A DNA stretch of 64,000 bases from positions 37,435,795 through 37,499,794 of the forward strand of contig NC_092670.1 of the NCBI RefSeq assembly GCF_964355755.1. The letters are read 5' to 3'. This document shows, piece by piece, positions 1-64,000 of the stretch; the first letter of the stretch is position 1; every line of letters begins with the position of its first letter. Both the position numbers and the translations under genes were made by a program. The notes beneath the pieces were generated by a model. The model did not search any database and was not told where the DNA came from. It worked only from the letters and a program-made list of their open reading frames with translations. This DNA is from Antedon mediterranea. Taxonomy: Eukaryota > Echinodermata > Crinoidea > Comatulida > Antedonidae.

Positions 1-9
1 GTAAGAAAG

Positions 10-1474
10 ATGGGACCACGACAGGGTTTAGTCTACGTTAACTACCAGGATTTAAGAATATACCAGCAACGTACCGAGGGAGCTTTTAAACAAATTGGTT
101 CTAGCTCTGGGAAAATAATCTACTTGTCCGCATCGAGTCAAATGCTTTTAGGATTTAGCTGTATAACTCTTGGAGTACTGACGTTGGTCAGATGTGAACA
201 ACCAGACATGCGTATTGGAATTTGGTCAGGAGTAATGGTCAGTCAATTTTATATTTATATTAAACAAACAAAATCCTATTAAAGACGTAGGCCTAGTATT
301 GTCGAGAACATGAAAATATAGATAAACAAAACTTGTAGGTCCAGTTTTTAACAAAGTTATTCAATTTGCCAAATTTAAATTACGGTTTTTCAGTTTTCAA
401 TTCAGGTGGTTTTTTTTCGATCCAATTTTTAGTCAAAGTGAGCTATTGTATGACATTAAAATGGTCAACAATATTTGTTAAAAATTATTTGTTAAGAAGA
501 AAATAGTTATAATTTGATTGTTTTTGATATTTAAACTTCTTATAGTATTTGCTTTGCGGTATAGTGGGCTTAGCCGCAGCAGGAAAAACCGATTACACTG
601 TTGTGAGTATTTTATTAATGAATTATAACATTGTTGCCGATACTAAATTCTAAAGAAATTGATAGATAAATAATTATGGCGTTATCTTTATTTTACCGTT
701 AGGTTATGTGTTATTTGGTAGCGTCCGTTATGTCGCTATCAATTGCTATAACTGCGTTGTGTCTGGAGGGGCAGCGTCTAACACAGACGATGGTGGATGG
801 AATTGTAAGTTTAGTTTTTTTTTACAGTATTGAAGTCGATAGATTATAAAGCTCCCATTTAAAATAGGATAATGTAATATAGAGAAATTAATTACAACTC
901 ACCTCCCAAAGACTTGTAATAAGACTTTGTAGAGCATCTTGAGTATTGTTTGTCTTGTGAACCTCTGAGGATCCCTTAAGATCTGCAATTGCTGGATCAT
1001 TAAATATGGTGTCACTAAAAAAATCATGCTTCAATCAATCTTATATAGCGCCAGTATCCATACAGTAATGTTCAGAGGCGCGTTCACTTGGAACAACATA
1101 TAATAGAGTAACTTTCTAGTAATATGCTGCTGCATATGTAGATTTACAGCTTTTAAACACAACTTACTGTGAGAATTATTTTTAGCCCTCATTCCATTAC
1201 TTATTGAGAGGATTTGTTATCTGACAGTCGTTCATGCGATCAAAAAGGTCTCTCTCTCTCTCTCTCTCAATTCATTGAAATTCAGTGTCATCATTGATAA
1301 TTGGTACATTTCTTACAGACATTCGAATGTGTTGCGTACTCTTCTTCTCTACTCTCATTCAGTTCGGTAGAAACAACTACAGCAGTAACTGCAGTAATTA
1401 TATCGTTCATAATGGGAAAGGGAACTCTATCGCAAATGTTACTACCGGTGACTATACTATTTTTGTTTTACTAA
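10..1474 (+). CDS. MS4A/CD20-like four-transmembrane protein
   Basis: Exons 10-237, 546-602, 703-804 and 1319-1474 join in frame with GT-AG introns into about 180 residues. Four hydrophobic segments are visible: after GKIIYLSASS, at the GIWSGVM/YLLCGIVGL junction, at VMCYLVASVMSLSIAI, and at SLLSFSSVETTTAV with VIISFIMG. The W-x-G-V-M-Y-L-L-C-G pattern, completed only by the exon 1-2 splice, closely resembles the second membrane segment of MS4A proteins such as CD20, and the length fits that family. Family members sit in plasma or internal membranes and modulate channels or receptors; the role of this one is unknown. The first ATG lies 10 bases from the window edge, so an upstream start or further 5' exons cannot be excluded. 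The final exon was chosen in the frame that gives the fourth membrane segment; the ORF in another frame there (1285-1509) is not coding. Confidence 0.68.
391..470 (+). repeat. Dispersed repeat, copy 1
   Basis: A segment of about 80-100 bp containing CGATCCAATTTTT, then AGTCAAAGTGA and GACATTAAAATGG. Similar segments occur at 33460-33540 and 43555-43636, with a partial one near 43108-43165. The family is unidentified; no terminal repeats are seen. Confidence 0.55.
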
Positions 1475-3927
1475 AAATTGTGATTAACAACATATGGAAA
1501 GAACAATAATAATATGATTAATGTATACAATTAGAAATATGGTTCTTTTCGCGAATCTTGTCAGTATCTTCATCAAATTATCTCGAATGTAACAAACTTC
1601 CCATGTCATAGCTTGTAGGACCAAGCATAATATGCAGAGCAACCTCATGAAACTTTGTTTAGAAAAGGTTTGGAAAGGTTATATAGACACCCTGAGGTAT
1701 TATTTCTTTCCAACATGAAGTACTCTGTAATCAGCTACCATCGCTATATAAATAGCAAATAACTTTCTATTACCAAGAGTACGAGAAAAGCCAAACTTAC
1801 AATAACTTAATTTCTGCTTCATTTCAGGACTTACAAGTATATATAGATACGCCAGGTGATACGCCGACGGAAAAGGTTCCACCTGCGATGGCAAAAAAGG
1901 CTTTTGCTTTGAACCCGTCGAATGGAGGAAGTTACAGACAACCATTTTTATAGAGAAAAAAAGCTTGAAAAATGGAAAACAGCACAACTTTATAAGATAG
2001 ACTGTAAATAATAATATATGCAGACTTTAAACCTTCTTGACAAACCAGTATTTGCTGAAATTCGTGAAATCGCCAATTAAAATCATTCCTTGCTGTGACG
2101 TAGCCTACTACTCTGTAGTGAATCTGCAGGTTGGCAAAATGACAGTAACAGTTTAAGATAATTGTTATGTTAGTAAAATTTTCCAGTGACAAACTGTAGT
2201 AAAGTAGGCTGCTGGACTTTTTTAGGCTAGTGGGCATGTTATGAAATTGCAGCCCACTACTACTTTTTCTTTCTGGCATACAAATAAACCAGAGAGGTGT
2301 AAATTAACACAGATCGTAAACAGTTCCATTTTTAACACAAGCCAAAAATTTAAAGCGAACAACTTTCAAATTTGTACTGTTCTTATATGGAAACTGATAA
2401 TGATAGATTCCAATAAAAATAACTACTTTCTCTACTCTACATACAGTAGTAATAGTCATGAACATTCAAGTAAGTACTTAAGTTTTACATTTACGTAAGC
2501 TAAAACTAGTTCACTGTCTACCAGCAAATCACGACGTGCAAAGAAAAAAATATAAAACAAAACGTGTCGAGGATAAATGTTTTAATGCAAAATTATAATA
2601 CTTCTAAGGTGTCAAATGGAATGTGATAATGTACAACTTGTAATGTAATACGTTGGTACAAACAACTAAAAAATGCTATAATAAAATTATAACAAAAGCT
2701 ACAACGTGTTTAAATTATTGCTTAATACATAAGAATATAAAGGCAGTAAAAATAATGTTGCAGTATTTTCAAGGCCATATCAAACTATCAGCTGTTTCAC
2801 TTACATAACTGCAATATTAGCTGCACGACAAAAACACATTACTGCAGCACTTCCTGTTAGTATATACATACTTGATTAACCTATTACTGCAGTCTGTTTG
2901 AAGGCTATTCAACCCACCACTTTAACTGCAGTATTAGGTTAAAATTACTGCAGCACTTCCTGTTAGTACTGTATATACAAACTTGATTAACCTATTACTG
3001 CAGTCTGTTTGAAGGCTATTCAACCCACCATTTTAACTGCAGTATTAGGTTAAAATTACTGCAGTAACTGCTATAAAATCATCAAACTTGTGCTTACAAC
3101 ATTACATATTCTTCTATAAATTTTCATTTTCGGTGTTATATTTTAAATATTGATTAGTAATAAAAGTTCAGTTTAACAAAATATAAACACAAAATATTGT
3201 ATTAAAATATATCATATAATATCTATAATTTGTATTTTGAAAACATAATTTGTTATTTGTCCATATATAGTATTATTTGTCCAATAAATCGAAATAAAAA
3301 TATCAAAGAAACTAAAGCAACAGTAATAAAAAGGCAGTTTTATACTAAATAAATCTAAAATGTCGGTGTCTCAAATATGGCAAAGCACATTTTCCTAACA
3401 ACAAAAAAGCAATTTTTAAATAACCAACAAAATAATTACTAAATTCAAACACTAAAAAGGTGCAGAGCCCAATCGAAAAATAAAAACACCCCCTACAACC
3501 AATGAATTAACAATTCATCAATAAGGCACACTGCTGTGTACAGCGTTCTATGAAACAACACAACCCATGAATACGCAAAGATAAGTTACAAAAAATTACA
3601 TGGTGTGTGTTTTTTCATGAAATTAGCAATACAATTTGCCAACAAATTCAAAGTACACAAGCCTTATCGCTTTATTGATGAATTGTAACGAAGAAGTGCG
3701 AAAACATTTGGCATACTCAATTGGGACTTTACCGTTGAATAATAGTATTTCCGTTGAGTATTTCGTACGCAACGAACAAGCTTGCGTTAAGTTAACGTTA
3801 GTTAACATTTATTATTTAAATGTAAATAGTTTTCGCAATGATTTCCGAAGTGAATACGCCAAATGTGACACATCATAGAAAGTCTATAATGTAAAATGTG
3901 TTTCTAGTAGTGTGAATTTAGTGACCT
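1475..3927. other. Intergenic, MS4A-like to TXNDC5 (tail to tail)
   Basis: No supported gene. A short CT run (about 1250-1268) lies just before the last MS4A-like exon. AT-rich sequence follows, with a 106-bp tandem duplication at 2838-3057. The region between the duplication and the TXNDC5 stop is probably partly TXNDC5 3' UTR. Confidence 0.5.
2838..3057. repeat. Two-copy tandem duplication, ~106 bp
   Basis: Copy 1 starts at 2838 and copy 2 at 2944. Both run from ATTACTGCAGCACTTCC through GAAGGCTATTCAACCCACC to GCAGTATTAGGTTAAA. Copy 2 carries a small CTGTA insertion, so the copies are nearly identical and probably recent. Confidence 0.85.
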
Positions 3928-6900
3928 TTACAGTTCATCTTTAGCTTGATTGAGGTGATCATTCATAAATGAAAACAGCGAGTCCAGTTCACGAGATTTA
4001 CTGTACTTTTCTACATTCTTACCGTTCTTGAACAGAATAAGGGTAGGATAACCACGTACCTGTAATCAAAGCAAAAATCACAATTATATATTCTAGTCAC
4101 TAAATTGCTAAAGGTTACCATCTTGGGCTATACGTCAAACTAACAAGTTTGATACAAATTGCTCCATTTGAACATAGGTCAATCTTTAAGTTCTGGTTTT
4201 TAAGATTCTTTTCTCCTGCACTAATTATGACTATCATTATCTGCAGAGGAGGGTTGAACAAGAACAACATTTATTTAGAAACAGTTCATGAAATAAAAAC
4301 AGCACCCATTAATTACAATAACTTAAATGGCAACATAAAATAAGAACTGTTTCAGAAGTTGAAGATAGTACTGAAGATAAACTTACCTCATATTGCTGAC
4401 AAGTTGACTTATGTACAGTACAGTCGATCTTTGCAATGCTAACCTTATCATTATCATCAAACTTTTCAGCTAAGGTATCCCAGGTTGGCGCTAATCGTTT
4501 ACAGTGTCCACACCTTTAATATAAAAACATGCAATTAATTTTAAGTTTTTTTAGGTCATACCTTATTTTATCTTATAACAAACACTAGTACTGAGTTGGG
4601 TATTGTGTATTCAGGGGGACAGTGTGGTGGTGTTCATCATCATCTTCGTTGTTTTATTTTTTTTTTATTGTCATTAACAGGTTGTCTTAGGTTAGCCTAT
4701 TTCCTGTTCAGAGTCTAGATAATTTTAATAATCAACTAACACCCAAAGCGATCTGATCTTTACAAAATAATGCTATATAAATGTCGCATTATATATATAT
4801 AATATAGTGTGATTGATGACGGGGAAAATGTCTTATAAATGCATAGACAACTCTTACACAAAAACTCAAAATAAGCAAATAGATAGAGTAGTATTAAAAA
4901 TTATTAATGTTAACATACCATGGTGCATAGAATTTAACTAATGTTAAATCTTTTGCTACACTGTCTTTAAATGTGTCATCAGTAAGGACATCAACCTATA
5001 AAAAAGATTCAATATTTATAAACAAGTGCACACTAACCAGCTTTTGCTGCTAAATAAGAATTTTGTTTTTTTGTACAGCTAAGCAGTTTGAAATCTACTT
5101 TCTATAACAAAGTATTTGCAGTGGCAGATCCAGGATTTTGATATAGGGGGGGGGGGGTGTGCCAGGGCCTAAAAATGGTGAAATAAAAAGCATTTTGCAT
5201 TACAATTTGCGCAATTTATTGGGGTTAGTATCAACCATTAATACAGTAGTATCCATTCATACTCCTGAGTGCAGTGTATTGATCAATGACACAAGAGATG
5301 TAAGAAGTAAAATCTTAGTAGTAATAGCCTGGACAAGGAAATACTGTTGATACAAAAAAACCTCAACACCCCTTGTAACAACCAATGAGAAATATTGTTT
5401 TTAAAAAACACAAACTTTCCCATGCTACTCTTTTGAATCTTCTCGTACAAGTTTCAACTTTTGTTTTAACTTACACTGGACTCTGTTTCCACTGGTTCTT
5501 CTTTCTTAGGCTTTTCTTGTGCTTTTGGTGGTGGTGGTGTTTCAGTTTTTGTTTCTTTACCGACCATTTTCATGACGTAATTTTTCAAAGCAATATGATC
5601 TCTACCACCTTGATACTTTTCAACCTAAAATAGAGAATTGAGAACTAAAATATTAAAATAAAAACCTCTATGACAGATAATCATTGGCCTAAAAAAATGA
5701 AAATAAATAGTGTGATGTCCTCAAATATGGTAGTGATATGCTCAAATATGGTAGTGATATGCTCAAATATGGTAGTAATATGACATCATCATGTCCATAC
5801 AGTATATGGGCACATCACATTTTTTTGTCACATAATGTTTGATAGTGTGAACAGAGCTTAAAAAAGTAATAAAATCCACAAATACAGCATATTTTTTCAT
5901 ACTCATGCTTGCAGTTATTCATTTTATTATCAATAAATTATAAAGAGAATTACCATTTCACCCTTCTTGAAAAACAACAGCGTTGGGTATCCACGTACAT
6001 CAAATTGATCACATACCTCTTTATCTGTAGTACAATCAACCTGTAAGCAAATAAAAAACAAGTTGTATACTAGAATTCTACCTATTTTTTGAAAAGCTGA
6101 ATCTAATCCACCTGTATTCAAAATATAATTTAAATAAACACATTATCCTTTACCTTAGCAATAGTGACATCATCAAGGTGTTCAAATCCTGTTGCAAGTT
6201 CATCCCAGACAGGTGCCAGTCGTTTACAGTGACCACACCAAGGTGCATAGAACTTAATGAAATGATTTCCACTAGTTATATGATCTTTAAAATCTTTCTT
6301 AGTAAGCTCATACAAACCATGCTTTGGCTCTGGTGGTTTAGGTGCCTCTGGCTCCTGAAATATAAGATAAATTTAAGATAAAGCTCTGTCTACACTATCA
6401 AACTTTAAAAAAAAGGCATAAAGGCTAATATTTAACAGCCATGTCTTTTTAAAATAAAATAATTTTCTGCAACCCAACAAAAAATTTAGCCCCCACCAAT
6501 GCTGAGAAAGCGTCCTAATCCACACTGGTGCTATAATGCTTGTTCGAGCTATTGAATGAATTTTCCAATCACCATTACTTTTAATAATCAAGTTTGGCAT
6601 ACTATCATCATGCTGTTTGTATTGTGGAGTAGCTTTTTCTAAACTAGTTTGACAAAAAAGTGTGATGTTTAATTGATTATTATAAGTAATGGTGATTGGA
6701 TAATTCATTCAATAGCTCGAACAAGCATTATAGCACCAGTGTGGATTAGGACGCTTTCTCAGCATTGGTGGGGGCCAAATTTTTTTTTGGGTTGTAGAAA
6801 ATTATTTTATTTTAAAAAGACATGGCTGTTAAATATTAGCCTTTATGCCTTTTTAGCCCCGTTCCTGTGAACCATGTTGTTTTACTATATCCTGGGGAAG

Positions 6901-9900
6901 ACACTATCTACTGGGATATATTATAATTACCTGTAGCTGTTCACGTATAAAAGACTCAAGGTTATCAATGTCTCTTTTGCCTTTAAACAATAATGCTTCA
7001 TCAGCATTAGGACTGAAGAACTTTAGAGTTGGATAACCTTTGACCCCATTATCGGCACATAGTTGTGTTTCAACTGTACAATCAACCTAGAGAGAAATGG
7101 TAAAATTGGAGAAAAAAAGTAAAAACACAGAGATATGCAGGGTATTCCACACTGTAAGAAATGAGTTGTGATTTGTTATTCTTAAAGAGAAACTATACTT
7201 GGACAACAGCAAAGTGATGTAAAGAAGAAGGCAGTGAAGAATCGATAGATATACAATAGATATTTAACATTTGTTTAGCGTCAGTTACGAACCTTTGCAA
7301 TGCTAACTTTGGAATTTTCATCTTCATTGTATTTTTCTGCTAACTCATCCCATGTTGGTGCAAGTCTTTTACAGTGGCCGCACCTAAAATCAATCAATCA
7401 GCACACATTAATAAAATGTACAAAATAATTACCATGCAGTCCTCCTACTGTAATAGGTCTATAATATAATTAATATCACTTTAGTTGGTGTCAGATGAAA
7501 TCGGTCGCGTCTGAAATCGGTGGCGTTTGAAATCGGTCGCGATAAAATCAACTTCCGGTATTTTGTATGGCGCGCCGCTAGAGCTATACTTTTGATGATA
7601 TCGGTTGCGTTTGAAATCGGTCGCGCTACTTTGTATGGATCGAGCGGGATGCATGCTAGAGCGGGATATACATTTTTTGTTTATATAGATTTAATTGATA
7701 TTTTTTAGGAACTATATTATTTATGTGGATATTTTTTACTTGCTTAATAAATATTTATTATCAATCATTAAATTAATTTTTTTTTTGTATTTCACAGGTC
7801 TCAGAGAAGGACTGTGTCTTTTAAAAATGGCCATTTCTAAACACATTTGTAAACACGTTTAAATATTATATTAGGCATATTGTTATATTAGGCATATAAT
7901 AATTTACCTCTATATGTACTGTAATTAATATATTCTATAGAGAATAAACGTCTGTCGTGTATTTTATTATGCAAACAATTACGTATGGTTTTAGGATCTT
8001 AATAAAATATATAGATAATATGCCGTTATAAATCAATCTACCGGCCTACAGTAGGACTATGATGTACAATGATAGATGTGAGAATGTATGGATAATAAAG
8101 GTCCACGGACAAGATTCTCAAAAGAGGTATTCTGCACTGATATTTAAACATTTAGATTTACGAACGGCGTATGAATGTGAGACACTGAGTTGCACTTACT
8201 TAATTATTTACGTTAAATGATTATTATAAATGAAGAAATAAAAGATATTCAAATTAAAATCTATAGTATCGCCGACGTATATAGGTAAATCATATATAAA
8301 TCATACTGTCAAATTATAGAAACAGTGCTTTATTCGGAATTATTATGGATAAGCAAGCCTGTGAGCTACAGCGACTTTAATTGCTTTTGCTTATCCTTGC
8401 CTCCTTAGATTTCCACGTGTCTTGATTTTGTTACCTATGTTTTAAATGTATTTCGATTTTAAAGGCTAAATAAAGAATGAATGAATGAATGAACATGATC
8501 TCATAATTGCGTCGAGCATCTATAGCTCATTGGATCGTTTCACAAATACACGTGCAGGAGGCCTATAGACGTTTCAAACGTATGGTTATTAGTAATAGAC
8601 GTCATCATTACCTTGCTGCTATGGACAACGATCGTACGTGTTTTGTCCATGATTTGACACACTAACAAAAGTGCGTGTTTTTTAAAAAGGGGAAACCCCG
8701 TCAGCAAAATAACGTATTGTTAGGGGAAACAGCTACACGATCATAGAAGGCGCATCTCCACAATATGGTTTATTCGGGGGTTTATTTCAGTAACTCGCCT
8801 TTTAACCATCCGCATTATATGATCATTTTACTAAAAACTATTTTAAACATTAGAAATAAAAATATACACGTGATTTGCCTCAACAATAATCATTATAAAT
8901 ACATAATAGAAAAATAACGCTTAAAAAAGAACGACGTTTCGACTCCATCATGGGGTCATTTTCAAGTCCAATGAATAAAATTAAAAAAAACAACTAATTA
9001 AATAACACAAGCCAAGGGTCAAAGTTTAAATAACAAAAGACCTATAATCATTTAATATTATCCTACATAACGGATAGAAATCAAATAGAAATAAAAATAA
9101 GGTGATTGAATAGTATGTTGTTAACGACATGGATATGATATAATCTGCCACAGTATGCATAAGTATAAAAATGGATTGTAAAAATTATTGTTTTTAAATA
9201 AATTGTTCTCTTTTACGTAGGTCTAATTGTTTGCATAATAAAAGACACAACAGACGCATATTCTCTATATAATATATTAATTACAGTACATATAAATAGA
9301 GGTAAATTATTATATGCCTAATATAACATTATGCCTAATATAATATGTAAACGTGTTTAGAAATGGCCATTTTGGAAAGACACAGTCCTTCTCCGAGACC
9401 TGTGAAATACAAAAAAAAAATAATTTAAAGACCCCTTCCCTGCAATTTTGGACGTTTTTTGGAAAATAATACATATATATCACTTTAAAAACATTAAACC
9501 ATGTCATTCCTTGTCTTACCGGTAAATGTACGTTTTATGGTAAATTATGATAAAAAGTGAGAAACAATGCACTACCTAAGTAGCTCGCGGCGATCGACCT
9601 CTCGTGGACGGTCTTAGGCCTAGCCTAGCTAGGCTTAGTTTTGTAGGCCTAGCTGGTAAACATCGATAACGTACGAACATCGTACGCTAGCTATATACCT
9701 AGCCTGACGTTGTATAGTTGCTGCATTAATTGTCTTTCTATTTTTACCAGACTCCGTTGATACAAATTGGGGAAAACCCGGTATTTTCGCTGAAAAGTTA
9801 GGAGTCTTCCATTTGTTTTGGCTTCACGATCACGATCGATCGAAAAGTGGGCGAATTACAGGTGAAAAACAAAAATATCAATCCGCGCGCAATGCATTTT

Positions 9901-10734
9901 GGGATTTATAGCGGGACGCTATAATTATTAGAATCGATTTATTTTTCACATTTTTAACCGTTTAAAGACGAAAAAAGTTATCGCAATAGGACCATATAGT
10001 ATTATTTTTACATTAAATATAGTTTGTGATCTTAAATTAGATCTAAAAAACGTAGGGAATGGGGCTTTAATGATTGATAATAAATATTTATTAACCAATT
10101 CAAAAATATCCACATAAATAATACAGTTCCTAAAAAATATTAATTAAATCTATATAAACAAAAAATGTATATCCCGCTCTAGCATGCATCCCACTCGATC
10201 CATACAAAGTAGCGCGACCGATTTCAAACGCGACCGATATCATCAAAAGGATAGCTCTATCGGCGCGCCATACAAAATACCGGAAGTTGATTTTATCGCG
10301 ACCGATTTCAAACGCGACCGATTTCATCGTAAACCCTTTGCTTTAGTTTGGTAGGCCTGTTCTCCTGGTCTCAACAAAATATATATATTTGTTTTAATCT
10401 AAAGAGATGGTCCCTCAGAGTCACAGCTAGCTTACATTACCTAGGCCTAGTTACTCAGACTCTAAGGTAAGCCTCCTAGTAGTAAGTAGAGGGCTAGCTA
10501 GGCTCTTACTTATCAATTTGGTTAGTTACTGCAGAAAGAAAAAGAGGCTCTGCTCTTCGGCTGGAGCGAACCAACTTACCACGGAGCAAAAAACATTATA
10601 AAGTGTGGCTTAAGAGAAACTACTTCATTAAATTTTTCCGTATTATAAAGGCAATCTGTAGATCCATGATCAGCACTTATAAGACTTGCTAGGCTAAGAG
10701 AAATTGAAAGAAACAAGATTTTTGTCACGTCCAT
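3928..10734 (-). CDS. TXNDC5: Thioredoxin domain-containing protein 5 (ERp46-like)
   Basis: Nine exons in transcript order: 10734-10580, 7383-7293, 7086-6931, 6354-6154, 6040-5954, 5624-5475, 4995-4919, 4513-4387 and 4059-3928. They give 1176 nt, 391 residues plus stop. Residues 1-25 are a signal peptide ([16 protein letters not shown]). Three thioredoxin domains follow, each with [12 protein letters not shown] (CGHC near residues 53, 174 and 307) and a cis-proline GYPT motif. The protein ends in KDEL. This is the family architecture: an ER-lumen oxidase/isomerase that introduces disulfides into client proteins. In domains 1 and 3 an intron splits the Trp codon of APWC. An acidic/proline-rich linker precedes domain 2, and a Pro-Lys-Glu linker precedes domain 3. 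The exon 2 donor (GTTCGT) is weak. An ATG at 10842 would extend the ORF but would bury the signal peptide, so the ATG at 10734 is preferred. Intron 1 (3.2 kb) holds a nested repeat complex. Confidence 0.95.
5118..5165. mobile_element. hAT-like MITE end fragment
   Basis: Contains CAGTGGCAGATCCAGG followed by a long G run. This resembles the CAGTGGCGGATCC terminus common in non-autonomous hAT elements of invertebrates, and the inverted end GGATCCGCCACTG at about 23563-23575. Only one end is recognisable here. Confidence 0.35.
5705..5861. mobile_element. MITE family M1 (AGCTCTGTC type), degenerate copy
   Basis: TXNDC5 intron copy. It has three repeats of CTCAAATATGGTAGTGATATG, then GGGCACATCACA and a right end GTGAACAGAGCT|TAA. 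The left TIR is missing. Confidence 0.7.
6409..6854. repeat. Long palindrome, arms ~182 bp, loop 83 bp
   Basis: 6409-6590 is the near-perfect reverse complement of 6674-6854; for example ATTGAATGAATTTTCC pairs with a segment at about 6691-6712. The loop 6591-6673 carries a piece of the M1 MITE (CTAGTTTGACAAAAAAGTG). An M1 left end (TAA|AGCTCTGTCTACAC) sits just outside at 6379. It lies in TXNDC5 intron 3. Confidence 0.9.
8340..8495 (+). mobile_element. Probable non-LTR retrotransposon 3' tail
   Basis: AT-rich 3'-UTR-like sequence ending in AAATAAAG and a GAAT microsatellite, the usual look of a 5'-truncated LINE or SINE tail. No coding sequence remains. Confidence 0.35.
9429..10066. mobile_element. 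TTAA-flanked non-autonomous DNA transposon (piggyBac-like)
   Basis: A 638-bp insert flanked by TTAA at 9425-9428 and 10067-10070. Imperfect TIRs are AGACCCCTTCCCTGC on the left and AGCCCCATTCCCTAC (reverse complement of the right end). The matching place in the left foldback arm (about 7765-7800) has one TTAA and no insert, so an empty site is present in the same window. TTAA duplication is the hallmark of piggyBac; the TIR bases alone do not prove the superfamily. Confidence 0.8.
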
Positions 10735-10945
10735 AATTAAAAACTTTACTTCTCGACTGCTGCAGAGCGACGACGTGTAGTTAATAATTAAAGACGTGTG
10801 ACGTGTACACGAGCACGCCGCCATGCGGTGGACAAGGACCATTCAACCGTGACGTACGAGACTGACCTCGTTGTTTAACCATTCGAGCGTATCATCACTA
10901 TCATCCAATTTTTGTTGAATAGGCCTAGCTAGCCCACCACCCAGA
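10735..10945. promoter_or_regulatory. Bidirectional promoter between TXNDC5 and ACOX1
   Basis: Only 211 bp separate the two divergent start codons. The interval is richer in CpG than the flanks and carries TGACGTG at 10799-10805 and TGACGTA at 10850-10856. These are CRE/ATF6/XBP1-type cores, which would suit an ER-stress-linked TXNDC5. Transcription start sites cannot be placed from sequence. Confidence 0.6.
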
Positions 10946-13900
10946 ATGGCTTCAAATCTAACTTTATCCTCGAGTTATAACGCCAAAATGAATCCAGATA
11001 TTCAAAATGAAAGGAACAAAGCTACATTTGATTACATTAACTTGACCTATTTAATTGACGGAAGTAAAGAAAAAACAGAAAGAAGGAGGTACATCCGTAA
11101 GTTGACACTGTCACACTCACTCACTCTGTCTGTGTAGGCTAATAATAGATACAGTTAGAAGGTAATGTGCCGTACGTACTACTAGCCTACTATCTATACC
11201 AACTACAATTGTAGTACAGTGTACAAAAGTATTATGCCTACTGTAGTAATAAATGCTTAGTTATAATAGAACGAGTAGGTAGTAGAACTTTATTTATTAC
11301 TTTAGCTGCTACAAAAGAATATATTTTATCCATTTAAATATTTTCATAACAAAATTGTATATATAAATAAATCGGAGTGTGTATTTGCGCTTTTTTATAC
11401 TAGGCCTAATCTATTGTCGTCACGTACAGTACTCACTGCTTTTCTGTATATAAACGATCGAGTTAAAGAACAATACCATGAAAGCCCCAGAGTGGTCTAA
11501 TGGTTAGGGCAACTGCATATCAAGCAGACGGTCCGAGTTCGAGTCTCGGTTGGGGCGACTTTTTCTCATTCTCCCAGATTTCCTCATCTTTATCGTTTGC
11601 AAAAATTAATTAAATAATTTTCAGTGTATCACCGGGCGGTTTGGAATTTATTTCTATGCCTGTTGTGTTTATATATATATATAAACACATCAGGCAATGA
11701 ACATTAATTCTAAACCGCCCGGTGATATACTGAAATTTAATTAATTAATTTGAAACATATATATATATATATATAATTAAATTAATTAATTAAATTTCAG
11801 TGGGCGGTAGAGAATTAATGTTCTTTGCCTGCTTTGTTTATATAATTAAACAAATAATTGTTATAATTAATATATTATTACAGAATCACTGGTAGAAAAT
11901 GATCCAGATTTTCAACACAAACCACTTGCATTCATGACTAGAGAAGAACGCTACTCAAACAGCATTCGCAAAGCAATTCTTGCAGTTAAAAAAATGGATG
12001 CACTGGGACTGAATGATCCATGGGAAATGGAAATCTACAAAGGGTAGGAATAATACTAGTATTAAGTAGTGTTTAGTCTGGAATCAATAATCCAAATGGC
12101 ACCATTAGTACTAAGGCACTTTGTTGGGCCAATCACGAGGTAACTAAGCCGAACGGCCTGAACATGACCTATTTTTAAAATATGCTGAATAATGAATGGT
12201 TACATCCAGCACATCATCCAGCCACTGTTTAGCATCTGCAAATTTGACCCAATTCTAAAGCATGTGGATGTTAAAGTGCAGCAACACCAAAAAGCAAGTT
12301 TTTATTAGTGGCATTAAAAATAAAAACACTTTCTATATCCTACTGTATCATTTGCAGAACGTGTGATTTGCAGGTTGTATTAATAATGCAGTTTTCATTA
12401 TTTATGATGGTACAGTACTGTACAGTAATTAAATACAGTATATTTTCATTTATGTGGGATTTGTTAAACTGTACCATTTGTTAGCTATATATTAATCATC
12501 CTCACCCTTTCCATTCTCATCATCATTTTCTACCACTCTTTCAACTAATCCTCTCTTTCAACTAATCCTCTCTTTCAACTAATCCTCTCATCCAGTGCAG
12601 ATGTAGCCACAAGAAATAAGGAGGTGGGGTTTTCAAAGAAACAATCTCTGTTCAAGCCTCTGTTAAAAAAGTGGTCAGGTTGAAACCTTATCATACTAGC
12701 GGCTACGGCCCTGATATCTGCAACTGTCCCCTAAAGACAATTTTTTAGGTTGTTCTATTATTGTGCAATAGTGTTGGTAGATCCATCTACAATATTTGCT
12801 TTTACTTGTGCAGTATTGTGTGTCTAATGTCAAAATGTTGAGAGATACGAGATAATTAAATTTGACTAACCTTTGACTCCATTGAATTGATTATATCTTG
12901 GCTGTATAGATAAAAGTCTATAAATACTACCCACCTACAGACAGTATTTCTTTTTTTTACATATATATAATTAATTTACAAATATATTATCATGATCAAT
13001 AATACAGTACTCATAGAAAATAAACTTAGCTAATCACTAAAACTTAGATATCCTCTCTACCAACCATTTCCAATCCCTTTCAGCACCATTACACCAACCT
13101 TGCTCATGAAACAATTGTTATTAATATTATCAAAAACTAGTGAAATTACTGTAATCAAAATACCAAGTTAGGCGACTTCAGGTTTATACTTAATACAACA
13201 CTAATGCCAACAGAAAAGTTTTAATATATTTTGTTGCAGTACAGTGAGGCAGTCTGAAACTATCAATTTGGGCCTTCACTACAGTATGTTTCTTACCACT
13301 ATAAAAGAACAGATGAACGTAGATCAGCTTTCAAAATGGCTTCCACCTTGTTCTAACGCTCAGATGATTGGTACCTATGCTCAAACAGAGTTAGGCCATG
13401 GTAGGCATGTTCATTTTTGAGTGGTATTCTGTCTTTGTTGTTATATACAACATCAGAGACAGAAATCTAGCTATACATCAAATCCAATTGAATACGAATG
13501 TCGCCAAGAAGTAAGTATTGCTCACAAAAGCATGAGATACCTGAAGGTACCTGTGAACTTCTTTCAATGTCGGAGCCACAATTGTTCATTTTTTATGCTG
13601 CTGTAAATCCCATTCTAATCGTAGTCATCCTGTTGAGTTGAAATACTGCCAATGTTTTCGAAATACAAGAACTAAGGTCAAAAGTGACTGATGATGCAGT
13701 TATAAAGTATAAATTTCATAAATCCACTGCCAATGAATAAATGTTTTTTCTATACTTTTCTACAGTACAAATTACAATAAAATTCATAACACAATACAGA
13801 TACAAAAGATCATTTTACAGTAAATCAACACTTTTCTACAAAGGTTATCCATTTGAACAAAAGAACAGGAGTGTGTAGTCAGTCATTATTGTTGCATGTT

Positions 13901-16900
13901 TTGGTTGGTTCTTCACTGGAAATCTTGCTGGAAATATATTTTTAATTTGTTAGTGATATTCTTACATTGATTTACATCATGTGATGTTCCTAACTTATAC
14001 TAGTGTTAATTACAATTCATAAATGAGTAGGTTATTGGGGTGTTTAGGAGTTGCGATTAGATAAATCGTTAAGATAAATACTATAGAACCAATTACTGTG
14101 TACCACAACTTATTTAACATTGGTTTAATAGAAATTGTAACAAAAAATATGGTTACACTTTTAAGATACCGGTAGGTACTGCAGGTCATAATAATCAACT
14201 ACAAATTACCAAGTCATCCTAACAAACATACCCATGACCTGATAACAATTATTGTATTATTTGATAAGATACTGTCGTGTATAAATTTAATTTTTGTCTG
14301 TGTACTACTTAAGTAATGAGATTAAGTCAATTTTACTTTACTTGACTTGTGTTCAAATGTCGCCTTATAAATTACTAATTTACTGTTACTAATGTTTTGT
14401 AAAATATACAATTTACAAAAATAAATACTGCATAAATATGAATTAATTTGTTTTGATGATAATCTGTAAAGATATCATTTTTCTCAGTTTTTGTACATTT
14501 TAAATAATATTTAGTGAGTATGATCTTGTTTGTTGTAAAAGTTGCTCAATTTTTTGTTAATAATAATTCTGCTTAATTTCGGTTTAACTGTACAAAAATA
14601 ATTTGACACCATCCCATAATTATATCCTGCAGTGCAGCCAATCGTTCCGAGGATCCCTCTCTTACGCTCCACGCCAGTATGTTCTTGCACGCAATTATAA
14701 ACCAAATGGATACAGACCAACAGGCTAAGTGGTCAGAACAAACCTTTGGTTATACAATAATAGGAACCTATGCGCAAACAGAAATGGGACATGGTATGTT
14801 ATTAGATCTATCTATATGTTTGTGGTGTTCATTGTTCCTTATTAATTTACTTTGTTTTAACAATTCAGTAAAATTGTGCATTTTTTTTAAAAGTTATTTT
14901 ATTTCTGTTGGATAGTTTTCTAAGCATCCTTTGTTATTTTTTTTTTGACATGCACACCTTGTTCATTATACTGCACATTAACAATTTACCATAACATACT
15001 TAAATAAATTATTATATTTTCTTTTTATCCATGTTGAATTATCCTATTAAAAACTGTGTGAAAAGTTTTAAATGCGTTTGCTCTTATTAATGTTACTGTA
15101 ACATCACGCTACTTTTGATCTTGGTTGAAAAACATTTTTTTTATATACTGTCTACTATATATTTTTTTAAAGTATATATTTATTAAACTTTCCCAAAAAG
15201 GTACACATCTTCGTGGTCTGGAAACCACTGCAACCTTTGACCCAAAAACGAATGAATTTGTGCTTCATAGTCCAACATTGTCATCAATTAAGTGGTGGCC
15301 AGGAAATTGTAAGTACAGTACCTATGTTTTGTATAAAAATAATAAGCAATTTTTCTCACCTCGTACATGTTGCCTTTGTTGATTCAAATCAACAGGATGC
15401 TAAGCAAAGCAAAGGAGATCAAATGGTTTGTCAAGTACTCACATGCACGTTGAAAAAAGTCTCTTCACTGTACAGCAACGAACTTGTGTAAATGAAAAAA
15501 ATCTTTTCACACTTTTTGCACCTCCCAAAACTTACAGCTGTTATTTAATTTTGTTAGTGGGAAAGACAGTGACACATGCAGCTGTTGCAGCTCAGTTGTA
15601 CAGCCAAGGAAAATGCCACGGTGTCCATATGTTTATGGTGCAACTAAGAAGCCTGGAAGATCATCAGCCACTACCAGGTAAAAGTATATATTTAAATAAT
15701 AATAGTTTAAAATTTGCAGTAGTATCTCTCAATATTCCATTGAACATAGTAAATAAAGTGAATATATAACTGTAAACTTGAATCTTAAATCAAGTTTTAC
15801 ATTGTTTTTAATAATAATAGGTATTGAGCTTGGAGATATTGGACCTAAACTGGGGTATAGCAACATTGATAATGGATTTCTACGATTAAAAAATTATCGC
15901 ATTCCATATGATAATATGTTTATGAAATATTCTAAGGTAATTTTTTTCTTATTACAGTATAATTCTCTAATAATACTATACATTTACTACCTAATTTCAG
16001 AAAGCCTGCTAAAGTAGTTTACATCAGTTTTTTTAGCAATTTAGTTATAATATGCTTATTGCATTTTAGGTTCAGAGAGATGGTACTTACGTCAAACCCC
16101 CTCGTGCTAAACTGACGTATGGCAGTATGGTATTGATACGCAGCTTTATTGTTGGTAGCATGGGAGCTCAGTTAGCAAAGGGCGCCACCATCAGTATAAG
16201 ATACAGTGCAGTTCGAAGGCAGTCTGAAATGGAATTGGGGTAAGACAATGTAAATTATGGTGTTTTTCTCCGGCAATAAGAGTTTTCAAAATTGAATACT
16301 TTAGGACCAAAGTGTATTATTAGTCTATACCTACATTTATTCCAAATGTGGAGCCTCTGTGGTTATACAGTACCTGTTTCAGTGACTACATCTTATATTA
16401 TTTTCCTCTTGTCTATAGAGCACAGGAGCCTCAAGTATTGGACTTCCAGAGTCAACAGTTGAAATTACTTCCATACCTAGCCACAGCCTATGCCTTCATC
16501 TTCGCTGGAAAAAAGATGAAAGATACATACATTCAAAGTTCTAATGCCATCAGTGAAGGAGATTTTAGTGTAATGCCCGAGGTAAGTAATTATAGGATTG
16601 AATATAGAGATTTAGTCTTAACTAAGACCAACAGTCTGATGTAAAACTGCTAGTTTACACTATATACTGTAATAACATATTGTAATATTACTGTAATTAA
16701 ATATTGTAATATTACTGTAATTACATATTGTATTATTACTGTAATTACATACTGTAATATTACTGTAATTACACACTGTAATATTACTGTAATTACATAC
16801 TGTAATATTACTGTAATTACATATTGTAATATTACTGTAATTACATACTGTAATATTACTGTAATTATAGAACTGCCAAAACTAAGTTTGTATTGTATGT

Positions 16901-19708
16901 TATAATAATTAATAGTTACACTATCTTACCTGAAATTTGATGTTTGTCATACAGGTTGCTTTTCAGATTATTAGAGAGACATTTGTAAAAGGTCTTTTTA
17001 TTTGGTCTTTTTGTCAAATAAGTTTAGCAATGTAGAATTACATATACTGTATGTAATAAATGATGATATTAAACGGTGTTCATTTTTGTTTAGTTGCATG
17101 CCACATCTGCTGGTCTAAAGGCATTTACATCTTGGGTAGCCAATGAGGGACTAGAAATTCAACGCATGTCATGTGGAGGACATGGCTACTCACAAGCCAG
17201 TGGTTTTCCTGAGCTATATGCCACCACTGTCCCAGCATGCACATATGAAGGTGAAAACACTGTTATGATGTTACAGACAGCAAGGTATTATTTTCATCAT
17301 TTTCTCTGTGATATCGCATACAGTTTAGTCTAGCCTGGGAAAAGGTGGCTCGTTTTTATTCATTTAAATGTCTATAAATACAAATATATAATGTCAGTAT
17401 TGATCTTCAATTGCTTTTAGGTTTTTGATGAAGTGCATGACCAGGGCTAGTAATGGAGAGAAGTTACACGGAGCATGTTCTTATATGAGTGAAAGGGTGC
17501 CTAGCAGAAGCCAGGCCTCCAGCTTGGAGCACTTCTTAAATAATAATTTCATCATTCAGGCCTATAAACACAGGGCTTATAGGTATTTTGTACTTTGTTG
17601 TGTATATTAGGAAGTAAATCGAATTGAAAAATACATTTAGAAGCATTGAATATTCCTACATCTGTACACTATTTAAGGCAATCCTTGAAACTCCAAGGCA
17701 CTATGTAAATGTATATGGGAAGTAACCAGCGACTTTGCAGCCTACTGGGCTGAATTGCGTACAGGTGTGGATGACACATGCCACAACTTTACCACCAGAA
17801 CAATCGTCCTGAACCGGTTTGCGGCCCCTGCCTCAACCCCTCAGCGACTGGATATCTGGAGATTTTAGGGTAATCATGGAAACTCACAGGCAATCTCCAG
17901 AGACTTCAACTTCTTCTGGATATATTAAAGTATTACTTGCATACAAATGTCTACCATACTCTATTTCAGAATGGCCACTGCTGCTGCAATGTCAGTACAA
18001 GAACAACTTAAGAAGGATAAACCCCATCATGAAGCGTGGAACAACAGTCATTTCCATTTACTGAAGGCTAGTGAGGTAAATTTTTAGAAATGTTTAGTTA
18101 ACACTTAATGGACCACTTCTGGAACCAGCTATCAGTTCAAGATTTGTATTGGTCCACTTTAAAATGTAAATTTGTTTTGCTTGCTATAATTAAGAACAAA
18201 GAAAAATACCTCAAAATTGAAAAAAGGTCTATTAAATACTGTTAAAATGCAGATCTGTAATTCGTAGATAAAGAAGCTCTATTCTGTGTTTATTTGGACT
18301 TTAAAAAGATACCACTGGAAGGGAATGTCTTTTGTCAGCATCATGTAAGATATAGACAGTGTACATACAGACTGTAAGATATAGACAGTGTACATACAGA
18401 CTGTAATTTGGGTAATTTGAGAGCTGTTTAATGCAAGGGGTCTTTCAAGGCCGTAGCGAGAAGTTAAAAACAGACAATGCGAAGAAGCTTTAAATGTAAT
18501 CATTAAGATAAAATATGACGATCTGTGCTGGGAAATTGGGGTGGTAGTGACAATTGAACATTTCAGACGAGGCGCTCGCCTCATGCTTGTTACGGCCTTG
18601 TTTTCAAATGTTGAGCTTTTATTTTTTGTACTATAGGCCCACTGCCATCTGTACATTGTCAACAACTTCTATGAGTATGTTATGGAGTCTGATACTCCTC
18701 CTTCTGTCAAGGACGTTACGCTTACGTTGTTCCATTTGTACGCCCTTCATGGAATTAGCTCAAAGAAAGGAGATTTCTTGCATGTAAGTATCAAGTTTCC
18801 TATAAACCAGACACTCTTTTATTGTATGTATTCTTATTCTTTTTTTTTATTGCCAATCATAAAACAACAAACAAACTACAAAGTAAGTTGCAGGAAACAC
18901 AAAAGGGAAATAAATCCCTAAGACAAGAACCTGTGTAACCCTCTTACCGAGTATTACATCAAGATAAAATACAGCATTTCAATAAATATATCACAAAATA
19001 TCCACACAAAAAAAATATCAAAAAATCATTCATAAAAATACAAAAGCAAAGGAGGATTCGTTATTCATATTTTTTTTTATTGTAGGATGGATATTTCAAT
19101 GGTAATCAGATAGACCTTGTCGAGAAACAGATTATTCAACTCATTGCCAAACTCCGACCAAACTGTTTGGCTCTTGTTGATGCTTTTGATTTTAGTGACA
19201 CGATCCTTGACTCTGTTCTAGGTCGTTACGACGGCAACGTTTATGAGAATTTGTACAAGTGGGCAAAGTCTTGCCCTATGAACAAAAAAGAGGTAAGAAA
19301 TTTACTGTAAACCAAATAAAGGCATACTGGAGTGGAGTTGTGACTTGGTGGTTATGATGTTTGGCTACCAATCTAAGCATTTAAGTCCTGTCATGTCAGG
19401 ATTTTTTCAAATTCTAATGAAAAATGGCAAATTACAACTCCACTCCCAATAAAGACTTGTAATACGACTTTGTTTATGTAGAGCATCAGCATCTTGTGTA
19501 TGTGAACAGGATTGCCACCCTTAGGGATAGTGAATGAATTCGATTATGTTTATCCTTGGCAATTTGCCTAAATATGTAAACAAAACAAACTTAGTTCATT
19601 TTCAACACATTTTTAGTTCAATTTTTTTGGATTTTTTTTCTATAGGTTCCAGATGCTTATGGAAAGTATATTAAACCGTTCCTGATGGAAAACAGATCTA
19701 AACTGTAG
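10946..19708 (+). CDS. ACOX1: Peroxisomal acyl-coenzyme A oxidase 1
   Basis: Exons: 10946-11096, 11884-12043, exon 3 (either 13240-13400 or 14633-14793), 15201-15308, 15558-15677, 15821-15936, 16070-16239, 16419-16581, 17094-17284, 17421-17582, 17970-18075, 18637-18783, 19086-19292 and 19646-19708. Either form is 2025 nt, 674 residues. Starting at the ATG at 10988 (MNPD) gives 660, the length I recall for human ACOX1, so the first 14 residues are doubtful. The enzyme desaturates very-long and straight-chain acyl-CoA to trans-2-enoyl-CoA, reduces O2 to H2O2 and opens peroxisomal beta-oxidation. Visible: the IGTYAQTE flavin-domain motif, [20 protein letters not shown], and [13 protein letters not shown] with the catalytic Glu (residue 435, or 421 from the second Met). 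It ends in SKL, a PTS1 signal. A polyadenylation signal AATAAA lies at 19816. Confidence 0.96.
11484..11557 (+). tRNA. tRNA-like gene, anticodon loop would read AUC
   Basis: In ACOX1 intron 1. GCCCCAG pairs with TTGGGGC as a 7-bp acceptor stem. A T arm CCGAG-TTCGAGT-CTCGG, an A box TGGTCTAATGG, a B box GTTCGAGTC and a T5 terminator are present. The anticodon arm CTGC-ATATCAA-GCAG gives AUC. Two extra bases lie between acceptor stem and D arm, and an A-A mismatch sits at the top of the anticodon stem. It may therefore be a pseudogene or a SINE head rather than a working tRNA. The D and T arms resemble tRNA-Gln/Glu more than tRNA-Asp. Confidence 0.5.
11615..11850. mobile_element. Palindromic MITE with extra half-copy
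   Basis: The arm TTTCAGTGTATCACCGGGCGG...TTTGGAATTTATT (from about 11620) is mirrored by the segment ending at 11745 (CCGCCCGGTGATATACTGAAA), with a TATATA centre. A diverged third half, CAGTGGGCGGTAGAGAAT, lies at about 11798-11850 after a (TA)n run. It lies in ACOX1 intron 1. Confidence 0.8.
13240..13400 (+). other. ACOX1: ACOX1 alternative exon 3a
   Basis: The acceptor TTGTTGCAG and donor GTAGGC enclose 161 bp that join exon 2 (ending AAAGG) and exon 4 in frame. The peptide contains [13 protein letters not shown] and [13 protein letters not shown]. The LHYSMF core resembles the human ACOX1 isoform with LNYSMF (exon 3I) as I recall it. Confidence 0.88.
14633..14793 (+). other. ACOX1: ACOX1 alternative exon 3b
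   Basis: The acceptor ATCCTGCAG and donor GTATGT enclose 161 bp with the same two phases as exon 3a. The peptide contains [15 protein letters not shown], then DTDQQAKW and [13 protein letters not shown]. The TDQQAKW stretch resembles the second human isoform (exon 3II). Using both exons in one transcript would shift the frame (161 is not a multiple of three), so they should be mutually exclusive. Confidence 0.88.
16664..16868. repeat. 24-bp tandem repeat, about 8 units
   Basis: The unit is close to TACTGTAATATTACTGTAAT plus TACA, with small base changes. It sits in ACOX1 intron 8. TACTGTA and TTACAGTA-like words are common elsewhere in the window too. Confidence 0.9.
19330..19515. repeat. 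Dispersed repeat, SINE-like
   Basis: Bounded by GGAGTGGAGTTGTGA and its near inverse ACAACTCCACTCC. The part AAAGACTTGTAATACGACTTTGT...TAGAGCATC also occurs at about 890-970 inside MS4A-like intron 3. The family is not identified; it lies in ACOX1 intron 13. Confidence 0.5.
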
Positions 19709-21199
19709 GAGAAGCAGGAAACAGATATAATGCTTTGGAAATACATTGCTTTCTTTTCCTAGCAGCTGTTTATTTTATAACTGAAAAATAACTACTAGCC
19801 ATGTGTTAATACTGAAATAAATAAAATGCTATATATTGTATAAGATAAATATTGTATCCTAAAAATGTCGGGTAAAATAAAATAATGTTTAAAAGCAATT
19901 TATGTATATAAATCATAGTAAATTAAAGAAAAAAAAGCACAGAGATGAAATTCTAAAACTGCCTACAGATAATCCTGTACAATATTGAAAAAAGTACAAT
20001 ATATAATTTCTTAAATTGAGACTCAAACTCTGGTGCTAAATAATTTAACAATTTTTAAATGACTTTCTAATGTAATTAATAAAAATAATGTATATGTTGG
20101 GAGACAAGTCATCATTTAAAAATGCTATGCAACCTTTGATCTTTCTTTTTATAGGCATTTACTTTAACTTGTATTGGACAAATATTTTAGGATAAAGTGA
20201 AACATTCATTAAATATGTATGTACATCAATGAAATAAGTAGTAGAAAATCCAAATTTCACAATCTAAAGCATATTTTCTGCTATTTTAAAGTTAATTTTT
20301 TTGGGAAATTGTCAAGGATAATGACAAATAATTTTTTGTTTGAACTAATGAATAATTTGAAACAAATATACTATGGTAATACTGTATTATAATAAGTTTA
20401 CTATTAAATCCAACAGCTGATAATGTTGTGTTTTGAATGTTTCACCAAAATAATAATGTACAGCTCAATTGGAATAAAATATACTAAATAAATGAAAGGA
20501 ATATATTAATGATAATACATTATGTATTTGATGGTTCATTTCGGATTTATATTTGTTTCAAGCATATCAAGGCTTCATTAAGTTTTCTATGAAATATTTA
20601 TCATTAAATAAAATGAAACAAAAATGGCGACTTATTAGTAGGTAAATAAATTTCAAATTTTGTTTAAATGTGCCGTAGGGCCCCTCGGAAGAGCAGTTTT
20701 ATTTTATTACTGAGAGGGCTACCCTACTGAAAGAAAACGAAATAAATAAATAAATAAATAAATAGCCTACTACTTTAGTACTACAGACTCTATATAGTAC
20801 TTTACTGATGTTTACTGTATTTATTTGAATTGAAGGAATACTTTAGGCCTATCTAAATCTAAAATTTAGGCCTAAAGAATAACTTTCTTTCGAAGCACTA
20901 CATACCTTGTATGTTGTACTTCACAGGTTTCTAATTTACTTAGCAAGACCGGCCATCGTCACACACCGGTGGCTGCTGCAGACAACCAGAAAGAGAGACA
21001 CACGTGCTTGGTTTTGGAGCTAGCTAACTTACATACATACCTTATTCAGTTGATCTTATATTAAAAGTATACTACTTGGTTAATCCTGGCGTAATAATTA
21101 CCAAGTACGTTGTCTTTGTATTAACAAAAGTAGTTTCCGAGTCACGAATCTGGAAATTTAAGTATGAACTTCTACACCAATCAGCAGTGCAACCGCCGA
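19709..21199. other. Intergenic, ACOX1 to RBM45
   Basis: ACOX1 3' UTR with AATAAA at 19816, then AT-rich sequence without a supported gene. A probable retroelement tail at 20670-20765 (GGGCCCCTCGGAAGAGCAG ... (AAAT)n) is the only recognisable repeat. Confidence 0.5.
20670..20765 (+). mobile_element. Probable LINE 3' tail with (AAAT)n
   Basis: The sequence TGCCGTAGGGCCCCTC...GAGAGGGCTACCCTACTG ending in an AAAT microsatellite is typical of a 5'-truncated non-LTR element. A similar tail is at 50590-50695 on the same strand. Confidence 0.4.
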
Positions 21200-21460
21200 A
21201 GAAGACAGTGGTAGTTCATTGACGCATGCGCAATTCTCGACGGAAAGGTAAAAATAAAAAACATCCTATAAAATCCTTGGTATAATTACAAGAAATATAA
21301 GCTGAGCTTGACCTATATGAAAAAAAAAAAAAACACGCAAAAAATGTTTAAAAGTGTTTAGCTTTATTTATCTCTTTATCCTTCTTTTCCACACGTCATA
21401 CGTCATACACCGCATGCGCAGAGAGGTGTAGGAGGAGAAACTACTACACTAGGCCTGAAA
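21200..21460 (+). promoter_or_regulatory. RBM45 promoter region with NRF1-like sites
   Basis: Two GCATGCGCA words lie at about 21223-21232 and 21412-21420, matching the core of the NRF1 palindrome. CGTCATACGTCAT at about 21395-21407 is CRE-like. The start codon is 41 bases after the second NRF1-like site. Confidence 0.5.
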
Positions 21461-24400
21461 ATGGCGTACGACGGGGGTTCTTCTTGGGAATACGGAGGTG
21501 GTTCGAGGGGTGGAAGTGGGGGATCTGCTCCAAGGGTGAGAAATGACCATCCGACTAACAGTAGAATATTCATTGTTTGTGGTAAAAATCAAGACGAAGA
21601 TTCTCTTAGAACTCACTTTGACAAGTATGGTTCAATTGAAGATGTCTACGTTGTCAAAGACAAGGTAACGAAGCAGAACAAAGGTGCGTAACGTAGTGTG
21701 TGGAAGGTAGATTGTAGCCTGGCTGGTCGTTTCGGCCTTTTTTTGGATGATTTATTAAATTATTCAATCACAATGTTTAAGAATTGTTCGTACCTGAAAT
21801 TTGCATAAATTAATTAGTATTTTATTTTTATTTATAGTAGCAGTGTAAACGACTCTTATATTTTAAATTATTATTTAGGCTATATTAATTTTATTGTTCA
21901 ATATTGAATAGGCCTAGGCCTAGTAATAATAATGTAGATTAATCTGTAAAACTAATTATAATTACTGTAATAATAATATAAGAACAATTTAAATTACTCT
22001 TTTCTATAAATACAGGAGTTGCATATATCAAATATTCAAAGGCCTCTGAGGCATGTCTAGCACTGGAAGGCCTGGATGGAAGATCCATTGGTAACGATCC
22101 ACGCCCATTGAAGGTTTGTTCATGGAGACATATGGTTGGATAATGTCGTTACAAAAATGCTATTCAACAGGCCAGTGGTTATGTTTTGTTTTGGTAGTAA
22201 TAATCATTCATGTAGCCAAACTTTCTTTACCAAAGAAAAATATCCCTTGAATTCAATAAATAAAGACATATGGCCCAAAATATTTGCCAATCTAGCATTG
22301 ATCGTATCGTGTCAGCCATTATCGACATTATCCAACCATATTGGCTGTTTGAATAACCACTTCCATAGAATAAACAGATATTATCAGATGGTTAATAAAT
22401 ATTTTATTTAAATGTTAAGATATCTTTAGTAATATATATTTTTGTTACAAATTTCTAATTGTTCCTATACAGGTTATGATAGCCAACTCACGATATTCAA
22501 CAACGCATCGTGATATTGATGAAACGGAAGAATTGATGAGGCTTTTCATCATTGTGCCCAAAGCATACACAGAGGAGCAGATAGAAAAAAGTTTTGAAAG
22601 TAGGCCTAAGCTCTGTTTATTTACTATCAAAAAATGTTTTTTATTTCATATACTACAATAAAAGTCTGTCTACACTATCAAACTAGTTTGACAAAAAAAG
22701 TGTGACGTGCCCAATAACATGGTAGTGATATGACACCATATAATGGGCACATCACTTTTGTTTGTCAAATAAAGTTTGATAGTGTAGACAGAGCTTAAGG
22801 CCAAGATTTGTTAGAGAAGCAATCTTTTTCATTCAATTTTCTTTGAACATCTTTAGGTTTTGGTGAAATAGACCGTGTCACATTGGTACGTGATCGGCAT
22901 ACAGGAGATCCTAAAGGATTTGCGTATGTAAAATTTCGGAAGGCATCAGGGGCAGCTCTTGCTATGGAGAACTGTGACAAAAGTGAGTTCTATTGTTGTT
23001 TTCTGTGAATAACATATCACATCTTCTTCTATGAATATGACTCCTATCTATCATACAATCACGTTTTTACCTTAATTGTTTTCTGTAAATAACATTATCA
23101 CATCCTCTATGAATATGACTTTCATAACTATATTTATTATCAATCATATTTTTATCTTTACATTATACAATGTTTTTATTTATAGGTTTCAAGCCAATAT
23201 ATGCACAACCTAAACATGCTAAGCAAGCACCATCACAGTCACCAAGAGACAGTTACAGTGGCTACAACAACCAAGCCCACTCTATGAGCTCTTTCTTTGA
23301 TGGTGGTGGAAGACGAGGTTAGTGTAGATATTGTTAATATGGACTCAGTTTGCAGTTAATAATCCTGTAAAAATTGCATTTGGAGTGTTAACTGTTATGA
23401 AATGTCTGTGTTGATGGGCAGATCCAAAGGGGGGAGGGGAGGCCAGTCGGCCTGGGGCCCACTAAATTTTGGAAATTGTAATGCAAAAGATAGGACATCA
23501 TATTAATCTCAGCCCTTCATTTTCCCTTTTTATGACCTGGGCCCCGCTATTTCTGAATCCTGGATCCGCCACTGGTGTCGGTGGCTCAAACTACTTCATT
23601 GCACATGCAAGTCTTGCAGTTGTCCATTAACTGATTTTCGTTTTTTTTCTTATACAGACTACTATGGAACCAGTATGTCGCCCCCTGCTGAGTCTTATAG
23701 TAACTCATCCACATCATCAAAACTACATGTGTGGGTTGATGGGTCTGTGTCACAGGACCAGCTTAGACGTCTTTTTGACTTAGTTCCTGGAATGGATTAT
23801 TGTGATCTGAGACAAGAGAATATGGAAAGGGGAAGAAAAGGTTTGTACCTTAGAGATATGGTAGGCTTACTGACCAAGCCTTTTTGTCACATGATGCTCA
23901 GACGTAATGCTGCCGTAATTGGCTGCCGGTGTCACGATGTGACCCTTAGGGAAGAAGAATTTTGTTAAAAAGGTGTAACATCTAAGTCCGCAACACTCTG
24001 ATTTTCATGAAATTTGCATTTGCCAATAATTTGTAGCTTGTGTAATTTAATGGTTGAATCTCGACCCTTTATAGGATTTGCACATGTACGATATGGAACA
24101 TCTGCATCAGCTCTTTATGCAAAACAGAAACTGGATGGATTTGAATATCCACCTGGGTGCCCGATGACAGTAAGGCTCGAGGATGAACCAGCTAGAGGCT
24201 TTCAAAGGTTTGTACATTCATTCTTTCTGTATTGTTATCAATGATCATGCTAAATCAAGGCTGATTATTTAAAAAATAGTTAAAGAACATGTTTCGTCCA
24301 TTGATGCCAAATATGTAAATAATGCTTACTTTTGACATGTTTTCTTAGCGTCTATGACTACCGGCATTCAGGTAATCTAAGTTCAGTCCCTGAGGGAATA

Positions 24401-25109
24401 GTGAGGCAAGGCTTTGGAGGCGAAGGCTCACCTACCTGCTCTGTCAGTCTACCACCAACGCAACCACTTTTGTCCAATGATAAGTAAGACAGATTCAGAA
24501 GTACAGTACTATGTTGGTACAGTAGTAGAAAGCACTGTACAGTATTAGTAAAATCTCTACATGAATATATATTATCTAAGATGGAAAAGCATAATAAAAA
24601 AGGCAAAGGAAATTGATATAATAGTATAGTAAATATAATAAAATTAATTACTTAGCAGTAATATTAGTGTACATTTTTATAGTTTCAATATACGAGTACA
24701 TGGCATATACTCTTTGATTTGTTTTTTTTAGTGAGGTTGCTCAGCGTCTGTTTATAGTGTGTAACCCACGCGGTGTTCAAGATTACATATTGAAGGATAC
24801 TTTCTGCCGATTTGGACACCTTATTGATTGTTATATGTTGCCAGGACGGAATTATGGTTACGCAAAATACGCAAGTAAGCTAAACAGTGTTTTACCTGTG
24901 AAATGGTTACAAAAAATTATTTTAAAAGAAGCTAAACAAATTTAAAACTTACAAGCACAAATATTCTGTTACTGTATTCTTTATCAGATCGTGATTCGGC
25001 TTTAGAAGCTATGAAAATATTGCATGGTCAAGAATTGTCCGGTCAAAGATTGAAGGTCATGGAAGCAGACCCAAATGAAGAGCAGCGAAAGCGACCACGT
25101 GTTAACTAA
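21461..25109 (+). CDS. RBM45: RNA-binding protein 45
   Basis: Exons: 21461-21683, 22016-22113, 22473-22599, 22857-22982, 23186-23317, 23658-23840, 24075-24207, 24349-24483, 24732-24874 and 24988-25109. They give 1422 nt, 473 residues; I recall 476 for human RBM45. RRM1 (about 34-113) has RIFIVCG and GVAYIKYS; RRM2 (about 129-195) has RLFIIVP and KGFAYVKF; a less canonical third RRM (about 255-335) has KLHVWVDG and GFAHVRYG; the last RRM (about 390-463) has RLFIVCNP and NYGYAKYA. A Gly/Ser-rich N-terminus and the C-terminal basic cluster RKRPRVN (probable NLS) fit RBM45. The family binds GAC-rich RNA and methylated RNA, acts in the nucleus and enters stress granules. A GTAGGT donor starts just after the stop, so the 3' UTR is probably spliced to an exon near 25839. 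Confidence 0.95.
22661..22797. mobile_element. MITE M1 copy
   Basis: RBM45 intron 3. The left end is GTCTGTCTACACTATC and the right end ATAGTGTAGACAGAGCT|TAA, with internal GTGCCC and GGGCACATCAC. Confidence 0.85.
23420..23576. mobile_element. hAT-like MITE
   Basis: The right end is CTGGATCCGCCACTGG; the left end is a degenerate GGCAGATCCAAAGGGGG. It lies in RBM45 intron 5. The assignment rests on the resemblance to CAGTGGCGGATCC termini. Confidence 0.4.
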
Positions 25110-25439
25110 GGTAGGTTGAGTGAGGTAATCTAATTCTGTTTATATTTATATTGTGTAACTATAACTTAAATATGTAGATTTGTATCTTTATCGAAACCTA
25201 AGTTTATGTAGCATAAATAGGCTGTGAAAAGGAGAGTGACCAGTTAGGTAAGTCAATTATAGTTTGCACTAGACAGCATCAACATACTATATTACATTAC
25301 AGCATAACCTTGAATATTTAAACCAATTAATTAGACTACCCTAATGTAATATTATTTATATTACTATTAATATACTTATATATATATATATATATATAAA
25401 TCCAAAGGCAAATTACTGAAAAAAATGACAATGCTGTGG

Positions 25440-25640
25440 GTATCAGTGGCTGGATCTCAATGGAGATACAAAAATAAAAAGCGAAAAGCTAAATCAAAAC
25501 GATAAAGTAAACAGCCAGAAAAGTTAGCAGAGCTTTCGGGCAACACTAGCCCTTCATCAGTGCAAGTGAAGGAATTTGGATAACGTCATAGTATAAAGCT
25601 GGCAAGTGCTGCCTGGGTGGACAGGAATAAAATATATATA
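25440..25640. repeat. Retroelement-like remnant
   Basis: AGCAGAGCTTTCGGGCAACA then CCCTTCATCAGTGCAAGTG, flanked by (TA)n on both sides (about 25377-25398 and 25630-25652). The style recalls the terminal parts of Penelope-like elements; that is only a resemblance. It lies in the presumed RBM45 3' UTR intron. Confidence 0.35.
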
Positions 25641-25838
25641 TATATATATAGTATTATATTGCCAAGCAAAAAAAATAATTCCCTATTGACATAATCATAT
25701 TATCATCACTACCATGTACGTTTATTCTTCAATACTCATTTCACTACTGTCGTCATATTTGCTTTGGAACCGAACATTTATATAATCTTTACTTTTATAA
25801 AATTAAATACACTGTCTGTGTCCTTTCTTGTACTACAG

Positions 25839-26960
25839 AATTTGACTGACAAAAAAAGACAGACATGACAAGAAGAACAAAAAAAGTCACGACTTTAAAA
25901 ACGTCTGTACGACTAATTCAAGCGGAGCACTCGCGTCTCAAGTATATACGACTGATTGTTGCTGATTGAACTGATTCAGACGGTGTGCCGAGAAAAAAAA
26001 AATGATTAGCAAAAGAGTACGACTGACCAGACAAAATCAAGGACCTGAAGTATTTGACCCACCATTGTGTCTGACCGTCAAAGTCTGCTGGACTTTTGAC
26101 AATGCTGTAACTGACTGCATTGGCCCCTCTGGTTCAGGACAAGCATCTGGAAACTTATGTCACTCCGATTGTGATTGACCAAGACCTTCGATTCTTACAT
26201 ATTGGAGTATGACGCATATGGGAATGTTTTTTCCCATGATTGACAGACCCTACATTCCAGGAGACCAACCTTATTACGGTGTTTCTGACTTTCTACATAC
26301 TGTATATTCAAAATATATTAATGTATACAGTAGTGCCAGAATGACGTAGGCTCTTCTCCAGACATACATTAGTACCAGTATGACATAGCCTCTTCTACAG
26401 ACGCACAGTAGTGCCAGAATGACGTAGGCTCTTCTCCAGACATACATTAGTACCAGTATGACATAGCCTCTTCTACAGACGCACAGTAGTGCCAGAATGA
26501 CGTAGGCTCTTCTCCAGACATACATTAGTACCAGTATGACAAAGCCTCTTCTACAGACGCACTATGACGTAGGCTCTTCTCCAGACATATATTAGTACAG
26601 TACGGTACCAGTATGACATACGCTCTAATCCAGACATACAGTAGTGCCAGAATGACTGGCTCTACTCCAGGATTGTTTTCACGAATACGAATTGAAGTAC
26701 TGTAATGACTTGACTATATCCAGCATCAAGATGTTGGTACTGTCACAATTCGACGGCCCATGTTGACTTCTTGTGTAAAGTGAAAATGCGACTGACAACG
26801 ACGCAATCTTCCAACTGACATAACCTAAGGATATGTACTAAATGTAAGGAAGAAATTATCTGGCACAATATTTAAAAATAATTTTAAAAATTTTATTTGT
26901 ACGCACATGCTTTTAATTTTCTGCCTCATTTTTATTGTGAATAAAAATAATGCACTGGCT
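25839..26960 (+). other. RBM45: Presumed RBM45 3' UTR exon
   Basis: The acceptor TTGTACTACAG ends at 25838 and pairs with the donor just after the RBM45 stop (25111). A poly(A) signal AATAAA lies at 26940. No coding capacity. It contains the 78-bp minisatellite. Inferred from splice signals only. Confidence 0.4.
26326..26672. repeat. 78-bp minisatellite (two 39-bp half-units)
   Basis: GCCAGAATGACGTAGGCTC recurs at 26335, 26413 and 26491 (period 78), then degenerates to about 26672. Each unit is itself two related 39-mers: one with GTGCCAGAATGACGTAGGC, the other with GTACCAGTATGACATAGCC. Confidence 0.92.
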
Positions 26961-27866
26961 AATGCCTTTCATTAATTTTAATTTTCTGTTGTAACTTTTG
27001 TGAAATATGTATGGAATCATTAAATTTAAGAAACAAATGGAAGTGGTTTTGTGTATTTATTGAGTCATTTTTGTATTGCTGTACTGTAATATTACAGCCG
27101 TCTGCTTACACAAAGATCAACTATTATAATAATTAACCAGTTAGCTTACACAAAGACCGTTGACAGATGCTGCAGTCCTAGAAAGCCCATCAGCCTTCAT
27201 TAGAAAAGTTCGTATTCATTTGGATTCGCTGTAACTGTATTTTGTCTTTACGTCTTTCATGTGTAAACTGACTTTGGGGTTGGGTCAACCGGCTCAGCTA
27301 CAGTGATTAAGTTCACTTAGGTTGACCCTGGTCTCCCCAATTTCAGTTCTTTTTGTTTTGTATATACTTAAATAGACCAAACAAATAATGAAATGAAATG
27401 AAGATCAACTATTCTAATAATTAACCAGTTTTGGTTGCGAATCGAAATTAAGGAGTACAAAAAAGTAAATACCGATTGTATTCAGCAGAGCTTATCGATG
27501 TTCCATACTTATTTTGTTTTCCTATAAAAATGTTAGGTGGACTTGAAAAAATACATTGATCCAAATTTTTTTTATAACAACTTTTTTCCTGGTGGAACTT
27601 GTCTTAAAGCTCTTTGAGCTTATTTGAGTTTCTGCAGATACAAGGCATTAACTATTAATTTGATTCATATTTTGTCAACATACTTTGAATTTTGCTTTGT
27701 GTAAATAAAATGAATGAATGAATGAAAAAATAGCTGTATTGATAATTATTAATTCAAGTAATTAATACCGATTGACTGAAAGTTGAGAACAAAGGAAGTG
27801 ACTTGCATGACAATAGGCCATCTTTGACCTGCAGTTTATCGGCACACTTCAGACTTGAGCCAAAGG
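26961..27866. other. Intergenic, RBM45 to BARD1 (tail to tail)
   Basis: No supported gene. Two probable retroelement tails: about 27240-27405, ending (AATGA)n, and about 27580-27728, ending AAATAAAATGAATGAATG. The rest is AT-rich. Confidence 0.45.
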
Positions 27867-30800
27867 TCAGTATCCATCCGTACTTAGAATTTTAAACTGT
27901 GCAATGCAGTCCATCAGCCATGACAAGGGCACAGAGCACAGCTTAGCTGTGTTTACAAGCATTGCATCATGCAACGGGCTATTAATGATGTAGTAACAGC
28001 AATTTGGTTGTTGGCTATCCAAGCTGGAATGATAAGCTATGCGACGAGATGATTGTACTATATCGTCATCCATTTTGGGTTCACGAAGGAGAAGGGTTCC
28101 ACCACCACACTTGACCAGTTCTCCCAGATCCTTTTTGGATGGTGCGGTAAAACTTCCATGGAAAAAGAAATGACAGCCATCAAACAGAGGTGGATACTGC
28201 AAAAGATAAATTTATTTGGAGAAATCAAATACAGTAACAATATTGGGGATTGAATGAACGCTCACACGAAGGTCACGTTCACATGAGATTCTCGGGCATG
28301 ATTTTGTCAACTGATAGTTGTGTCGGAGAGCGAACCTCAAAATGCCACAAAACAAGCGCTCAAATTAGTAGTCCAGAAGACAACCCAAATATCATGTTCT
28401 ATCTTGAAAGTCTTTGTATATTATAACAACCCACCGGTATATTGACATTAAGATGTTTCTATATTATACAGTAGGCCTAATAATGATTTGTTACCTGTGC
28501 TGCTGCATTTAGCCTTGCTCTCATTGGACCAGGACTTGATGGTGATGACATCGTACCAGCAACCTCATATAGGCCCTCATCCACTGCTTGTTTTTCATGC
28601 ACACACCTCTCAATCCCTGAAATAGTAAATAGTATATTAAATATTAAATTTTGAATTGAATTTATTTATACTGGGTAACCTTTTCAGTTGAAGACTAGTC
28701 TCCCAGAGGGTCCAGATAAGATCAGTGGCTGTGTGTGTACTAGTACACCGGGGTAACCCCCTACTCGTCTCGAAAGATGTACTAGGTTCTTTAAAGTGCA
28801 CACGAGCTAGTTGTGTACACTCGACCTACAGTTTATAGTCCTTATTCGAGAAGACTTGTTCTACCACCAGAACCATTTACATGAAGCGAGTGAGCCTCGA
28901 ACCCTTGCCAATGTTATGGCTACGTAATTACGGTTCCAGTGTCTTAACCGCTCGGCCACTCACTCACTGTACAAGTAACAAAACAAATTTGATAAAGATG
29001 ACCAGTTATAGACTAGCCGACTCTCTTGTAGTTTAATAGCACCTCTATGGGTAGTAATAAAGCGTAAACAACTTTTACATGTGACCAAAATTAATTTACT
29101 ACACTTACACTCAAACGATACAATCCACTTTGCTGAAATTACTCCCTGCAGATATTTCAAAGTTCGCAAACAAACGCCACCTGCGCAGGAGGCTATCACG
29201 TGTGTCACATCATCAGTAAATGTTTTCGATATTTCCGCATCTAGCATTCTCGCACATGCTTCCATTGTGTTCTTCTGTTCATTATTTAACCCTAACAAAG
29301 ATTGATATAGATACAGTAAGTATCACTGTTGAATAAAGATATGTATAAATTCCTAAAGCTCTGTCTACACTATCAAACTTTGTGACATAATAATGTCATA
29401 CCACTAGTACATACTACCATATTACCATATTTTGGCACATCACACTTTTTTTGTCAAACTAGTTTGAACCAGATGCTTTTTATCTAGCTCAATGACTAGT
29501 TAACCAGTCTGATTTACAGAATTTACTGATAACATCTGTTAACCTGAAGAAGGTTCTCAGTGTTTCCATTGTTTTTGGAAGAACAATTCTTTATTTTGCA
29601 CAGTGTCCAAAACAAATAGCAGTACAGAATTCTTACCAGTACAAATAAAAACAAACTCATTTGTCTTGGCAACTGTGTTTGTTACGGCCTTCTCTACCGA
29701 ATGACCTGCTCGCTCTGTTTCTTGTAAAACCTTTGTTTTCAGAGCATTTTTCATTGCTTTTGTAATTGCCATGCCTGTTGGGGTCAAACCAAACATGTTT
29801 CTGAAAAATAAATGAAGAAAGTTATTTATTAATTATTTTATGAAAAACAAGTACGTATTATTTGTACGTTTTTTTAATTAACCTGTTCTTACCGTGCCAT
29901 AATATTAGCTCCATTTTTTACAAGGACCTTGACAACGTTAATCCGGTTATTGGCCAGAGCATCATGTAGTGGTGAATCATTTTCAAATCCTGGGGCATCA
30001 ATCAGAGCTCCATGATCCAGAAGAAGTGATACAACATCAGCATGGCCATGATTGGCTGCCTCATGCTGGAAATAATCATGTGATTTATTATTTGAAATGC
30101 AAGAGACTTCACATTATGGTTTATTAAAGCTTGGTTCCCACTAGGACACAAGGACGCAAAGCAAGCGAGTTGATCAATGACAAGCGACTGTGCAAATAAT
30201 ACATCGCTTGTGATTGGTCAAATCACTTGCGCTGCATTACATCGTTGTGCTGCATCTCTAGTGAGAACCACGCTATAAAGATAATTGTTTAAAATGAAAT
30301 TTAATGATAAAAAGACGTTTAGGAACCATTCTCAAGAACAAATGAGTAAAATAATTGTTATATATAAAACTGTATACTCTATTATATAACACCTATATAA
30401 ATTCCTGTCATTTGATTGGACGAATGTGGGTCACATGGCGTGCAATAGTACGCACTATTCAACGATCGTTAAATAGTACTTTTTGAAACATTTTTGTGTA
30501 CGAAAAAAAAACGTCTAGATGTTATATAAAACAAATAATGAATGTTTTGTATTCGTGTAATGGTACAAATAATGGCACTTGGTGAATGATGAAAGGTTAT
30601 ATCAACTCGGCTTTGCCTCGTTGATATAACCTTTCATCATTCACCTCGTGCCATTATTTGTACCATTGCACTCATAAACATTCATTATTTGTATACTAAC
30701 CAATGGTCTCCAGCCAGCATAATCTCGGACATTAGCATCAGCTCCTTGTTGCAACAACATTTCCACATTCTGGATATCTCCCTATATAAAAAAGGGTACA

Positions 30801-33800
30801 TGAACTTAACATAAGATATGGTAAGCACACAATAATCTTGCAAACAAACTATACATACATACATAAATACAATAAATATATTCAATATTCGCCTTAAAGC
30901 AAATTTACACAGACGAGCGGTAATGGTAGAATCTGAATCTCTTATCAGAAACCACCTACACACCACCTCTGCACTTTATGTATATGGTCATAAGGAATAA
31001 AATAGATTCTATATTTTCATTTCTGTTACCATTCATACGTGTAACACCATTGCAAGTTGTAAAGCTGAGCTCTGCCTACGCTATAACATTTTATGTGACA
31101 AAAAGAGCGTGATATGCCCAAATATGGTAATGATAATAATAACAATGTCCATATATGGGCACATCACACTTTTTTGTCAAACTAGTTTGTTGTAATGTAC
31201 CTTAATAGATGCAAGATGCAATGGTGTTTCTCCTTTCTTGTTTCTCTTAAGGTAATCTACTGCCATAGATTTTTTTCCACTTTGTCCTTCAAGCGAAGAT
31301 CTCTTTCTTGTATTTGATGGCCGATCTTGATCCAACGAGGATTGCTTTTTAGCTTTTGAAGATACACTTCTATAGAGTGAAGATATTGTTTTCATTTTTT
31401 TGTCTTCAGATTTATTCTTCCCATTCAGTGTTGATTTCTCAAGTGACAATCGACTACGCGGCTCGTCTTTTGGTGTTGTTTGTTTGTTACCTTTCTCCTG
31501 CAATGAACTCATTCTTTCACAATGTGTTTGATCACCCTCTTGTGATGATCGTTTTCTTTTAGAAGCATCTCTTTTTTCAAAGATTGGTGAAATCTTTTGC
31601 AAATGGTCACCTCCATTAACCTCTCTTGGTTCAGAATTTTCAACAGTAGGATTTGTTTCTCCTTGCCACATGTCACTTGTAGGCCCATGAGGCTGTTCAT
31701 TGCAGGTCTTTTTTTCTTTAACATTAGCGGTTCTTTCACTTTTATGTCTTAAACCCATATCTGATTTAGTGACACTCTCATCTACTTTCCTCATTCTTAC
31801 ATCAGAATGCTTTTGCTGCGTTGGTGATGTTTTTCTAGGACTGGTGTTGTCACCATCAATACAATTAGGAACACTGTCAAATTTATCAACAGTTTCATTA
31901 CTTTCTGACATCTCAACTGTCATTTCACTACAACTAGCATTTAAAATCAATCTATCGTCATCACCTTTTGATTGTGAATCAACTGATTTATTAATTAAAT
32001 TTAGCTCATCTTCTAAACAACTAAAAGACACTTTTCTTTTCATAAATCTTTTTTTTATTCTCCTGCCTTTGTTACTTTTTAAATCTTGCAAAGGAATTTT
32101 ATCCCATTCAGCATTACAACTATCGATCCTCTTTTTTCTCATTTCAGCAGACATTGAGTGTTTTTTGAATGGAGGGCAGTAGTCATCAGGTGTACTGTCA
32201 GATGTCAATACCGTAGTAGTCAAGAAGCTACTAATCTGTTTCTTCTGTTTACCAAGGTTCTCTTTAAGGAATGCAGTATCTCTTGGACAACGAGGTCTTC
32301 TTGGTATGTTCCTCTTTGTTTTCTTGCTGGTATTCTTTCTCCATGGCGGAATGTACTTTGCTCCTTTTCGTCTATTCGTTTTCTGTTTCACCTCCTCAAC
32401 ATCATTTTCAGATGTGGTAGATTTATCTTCACATGTATCTTGATCAGTTGACATTTCGCTGTCCATCTCTCTTGCCTGTAAATCCGTCCTACAGGTATCT
32501 AAACATTTTTCAAGTTCTTCAATTTCACTATGTTCTAATGGTGATTTTGAATCCGATTCTAGTTCAGAGTCATGTAAATCATCTATGGAATTTTCTGTGG
32601 AAACATTGTATTGTAACAAGTTAATATTGTCATTATTACAACAATTACGTGATTGTACAGTATTACTACACATTACACACATTTAAATTATACTTTAATG
32701 TAATTAATAAGTTTGAATGTATAATACTAATTTTAGATTCTTTGTTGTAAAAAATACAAATCAGCTATAGCTATTGTAAGGAGGAAATTGAATTTATGTA
32801 CTCAGTTAATAGATAATAAAAGCAATTAGCAAAAACAGAACTGACCTGTATCTGTAATACCTTGGACACTTGTAGGACACAGCTTGACCAGTCGTTGCAA
32901 ACGCTGATACATTTGTACGACAACAGTGAGTTCACGACTGGGTAAGAGGTCTTTCACCCATGCTGGCGAGTCACATTCCGGACAGCTATTCTCAAGGTGG
33001 TTTATAATACAATACCTGAAAGAGATTAAAATAGATTTTTTTTTTAAAGACTAGATTGATATTTCTCAAAAAAATATCAAACATCAACTTAAACAGGTAT
33101 TGTTTTTTAATTTTCAAAACTGGAAATATATATCAAGTATAAAATAATAGATTTATTAACTACAATTTAAAATAAACCAAATACAGAACCAGTAAATCAA
33201 TTACATACACTACAGTATTTCTTATTTTTATTGCCAAGAAAAACATTTTCCCAATGTCCTTTCTTGTTCTATAATCATTATCTCCGCAATCAATTTCTGC
33301 AAGTGACAGAACTTAACTTAAAGATGTATTGAAGATAAATTTAAAAAGACTTTGAATTAGGTTATTTTGTAGTTTACAAAAAAGTTATTCACTTCCTTCC
33401 GTATAAAAAAAATAAAGTTTCCACTTATAAATTTGACTATTTTTTGTTTTAATTAATTACAGTTTTTTCAGGTAAGCAATTTTTTGTCCATCCAATTTTT
33501 GGTTAAAGTGAATAACTATTATGTGACATTAAAATGGCATACTGTATTCAACAAAATAATTTTAAGGGACAATATATCTTTAAGGCAATCATAGAGATAT
33601 TGTAAATATCTCTATGATGTAATCCTGAAAAAATATACACACTATGCTATTCTGGCAATTTAATTTTGTCTGACTGACTATTTAAAACTAATTCACAGGG
33701 GACTATTGAACTAGTTTAACATGAGGGCCTAGTGCTGTGTCTAATCAATATTGTCATATCACTAAAGCCCCTTTCTCACAGAGCTGTGTGCCAGGAATAT

Positions 33801-36800
33801 TGCGGGAATATACCATTACCATGCCGGTATGGTTTTCTGTGAGAACGGGTCGTCTTGGCATCATGCCGGCATCGACATGACCTGCTTTAGACCTAGTAAT
33901 ATTCTAGGGATATTCCCCGCAATGTCAGACGGGCATTCTGTGAAAACGTAACGCCGTTATATTCCGGGGTTATATTTAATTCCCCGTCGAGGCTTTGTTT
34001 GACACCTTCGCGCGGTCAAGTGTATCACTTTGGCGCCGATTCAATTCAATTAACAATAATAATAATAATGTCGAACTGGAGGGATAATGAGATAAGAGAG
34101 CTGCTTAAATAAGGGGACAAGAATCTATAGGCCTCTAGGCTAGGCCATAGCTCTTTGTTGGTGCCTGACCCTTGATCGTCGCCTTGTAAATTGTACAGCC
34201 TTCTAAGGTGTTTTACAGATTGCCGATGACGGCTAATTAATTGCTGTACCTGTATAATATGCACAATATACTGTACATAGCATGTATTGCATAAATATGC
34301 TATAAAGGAAGATAATAATCTGTAACTTAAAATTCGCCGCCATATATCGCTAGACAAAAATATTAACAATAAAGGACACCCTCAATAATTATTTTATCAG
34401 AGACTTTTTATTGGCCGAATATGCCCGACTCCTTTCTTACAGAAAGCCGATATATACCGGTTATATTTCCGGCACGATAGTCCGATGAGAATGGGTATAT
34501 GCCGGTAACGATACCGGCACGACGCCACCATAATACCGGTATATTGCAGGCACATCTGTGAGAAAGGTGCTTATCAGTAATGTCACTTCTACAGGTGAAT
34601 GCACGATTTATTTGTAAACAAATGTGTATTGAACCGGTCCATTAATCTATTCATTCATTGTGTTTTTTTTTTGTCTAATTTGGTTGAACTGAGCATACCT
34701 TTCAAACAGACATTTCCATGTGTCGCCTACTGTCAAAAGTGTCTCTACTGTATCACAGTAGTTAGTTCGACAACAACGTACTATTTTTAGGTAAGTATCA
34801 TTTAAATTTTTTATTTAGAGGTTTAATTGTTTGATATTTCCACTTATAAATCAAAACTGATCAAATCTAGGCCTTATACAACTGGTTAGCTTACATTCAA
34901 TTAATCAATCAATCAAAGTAACATTTATTTTCTTCAAATTAAAACAGTATACAAAATGGTGTAGAGAAAGGTATTTAAATTGAAGAAGGCATGTTCAAAA
35001 AAAGCAAAAAGCTTGTGACAGACATGCCTAAACAAAGATGAGATTTAAACAACACAGAAAAAAAAAATAAAAAAAAAAAATAAAGAAATAACAAAATATA
35101 AATGTACATAAGTTAAACAGTACTCTACAGGTATGTCACTAGAAAGCATAGTGGTTTAATTTTAGAGATGTTTACTCTACTCTAGATAAATTGTGATTAC
35201 TACATAACTTTGATTATTATATTGGTTTTTCAATCAAACCAATATTGGCATAACAGCACGTGAGTATGCGGCCATTGACATGGCTTATAGAAATTGACTT
35301 TTATATCCACTATCAAACCTTACTAGTTGAAAAAATAGTCAATAATTATTGGATAAAAATAATGAATGGTGTGTTTTCTATTTTAGTCCTAGATCGACAG
35401 AAAATGATTTTATACTTTATAGACAAAAAACTAAATCAAGCAAAACAAGACAAGCAGAATGGATTGTTGGATTCAATTTGCAGTTTTAATCATTTTAACC
35501 TGGACTATCATTTTATGGCTTCTCCGCAAAATTAATGTATCAGACATTAAAAGTAAACATGTGTTGATCACAGGATGCGATACAGGTTTTGGAAACATGT
35601 TAGCAAAGCGATTGGACAATAAAGGATTCTGTGTGATTGCTACTTGTCTGTATAAAAAAAGTGTTGACAAGTTGACATCTTCATGTTCCGAGAGCCTATA
35701 TGCCTTACAAATGGACGTTAGTGACAAGGAGGATATATTGAGAACGTTGGAATTAGTTAAGCAACGGCTTCCTACAGATAAAGGTGAGAATTTATACAAT
35801 CAGCAGTATAACATTTAACTAGATTTGAACTCAACACTTTGATGAGTTAGTTTTTCTCCTACTCCTCCGAAAGATAATTGATATTAAATTAAAATATGGG
35901 AAATATTGGGATCAAATAACAAGCAATATGCGCTCTATCAAAATTTAATTAACTAGCACAAACGAGAAAAAACCCTATCCTAAAAGATGATCTAATACAA
36001 TCACAAGGAGTTATCCGCCAATGTGCGGATAACAAATAAATAGATATTTTGGCCAATATCTATTTACCTTTTATACTATTTATACTAGTGGTAAATTTCA
36101 TTGTCATAATTTCATTATTAAGGCCCATTTACACTAGGACGATAACGATCGACGATAAATAGATAAATATGCATTTTTCATACATAAAACAGAATTCATC
36201 ATCAAAGGCAGCGTAATGGTTCTCCTATAGTTATAGGATGCAAACTGTTTATATTCCTTTGACGTCATGATAGTACGAGCAATAAAATCGTGGCAATACA
36301 ACGATGTTATGGCTTTTATTTATCATGACGTCATTTGATCGGATTAAAAAAAAAAAATTATTTATCAATGACAGCATAAATGATTGTCCTATAGTTAAAA
36401 AACGAAAACTTTTCCAATTTATTTTGTTTTATGTAAGAAAAATGTATGTGGATCTATTTATCGTCGATCGTTATCGTCCTAGTGTATATGGGCCTTTAGT
36501 GTATGTTTTACTGTAGTTTTCTGAATGCTCCTCTGAGCTGCTTTGATTTAGGATGAAGACTTTTTTAAGATGACCTATTTTGTACAATTTGTTTTATTTT
36601 ATGGTGATAATTGCAGGCCTCGAATTTGGGGATTTTAGGGGCAAGGCCATTTGGCCTCCGGTTTTCATTGATTTTAGGGGCACCAAGGCCAAATGGGAGG
36701 GCACCAAGGCCATTTGTTTTAAATCAAAGGGGCACCAAGGCCAAAATCAAAAAATATTTTAATAACTAGGCCAAAATTTAAAAATAGCTTGTTTCCGGTG

Positions 36801-39800
36801 GAATTTTTTTCAAACAAAAAAAAAAAATTCTAACCGCAAAATGTTTTGGAGATTTCCCCCTATTCATCAGATCGCGGAGTAGTAGTAGGACTGTCTACAA
36901 TACATCTTTTTGTATTTCATATAAATATTACGTGTATTTACGATCCATATAAATAATAAATAGGTACGATGTTCAGCGTTTATAGTTTACAGTCCTGTGT
37001 TGAATGTTTCGTTTAGTTTCAAATAATGCGATAAAAAGGCATGTGAAGCCAACCAAGTAAGGCCCGGAACAGGTATAAAAACCCTTATAACAGCAAGCTA
37101 CTCAGCCTTACTTAGCTAACAGCCGACGGAGAAAACATGATACAAAAACAATATGTTTGTAGGCCTTACCTACAACTATTCATACACAGAGTGTTAACCA
37201 CGGTAAAAATCAAGCCAATGACATTATGTAGTAGAATATAAATTATAGTTATTTTCCGAGTTTCGATTTCTGAAGCTTTTTTGTTAGTACTGTATAACCC
37301 ATATGTATAAGAATTCAAAACACGGACGGACACCGACCCCTTTCTCTCTCTCTGTTTAGCCTTCGGCACGTGTATTCTGGACTATACCATATACCAAACA
37401 AATGTTGGTGGTGGAAGGGCCATGCATGAATCACCAATTTTAAAGAAAATTTTATTGCATAATTCAAGTGAATAATGAGGAAGCGGACATAATTATTCAA
37501 AATCAACACTTTATGCCAAAGAGAAGAGAAACAACTATGCACTTTAAAACATAAAGCATTCATAGAAAATAAATATACACAAATTACAAATTTAGAAAAG
37601 AATTCATAAGAAAATTAAATATTTGTTAATTTGATTGATTAGTCAACAACTCTCTCAATACCAGACACCTTTGGAATGACCGAATATGTCTGGTTTTCCA
37701 GAAAGTCTGGTATTCGGAATGTGTTTCTAATGGGCGGCGCCTCAAGAAAAGTCTGGTATTGGGAGCGTTTACTGTATATGTAAAGTAACATTTATTTTGC
37801 ACTACTAATACTATACTACTTTTTAAATATTGCACTAGTGACCAGTAGGCCTACTTGTTTTGCATTTTATCCAGGTCTTTGGGCATTAGTGAACAATGCT
37901 GGAGTGTCCGGTTCTTATGTTCCATTTGACTGGATGAATGGACAGGAGTGGGATCGCATTCTCAAGGTGAATTTCTTTGGTGTGGTGAATGTCACGACAA
38001 CGTTTGCATCCTTAATAAAGAAAGGGGCGGGGCGTGTGATCAATGTTAGCAGTATCGTTGGTAGGATATCTTTGGGCGGTTGTGGATATAGTACAACCAA
38101 GTTTGCGGTCGAAGGGTTCACAGACTGTATAAGGTAAGAATGGATACTCTGTTAATTATAATCATTGATAAAAGATAATTTACAAAAACAATGATTTCTG
38201 TTTTTTTAGGTGGATTCCTTTGTTTATATTATATGAATAGTGAAAATGATTAATAATAATAATAAAAAAATCATTATTATTCATTAATTTTAAAGATAAA
38301 AGTGCTATAGAAAGAGATTAACAGAAAGCACAAATGATTGAAAATGCTACTTAGGGAACAAATACATTTTGTGTTTTTTCTTAAAAAGAAGAGTACTAGG
38401 AGCCTGTCGAATATCCAAAGGGATGCTGTTCCAAAGTTTGCAAAGTTAATAACATTTTTCATCTGTATATTTCAGACTCCAACTTCGCTCCTTCGGTGTG
38501 ATGACCTGTCTGATTGAACCAGGGTTTTTCAAGACTAACCTGATGGATGGAATTGTTGAACGACGAGAAATGATTTGGAAGAATTTACCAGATGACATCA
38601 AGGCGGAATATGGCCAAGATTATTATGATAAATGTAAGCTAAATTTTAATACAGTACTTAAGATTTTCATTCTTTTTTCAAACTTTATGTGACAAAATAG
38701 TGTGATGTGCCTATATATGGACATGATAATGTCATATCACTACTATATTTAGGCATATCACTATCATATTTGAGCACATCCACACCTTCTTTGTCAAACT
38801 AGTGTAGACAGAGCTTAAGTATTTTTATGCATAAGCTTACTACAATACACATCTGGAGGAATCATGCAACATAAGTGGCCGAGCGGTTAAGATAGTGGAA
38901 CCGTAGCCATTATAAAATCGGCAAGGGTTCAAGGCTAACTTACTCCATAGTTCTGGTGGTAGAACAAGTCTTCTCTGATAAGGACCATAAACCTTGGCTC
39001 ATGTGTATACCACCTGTTGGTCCCATCCTTCACTGAAATGTACATCTTAGTGAGAAGTTGAATAAATAATTATCATTGTATACATAATACATTGAACATT
39101 TTTATTTAAAAATTAGCCATACTGTAAAGTAACTGCTGATTAATCTGAACTTGGAGTAGAAACTTACAGCAGTTTCTAGTGACATCATCATTTATTCTCA
39201 AAATGATTTTATTTCAGTGGTGAAGCTCTTACAAGATACTAAAGACAGCATGAATGGAGAACGCTCCACAATTGTAGTGGACGCCATGGAACATTCAGTG
39301 ACCAGCTGGTGGCCAAAGTCACGCTATCTTGTAGGGTGGGAATCATGGTTTCTATTCAGACTTTTTTCGTTTTTACCAGCAGGCATGATTGACCCCATTA
39401 TGCTTAGATTGTTCAGTCCACAAACTCAAACTAAACATATAATAAGGGCAGAATAGTAAATAGAGTTGATAGTACTGTAGGCAACAATACAAATACTGTA
39501 TTTCTTTTTTATGAAATAGCTCTTTGAAAGAGTGTTCCATAAAAAAGGTACAGTTGGTCTCCCAGTTGTATAATTTGTGTGCTTAGATCGTCAGTCAACG
39601 AACTCAAACTAAACATTAATAATGCAGAATGGACAATAGAGAGTTTATAACAATTATAAAAATATCTCATTTTTTGAGGAATAGCTCTTTAAAAGAGATG
39701 TTCAATTAAAAAAAAGGTACGGTTGGTCTCCCAATTCATTGTATAATTTTTGTGCTTGGATTGCTCAGTCCACGAACTCAAACTAAACATATAATAAGGA

Positions 39801-42403
39801 ATAAGGCAGAATAGACAATAGAGTTGATAACATTACAAATATTTCTTTTTTATGAAATTAGCTCTTTGAAAGAGATATCAAAAAATTCTATAATTTTTGT
39901 GGATGCATTGTTCAGAAAGATTATTCCACAAAGTTGATCCTTTATAATTCAAATTTCTCTTTCTGTGAACATTATTCCATGATGCTGGAGTATTAGTTGA
40001 TTAATTTCTTGTTTTGTTGTAGTTACTTTTTGAAGTGAAAATTGTCTTTATATTAATTAAATTTGTTAAATAAGATGGTGCAACCCTTGTAGGCATTTAA
40101 ATATCATAATCATAATAAATAATAATAACAAACATAATATTTTCCCATCTTTTATGGACATTCTTCCATTTTAGTAGTAAGGGACACTCAATAAAAAAAA
40201 CAAAATGATTTAGAATTATTTGCAGATGATTAAATGGGAGAAAATCCTATTTTAGCATGCTTTTCCGTTTTGCATTGTTTGTTGTATACTTTTTATTTTA
40301 TTTTATTTTATTTTATTCAATTTCCAGGTAACATACAAAAATCAAAAACAAGGTACGGCATCATTCAACAAAACAGAACAAAACTGTACAGTATATGGAA
40401 TTTTTATTCAGAAAAACAGTGATCAATCATTAACAAGTTCTAATTTACAGTTTGGGAATTATTATTGAAATAAATTAAAATGTATAATACACTCAGGAAA
40501 CTAATATGAAGTACTATTGCAAAATATTTAATAGAAAAAGGTGGTTTAATTGTATATTTTGAAACTTTTTAAATTTACAGGTATTTTTGGAAATTAACTG
40601 GTATGTAAAAGTATTGTTTTATAAGATCACTAATAATATTATATTTGGAATAAATTTTGAATTAATTCTAAAATACAGTAGATAAATTTGTATTCTGTTG
40701 ATTGGTTGAGTGAGCAGTTGGGGCAGAAGTACTGTAATGATGGACATATGGGTTTCATAGAAAGAATTAATAAAATTCTAAGGGTAACATTATATTAAAA
40801 AAGGAGGTTATTTAAAGGATTCATTAAGAAAATATACTTTGATAATGATGGCTAAATCAATCCCAAGAAATGTAATAATATTTTTTTTAAATCAAATCAT
40901 AATTAAAAGTTGGTAGTGTAGCTTGGAAATTTGGCTCCAGACATCCAGATCGTAAATGACAGTTCTCCAGCTTACTTATCTGACCTTGTGGATTGTTATG
41001 AATCATCCCGCAGAGGCCTACGATTATTGTCACAAAATCTTTTTCAAGAGCATAGAGCCAAAAATCAGTGGGGGTCAAAGTTCTTTTACGTTGCAGCCCC
41101 AAGTGTATGGAACAGTTTACCAGCAACAGTTAAATGCTCCACTAGTCTGAATTGTTTCGAGACCAACCTGAAAACGTCGCTATTTGATGATGTACTCACA
41201 CGTTGCTAATGCACAAAGTGCCATGAGCTCCACATGGGTGGGGGACACCGGCGCTATACAAGTTTTCATTATTTATTACTATCTGACTTGTTAACAAACA
41301 TAAATAGACTTACTTGCAGAAAAGATGATCACAGACACCTAATGAACATGGTTCTTTCAGCAATTGGGAACTGGTAGGAAAAAAAATTAAAATCCAATTA
41401 AGTTAGGCCTACTATAACTTTATAAGTCACTTCTTTGACGCAGGGGTACGTCATGCCTCATATGGTGGTATACAGTAGCCTTAGGCCACCTACATAGTGT
41501 AAGGTATGACCATGGATAAATTATTTCTCTATGGTATGATCAGACAAATGACATGTCACACACCTATCCCGGGGCGGTGGAGTTGTGCACATCATTGACA
41601 AGTGATTGATTTTGAAAATTTTAAGTCTTTATTACTACTGTAAGTAGGCCTAGGGCCTACCTAGCTAGCTAGGCCTAGAGGTAGGTTACACTTACAGGGA
41701 ATAATTTCGCCAGTGTAGCATAGCAAAAAGCTATACAAAACAACCTTTTTGCTACACATTTCTACAATTGTGTAGCAAAAAATACAATACAAAACTATGT
41801 TTCTTGACTAAAAAATCAGTTTGATTAGCAATTTTGCTAAACAAAATTTTCAAATGAAATTTTTCCCTGGGTTAGTACTAGTACTAGGCCTAGTAGTAGT
41901 AGTACTAACTACTAGCTAGGCCTCTACTTATTTTACATTTTATTAGCCAAAACATAAAAACAACAGTCTCTAACAATCTAACATTCTATATATACAGCAC
42001 TGTCTGTACCAACAAGTAAACAAGATGGGTTTGGGGCGAACCGACTCAATATTCGAGTATGAGTATTACGAGTATGACATATCGGCCTCATCATTCATGA
42101 ATCATTATTTGTATTTTTCTTGTATATGGTTTTATCTTTAACTGATTGTATTGTATGGAGTGAGTGCAGAATCTGTTTGAGCTTTAGCCTATTCTCATTC
42201 CTGGTTATTTTTACATTGATGACCGAATAAATATTATTATTATTATTATTATTATTATAAACAAAACTGACTGTACACATTGTTCAAATTTTATAACTAA
42301 AAAACAAGATAAAAAAACAACGCATTTACCAAACGCTACATATAAGAGTTTTCCCTAATTCATCGAGAGCGTGAACAGTTGATGTCCATTTACGACTTTC
42401 CAT
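27867..42403 (-). CDS. BARD1: BRCA1-associated RING domain protein 1
   Basis: Ten exons in transcript order: 42403-42330, 41370-41314, 33015-32846, 32594-31201, 30781-30701, 30065-29893, 29800-29637, 29291-29109, 28616-28495 and 28196-27867. They give 2748 nt, 915 residues; I recall 777 for human. The N-terminal RING has C22-x2-C25-x7-C33-x4-C38-x-H40-x2-C43-x2-C46-x8-C55-x2-C58, followed by CDSPAWVKDL. The 1394-bp exon 4 encodes a long charged, low-complexity stretch and ends at ankyrin repeat 1 (GETPLHLAS). Ankyrin repeats run to about residue 680, then BRCT1 (about 700-780, GLNNEQKN, VTHVIAS, WIVSFEW) and BRCT2 (806-915, LFDGCHFFFHG, KCGGGTLL, SRRIAYH, SWLMDC). The family pairs with BRCA1 as a nuclear E3 ubiquitin ligase for histone H2A in homologous recombination. 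Intron 2 hosts an opposite-strand gene. Extra length is in exon 4. Confidence 0.95.
28648..28972 (-). mobile_element. tRNA-derived SINE, family 1
   Basis: Read on the minus strand, the head has GTGGCCGAGCGGTTAAGAC (A box) and AAGGGTTCGAGGC (B box), like tRNA-Ser/Leu. The body has TTCTGGTGGTAGAACAAGTC and the tail TATAAATAAATTC. It lies in BARD1 intron 8. A related copy is at 38872-39080. Confidence 0.8.
29355..29467. mobile_element. MITE M1 copy, right end truncated
   Basis: Starts TAA|AGCTCTGTCTACACTA; internal GGCACATCACACTTT; stops at CTAGTTTGA without the right TIR. It lies in BARD1 intron 7. Confidence 0.8.
30127..30275. mobile_element. Short TIR MITE
   Basis: The left end AGCTTGGTTCCCACTAG matches the reverse complement of the right end, AGCGTGGTTCTCACTAG. 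About 149 bp, with no coding content. It lies in BARD1 intron 5. Confidence 0.7.
30530..30692. repeat. Near-perfect hairpin, arms ~75 bp
   Basis: ACAAATAATGAATGTTTTGT...GGTTATATCAAC is mirrored across the loop TCGGCTTTGCCTCG to end at ACATTCATTATTTGTAT. It is probably the end of a larger element that begins near 30360 (ATTGGACGAATGTGGGTCAC). It lies directly beside BARD1 exon 5. Confidence 0.85.
31068..31203. mobile_element. MITE M1 copy abutting a BARD1 splice donor
   Basis: The left end is AGCTCTGCCTACGCTAT; internal ATATGCCCAAATATGG and GGGCACATCACAC. The right end is CTAGTTTGTTGTAATGTAC and then CTTAAT, which is already BARD1 exon 4. The exon's GT donor is therefore MITE sequence. Confidence 0.8.
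33460..33540 (+). repeat. Dispersed repeat, copy 2
   Basis: Same family as 391-470: CATCCAATTTTTGGTTAAAG and GTGACATTAAAATGGCAT. It lies in BARD1 intron 2. Confidence 0.55.
33766..34571. mobile_element. TIR DNA element, ~806 bp
   Basis: The left end AGCCCCTTTCTCACAGAG matches the reverse complement of the right end, AGCACCTTTCTCACAGAT. The subterminal regions are full of CCGG/GCCGG words (TGCCGGTATGG, ATACCGGTATATTGC), unlike the AT-rich surroundings. A 107-residue minus-strand ORF inside (34046-34369) shows no recognisable domain. No exact target duplication seen. Confidence 0.75.
35459..39456 (+). CDS. Short-chain dehydrogenase/reductase, retinol/17-beta-HSD6-like (SDR9C type)
   Basis: Exons 35459-35783, 37875-38133, 38476-38633 and 39218-39456 give 981 nt, 326 residues. 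The N-terminus is a membrane anchor (about residues 7-22). The cofactor motif TGCDTGFG is at 38-45, the structural NNAG at 115-118, the catalytic Ser at 167/168 (NVSSIVG) and Tyr180-x3-Lys184 (YSTTK). IEPGFFKT and the C-terminal hydrophobic stretch with WWPKSRY and LPAGMIDPIM fit the RDH16/HSD17B6/DHRS9 group of about 317 residues. Such enzymes oxidise or reduce retinol or 3/17-hydroxysteroids with NAD(H) at the ER membrane; the exact substrate cannot be read from sequence. D-beta-hydroxybutyrate dehydrogenase is the nearest alternative. The whole gene is inside BARD1 intron 2 on the opposite strand, and its last codons are repeated downstream. Confidence 0.9.
36121..36495. mobile_element. PIF/Harbinger-like MITE with TTA duplication
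   Basis: 375 bp with ~45-bp near-perfect TIRs. The left starts AGGCCCATTTACACTAGG and continues through GATAACGATCGACGATAAAT; the right is its mirror. TTA flanks both ends (36118-36120 and 36496-36498), fitting the TWA target of PIF/Harbinger. It lies in SDR intron 1. Confidence 0.88.
37640..37774. mobile_element. pogo/Tc1-like MITE, copy 1
   Basis: GTCAACAACTCTCTCAATAC on the left, GGTATTGGGAGCGTTTACTG on the right as its inverse, and internal CCAGACACCTTTGG. It is related to 59794-59973. It lies in SDR intron 1. Confidence 0.7.
38678..38818. mobile_element. MITE M1 copy
   Basis: Begins at CAAACTTTATGTGACAAA and ends GTGTAGACAGAGCT|TAA, with internal GATGTGCCTATATATGG. The left terminus is worn. 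It lies in SDR intron 3. Confidence 0.8.
38872..39080 (+). mobile_element. tRNA-derived SINE, family 1, copy 2
   Basis: The head GTGGCCGAGCGGTTAAGATA and box B AAGGGTTCAAGGC, then GTTCTGGTGGTAGAACAAGT as in 28648-28972. The tail is GAATAAATAATTATC. It lies in SDR intron 3. Confidence 0.8.
39399..39935 (+). repeat. Three imperfect copies of the SDR gene 3' end
   Basis: The first copy (39399-39585) contains the last ~19 codons and stop of the SDR gene plus 3' UTR. Diverged copies start near 39581 (GCTTAGATCGTCAGTCAACG) and 39753 (GCTTGGATTGCTCAGTCCACG). Shared words include ACTCAAACTAAACAT, TAGCTCTTTGAAAGAG and GGTCTCCCA. Copies 2 and 3 carry insertions and no start context, so they are non-coding. 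Confidence 0.8.
40905..41275 (+). mobile_element. LINE fragment: C-terminal end of a reverse-transcriptase ORF
   Basis: The open frame 40931-41209 includes PAYLSDLVDCYESSRRGLR, then GSKFFYVAAPSVWNSLPATV and ETNLKTSLFDDV. This is the usual C-terminal pattern of CR1/Jockey-type ORF2 proteins. A 3' tail follows, with GGGGGACACCGGCGCTATAC and TTATTATTTATTA. It is strongly 5'-truncated and lies in BARD1 intron 2. The frame is open but has no start of its own. Confidence 0.8.
42085..42257 (+). mobile_element. Retroelement 3' tail with (ATT)n
   Basis: About 140 bp of TGTATGGAGTGAGTGCAG-type sequence ending GACCGAATAAATATT and an ATT microsatellite (42231-42257). It lies in BARD1 intron 1 and is inferred from the tail form only. 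Confidence 0.4.
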
Positions 42404-44826
42404 TGTGTGTGGGATTTTTCAGATACCTAACGAAACAGAGGTTAGGTAGCCTAGCCTATAGGCCTAGGTAGACTTTTACCGCGGGTTGAAAATCTTCTTA
42501 AACTGAATTTCCGCGCGTTTTGTTCTCTCTCTCCTCGATCCTCTCCACCACCCCCAGCCAAAGCAGACAAGAGAGGGCGCTAATTCTTTCATTTATTATA
42601 TTTTTAACGTTCATCAAATTAAAAATTTAATACAGTAAAATTATAAAATAAAAGTATTATTTTTTCAGCTTCCAAGTAATGTAGGGGAAGTGGGGGAAAT
42701 TTAAATAAAAATATAAGAGTGGTTATCCTTATGGTTTTTAATTGGAGGCAGTCTTTAAATCAAATGAGTGTTCACAACATTAGTTTATTAAGAGCTTTCT
42801 CCATCACCCGGGTTCAACGGCTCAACGAGTAAAACGTCACCGTGCAGCAGAGACACACTGAGACAACAAACAAGGTAAGTGGTTCGATTCCTTCACTAAC
42901 CATTGTAATTAAGTTCTTATTTCAGCAAAAAATGAAACGCGAAAAACTCGGTTTCGAAAAATTCCACGCGAAAAAAAAACCGATTACGCGAAAAATTTAA
43001 AACCATAAAGCAAAAACACAAAAAAAATGTTTTATAGTTTAATTTTTAAAGTGTTTATGTTATTATGTAATAAACAAAAATTCTTCTATGTTTTCCATTT
43101 AATATAGTTTTTTCAAGTACATTTTTGGTCAAAGTTTATAATTCTTACGGAATATTAACGGCCTAAAAAGAATTAACCGTTACTGATGTTTTATTATTTA
43201 ATTTGTTTATACCGTATAGTACCGTACAATTGTAGTGAGACGGATGCTGATTATTGTGATGTGGTGGTTATTCTCAGGTGGCCATTTGTTAGAGGGATTC
43301 TTAGGCAGAAGAGGTGTGTCCATGGGACTCCCTCCATCTACCAAGAAAAAAAAATCCGGGAATTATAATTTGCTTTGTCAAGACAGATTGAATTATGGCG
43401 TTGTAGGTTGTGTTGTTAATTTTCTTGCCATTCGTGCCTCTTCATTTCTTCATTTTTATGAAGTTTATCATTTATTTGATTATAATAGTATTTTTTGTCC
43501 TTAACCAAAAACCATTGTCTGACAGACAGTCTAAGTATTTTTTGCTTTAAATTACATTTTTTTCAGATAAATCTTTTTTTTTTCGATCCGGTTTTGGGTC
43601 AAAGTGAATAATTATTACGCGACATTAAAATGGCATATTAAAAAAAAAGAATAAAAAATTTTTGTTTAGGGAAACAGTATATTTAAATGTCATGTGACAA
43701 GTGACTACTAACTGGAATCTTGGAATATAGTGCACCGCAGTCGAAATTTATTTTACCTTTGTACCTCATTAACAATTTTGTTTTTATTTGTAAAGGGTTC
43801 GTTCAAAGTTAGTTATTTTCATGGATAAGTTGGTTCATACCCACTAAAGCTACCGATATCTGCCAAACAACAACCAACTACCCGGTCAAAAAAGACTGAA
43901 ACTGGGGCCAAAATACGTCTAGCTTTTGAAAGAAACCTTACTGTTTACAATAAAATGAAGACAATTCAAAATTGCTTAAAGACACTACCATAACAGATTA
44001 ATTTATGTATTTGCCGAATAATTAAATACAGTTTTGCTCCATAGACGTAAACATTCATATCTGACAACTTCATTCAATTGGTGAGTACCTGTATAAAATA
44101 CAAAATACTTTTTGATAACTCCAAAAAGTGTTATAGCCCCATCTATAGTTTGTTTATTGAACATTTTATGCACGCATCTTGCGATGATAGTGTTGTTGAT
44201 GATGATGATGATTGGTTGATAAATTCAAGTAGTTTCTAAGCCTAATTGCCTTTATTATTAACATTGTAGAACAATTTAATGTATGAACTTAATTATTTTA
44301 TACTGAATCATTATCATAGTCATAATTCTAAATATTTGAATTCATCAACTGAAATAATGAGAGTTTGAAATAATATTATTTGCTTATTGAAATAAAATTT
44401 TAGAAACCAACAGGATCTTTGGGGGCGGGACTTGTGTGAAAATTCGAATTGAGTTTGCAATGTTGATGATCGACAACATGGGTTCATTCACAAAAAAGTG
44501 AGCTAACGAGAGCGGGCAAAGTTGTATTCCAGTTTCTGATTTAAAAAACATTTTATTTCTATTTATATGGAGTTTTTGGAAGTTAAAGTAGCTTGTGGTG
44601 TATAATTTTAACGTTTATTAATAATCGTACTGTTGCTTTTGCCTTTTAAATAATTGTAAAGCTAGGCCGCCGTGTGTTCAGCCTGCACACTCTGATGATG
44701 ACCACACGATCAACCACTGCTGATTGCTGTTGAGTGCCGTGCTTTCCAGCTTAAACTTGAGTTGTGCTGATCTGCGGAAATCTTTGGAACATAGGCCCTA
44801 GCTTTTAAATAATAATTTGAGACATA
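42404..44826. other. Region between BARD1 and STK17-like start codons
   Basis: The first 160 bp (42404-42560) hold a CpG-containing stretch (GCGGGTTGAAAATC, CCGCGCGTTTTG), the probable BARD1 promoter. A GTAAGT donor after ACAACAAACAAG at about 42875 could end a non-coding 5' exon of the downstream kinase gene; this is unproven. Dispersed repeats lie at 43108-43165 and 43555-43636. The ORF at 43235-43504 has no recognisable domain. Confidence 0.45.
43555..43636 (+). repeat. Dispersed repeat, copy 3
   Basis: TCGATCCGGTTTTGGGTC, AAAGTGAATAATTATTACG and GACATTAAAATGGCAT match the copies at 391-470 and 33460-33540. Confidence 0.55.
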
Positions 44827-47800
44827 ATGTATTCTAAAATAATGTCTGGAGAAATTAGCAATCGTTTTAGATCGGGAGATTTTAATGATCACTTTTCAGT
44901 TCTTCATGAACTCGGACGGTAAGTTTACATTTAATATTTTTTAACTTAAAGAAGCTGAGTTGAGTAAATAGGTCAGTTAGAGCCAAGTTCAATTTGGTTG
45001 GACAGAATATTTTTGAATAACACTACTGAGTCTTTTTAGATATTCTTGATTTTTTCATGCTAATTCTAATACTTATTGATTTTCAAAGTGAGAAACAAAC
45101 CCGGAATCATGCCAAATTAGGTAAATATTGATCAAAATGTACTTTTTAAAACTAGGCCTAAAAGTGAAATATTGAACTTGGATAGCTAGCTAGCTAGCTG
45201 TATGTAAGCAGATTGAATTGTTGAAAGTGGCAGGGCGAATAATAATTATATAAATAATAATAATACACCAGTGTATATAAACCCAGATTTTGTGTAATTT
45301 TGATGCAACTACATTTTGGTTTTCGTGTTATGCTGAGATATTGTAAATTGAATTATATTATAAATTAATTTGAAGTAGTTATTAACAAACAAGGTATTAA
45401 CAAATGATGATGATGCAAGTTCATACTAAGTAATCTTGTGTGTGATCACACTCTAAAACGGTTTGATAAACCGGTGACCTACTTTACATAAAGTATCTTA
45501 TCTAGGGGGTCGTGTGTTTGAACAGAGAAGAAATTGATTTACAGTGGATACAATGATAAATGTATATTCTAGGATCTTGGCTCTATAAATAGATGTGAAT
45601 GGTCAGGACACTGTTTGATGAAATAATGCTGTTATCACCTACAAGTGTAAAGCTCTGTCTACACTATCAAACTTTGTGACATAAAAATGTGACGTGCCCA
45701 CATATAGACATGATGATGATGTCATATCACTTCACTACCATATTTGGATATATCACTACCATATTTGGATATATCACTACCATATTTGGGACCATCACAC
45801 TTGTCAAACTACTAGTTTGATATAATGTACACAGAGCTTAATGTAAGTTCATATGAGTTACTGTAGTAACAATTTCCGTAGGCTGATATCAGTGAGTGAC
45901 TGAATGAAGAATGATATCAAGAAAACCTTAATTTAAATTAATTAACAAAATACCGATACTAGATAAGATGACACACACAGTAATAAAGCTGTCTTGTACT
46001 CAGAGGGTTCTGATTCAACCACCTGAGGTTTGTCCTTCTCATAATAACAGGTGGTATAGTACCACTGAATGAGGGTATTTCTTGAAATAAAAACTCCTCA
46101 AATTTAATAGTAAATCACTATCATCACTTTGCCTGATGAACCTTTCACATGTATGTAAAATCTAAGGCCAACAAATACAAAAAAAACTGTATGGTTTTTG
46201 AAGCCACATAAAATTTAATAAATTTATTACTATATTATATTATTTTAAATTATTTTTTTAGTTACCAAAAATGAAAGAATCATTATCAAACTTTATGTGA
46301 CAACTAAATGTGATGTGCCCACTAAATGTGATGTGCCCATACAGTGTGGACATGGATGTCATCACTACCTTATTTTGGAATATTACTACCATATTTGGGA
46401 ATATCACTACCATATTTGGGCACATCATAATTCTTTACTGTAGTTTGATAGTGTAGACAGAGCTTAAAATAGCGTGTACAGTAAAAGGTGATTGGACTGT
46501 TAAAATGTCATTGTCATGTTGAGCTGCTAACTGTTGATCACAAATAGTAGTAATGTAGTATTTCCGCTCTGAACAAAAAGTGGACAAATAAGGAATTATT
46601 ATTACTACAGTCTGTTGGCTGTCATAGCACAGCATACAGTACACATTATTATTTATTAATGCACTAGTAATGTTAACCTAAGGTTGTTTAACAGCCCATG
46701 TTGTTGATGGTTTTATAACATTGATTGTTTTACCCTAGGTTTTAGTGTAATGTTTAGTAGTAAATTTTTTCATGTTCATAATAATCATTGAAGGGCGTGT
46801 GGCGCAGTGTGTTTGACGTTTGACTACTGATCGTGGGTTCGAATCTAACTCTTGATGCGTTGCTTGTACTGTATCCTTAGGCAAGACCCATGTGTATAAA
46901 TAGGAACCCGGTAAATAGATCAAGACACACATTTTCGCTGATTACTACTACTACTACATAGCTGCATTATGGGTGTATGTTTCCTTACATGTTTGATAAA
47001 AAAAATGACTGGGGTAATAATGTTCAGCGCTTAGAGGTTTCACAACATTAGGCTTAGGTGCTACAGTATATAAATCCAGGATATTAATATTATTATTATT
47101 ATTAATATGTTTAAGTAACAGTATTCCACAATCCACTTTAAAAGGATGTCCTACATGTATTATAGGGGATTAAACTACTGATCGTTTTACCCTATGTTTT
47201 ACAGTTAGCAAATGATTTTAATGTTCATTAATATGTTTAAACTACAGTACAATATCGCCACAATCCTCTTTTAAAAGGATGCTCTGTATAAGGGATTACA
47301 CTTAGTGTATTCCAAACCATCTGCTCTGGTCTTTTGTTTACTAATCAACAAGAACAGTAGACGGGATTAACCCATGCACTGTGAAACCATTGTGGCACCA
47401 AACGAGTATGCAAGGCATAAATTACAACGATAATGTTTTTTTTTTTTATTTCAAGTGCATGTTCAATAGTAAGTCCCTAAGCACTATAACTGCAATTAGC
47501 ACTTCAGTATTTCCAAGGTAAAATAGTTTACCATGCATAATACAGTACAGAATTGGTCAATTTGGTTGGAATGAAATATTATTAACGAAAAAACACGCTA
47601 AAATCTAATTAATTTAAGATAATTCCATTTGAAAAATTTGATTTTTAAAATTAAATAGGATTTTATTAATATGAAGAATTTTTTTTTTTTTGACAGTAGT
47701 GGGATGCAGTAGAACAACATTGTATTAAAATACTGTTTGTGCTGCCAAAAATTAACCGATAAAAATTAACCGATAATTAACCAATAAACTGCCTGTGGAA

Positions 47801-50800
47801 ACGGGGTTTAACTGATTCCACTCGAGAAAAATTAACCAATAATTGTTATTATTAACACGATAATTGGGTATCTGGTTGTTTGGTAATGACTGATCATGCC
47901 CACTTTATTGGTTAAAAAACTAACTGATAATTTGGTTTTGGCTGTGGAAACACGGCCTCATTCTCATATAAAGCTCTGTCTACACTATCAAACTTTTTGT
48001 GACAAAATATGTGATGTGCCCATATAATGGACATGGTGACATCATATCAATACCATATTTGGACATATCACTACCATATTTGGGAACATCACACTTTTTT
48101 TGTCAAACTAGTTTTATAGTGTAGACAGAACTTAAAAGATGATTGGAAAAGCCACCATCCAACTGAAAAAATAACGCCATGTTCAAAATGATAAATTGAC
48201 GTGTATCGAACGATGCGTGTCAACTTCATTTATCATACACGTGGGAATTGCGTTGTCAGGTGCAGACATGCATACATGTGTTACCTTGTTCAGTAATTCA
48301 TGTTTTGTTGATAAATTTAGAATCTAGATTAATGATATGTCTTCTTTTATGATAATTTGTTGGTTTACAGATATTTTTTTTTGACTGAGAGTGAGAGACG
48401 ATGATAGTAATTTTACTGTAACTGCATGTTCATACTGTACATTTGAAAATATCAAATTAAAAATTTATAAACCAATTAATTCAGTACTGTTCTGAAGTAG
48501 GCAGACACGATGGCAAAGCTTTTGTTGAAATAGTGCTGTCTTTTACAGTACCTACAATATAGTACTGTAGTTTTCTCAACATTCCATGAAACATAGAATT
48601 GTTCAGCATTACAGACAGCACAGTACCCTATGGTAATGTTCCATAAGTTGTTTGTGTGTGCTTTCTGGTTTAAGCAAGTACAATAAACAATTGTCTAGCA
48701 TTTCTTGTATTTTGTTGTTCTATTGTTTTCTATTACACTGACAAAAAGTCACATTTTAAGTCATTTTATATAGTTTTCTTACCAAATAAGAATGAATTAA
48801 TTGAATAATAATGAATGTACATAAGATTTGGCTTTGTTTGTACACTGTTCACTAATATACTTTGGAAAAGAGGATTTAAAAGTGTGTTGTTTTAACATTC
48901 CACCAGCTGTCTCCTGTCTCATCCAAGCTAAGATGTACAGTACTGTACTATTCCCAAAGTACTGTATAGAATTATTCCATATTAATAATAGCATTGAATA
49001 AAGAAATCGCTGTCAGTTAATGTACTATTGTACAGCTGAGCAGGTTGATAGCTTCTTTCATCAGTTATTGCTTGTGTACAGTTCCTGTGGGAATCGCTAC
49101 CGCCTTTAATCTTCCTGAAGATCAAGGTAAAGTTCGCACGACCTCATCTCATCTGGCGGTACGCATCCCTTTGGGTGAATTCTTCCATCTAAGGTGTACA
49201 CAGTGGGATCTTATGAAATTCACAGTGGATTTTATATTACAACTATCTGTGTAGTGTATGTTCATTGTTGCTACTGTAGGAAGTTCACATGACCTTTCTT
49301 GTTCAATAGTACGCATCCTTTTTGGGTAAATTCTCTTGTCTCAGGTGTGCACAGTAGGATCATCATGTATTTGATGTTAAAGAAGACTGTACAGAATTTA
49401 TTGTTCACATGACCTTTCTTGTCCAATAGTACGCATCCCTTTTGGGTAAATTCTCTTGTGTCAGGTGTGCACAGTAGGATCATGTATTTGATGTTAATAT
49501 TTAGAAGACGACTATACAGAATTGATTGTTCACATTAACCCTTTCTTATGGATCAGCAGCGGTGTATTTTTGGGTGCATACTCCTGTCTTAGGTGTATGG
49601 TATGCAGCATGGGATCATGTATGAAACTGTACAATGTACAGGTATATGAACAATAAATAGCAATTCACAGCGTTACAATTACAGTAGAATGTAATCACTT
49701 GTAAAGACTTCCTTCTCAATAGGGGTTATAAATGCACCTCCTGTACCCCTGCTGTTGCCTTCCTCTTTTTAAGTCAAAGGTCCTGGGAATACAGTGAGTT
49801 CCTTCCTGTAATACTGTACTGTATTTTCTCTATTTGAAATGGGAAAATCTAATTGTGAATAAAAAAAAAAGGATAATTATTAGTTTAGATAAAAAACAAA
49901 AGATGGAAACTAAGTTTTAAAGTGGAGAATTTCTTGATAAAATTTTTTTTAAAATTTTTTAGTTTTTCTATCTAGTAAAATACCCCTATTTTCTACATAG
50001 TATGTTTTTTTTTACTGTATTATTCTTATCCATTTAATTCAGCTGCTACTGTACTGGCATATTTAAACCAGATTTGTGTTATTGTTGGAATAATTAAACT
50101 TTAGTAAAACACACATGTTGCCTGTTTTGTGTTCTCAGCAGTCTTTGTACACCCCTCCAACCAACAGCCAACTTATATCAGTTACAAAAACAGTTAATTA
50201 ATTATTGTTAATTAGGCTAATTGAAGTAATATCTTTTCCATCTGCTGATCAACAGTTTATTTTACAGTTCAGGTTTCACAACAATGTATATTGTTTCGTA
50301 ACATTTTGTCATCTATGTACAGTAAGCATATTACAGTATTAAAGAAAATGTGATTGTTTAATTTTAGTCGCTTTGAAACGATTTGTGTAATCAAGCAGCA
50401 GCTCCTTTTTATCCGTTCTTTTCTTTACGTTTCTTCATCATTGCTTAATTTCAATGATATATTTGTTCTCTATGACAGGTTGCACTTCATTAAAAGGTCA
50501 GACACCCTTTGGAAAAATACAAAATGTTTGTATTTGTGTAAGATTTTGAATTAAAAGAGTTTGCACTATAAAATAAAGTTAAGCCACTGTCACACACAGA
50601 CATTTACCATTAACTCATCAAGAGGGCCCCTTGATTGTCAGCATACGCTGTTTAGGGTCTCTCTCCCTCTACAAAGGTGAAATAAAATAAATAAAAAAAT
50701 GAGAAAAACCTGCATATTGGTAAACTGAGTTTGTGTGATTTTCAAAAAATTTACATTTACATGACAAACTGGCTTCCTTATGCAAAAAGTTCAATCCAAG

Positions 50801-53800
50801 GTTGAAATAAATTAATAAAATCCTTCCTTAAAGAAGTAGACTTCATTTGAGAGTCTGACACTTGAAGAGTTGACCATGGAATACTGTATTATCTGTCAAT
50901 GTGTTTAGTGTTTATGTAATCTTAAACATGTCCAGAATACATCTGAACATGCTCAATAGGATCTTTTACATCCTGTATGATTAAACGTTAAAGATCCAAT
51001 TACCTACAATAATATGACTTTATGGTAAAGTTGGTTTTGTAATGATTACACAAAATTATGATTTTTAAGTGCTAATTATATAGTATAGTAAACCACAAAT
51101 TGTTGTTGATTTTGCCATCTTGACCACCAATGACACACGGTCTTTATAGAGTAAAATAGTGGTTACTGTTGCTGCAGTACCAGCTGGAACTGAGATTTGT
51201 TCAGCTGAAAAGTACAGAAGGCTAGCAGATGTCTGGGCTCATTGTACTCTTCACAGTATTACCACCAGTAACATAACACAGATGTACCCCCAATTGTGAC
51301 CCACCCTAACGTCCTACCATAAACCATGGATCCATGCATAAACCCATCAACCTTGTGAAGTATCTTCAACGTGTCAATGTGTAGATAACATGAATGTTTG
51401 TCTAAAAGCTCTGTGTACAGTATCAAACTAGTTTGACAAAAAAAAGTGTGATGTGCCCAGATATGGTAGTAATATGCCCAAATATTGTAGTGATATGACA
51501 TCATCATGTCCATATATGGGCACATCACATTTTGTTGTCACATAAAGTTTGATAGTGTAGACAGGGCTTAATATTTTTAATTTGCATTATTGTATGTCAT
51601 GTACTGTATAAAACCCAAATTTGGTGGTGGTGGCCCCTTCCTCTAATACCAGTAATTTCCAATTTTCTGAATAAACAACATTACTGTATTTGTTGTGTTT
51701 ATACTATTATTATAGTAGAGACAACTATTTTTTAATTTACTTTATAAATTGAAACCAAAAGAGTATGGATTACTGTAGTTTCTTAATCATTTAATTTATT
51801 TAATGGATGTTTTATTGAGTAACGACATTAAAGAATATTTAATTTAATTATTAACCACTTCTAACTACTTTTCTAAGTTATAACATTCTTTATTTCATTT
51901 TCTAAAGTAATAGTATACCACTACAGTAAATCAACTACAGTATGTACTGTACTTTAGTCCAGTCAATCCAGCAAATATAAGGGGGTGACCCACCACTAAT
52001 TGCAAAAGAATTTATTTCACTGCAGTGCATTTCAGCATGGCTCCCTAATCAACATACTAAAAGTCCCCAAAAATCTAAGCATGGGAAATTTGCTAATTTG
52101 CATAATATGCAAATTAGCTTCCGCCATTAGAAAAAAATCAAAATATTGCCATAACTTTGAATTGGACTGTCCAATTGAAACAATTTAAGTGTTCAAAGGT
52201 ATGTTGTCATGGTCAGTGAATAAGATAAACATACTTTTAAATTAATTATTTGATTCTAATTTGCATAATATGCAAATTAGTTATTGAAATTGTGTAAAAC
52301 AGATCAGAATTATGCTAAAACTTTAGTTTGGATGGTCTGATTTAAACAATTAAATGTTCAGAAGTATTAATGACCAATTACCATGATAGCCATACTTTTA
52401 TTTCAATTCAGTATAATGCATATAATTTACATAATATGCAAATTAGCTCATAAATAGAAGTACCTTTATTCTGGGTATAAACATTAGACTGGAAGCACCT
52501 AACTAAATAAGCAAGAAGTACCGACCGGTAAGGTTTTGGCAGAAAATATAAATGAACTAGAAGTCATATATCAGAAAGTCAGCAAAAGTATTCATAATAT
52601 ATAAACAAGACAGTCATACCCTTAATCAAATTACAGTTTATGAATATTTACAAAATATGCAAATTACCAATAGACTGGATACACAAATACACAACAAACA
52701 AGTGGGGTTTTCCTAGATTGGGACTCATTGCCACTTTTACACCAGAAAAATGTCTACATAAACCTGTACCTAGAATGTCAGTTACAACATCATCAAAGTA
52801 GGCAGGATTAACATCAAAACTTTCAAATCCCAGCACACAGGACTTCAATCAATGGAAGTGTATGATTCAACGTATCATGTTGATCTTCTGTGGGACGTGG
52901 TATTTGCTCTTCGCCCCAAAATGCCTGGGTGGTCAGGTCTAATGCAGGCCGTAAATCATGGTAATTATCCTGGAAAATCATTGATGCGATTCCTGCTCAT
53001 GATAGATTTAAATCCATCTGACATGTCATGTATCTTCTCCACACTCTCGTATGTTTGTGAACAAGCTAAGGCATACAATGTCACACTCGTTATTACATTT
53101 GATCAGACAACCACTTTGGTGGAAAGCCATGATGATCATCGAATCAGAGCCAGATTGCAGTTATCTGAAGTCTATTGTCCTGAGACTAGGGGGCTTACAT
53201 ATGGAAATGAGCTTCTTGGGCTGCATTGGTTATATTATGGCAGGAAGTGGTTTACAAGTGATCAGTAGCATATGCAGGAAATGCCGTCAAGCATATGCTG
53301 AGTGGAAAAGCAATCTCCAGAGCAGTCCGAGGACATCTCTTGGTTGATGCTGCCTTACATACCATATTACTAGCTAATGCATATAATCTTCCTATATCCC
53401 CTTTTCAACCTGATCAACTACAACACAATCGAGACACGGAAACAACCTGTGAGAACGATCAAACAACAGAACATTCAGAAGAAATGGAAATAGAAGTTGA
53501 TGGTGACATTATTCCAAACACACGGCCAGATCAAGATTTGCTCGAAGCCAGTAAGATTTTGGATAATCTACTAAATGATCCCGACGCTCATATTGACCTT
53601 TCCTCTTCAGATGTCCTTACAAGAATTACTCATAGATTGAAAGACGAGCGGAACTTACTTAGTGATAAAAGGACTGCCCAACTCTGGTTGCAATATTTGG
53701 ACATGGTTGCTGTTTTAAAAAAATTCATAAAAGCTGAACGTGAGAATTGGACTTTACATCTTTCAGCAGTAAAGGATATGTTACCTTTTTCTGCTGCGGC

Positions 53801-56800
53801 TGGGCATAACCTGTACACAAAATCTGCGTATCTGTACTTGCAAAAAATGTACCAACTCGAAAAGACTCACCCCAATGTCTACACCAACTTCATAAATGGT
53901 TTTCATGTGATTAGAAGAAGTGATCGGTACTGGGCAGGACTATCTACCGATCTTATTATTGAGCAAGTCCTAATGAGAAGTGTCAAAACAAGTGGTGGGT
54001 TAACGAGAGGTAGAGGCATGACAGAAGTTCATCGGTTGACCTGGGTACTGGGAATGCCTTCTTGTGCCGAGGTAAACTTTGCAATGCAAGAGCTCACCAG
54101 TGTTAACTACAACACTAGGGAGCAACACAAAGACACATCACAATCTCGTCAAAAAAGAGACACAGAAGATACTTATAAACTAATCGAAGCATTCAAGGAG
54201 TGGGATCCATTTGGTAGTGAGTCATCACTGCGTAGCATAGTAAGTGGTGTTGCTGCTACTGACAATGTAAATGTTGACCAGGCAAGGTCTGTGGGCCAGC
54301 GTATACTTGAATCGATGGTTGGAAAGAACATTGATGAGTTCTCTTTCCAAAGAAAAAAAAACAAGCAGTCACACTTGGATCCAAAACAGCTGTTGTCATT
54401 TGCGGAGATCCAGTCCAAGTTGATCCACAATTACTCTTTCAGCGATTAAGTGTTATCGCAACACATGAAGAGGTGGGAGATCCCGCAAATTTATTTAAAT
54501 ATGAATTTTGCAGTCATCCAACTGCATTATTCGATAATGTTGGGCTTCCAAGGGAGGCAAATAAGGCGACACTAGCCGATGCCCTTTGGGAGATTGTAAA
54601 GCAGGATCAGACAGACCCCCCCCCCCCTCCCCTTAATGATCCACATTATGTGCTTGATTGTGGTGCCCTCTTGCAACGTTTATCATGGTCAAGAGGTCAA
54701 ACATTTGACACTATTTGTCATAAATATGTATCATATGTGACAAGTCGGTATGGAATTCCAACTATTGTATTTGATGGTTATGAAGATGGACCTGCAAGAT
54801 GCTACATGTGAGTTTTACTGCTTAGTTTGATTGAATTGCAGCATTTTATGCACATTTATAAAGAAAATAGATTAATTCATCATGAAAAAAGGCTAATTTG
54901 CATATTATGCAAATTAGACAAATTTCCAATGTTGGGATTTTGGGGGACTTTTAGTATAGTGTTTAGGGGACCATACTAAAATGTATTGTAGTAAAAAAAA
55001 TTCTTTTGCAATTAGTGGTGGGTGAAGGTACTATTTTGACTGGACTATTCCTGAGACCACGGAACTGAAACTCACAGACTTATTCTTCACTCCATGCTCA
55101 GACCTGAGCATAAATCAACTACAGTATGTACTGTACTTCCTGAGACCAGGGAACTGAAACTCACAGACTTATTCTTCACTCCATGCTCAGACCTGAGCAT
55201 AAATCAACTACAGTATGTACTGTACTTCCTGAGACCAGGGAACTGAAACTCACAGACTTATTCTTCACTCCATGCTCAGACCTGAGCATAAATCAACTAC
55301 AGTATGTACTGTACTTCCTGAGACCAGGGAACTGAAACTCACAGACTTATTCTTCACTCCATGCTTAGACCTGAGCATAAATCAACTACAGTATGTACTG
55401 TACTTCCTGAGACCAGGGAACTGAAACTCACAGACTTATTCTTCACTCCATGCTCAGACCTGAGCATAGATCAACTACAGTATGTACTGTACTTCCTGAG
55501 ACCAGGGAACTGAAACTCGCAGACTTATTCTTCACTCCATGCTCAGACCTGAGCATAAATCAACTACAGTATGTACTGTACTTCCTGAGACCAGGGAACT
55601 GAAACTCACAGACTTATTCTTCACTCCATGCTCAGACCTGAGCATAAATCAACTACAGTATGTACTGTACTTCCTGAGACCAGGGAACTGAAACTCACAG
55701 ACTTATTCTTCACTCCATGCTCAGACCTGAGCATTGTCCATATTTCCCCCCCCCCCCCCCACTGTATGTTTGAATGGCAAACCAACTGAGCTGTGAAAAC
55801 AATGCACAGTGCTACCATTTGAATACAATCATTCAGACACCAACTCTTTATGTTGTTACTATAACCATGGAGAAATCCTAACTGATTTCTCCATGCCATA
55901 ACTGACTTAAATCTACTTATCATACTTTAACAGTGGGAAGTAACACAGCAAAGGAATATACTTTTTGTAACTATCTGGTGAAGCAGGCAACATCAAAGTA
56001 TGGTATTTCAAAGAGAATTTGGTGTTCGCACGTGGCATCTATCCGGTGTATATTTCTGGTGTTCGCACGTGGCATCTATCCGGTGTATATTTCTGGTGTT
56101 CGCACGTGGCATCTATCCGTTGTATATTTCTGGTGTTCGCACGTGGCATCTATCCGGTGTATATTTCTGGTGTTCACACGTGGCATCTATCCGGTGTATA
56201 TTTCTGGTGTTCGCACGTGGCATCTATCCGGTGTATATTTCTGGTGTTCAGACGTGGCATCTATCCGGTGTATATTTCTGTTACTTTTGTTTTGAATGCT
56301 ATTTTCACAATACTTGGTGTCTATTGTGCTTAAGTTAAAGTTACTAGGGAAGAGAAAGAGATGGAATTTTAAAATAGTTTAGAATTAATAAACTTTAATT
56401 ATATGAATAGACTTTGTTGAAAGTTTAACTTAAAAAAGATTAAATAAAAGAAAAAGTATAAAGTAGAAAAGAAGAAGAAGAAAGTAAAAAAGTATTTGGA
56501 AAACATTTCAATATAATTCAGCATTAATCGATTTTGCTGGCCGTATGAAATGCATGGAATGAATGTTTTATTAAGTCATTAATATAATATTTTTAGTGGC
56601 TTTGTTAAGTAGTTTGAACTGAACTATTAGTAAAACACAAATAGAAAAGGAAAATTCAAGTTATCAAACATTTATTGTAGTATAAAATAATATATTCAAT
56701 CATAAATTAATATAAATTTTGATTATTTTTTTTATAAGTCATAAAATAAATACTAACTGTAAGCACATGATTATGATGAGATATTAGATTTGGATTGGCA

Positions 56801-59800
56801 AACGACGGAAGTGGCTAATAAAGGCCCCTTATCTCCCGTCAAGTGCCGATTTATTGTCTCCACTCAATCAAGTAGGAAATGAAATCGGAATACATTTGTC
56901 ACAGTCCAAAAAGAGATAATAATCAATTTCACACGTTAAACGTATGCATGACTATTTCAGTGAAATTTAACAATTATATGTAGTTTCTATATAAGCATCT
57001 TACTGCACAATACTCAATATTTAATCTTAAAAAAGTTCAAAAATTATTTAGAATAATCTCTTATACAGAGTAATTCTGTAAAATGATGTACTGTGCTGCT
57101 CTCAAGTTATGTACATTTTTATGGTGTAAAATGAGAAAAATGGTTTATTTTCTCTGCATTTATGGAAATTAGAATTCAGGTGATTCAGTAGCATCCTTCC
57201 AGAAACTTGATGGAACTATCTACTAATTTTTTCCTAGAGAAAGTGGAAAATGGGGACACTAGAGTATAGTAACCAATACACTACCTTGGAAATAATTCAG
57301 AAATTAGGCACTGACCATCTTAAAACTGAGTTACATTATTACAATCTTTGATAACAACAATGTTTTAATATTGTATTTTCTATCTATAGAGGTCGCTTTG
57401 CTGTGGTGCGTAAATTTCAACACAAGAAGACCCAGAAATACTACGCGGCTAAGTTTATCCGAAAGAGGAAGAAAGGCAAGGATTGCAGAGGTGACATCAT
57501 CAAGGAGATTCAGATTCTAGAACTGACCAATGACCATCCTCGACTCATTGACCTTTTTGAAGTTTACGAGACGCAACATGAGGTCATTCTTGTCTTGGAA
57601 TAGTAAGTGTCTTCATCTTTTAAGCCCTCTTATAAACCTCGTTTAAAGCCACCTACAATTTAGAGTAAAGTACAGTCGGTATGATGAGTTCATGGTACAT
57701 CCATGTAAACAACAGTTAAGACTAGAGCTGTTTATCACCACTACTGTATGTCAAAATAATTTTGTTCTGCTTGTTTGTATTTTCTATTATGAATCAAAAT
57801 GCAAGTTATTGTTAATAATTTCTGCGAAATTTTTCATATTTTATTCCAATTGTTTAAAATCCTTTGAATCAAATCTCTTTGAAGTTGTTATGAAAAGCCG
57901 CAACATTTACTCGGTAAAACAGGTTCTCACTCTGTTCCACTTTACTTATTTAATAACATACCTAGTTTGAACAAGGGTCTGCTTATCTTAATAAATATCA
58001 ATCCTTCCGATTTGTTAACATTTACCGCTTTATTTATTGTGACTGGATTATGTAAGTACATCCTATCTGACACGCAACAAAAACAGAAAATTGTCATAGG
58101 CCCTGTTTCTGCTGCATATCATCAATATACAATATTGCTATTGTTTTTATTGATTTTCTACATCTTGATAAATATACGGTATAAGCCTATATATAATTTT
58201 ATTTAAAAATTTAAAGATGCCGTAACAATATGGTATAGGCTTATATAATGCAATAAAATAATATAACAGTACCGTAATAATAACAGTATAATTTGATGAC
58301 CCATTTCTGCTGAAATTACATTGTGGGAGGACTATTATAAAAATATGATTTACTATATTAGTATTAAGTACTACAAAATTTTTAATATGTTCTTTTGTTA
58401 CTACAGTAGTTCTTTATTCAATGCTGAACATTGCAGGCCAATGGAGGTGTCTCATAGAGCCTGTTTCTGCTGAGCAGGAATAATTGTTTATTAACCGATA
58501 TTTTTTTAATAAAGTATTTTTGGGCAGCAGAAACAGCGCAAAATGAAATAACCGATAACATAATAACCGATTAAAAACACTTCCATAATTTGAACTGCAT
58601 TGTGAGTAATGATGGCGTGATTTTTTAAAATCGCAAGTACCAATACCAGATAACCGATTAACGTCGGAGAAAATTGTAATTGCAACACGGGAAATTCTGG
58701 GGTTTCTGGTACTTAGGAAATTTTTTCAGCAGAAACAGGCCCATACTCATCTTACTTTTAAAACACTGCTGCATCGACCTAATTTCACTAGTAATAATTC
58801 AGTATTTTATATTGTAATAATCATGCTTTAACAAATATACAGTATAAATTTCACAATAAACAATAGATTAACCCAGATACACAAAGGATAATAAAATTGA
58901 GCTGCAGTGTTTGAAATCTTGATTTTTGTTAATTTCTGACAAAGGACAGAGTTCTATTGTTTTCAAAGGATTACAGTGTTCAAGTCATCTCCTAACATAG
59001 GAACGTTTTAAATTATTACAAATTCAGTACATCTGAATAAGTCTATCACACAGATTGTTATTCATTTAAATGCTTCTTGAAGTTTTTTTTTTAAATCACA
59101 GTTAACCAGGTCACTCTTCCCTGGTTAAACTTAAAATATTAACAATAACAGATTTGTTCAATTTTGTTTTATACGATAACTTGGAATGAATGGATAAACA
59201 ATATTAAATAAACTTGATGCTAGTATTGCTAAATTTTGTTTATACAATAACTTCCTTCAAATGAATGGATATAAACAATATTAAATAAACTTGATTCTAG
59301 TATTACTGTTGCTTATCAGCCCTTTATGTCTCAGAAATAATATTAGTTATTTTATTTTTCCATTATATCGGTTAAATCACAATAGTCAAATAGTCATTTT
59401 CATCACCAAATCTTTCACATGTTAGTTTCATGAGATATTCAAAGGCAGTCAAATCATTATTATAAATCAGTGTTTCATTCTGTTAAACCATTCGCCAGGT
59501 AAATTTAGAAATCGCATTAATCATGCATATGTTGTGCAATGATGGCTACGCAACCAATAATAACACGTAATCTTGTTTACGGCAATATCCATGGCACTGT
59601 GAGTTAGCGGATTAGTACTCACTTTGATGCACGGTCACTATAGTACAAATCGTGGCAGTGTCTAGTTTCTCCTTGTTCATCGTATACAAGTTGTGCATCA
59701 AAAACTATTTTTAAAGCAATAAAATTATTCACAGGAAACAACATTTACAGTGTTTTATTATTATCTACATATTATTAGTACTTAAATTTTATACAGTCAA

Positions 59801-60648
59801 CTCTCCCAATACCAGACACCTTTAGGCTGGCTAAATATGTCTGTTTTTCAGGAACGTCGCGCTATTTGTTTATAATGATAAAAGAAATTTGTTGACCATT
59901 TATAATTCGAGAAAAGTCTAGTTTTGGGAGAGTTTTCGATTTTCGGAGAGTCCGGTATTGAGAGAGTCAACTGTACTATATTTTATATCCTTTCCTTGGC
60001 CCTGCATTGAACTGAACCAACTGTCACTAGACAGACGCCAATAGACACACAGTGATGCATCCTACGTGGTGACAAAAAGTACTCTTTTTATTCTTGTTTT
60101 ATAGTAGTTTTATCCGTTACCTTCCCTTAAGGTGTTTCCTTTCAGCTTTCAATCTTTTGTTCAATTGATCTACCTTTGTATACTTTCTGCATCCTTGATT
60201 TTTACATCTAGAAACAATTATGAAACTTTGAACTTTGTCTGGTACTTTTTATTGGTTCGGATGTATACAGATTTTACTGATTTTTATTGAAATTTTTTCT
60301 AAAATGTTCATGAATAATTGTCTTCCCTAAATAAGGGAGAGAATCCCCTGAATTGGCGTGTCAGAAAGGAGGAATTCTACTGTAGGTTAAAAAACAATCA
60401 TCACACTTCTAGTTAAAATTATCAAAATATTATGTGTTCTTGTGATGGATGAAGATTAACACACCATCATAATTTACTTTACACTTGTATCTACTTTTCT
60501 TAGTGCCCGTGGTGGAGAGATTCACCCATATTGTGTTGCTGAGAAGGGAGAAGCATTTACTGAAAACGAAGTACGTCGTCTAGTCAGACAGGTGCTTGAG
60601 GGCGTTCAATTCTTGCACGACCAGAATATAGTTCATCTTGATCTTAAG
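44827..60648 (+). CDS. STK17: STK17/DRAK-type serine/threonine kinase, 5' part
   Basis: Exons 44827-44918, 57390-57602 and 60504-60648 join to exactly 150 residues; the gene runs on past the window. The glycine loop [11 protein letters not shown] spans the first junction. The invariant Lys is in [12 protein letters not shown], the helix-C Glu in [11 protein letters not shown], the hinge in EVILVLEYARGGE, and the last exon ends at the catalytic [14 protein letters not shown] and the YARGGE hinge match STK17A/B better than DAPK1-3. The family is nuclear/cytoplasmic, linked to apoptosis and T-cell or calcium signalling; the activation loop and tail are outside the window. The start at 44827 is the first ATG of an open frame; a second Met is at codon 6. 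Intron 1 is 12.5 kb and hosts most of the repeats listed to its right; intron 2 is 2.9 kb. Confidence 0.92.
45649..45840. mobile_element. MITE M1 copy, internally expanded
   Basis: TAA|AGCTCTGTCTACACTATC at the left, ACACAGAGCT|TAA at the right, and two to three tandem copies of ATATCACTACCATATTTGG inside. It lies in kinase intron 1. Confidence 0.88.
46283..46466. mobile_element. MITE M1 copy
   Basis: Left end worn (TATCAAACTTTATGTGAC); tandem AAATGTGATGTGCCCA; right end GATAGTGTAGACAGAGCT|TAA. Confidence 0.85.
46790..46960 (+). mobile_element. tRNA-derived SINE, family 2
   Basis: The head has GTGTGGCGCAGTGTG (A box-like) and GTGGGTTCGAATCTAAC (B box). The body has GGCAAGACCCATGTGTATAA and AGGAACCCGGTAAATAG, with a (TAC)n tail at about 46945-46958. 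It is distinct from family 1. Confidence 0.75.
47970..48134. mobile_element. MITE M1 copy, both ends present
   Basis: TAA|AGCTCTGTCTACACTATC at the left and GTGTAGACAGAACT|TAA at the right. Internal GATGTGCCCATATAATGG and GGGAACATCACAC. One of the best-preserved copies. Confidence 0.92.
49130..49645. repeat. Degenerate ~125-bp tandem repeat, about 4 units
   Basis: Units share GTTCACATGACCTTTCTTG, AGTACGCATCCCTTTTGGG, CTTGTCTCAGGTGTGCACAG and GGATCATGTATTTGATG, starting near 49131, 49275, 49407 and 49527. The ORFs crossing it on both strands are repeat by-products. Confidence 0.85.
50590..50695 (+). mobile_element. Probable LINE 3' tail
   Basis: GAGGGCCCCTTGATTGTCAG...TTAGGGTCTCTCTCCCTC followed by AAATAAAATAAATAAA. 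It resembles 20670-20765. It lies in kinase intron 1. Confidence 0.4.
51405..51570. mobile_element. MITE M1 copy
   Basis: AAAGCTCTGTGTACAGTATC at the left and AGTGTAGACAGGGCT|TAA at the right. Internal GATGTGCCCAGATATGG and GGGCACATCACA. Confidence 0.88.
52118..52446 (+). repeat. Subterminal ~165-bp repeats with octamer palindromes
   Basis: Palindromes CTAATTTGCATAATATGC + AAATTAG end at 52117, 52280 and (worn) 52446. The sequences between resemble each other (AACTTTGAATTGGACTGTCC versus AACTTTAGTTTGGATGGTC). A fourth half-site is at 52656-52665. Confidence 0.8.
52750..54811 (+). pseudogene. Frameshifted ORF of the TIR element (unclassified repeated protein)
   Basis: The open segments 52852-53268, 53051-53347, 53295-54449 and 54473-54811 read as one protein only if the frame changes three times: near 53106 (after ITFDQ), near 53270 (after [11 protein letters not shown]) and at the A9 run around 54352. 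The left segment has [20 protein letters not shown], the middle [38 protein letters not shown] and [18 protein letters not shown], the last [17 protein letters not shown] and [14 protein letters not shown]...[10 protein letters not shown] remember a similar unnamed protein repeated in cnidarian, mollusc and echinoderm genomes, with a C-terminal PIN-like nuclease region; here that part stops after about 50 residues. No transposase DDE triad is recognised. A GTGAGT donor overlaps the end (about 54808), so the intact gene may have had another exon. Confidence 0.72.
55050..55735. repeat. 89-bp satellite, about 7.7 units
   Basis: CCTGAGACC starts units at 55050, 55139, 55228, 55317, 55406, 55495, 55584 and 55673, an exact 89-bp period with few base changes. 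Each unit contains two perfect palindromes: TGCTCAGACCTGAGCA (two-base centre) and TACAGTATGTACTGTA. A stray end of a unit (about 51928-51954) lies on the far side of the TIR element. Confidence 0.95.
56021..56279. repeat. 37-bp tandem repeat, 7 units
   Basis: GGTGTTCGCACGTGGCATC then TATCCGGTGTATATTTCT, starting at 56021 and every 37 bp. It is open in all three forward frames because 37 is not a multiple of three and the unit has no stop in any frame. The overlapping long ORFs here are by-products, not genes. Confidence 0.95.
56340..57389. other. Kinase intron 1, right part
   Basis: AT-rich intron sequence up to the exon 2 acceptor (TCTATCTATAG at 57389). No gene, repeat family or array recognised. 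Confidence 0.5.
58457..58742. mobile_element. MITE with CCTGTTTCTGCTG TIRs
   Basis: The left GAGCCTGTTTCTGCTGAG is the inverse of the right TTCAGCAGAAACAGGCCC. ATAACCGATTA/TTAACCGATA repeats lie inside. A lone related end, GGCCCTGTTTCTGCTGC, is at about 58099. It lies in kinase intron 2. Confidence 0.8.
59794..59973. mobile_element. pogo/Tc1-like MITE, copy 2
   Basis: 180 bp. The left CAGTCAACTCTCCCAATACC is matched by the reverse complement of the right end, CAGTTGACTCTCTCAATACC; TA flanks both sides. Internal CAGACACCTTTAGG as in 37640-37774. It lies in kinase intron 2. Confidence 0.85.
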
Positions 60649-63600
60649 GTAATATCTTACAGAGGATTGCCAAATTTGGACTGTTTTGCTGATATATAGA
60701 AACTGCGTTGAAATCTGGTGTAAATCGCGTAACTTACTTTCCATGTTTCCATTCCGCAAGGCATAGGCAAACACAAATGGCACTCTTCACCCATGTTTTG
60801 TTTACCATTCTATACAGTGTACATACTCAGGAATGTGCAGTACTTTAGGCCTACAATATCTTTAAAACAAAATTTCCAAACAGGCCTAATACTGTATGAA
60901 CTAATTACAGTAGTTTTGATTTTGACTTTATACATAATTGCGAATAATAATTGTTATGCTAATTAAGTTATATGTTGAATCTTCTAAAACATTATTGCTT
61001 GGCATGCAATGAAGATTTATGATATAATTTGTGCAATTCTATTTGAAACAAATTTATGACTAATATTAGTAACGCAATTTAACAACTTATTTAAACACAT
61101 CCAACCACTATTGCATACATTACCAATGCTACCGACTATATAGTAAACCATCATCTTTCCTTATATAATTTACTAAATACATTTTTTTTTAAATTAAATA
61201 AAATCTGTCATTGTGCAACACCTGTATACTTCGACAAAATAATAACATTAAATGTTTGAACTCTAAAAAAAAACCCTGATTGAAAAATTCTCCCAATGAG
61301 CAAACTTTTCATGCAGAGAATAGGATGGAATGATTTTTTTTCAGAGACATTAGGGACTTGTATGGTATGATTTAAGTCTTCTGTAAGCTGATGATGGAGC
61401 CAAAGTGTTTTTGTAGATTTTAGGGTCAGAAATCAACTGTTGCTGCAAATATTTCCATTTTTGCATGGTAATAAATCACTTAAAAGTAGAGTAAAGTTAA
61501 GCAAAAATTATTTCATCACCTTTTAGGAACATGACGAACACACCAAGTCTTGTTGGCTTCACAGGTGGACAGACTAAAGTTGTTCTCCTAAATATGTTGA
61601 TGTTTTTTACAGGTGTTTTTTCATATCATTTGTTCTTCAGAGAAGCAGTTATGTAACCTAATTGTACTCTGCCTTGGCTCAAATATTATATACTGTAGGT
61701 AGCGGGGTGGGGGAGGGTAGGACTGTCATCAATGTTAGCCTTAACTAGTTATTAACATCTCTTGATTGAAGCTAAAGTTATTCATTTTGTGAACCTCTCA
61801 ACCAGATTCTTGATGAAATGCATGTTTTATCAAATCACTACGTGAGCAAATACAAATTTAGTTTTCATAAATTATTGTATTGTACTTTAAAAAGTCATAA
61901 CAATATTTTTTTTAAACTATGCATGAGAAATTTTACTTGTTTCCCTGCACAAAGTATTTTATAAATTATTTAGGAATCTTTAAAAATATGTCAACTGCAA
62001 AGTTTGTTGACAATACAACAACTTGAAGCTATAATTCTGTTCATATTTGTTTGTTTGGAATTTATATTCAGTGGCGTGTATCTCAAAATCTCTTGATATT
62101 TGTCCAAGTACAGTATGGCTTTGATCAAAGCATTTTTGCATTGAAGCAATTCAGCTCCTCTTAGCAACAACTTTTTTGTTTGTTTATGACCTATCTTTCT
62201 ATCTGCATATTTTCCACAAATTAAAAATGAATCACAACTTGTACTGTAGTAGTAACTGTTGAAAAGTAATTTTGTAAAAATACTTAAAAACATTTATGAA
62301 GTAGATTATAATTGGTAAATTGAAGTTGATTATAGCTAATTAGTGATAAAAGGTTTCTAAAAAGTAATTTCCCCAGAGGTGGAGTAAAGAGGTCTGTTTT
62401 ATTGACATAAAAAGGAAAGGGGTATTTTTTAAGCAATATACTAGAGAAGAACTTGTTTTTCTTTGTAATGTTGAACATCAGAATAGACAGAAGGGCCTAA
62501 ACATAGCTTGAGTGGATGAATGAATAGAATGGGTGACCAGGCCTAAGTACAAGAGATCAAAGAAAGGTCTTTTCTTAAAGTTATACCTTCAAGTTCTACA
62601 AAAACGTCTAATTTAGAACTTTGCATTAGTTCAAATTGAAGTGAGTAAAAGGCAAACTTTAGAACGACATCTTGACCTGTTTAAGTAGAATACATGAATT
62701 TGAAATTTAGACTTTGCTTTCTGTAAAAGGTTTATTGCAAATAGCCTGCACAACGCATGGTGGGATAGATTTGGAAACAAACGATTTGTTGTTTGGACGT
62801 ACACATAGTGACGTTTGCTTTCAAACCCTTCCCATCGTGCATTGTGCAATGATGTTCGTTCGAAATCAAACTATTTGTGATAAACCTTAACCTCGGCATT
62901 TGTTATTAATTAGTAGATGGTGGTAATAATTGTCACAAGCAAGTTGTGCTTTAAAGCAACACAATGTGGTGGTACTGTACACTTTATATTTATGATGAGG
63001 GTACGGTATATTATTACTAATATGCCAGGTCGGCCTGAATCATCAAGTTTAGGATAATGCTAAGATCATTTCCTTCCCAATATTACTAATCCAACCGAAT
63101 TTACTTTCTATACTACTTGAGTTTTGTGTTTTTTTTTTTAACTCTAAAAAACTTTATTTCAAGTCATTCTTTCTATTTCAATTTGTGAATAAATAGATTT
63201 CTTTTGGTTGTACAATCGCCAAGAAATTAATTACATAAGTTTAAAGGAAGTACAGGCTTAAATCATCAATCATGTTCACTTTAGAAAGGACTTCCAATTT
63301 ATTTTTAGAATTTTAATAATAATGAATATAAAATTATTTTATTTATCACATAATAACAAATAATAGTAATTTACTGTATGTATGATTTAAAAAATGATGA
63401 ACTGTGGGCTCAAGAAAGAAAATAAGTTTGAGATCCCAGATTTAATTAATAAAATCTATATAATTTTCTTTTATTTATAGTAAAACTATTACTGCATTAA
63501 CAATAACTGATTTTAACTGTATCAAATACGGTACAGTAGTTCTACCACACAACTAATTACAGTTAGCTACATGTAGAATATATTTAGAACCTTATTGAAT

Positions 63601-64000
63601 ACTGTATTCTGGTATCCTACTGGAAAGTGACATATACAGTATTCCTGATTTAGGTTCATCAAAAGTCATTCAAGTATACAAGTTTGTTTACTAAAATGAT
63701 CAGTACATAGACCACCACTTGTAGCCTAAGGTACTTTGACAGTGGTAAGATTCCCAGGTAGATAATAATCATATCTGCAAAAGATTTCAGTCTCCACCAA
63801 AACAGAAAACTTTGACCCAAGGTACTAAAGGCTTCCTGATATTTGTAAAAAAAAGTGATGTAGGCCTATTAATGGTACTGTGAGTTTTATATACTTGGTA
63901 CAATTGTGTAAGTTTGTTTTTAATTAAATTTTCTTTTCAACATTCTTCTTTGGTTGTATCCTTGATACTAGTAACTGTACAATAGTACTGAAAACACTTT
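60649..64000. other. Kinase intron 3 and beyond
   Basis: The donor GTAATA starts at 60649. I searched the rest for the expected activation-loop exon (DFG...APE) in all frames and saw none. AT-rich, no array or clear transposon; the gene continues outside the window. Confidence 0.5.

Follow-up and report, generated by a model that had tools for sequence, protein, structure and literature searches.

Structure and target site of the element

Within the 64,000-nucleotide stretch of Antedon mediterranea DNA that was analysed (the window), positions 51955-55047 on the plus strand hold a 3093-bp element with terminal inverted repeats (TIRs), internally deleted and non-autonomous, whose termini are common base for base to eight further copies in the genome. 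It is a genuine TIR element with exact edges. The left TIR (51955-52120, plus strand) starts TAGTCCAGTCAA and the right TIR (54891-55047, minus strand) terminates TTGACTGGACTA, these being the outer 12-mers of the two repeats. The TIRs of about 160 bp described in an earlier reading of the letters alone (the sequence-only reading) were recovered by a repeat finder as two overlapping blocks, the first with arms of 126 nt at 51967-52092 and 54919-55044 (79% complementary) and the second at 52065-52118 and 54892-54945, the blocks being 79-81% complementary and spanning about 160 bp in total. The subterminal repeats of that reading are real as well: the repeat finder located five copies of CTAATTTGCATAATATGCAAATTAG, namely palindromic repeats at 52093-52117 and 52256-52280, a third repeat at 52422-52446 (92%), one starting at 52643 (76%) and a palindromic copy at the right end at 54893-54917 (96%). 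This repeat is a putative transposase binding site.

The element is flanked by TT on either side (51953-51954 on the left and 55048-55049 on the right), where the other copies carry 3 bp. The empty site GTACTTCCTGAG was read from adjoining 89-bp repeats, whereas the occupied one reads GTACTT-element-TTCCTGAG, from which it follows that the window copy either bears a 3-bp target-site duplication (TSD) minus one base or made a TSD of 2 bp. A minisatellite with an 89-bp unit (7.7 copies) occupies window positions 55048-55734, and a DNA search of the genome returned no other location for this unit. A further 28 nt of this unit precede the element on its left (51927-51954), which places the element within the array or at its margin. 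Other minisatellites of the window lie at 56020-56280 and 26325-26562 (37-bp unit, seven times; 39/78-bp unit), and a charged-residue-rich open frame of 501 aa with no Pfam match lies at 31177-32682 on the minus strand.

Coding remnants of the window copy

The coding region that the sequence-only reading placed between the TIRs is real but broken, consisting of four frameshifted ORF fragments in differing frames, all on the plus strand. The first (52774-53106) is a transposase fragment equivalent to residues ~298-408 of L053, a relative from the same genome; it includes the codon of the second catalytic-type D (TFDQ, 53101-53103), while the first-D region is absent. The second (53108-53263), a transposase fragment in another frame, corresponds to L053 residues ~407-459. 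The third (53262-54446) is an open frame of 395 aa that continues the transposase; in it, codon 53961-53963 specifies the E of DLIIEQ, the third of the catalytic-type residues. The fourth (54338-54808) comprises a linker and the start of an XPG/FEN1-like nuclease, with the D of VLDCGALL at codon 54656-54658 and the D of IVFDGY at codon 54773-54775, the remainder of the nuclease and a CXC tail having been deleted. Alignment with eight other copies shows two losses: 135 bp close to where the coding part begins, and 1396 bp extending from mid-nuclease as far as the gene's 3' end. The window fragments alone gave no match in Pfam, and the window copy by itself is an ordinary dead derivative.

Copies of the window family in the genome

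The left 246 bp of the element were searched against the whole genome (354 Mb) and were found, at 98-100% identity, in 10 places counting that of the window itself. With the genome search that had been proposed as a check, at least ten other copies of the family came to light, 98.6-99.9% identical where compared. The inverted right end follows 4.4-11.9 kb from the left end in the checked copies, as against 3.1 kb in the window copy. Eight copies excised for comparison (L009-L016, 4425-4615 bp) all start TAGTCCAGTCAAT and finish TTGACTGGACTA, the same bases as in the window copy, with identities of 98.6-99.9% either to that copy or among themselves. Exact 3-bp TSDs flank all nine other copies that were checked (TAG, CGA, TAG, ATA, TTC, TAA, AGT, AAA and TAT, the last belonging to the ninth copy, L026, at G000:C4:32160488-32172355); the target duplication judged probable in the sequence-only reading is thus borne out at exactly 3 bp in the other copies, the window copy itself showing only TT/TT.

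In the 4.4-4.6-kb copies the protein starts at L053 residue 260-298, past the first catalytic-type residue, D251. The window copy and these eight are non-autonomous, being frameshifted and devoid of the N-terminus and the first D. The only copy of the window family found with the first-D region is L026, matched from L053 residue 149, which carries one in-frame stop and is interrupted by other DNA. This copy is nearly full-length, with 11.9 kb between its TIRs, and a retroelement-like ORF, located upstream of its transposase portion, belongs to the DNA that apparently interrupts it. No intact member of the window family was found. From 99%-identical copies that lack the first D we infer movement by a transposase made elsewhere.

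Divergent full-length relatives

Searching the protein against its own genome returned more than 100 matches, several of which lie in one uninterrupted frame each (1147-1524 aa), and divergent relatives were found whose full protein of 1171-1360 aa is encoded in a single frame. L053 has TIRs of 707 bp at 98% identity, termini TAGTCC...GGACTA, the TSD CAA and an ORF of 1247 aa; L054 has a 1171-aa ORF between inverted repeats, and the TIRs of L055 and L056 measure 161 and 316 bp. L057 and L058 are one 7.7-kb element at two loci, 99.97% identical, with termini TAGGCCATCGGG and the TSDs CCA and ACA respectively, and this pair marks a very recent transposition. Their family, diverged from that of the window, has a 1247-aa ORF and clean 3-bp TSDs. 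Intact copies with TIRs around the full ORF, the form in which the sequence-only reading expected its proposal to be confirmed, were found among the divergent relatives (L053, L057/L058) but not in the window family. Around L059 no TIRs were seen in the 8 kb examined. Inverted pairs of related TIRs (73-81% identity), 3-3.4 kb apart, occur at G000:C5:2572438-2575501 and C8:22444673-22448092 and represent additional related families; fragments of the transposase-nuclease protein lie between the two C8 repeats. No relatives were found in viral and prokaryote contigs.

The occurrence of the same protein within the TIRs of several divergent families makes it a part of the mobile element and not a chance passenger, as the sequence-only reading had held on the strength of the TIRs. 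That a TIR element captured a gene of the host on a single occasion, either a FEN1/asteroid-like gene or an orphan gene of invertebrates, is a possibility that reading had itself raised against its proposal, and it might be entertained because XPG domains occur in host proteins too and host-like XPG_I genes were found in this genome. Those genes are, however, separate loci, and the fused protein, present in more than 100 places, is enclosed by different TIRs in several families with 22-54% identity, which leaves the probability of a single capture close to nil.

Architecture of the encoded protein

As read from its motifs, the protein is predicted to have three parts: a DDE-like core, an XPG/Rad2 nuclease and a CXC-type cysteine tail. 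The motif pattern of the core is DNxD...FDxxx...DxxxEQ, and DNxD, FD (YD in L066), GxFH and DxxxE are kept across seven diverged proteins, with 22-54% identity to L053 where measured. D251, D406 and E648 (L053 numbering), invariant in seven of the seven proteins that cover them, are the obvious candidates for the DDE set. Pfam DUF6589 matched L057 at 28.3 bits, only just above the gathering cut-off (residues 290-582 to model 59-358), and L066 at 33.0 bits, also above the cut-off; in both proteins the match covers the stretch from the second D to the E, and since the L057 match ends at residue 582 and model position 358, E582 closes it. A PDB search with the DDE-region profile and an NCBIfam search each gave no match.

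The nuclease follows the transposase core in the same protein. A 240-aa profile of it (A2) was searched against PDB, where Exonuclease 1 alone matched significantly (five sequences, best E 0.002), with an alignment spanning FDG, the AD motif, D-x-D and GCD..S; the match to XPG_I was weak (E 0.04). The acidic positions D, D, AD, DTD and GCD are kept in all members covering them. The C-terminal tail is cysteine-rich and CXC-like (TCR, E 0.009). An XPG_I family search of the genome returned host-like genes only and missed the element copies, because the domain of the element is too diverged. Profile searches, suggested as a check along with the guess of a PIN-like nuclease, hence bear that guess out: the domain belongs to the PIN superfamily (XPG/FEN1-like), and the same round of searches brought up DUF6589 in two relatives.

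The further suggestion of that reading, a new superfamily that lacks a DDE domain and has the PIN/XPG nuclease as its transposase, draws on the presence of the XPG-like nuclease and on the window family having no match to any transposase profile. It is nonetheless very improbable in view of a 400-residue upstream block with an invariant D, D and E and the DUF6589 match in relatives, of exact 3-bp TSDs, which denote staggered integration of the DDE type, and of an architecture and TSD that agree with the description of AcademX. A nuclease in place of DDE catalysis is accordingly not what was found; by its conserved motifs, the predicted nuclease is added to a DDE transposase and does not substitute for one.

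Proposed mechanism of transposition

By analogy with DDE transposases and Rad2/XPG nucleases, an autonomous element would produce one protein of ~1,200 aa with an N-terminal part, a DDE core, an XPG/FEN1-like nuclease and a CXC zinc tail. The RNase-H-like DDE core would bind the TIRs and the subterminal palindromes, the likely binding sites, and would excise the element and join its ends to target DNA at positions staggered by 3 bp, being the likely strand-transfer enzyme; the 3-bp duplications show that integration is staggered. During excision or integration, the nuclease would most likely act on gaps or on the ends of the transposon, where it would trim or cleave DNA that is branched or flapped. 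The 4.6-kb copies, all without the first D, would be mobilised in trans by a full-length relative. These catalytic roles, and the order of the steps, are put forward as a model.

Comparison with known transposon systems

The window element is, with a probability of roughly 0.87, a non-autonomous, broken copy of a DNA transposon of the AcademX type, as judged from architecture and TSD length set against the published description. The AcademX lineage of the Academ superfamily is reportedly defined in a paper by Kojima from 2020, and its nuclease is XPG-type. To our knowledge it is the only lineage that combines a 3-bp TSD, a transposase and a nuclease. The combination of a transposase, an XPG-type nuclease and a 3-bp TSD therefore directs the assignment to AcademX and away from the new transposon group of the sequence-only reading. 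In published work, TSDs of AcademX measure 3 or 4 bp and those of AcademH 9 or 10, tied to the encoded nuclease and helicase (PMC10045372); a RecQ helicase is recorded in Academ (PMC3627910), and curated bivalve Academ elements have a mean of 5.6 kb (PMC10294476). Our literature search returned no paper joining XPG with Academ and none for DUF6589.

With AcademX as described, the element shares TIRs, the 3-bp TSD and a predicted DDD/E-type transposase accompanied by a nuclease; on the points compared no difference was found, the window copy being a deletion derivative. The TSD is 3 bp in nine of the nine other copies and in L053, L057 and L058 (2 bp in the window copy); TIRs measure about 160 bp in the window and 161-707 bp in L053, L055 and L056; and an XPG nuclease follows the transposase, as indicated by the Exonuclease 1 match of profile A2 (E 0.002) and the retained acids. 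A match to a known transposase superfamily, which the sequence-only reading had named as grounds against its own proposal, is thus present in substance, through the AcademX description and not through direct comparison with reference sequences. That same reliance on description, together with the weak DUF6589 matches (28-33 bits), leaves some room for an Academ-related DDE lineage that has an XPG nuclease yet is separate from AcademX; this is improbable, as the properties checked (TSD length, nuclease with transposase) agree with AcademX, the only lineage known to have such a combination. Decidedly improbable is a version in which such a separate lineage would use its XPG nuclease for one of the strand cleavages at the element's ends, so that its loss would alter TSD length. 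For the AcademX-type assignment, the implication is that one genome holds well-populated, recently active AcademX-like families with single-frame full-length ORFs, TIRs and TSDs.

AcademH shares with the element a related DDE region through the weak match to Pfam DUF6589, which presumably represents the Academ core; it differs in having a RecQ-type helicase, no nuclease and TSDs of 9-10 bp, as opposed to the nuclease and 3 bp here. No helicase match was obtained in L053, L054, L055, L057 or L059. Elsewhere in the genome, L063 (G000:C5:20781200-20789200) contains a DUF6589 ORF (73 bits) and, ~0.75 kb from it on the opposite strand, a DEAD/Helicase_C gene, the arrangement expected of AcademH, and it is therefore a candidate and likely an AcademH element; a second copy lies on C9 at 99%, and the ends of the L063 element are interrupted by other repeats. 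Its DUF6589 match runs from residue 21 to 326 (model 156-410), and the E of DLDVEH, residue 274, falls at the model position of the L057 E by simple offset rather than by alignment. The DDE profile gave an hhalign probability of 0.8% and no hmmsearch match against this ORF, and the link of the DDE core to it, drawn through the Pfam model, is weak. With AcademX-like families and a candidate AcademH in one genome, the role of the XPG nuclease or the helicase in Academ transposition would become testable.

Exonuclease 1, FEN1 and XPG (Rad2) have the nuclease domain and acidic positions in common with the element protein, and unlike it they are host repair enzymes without a transposase fusion. KolobokE, KolobokD and KolobokP (PMC9587614) likewise pair a DDE transposase with an accessory nuclease; their nucleases have other folds and their TSD is the 4-bp TTAA, whereas the TSDs observed here are TAG, CGA, ATA, TTC and others.
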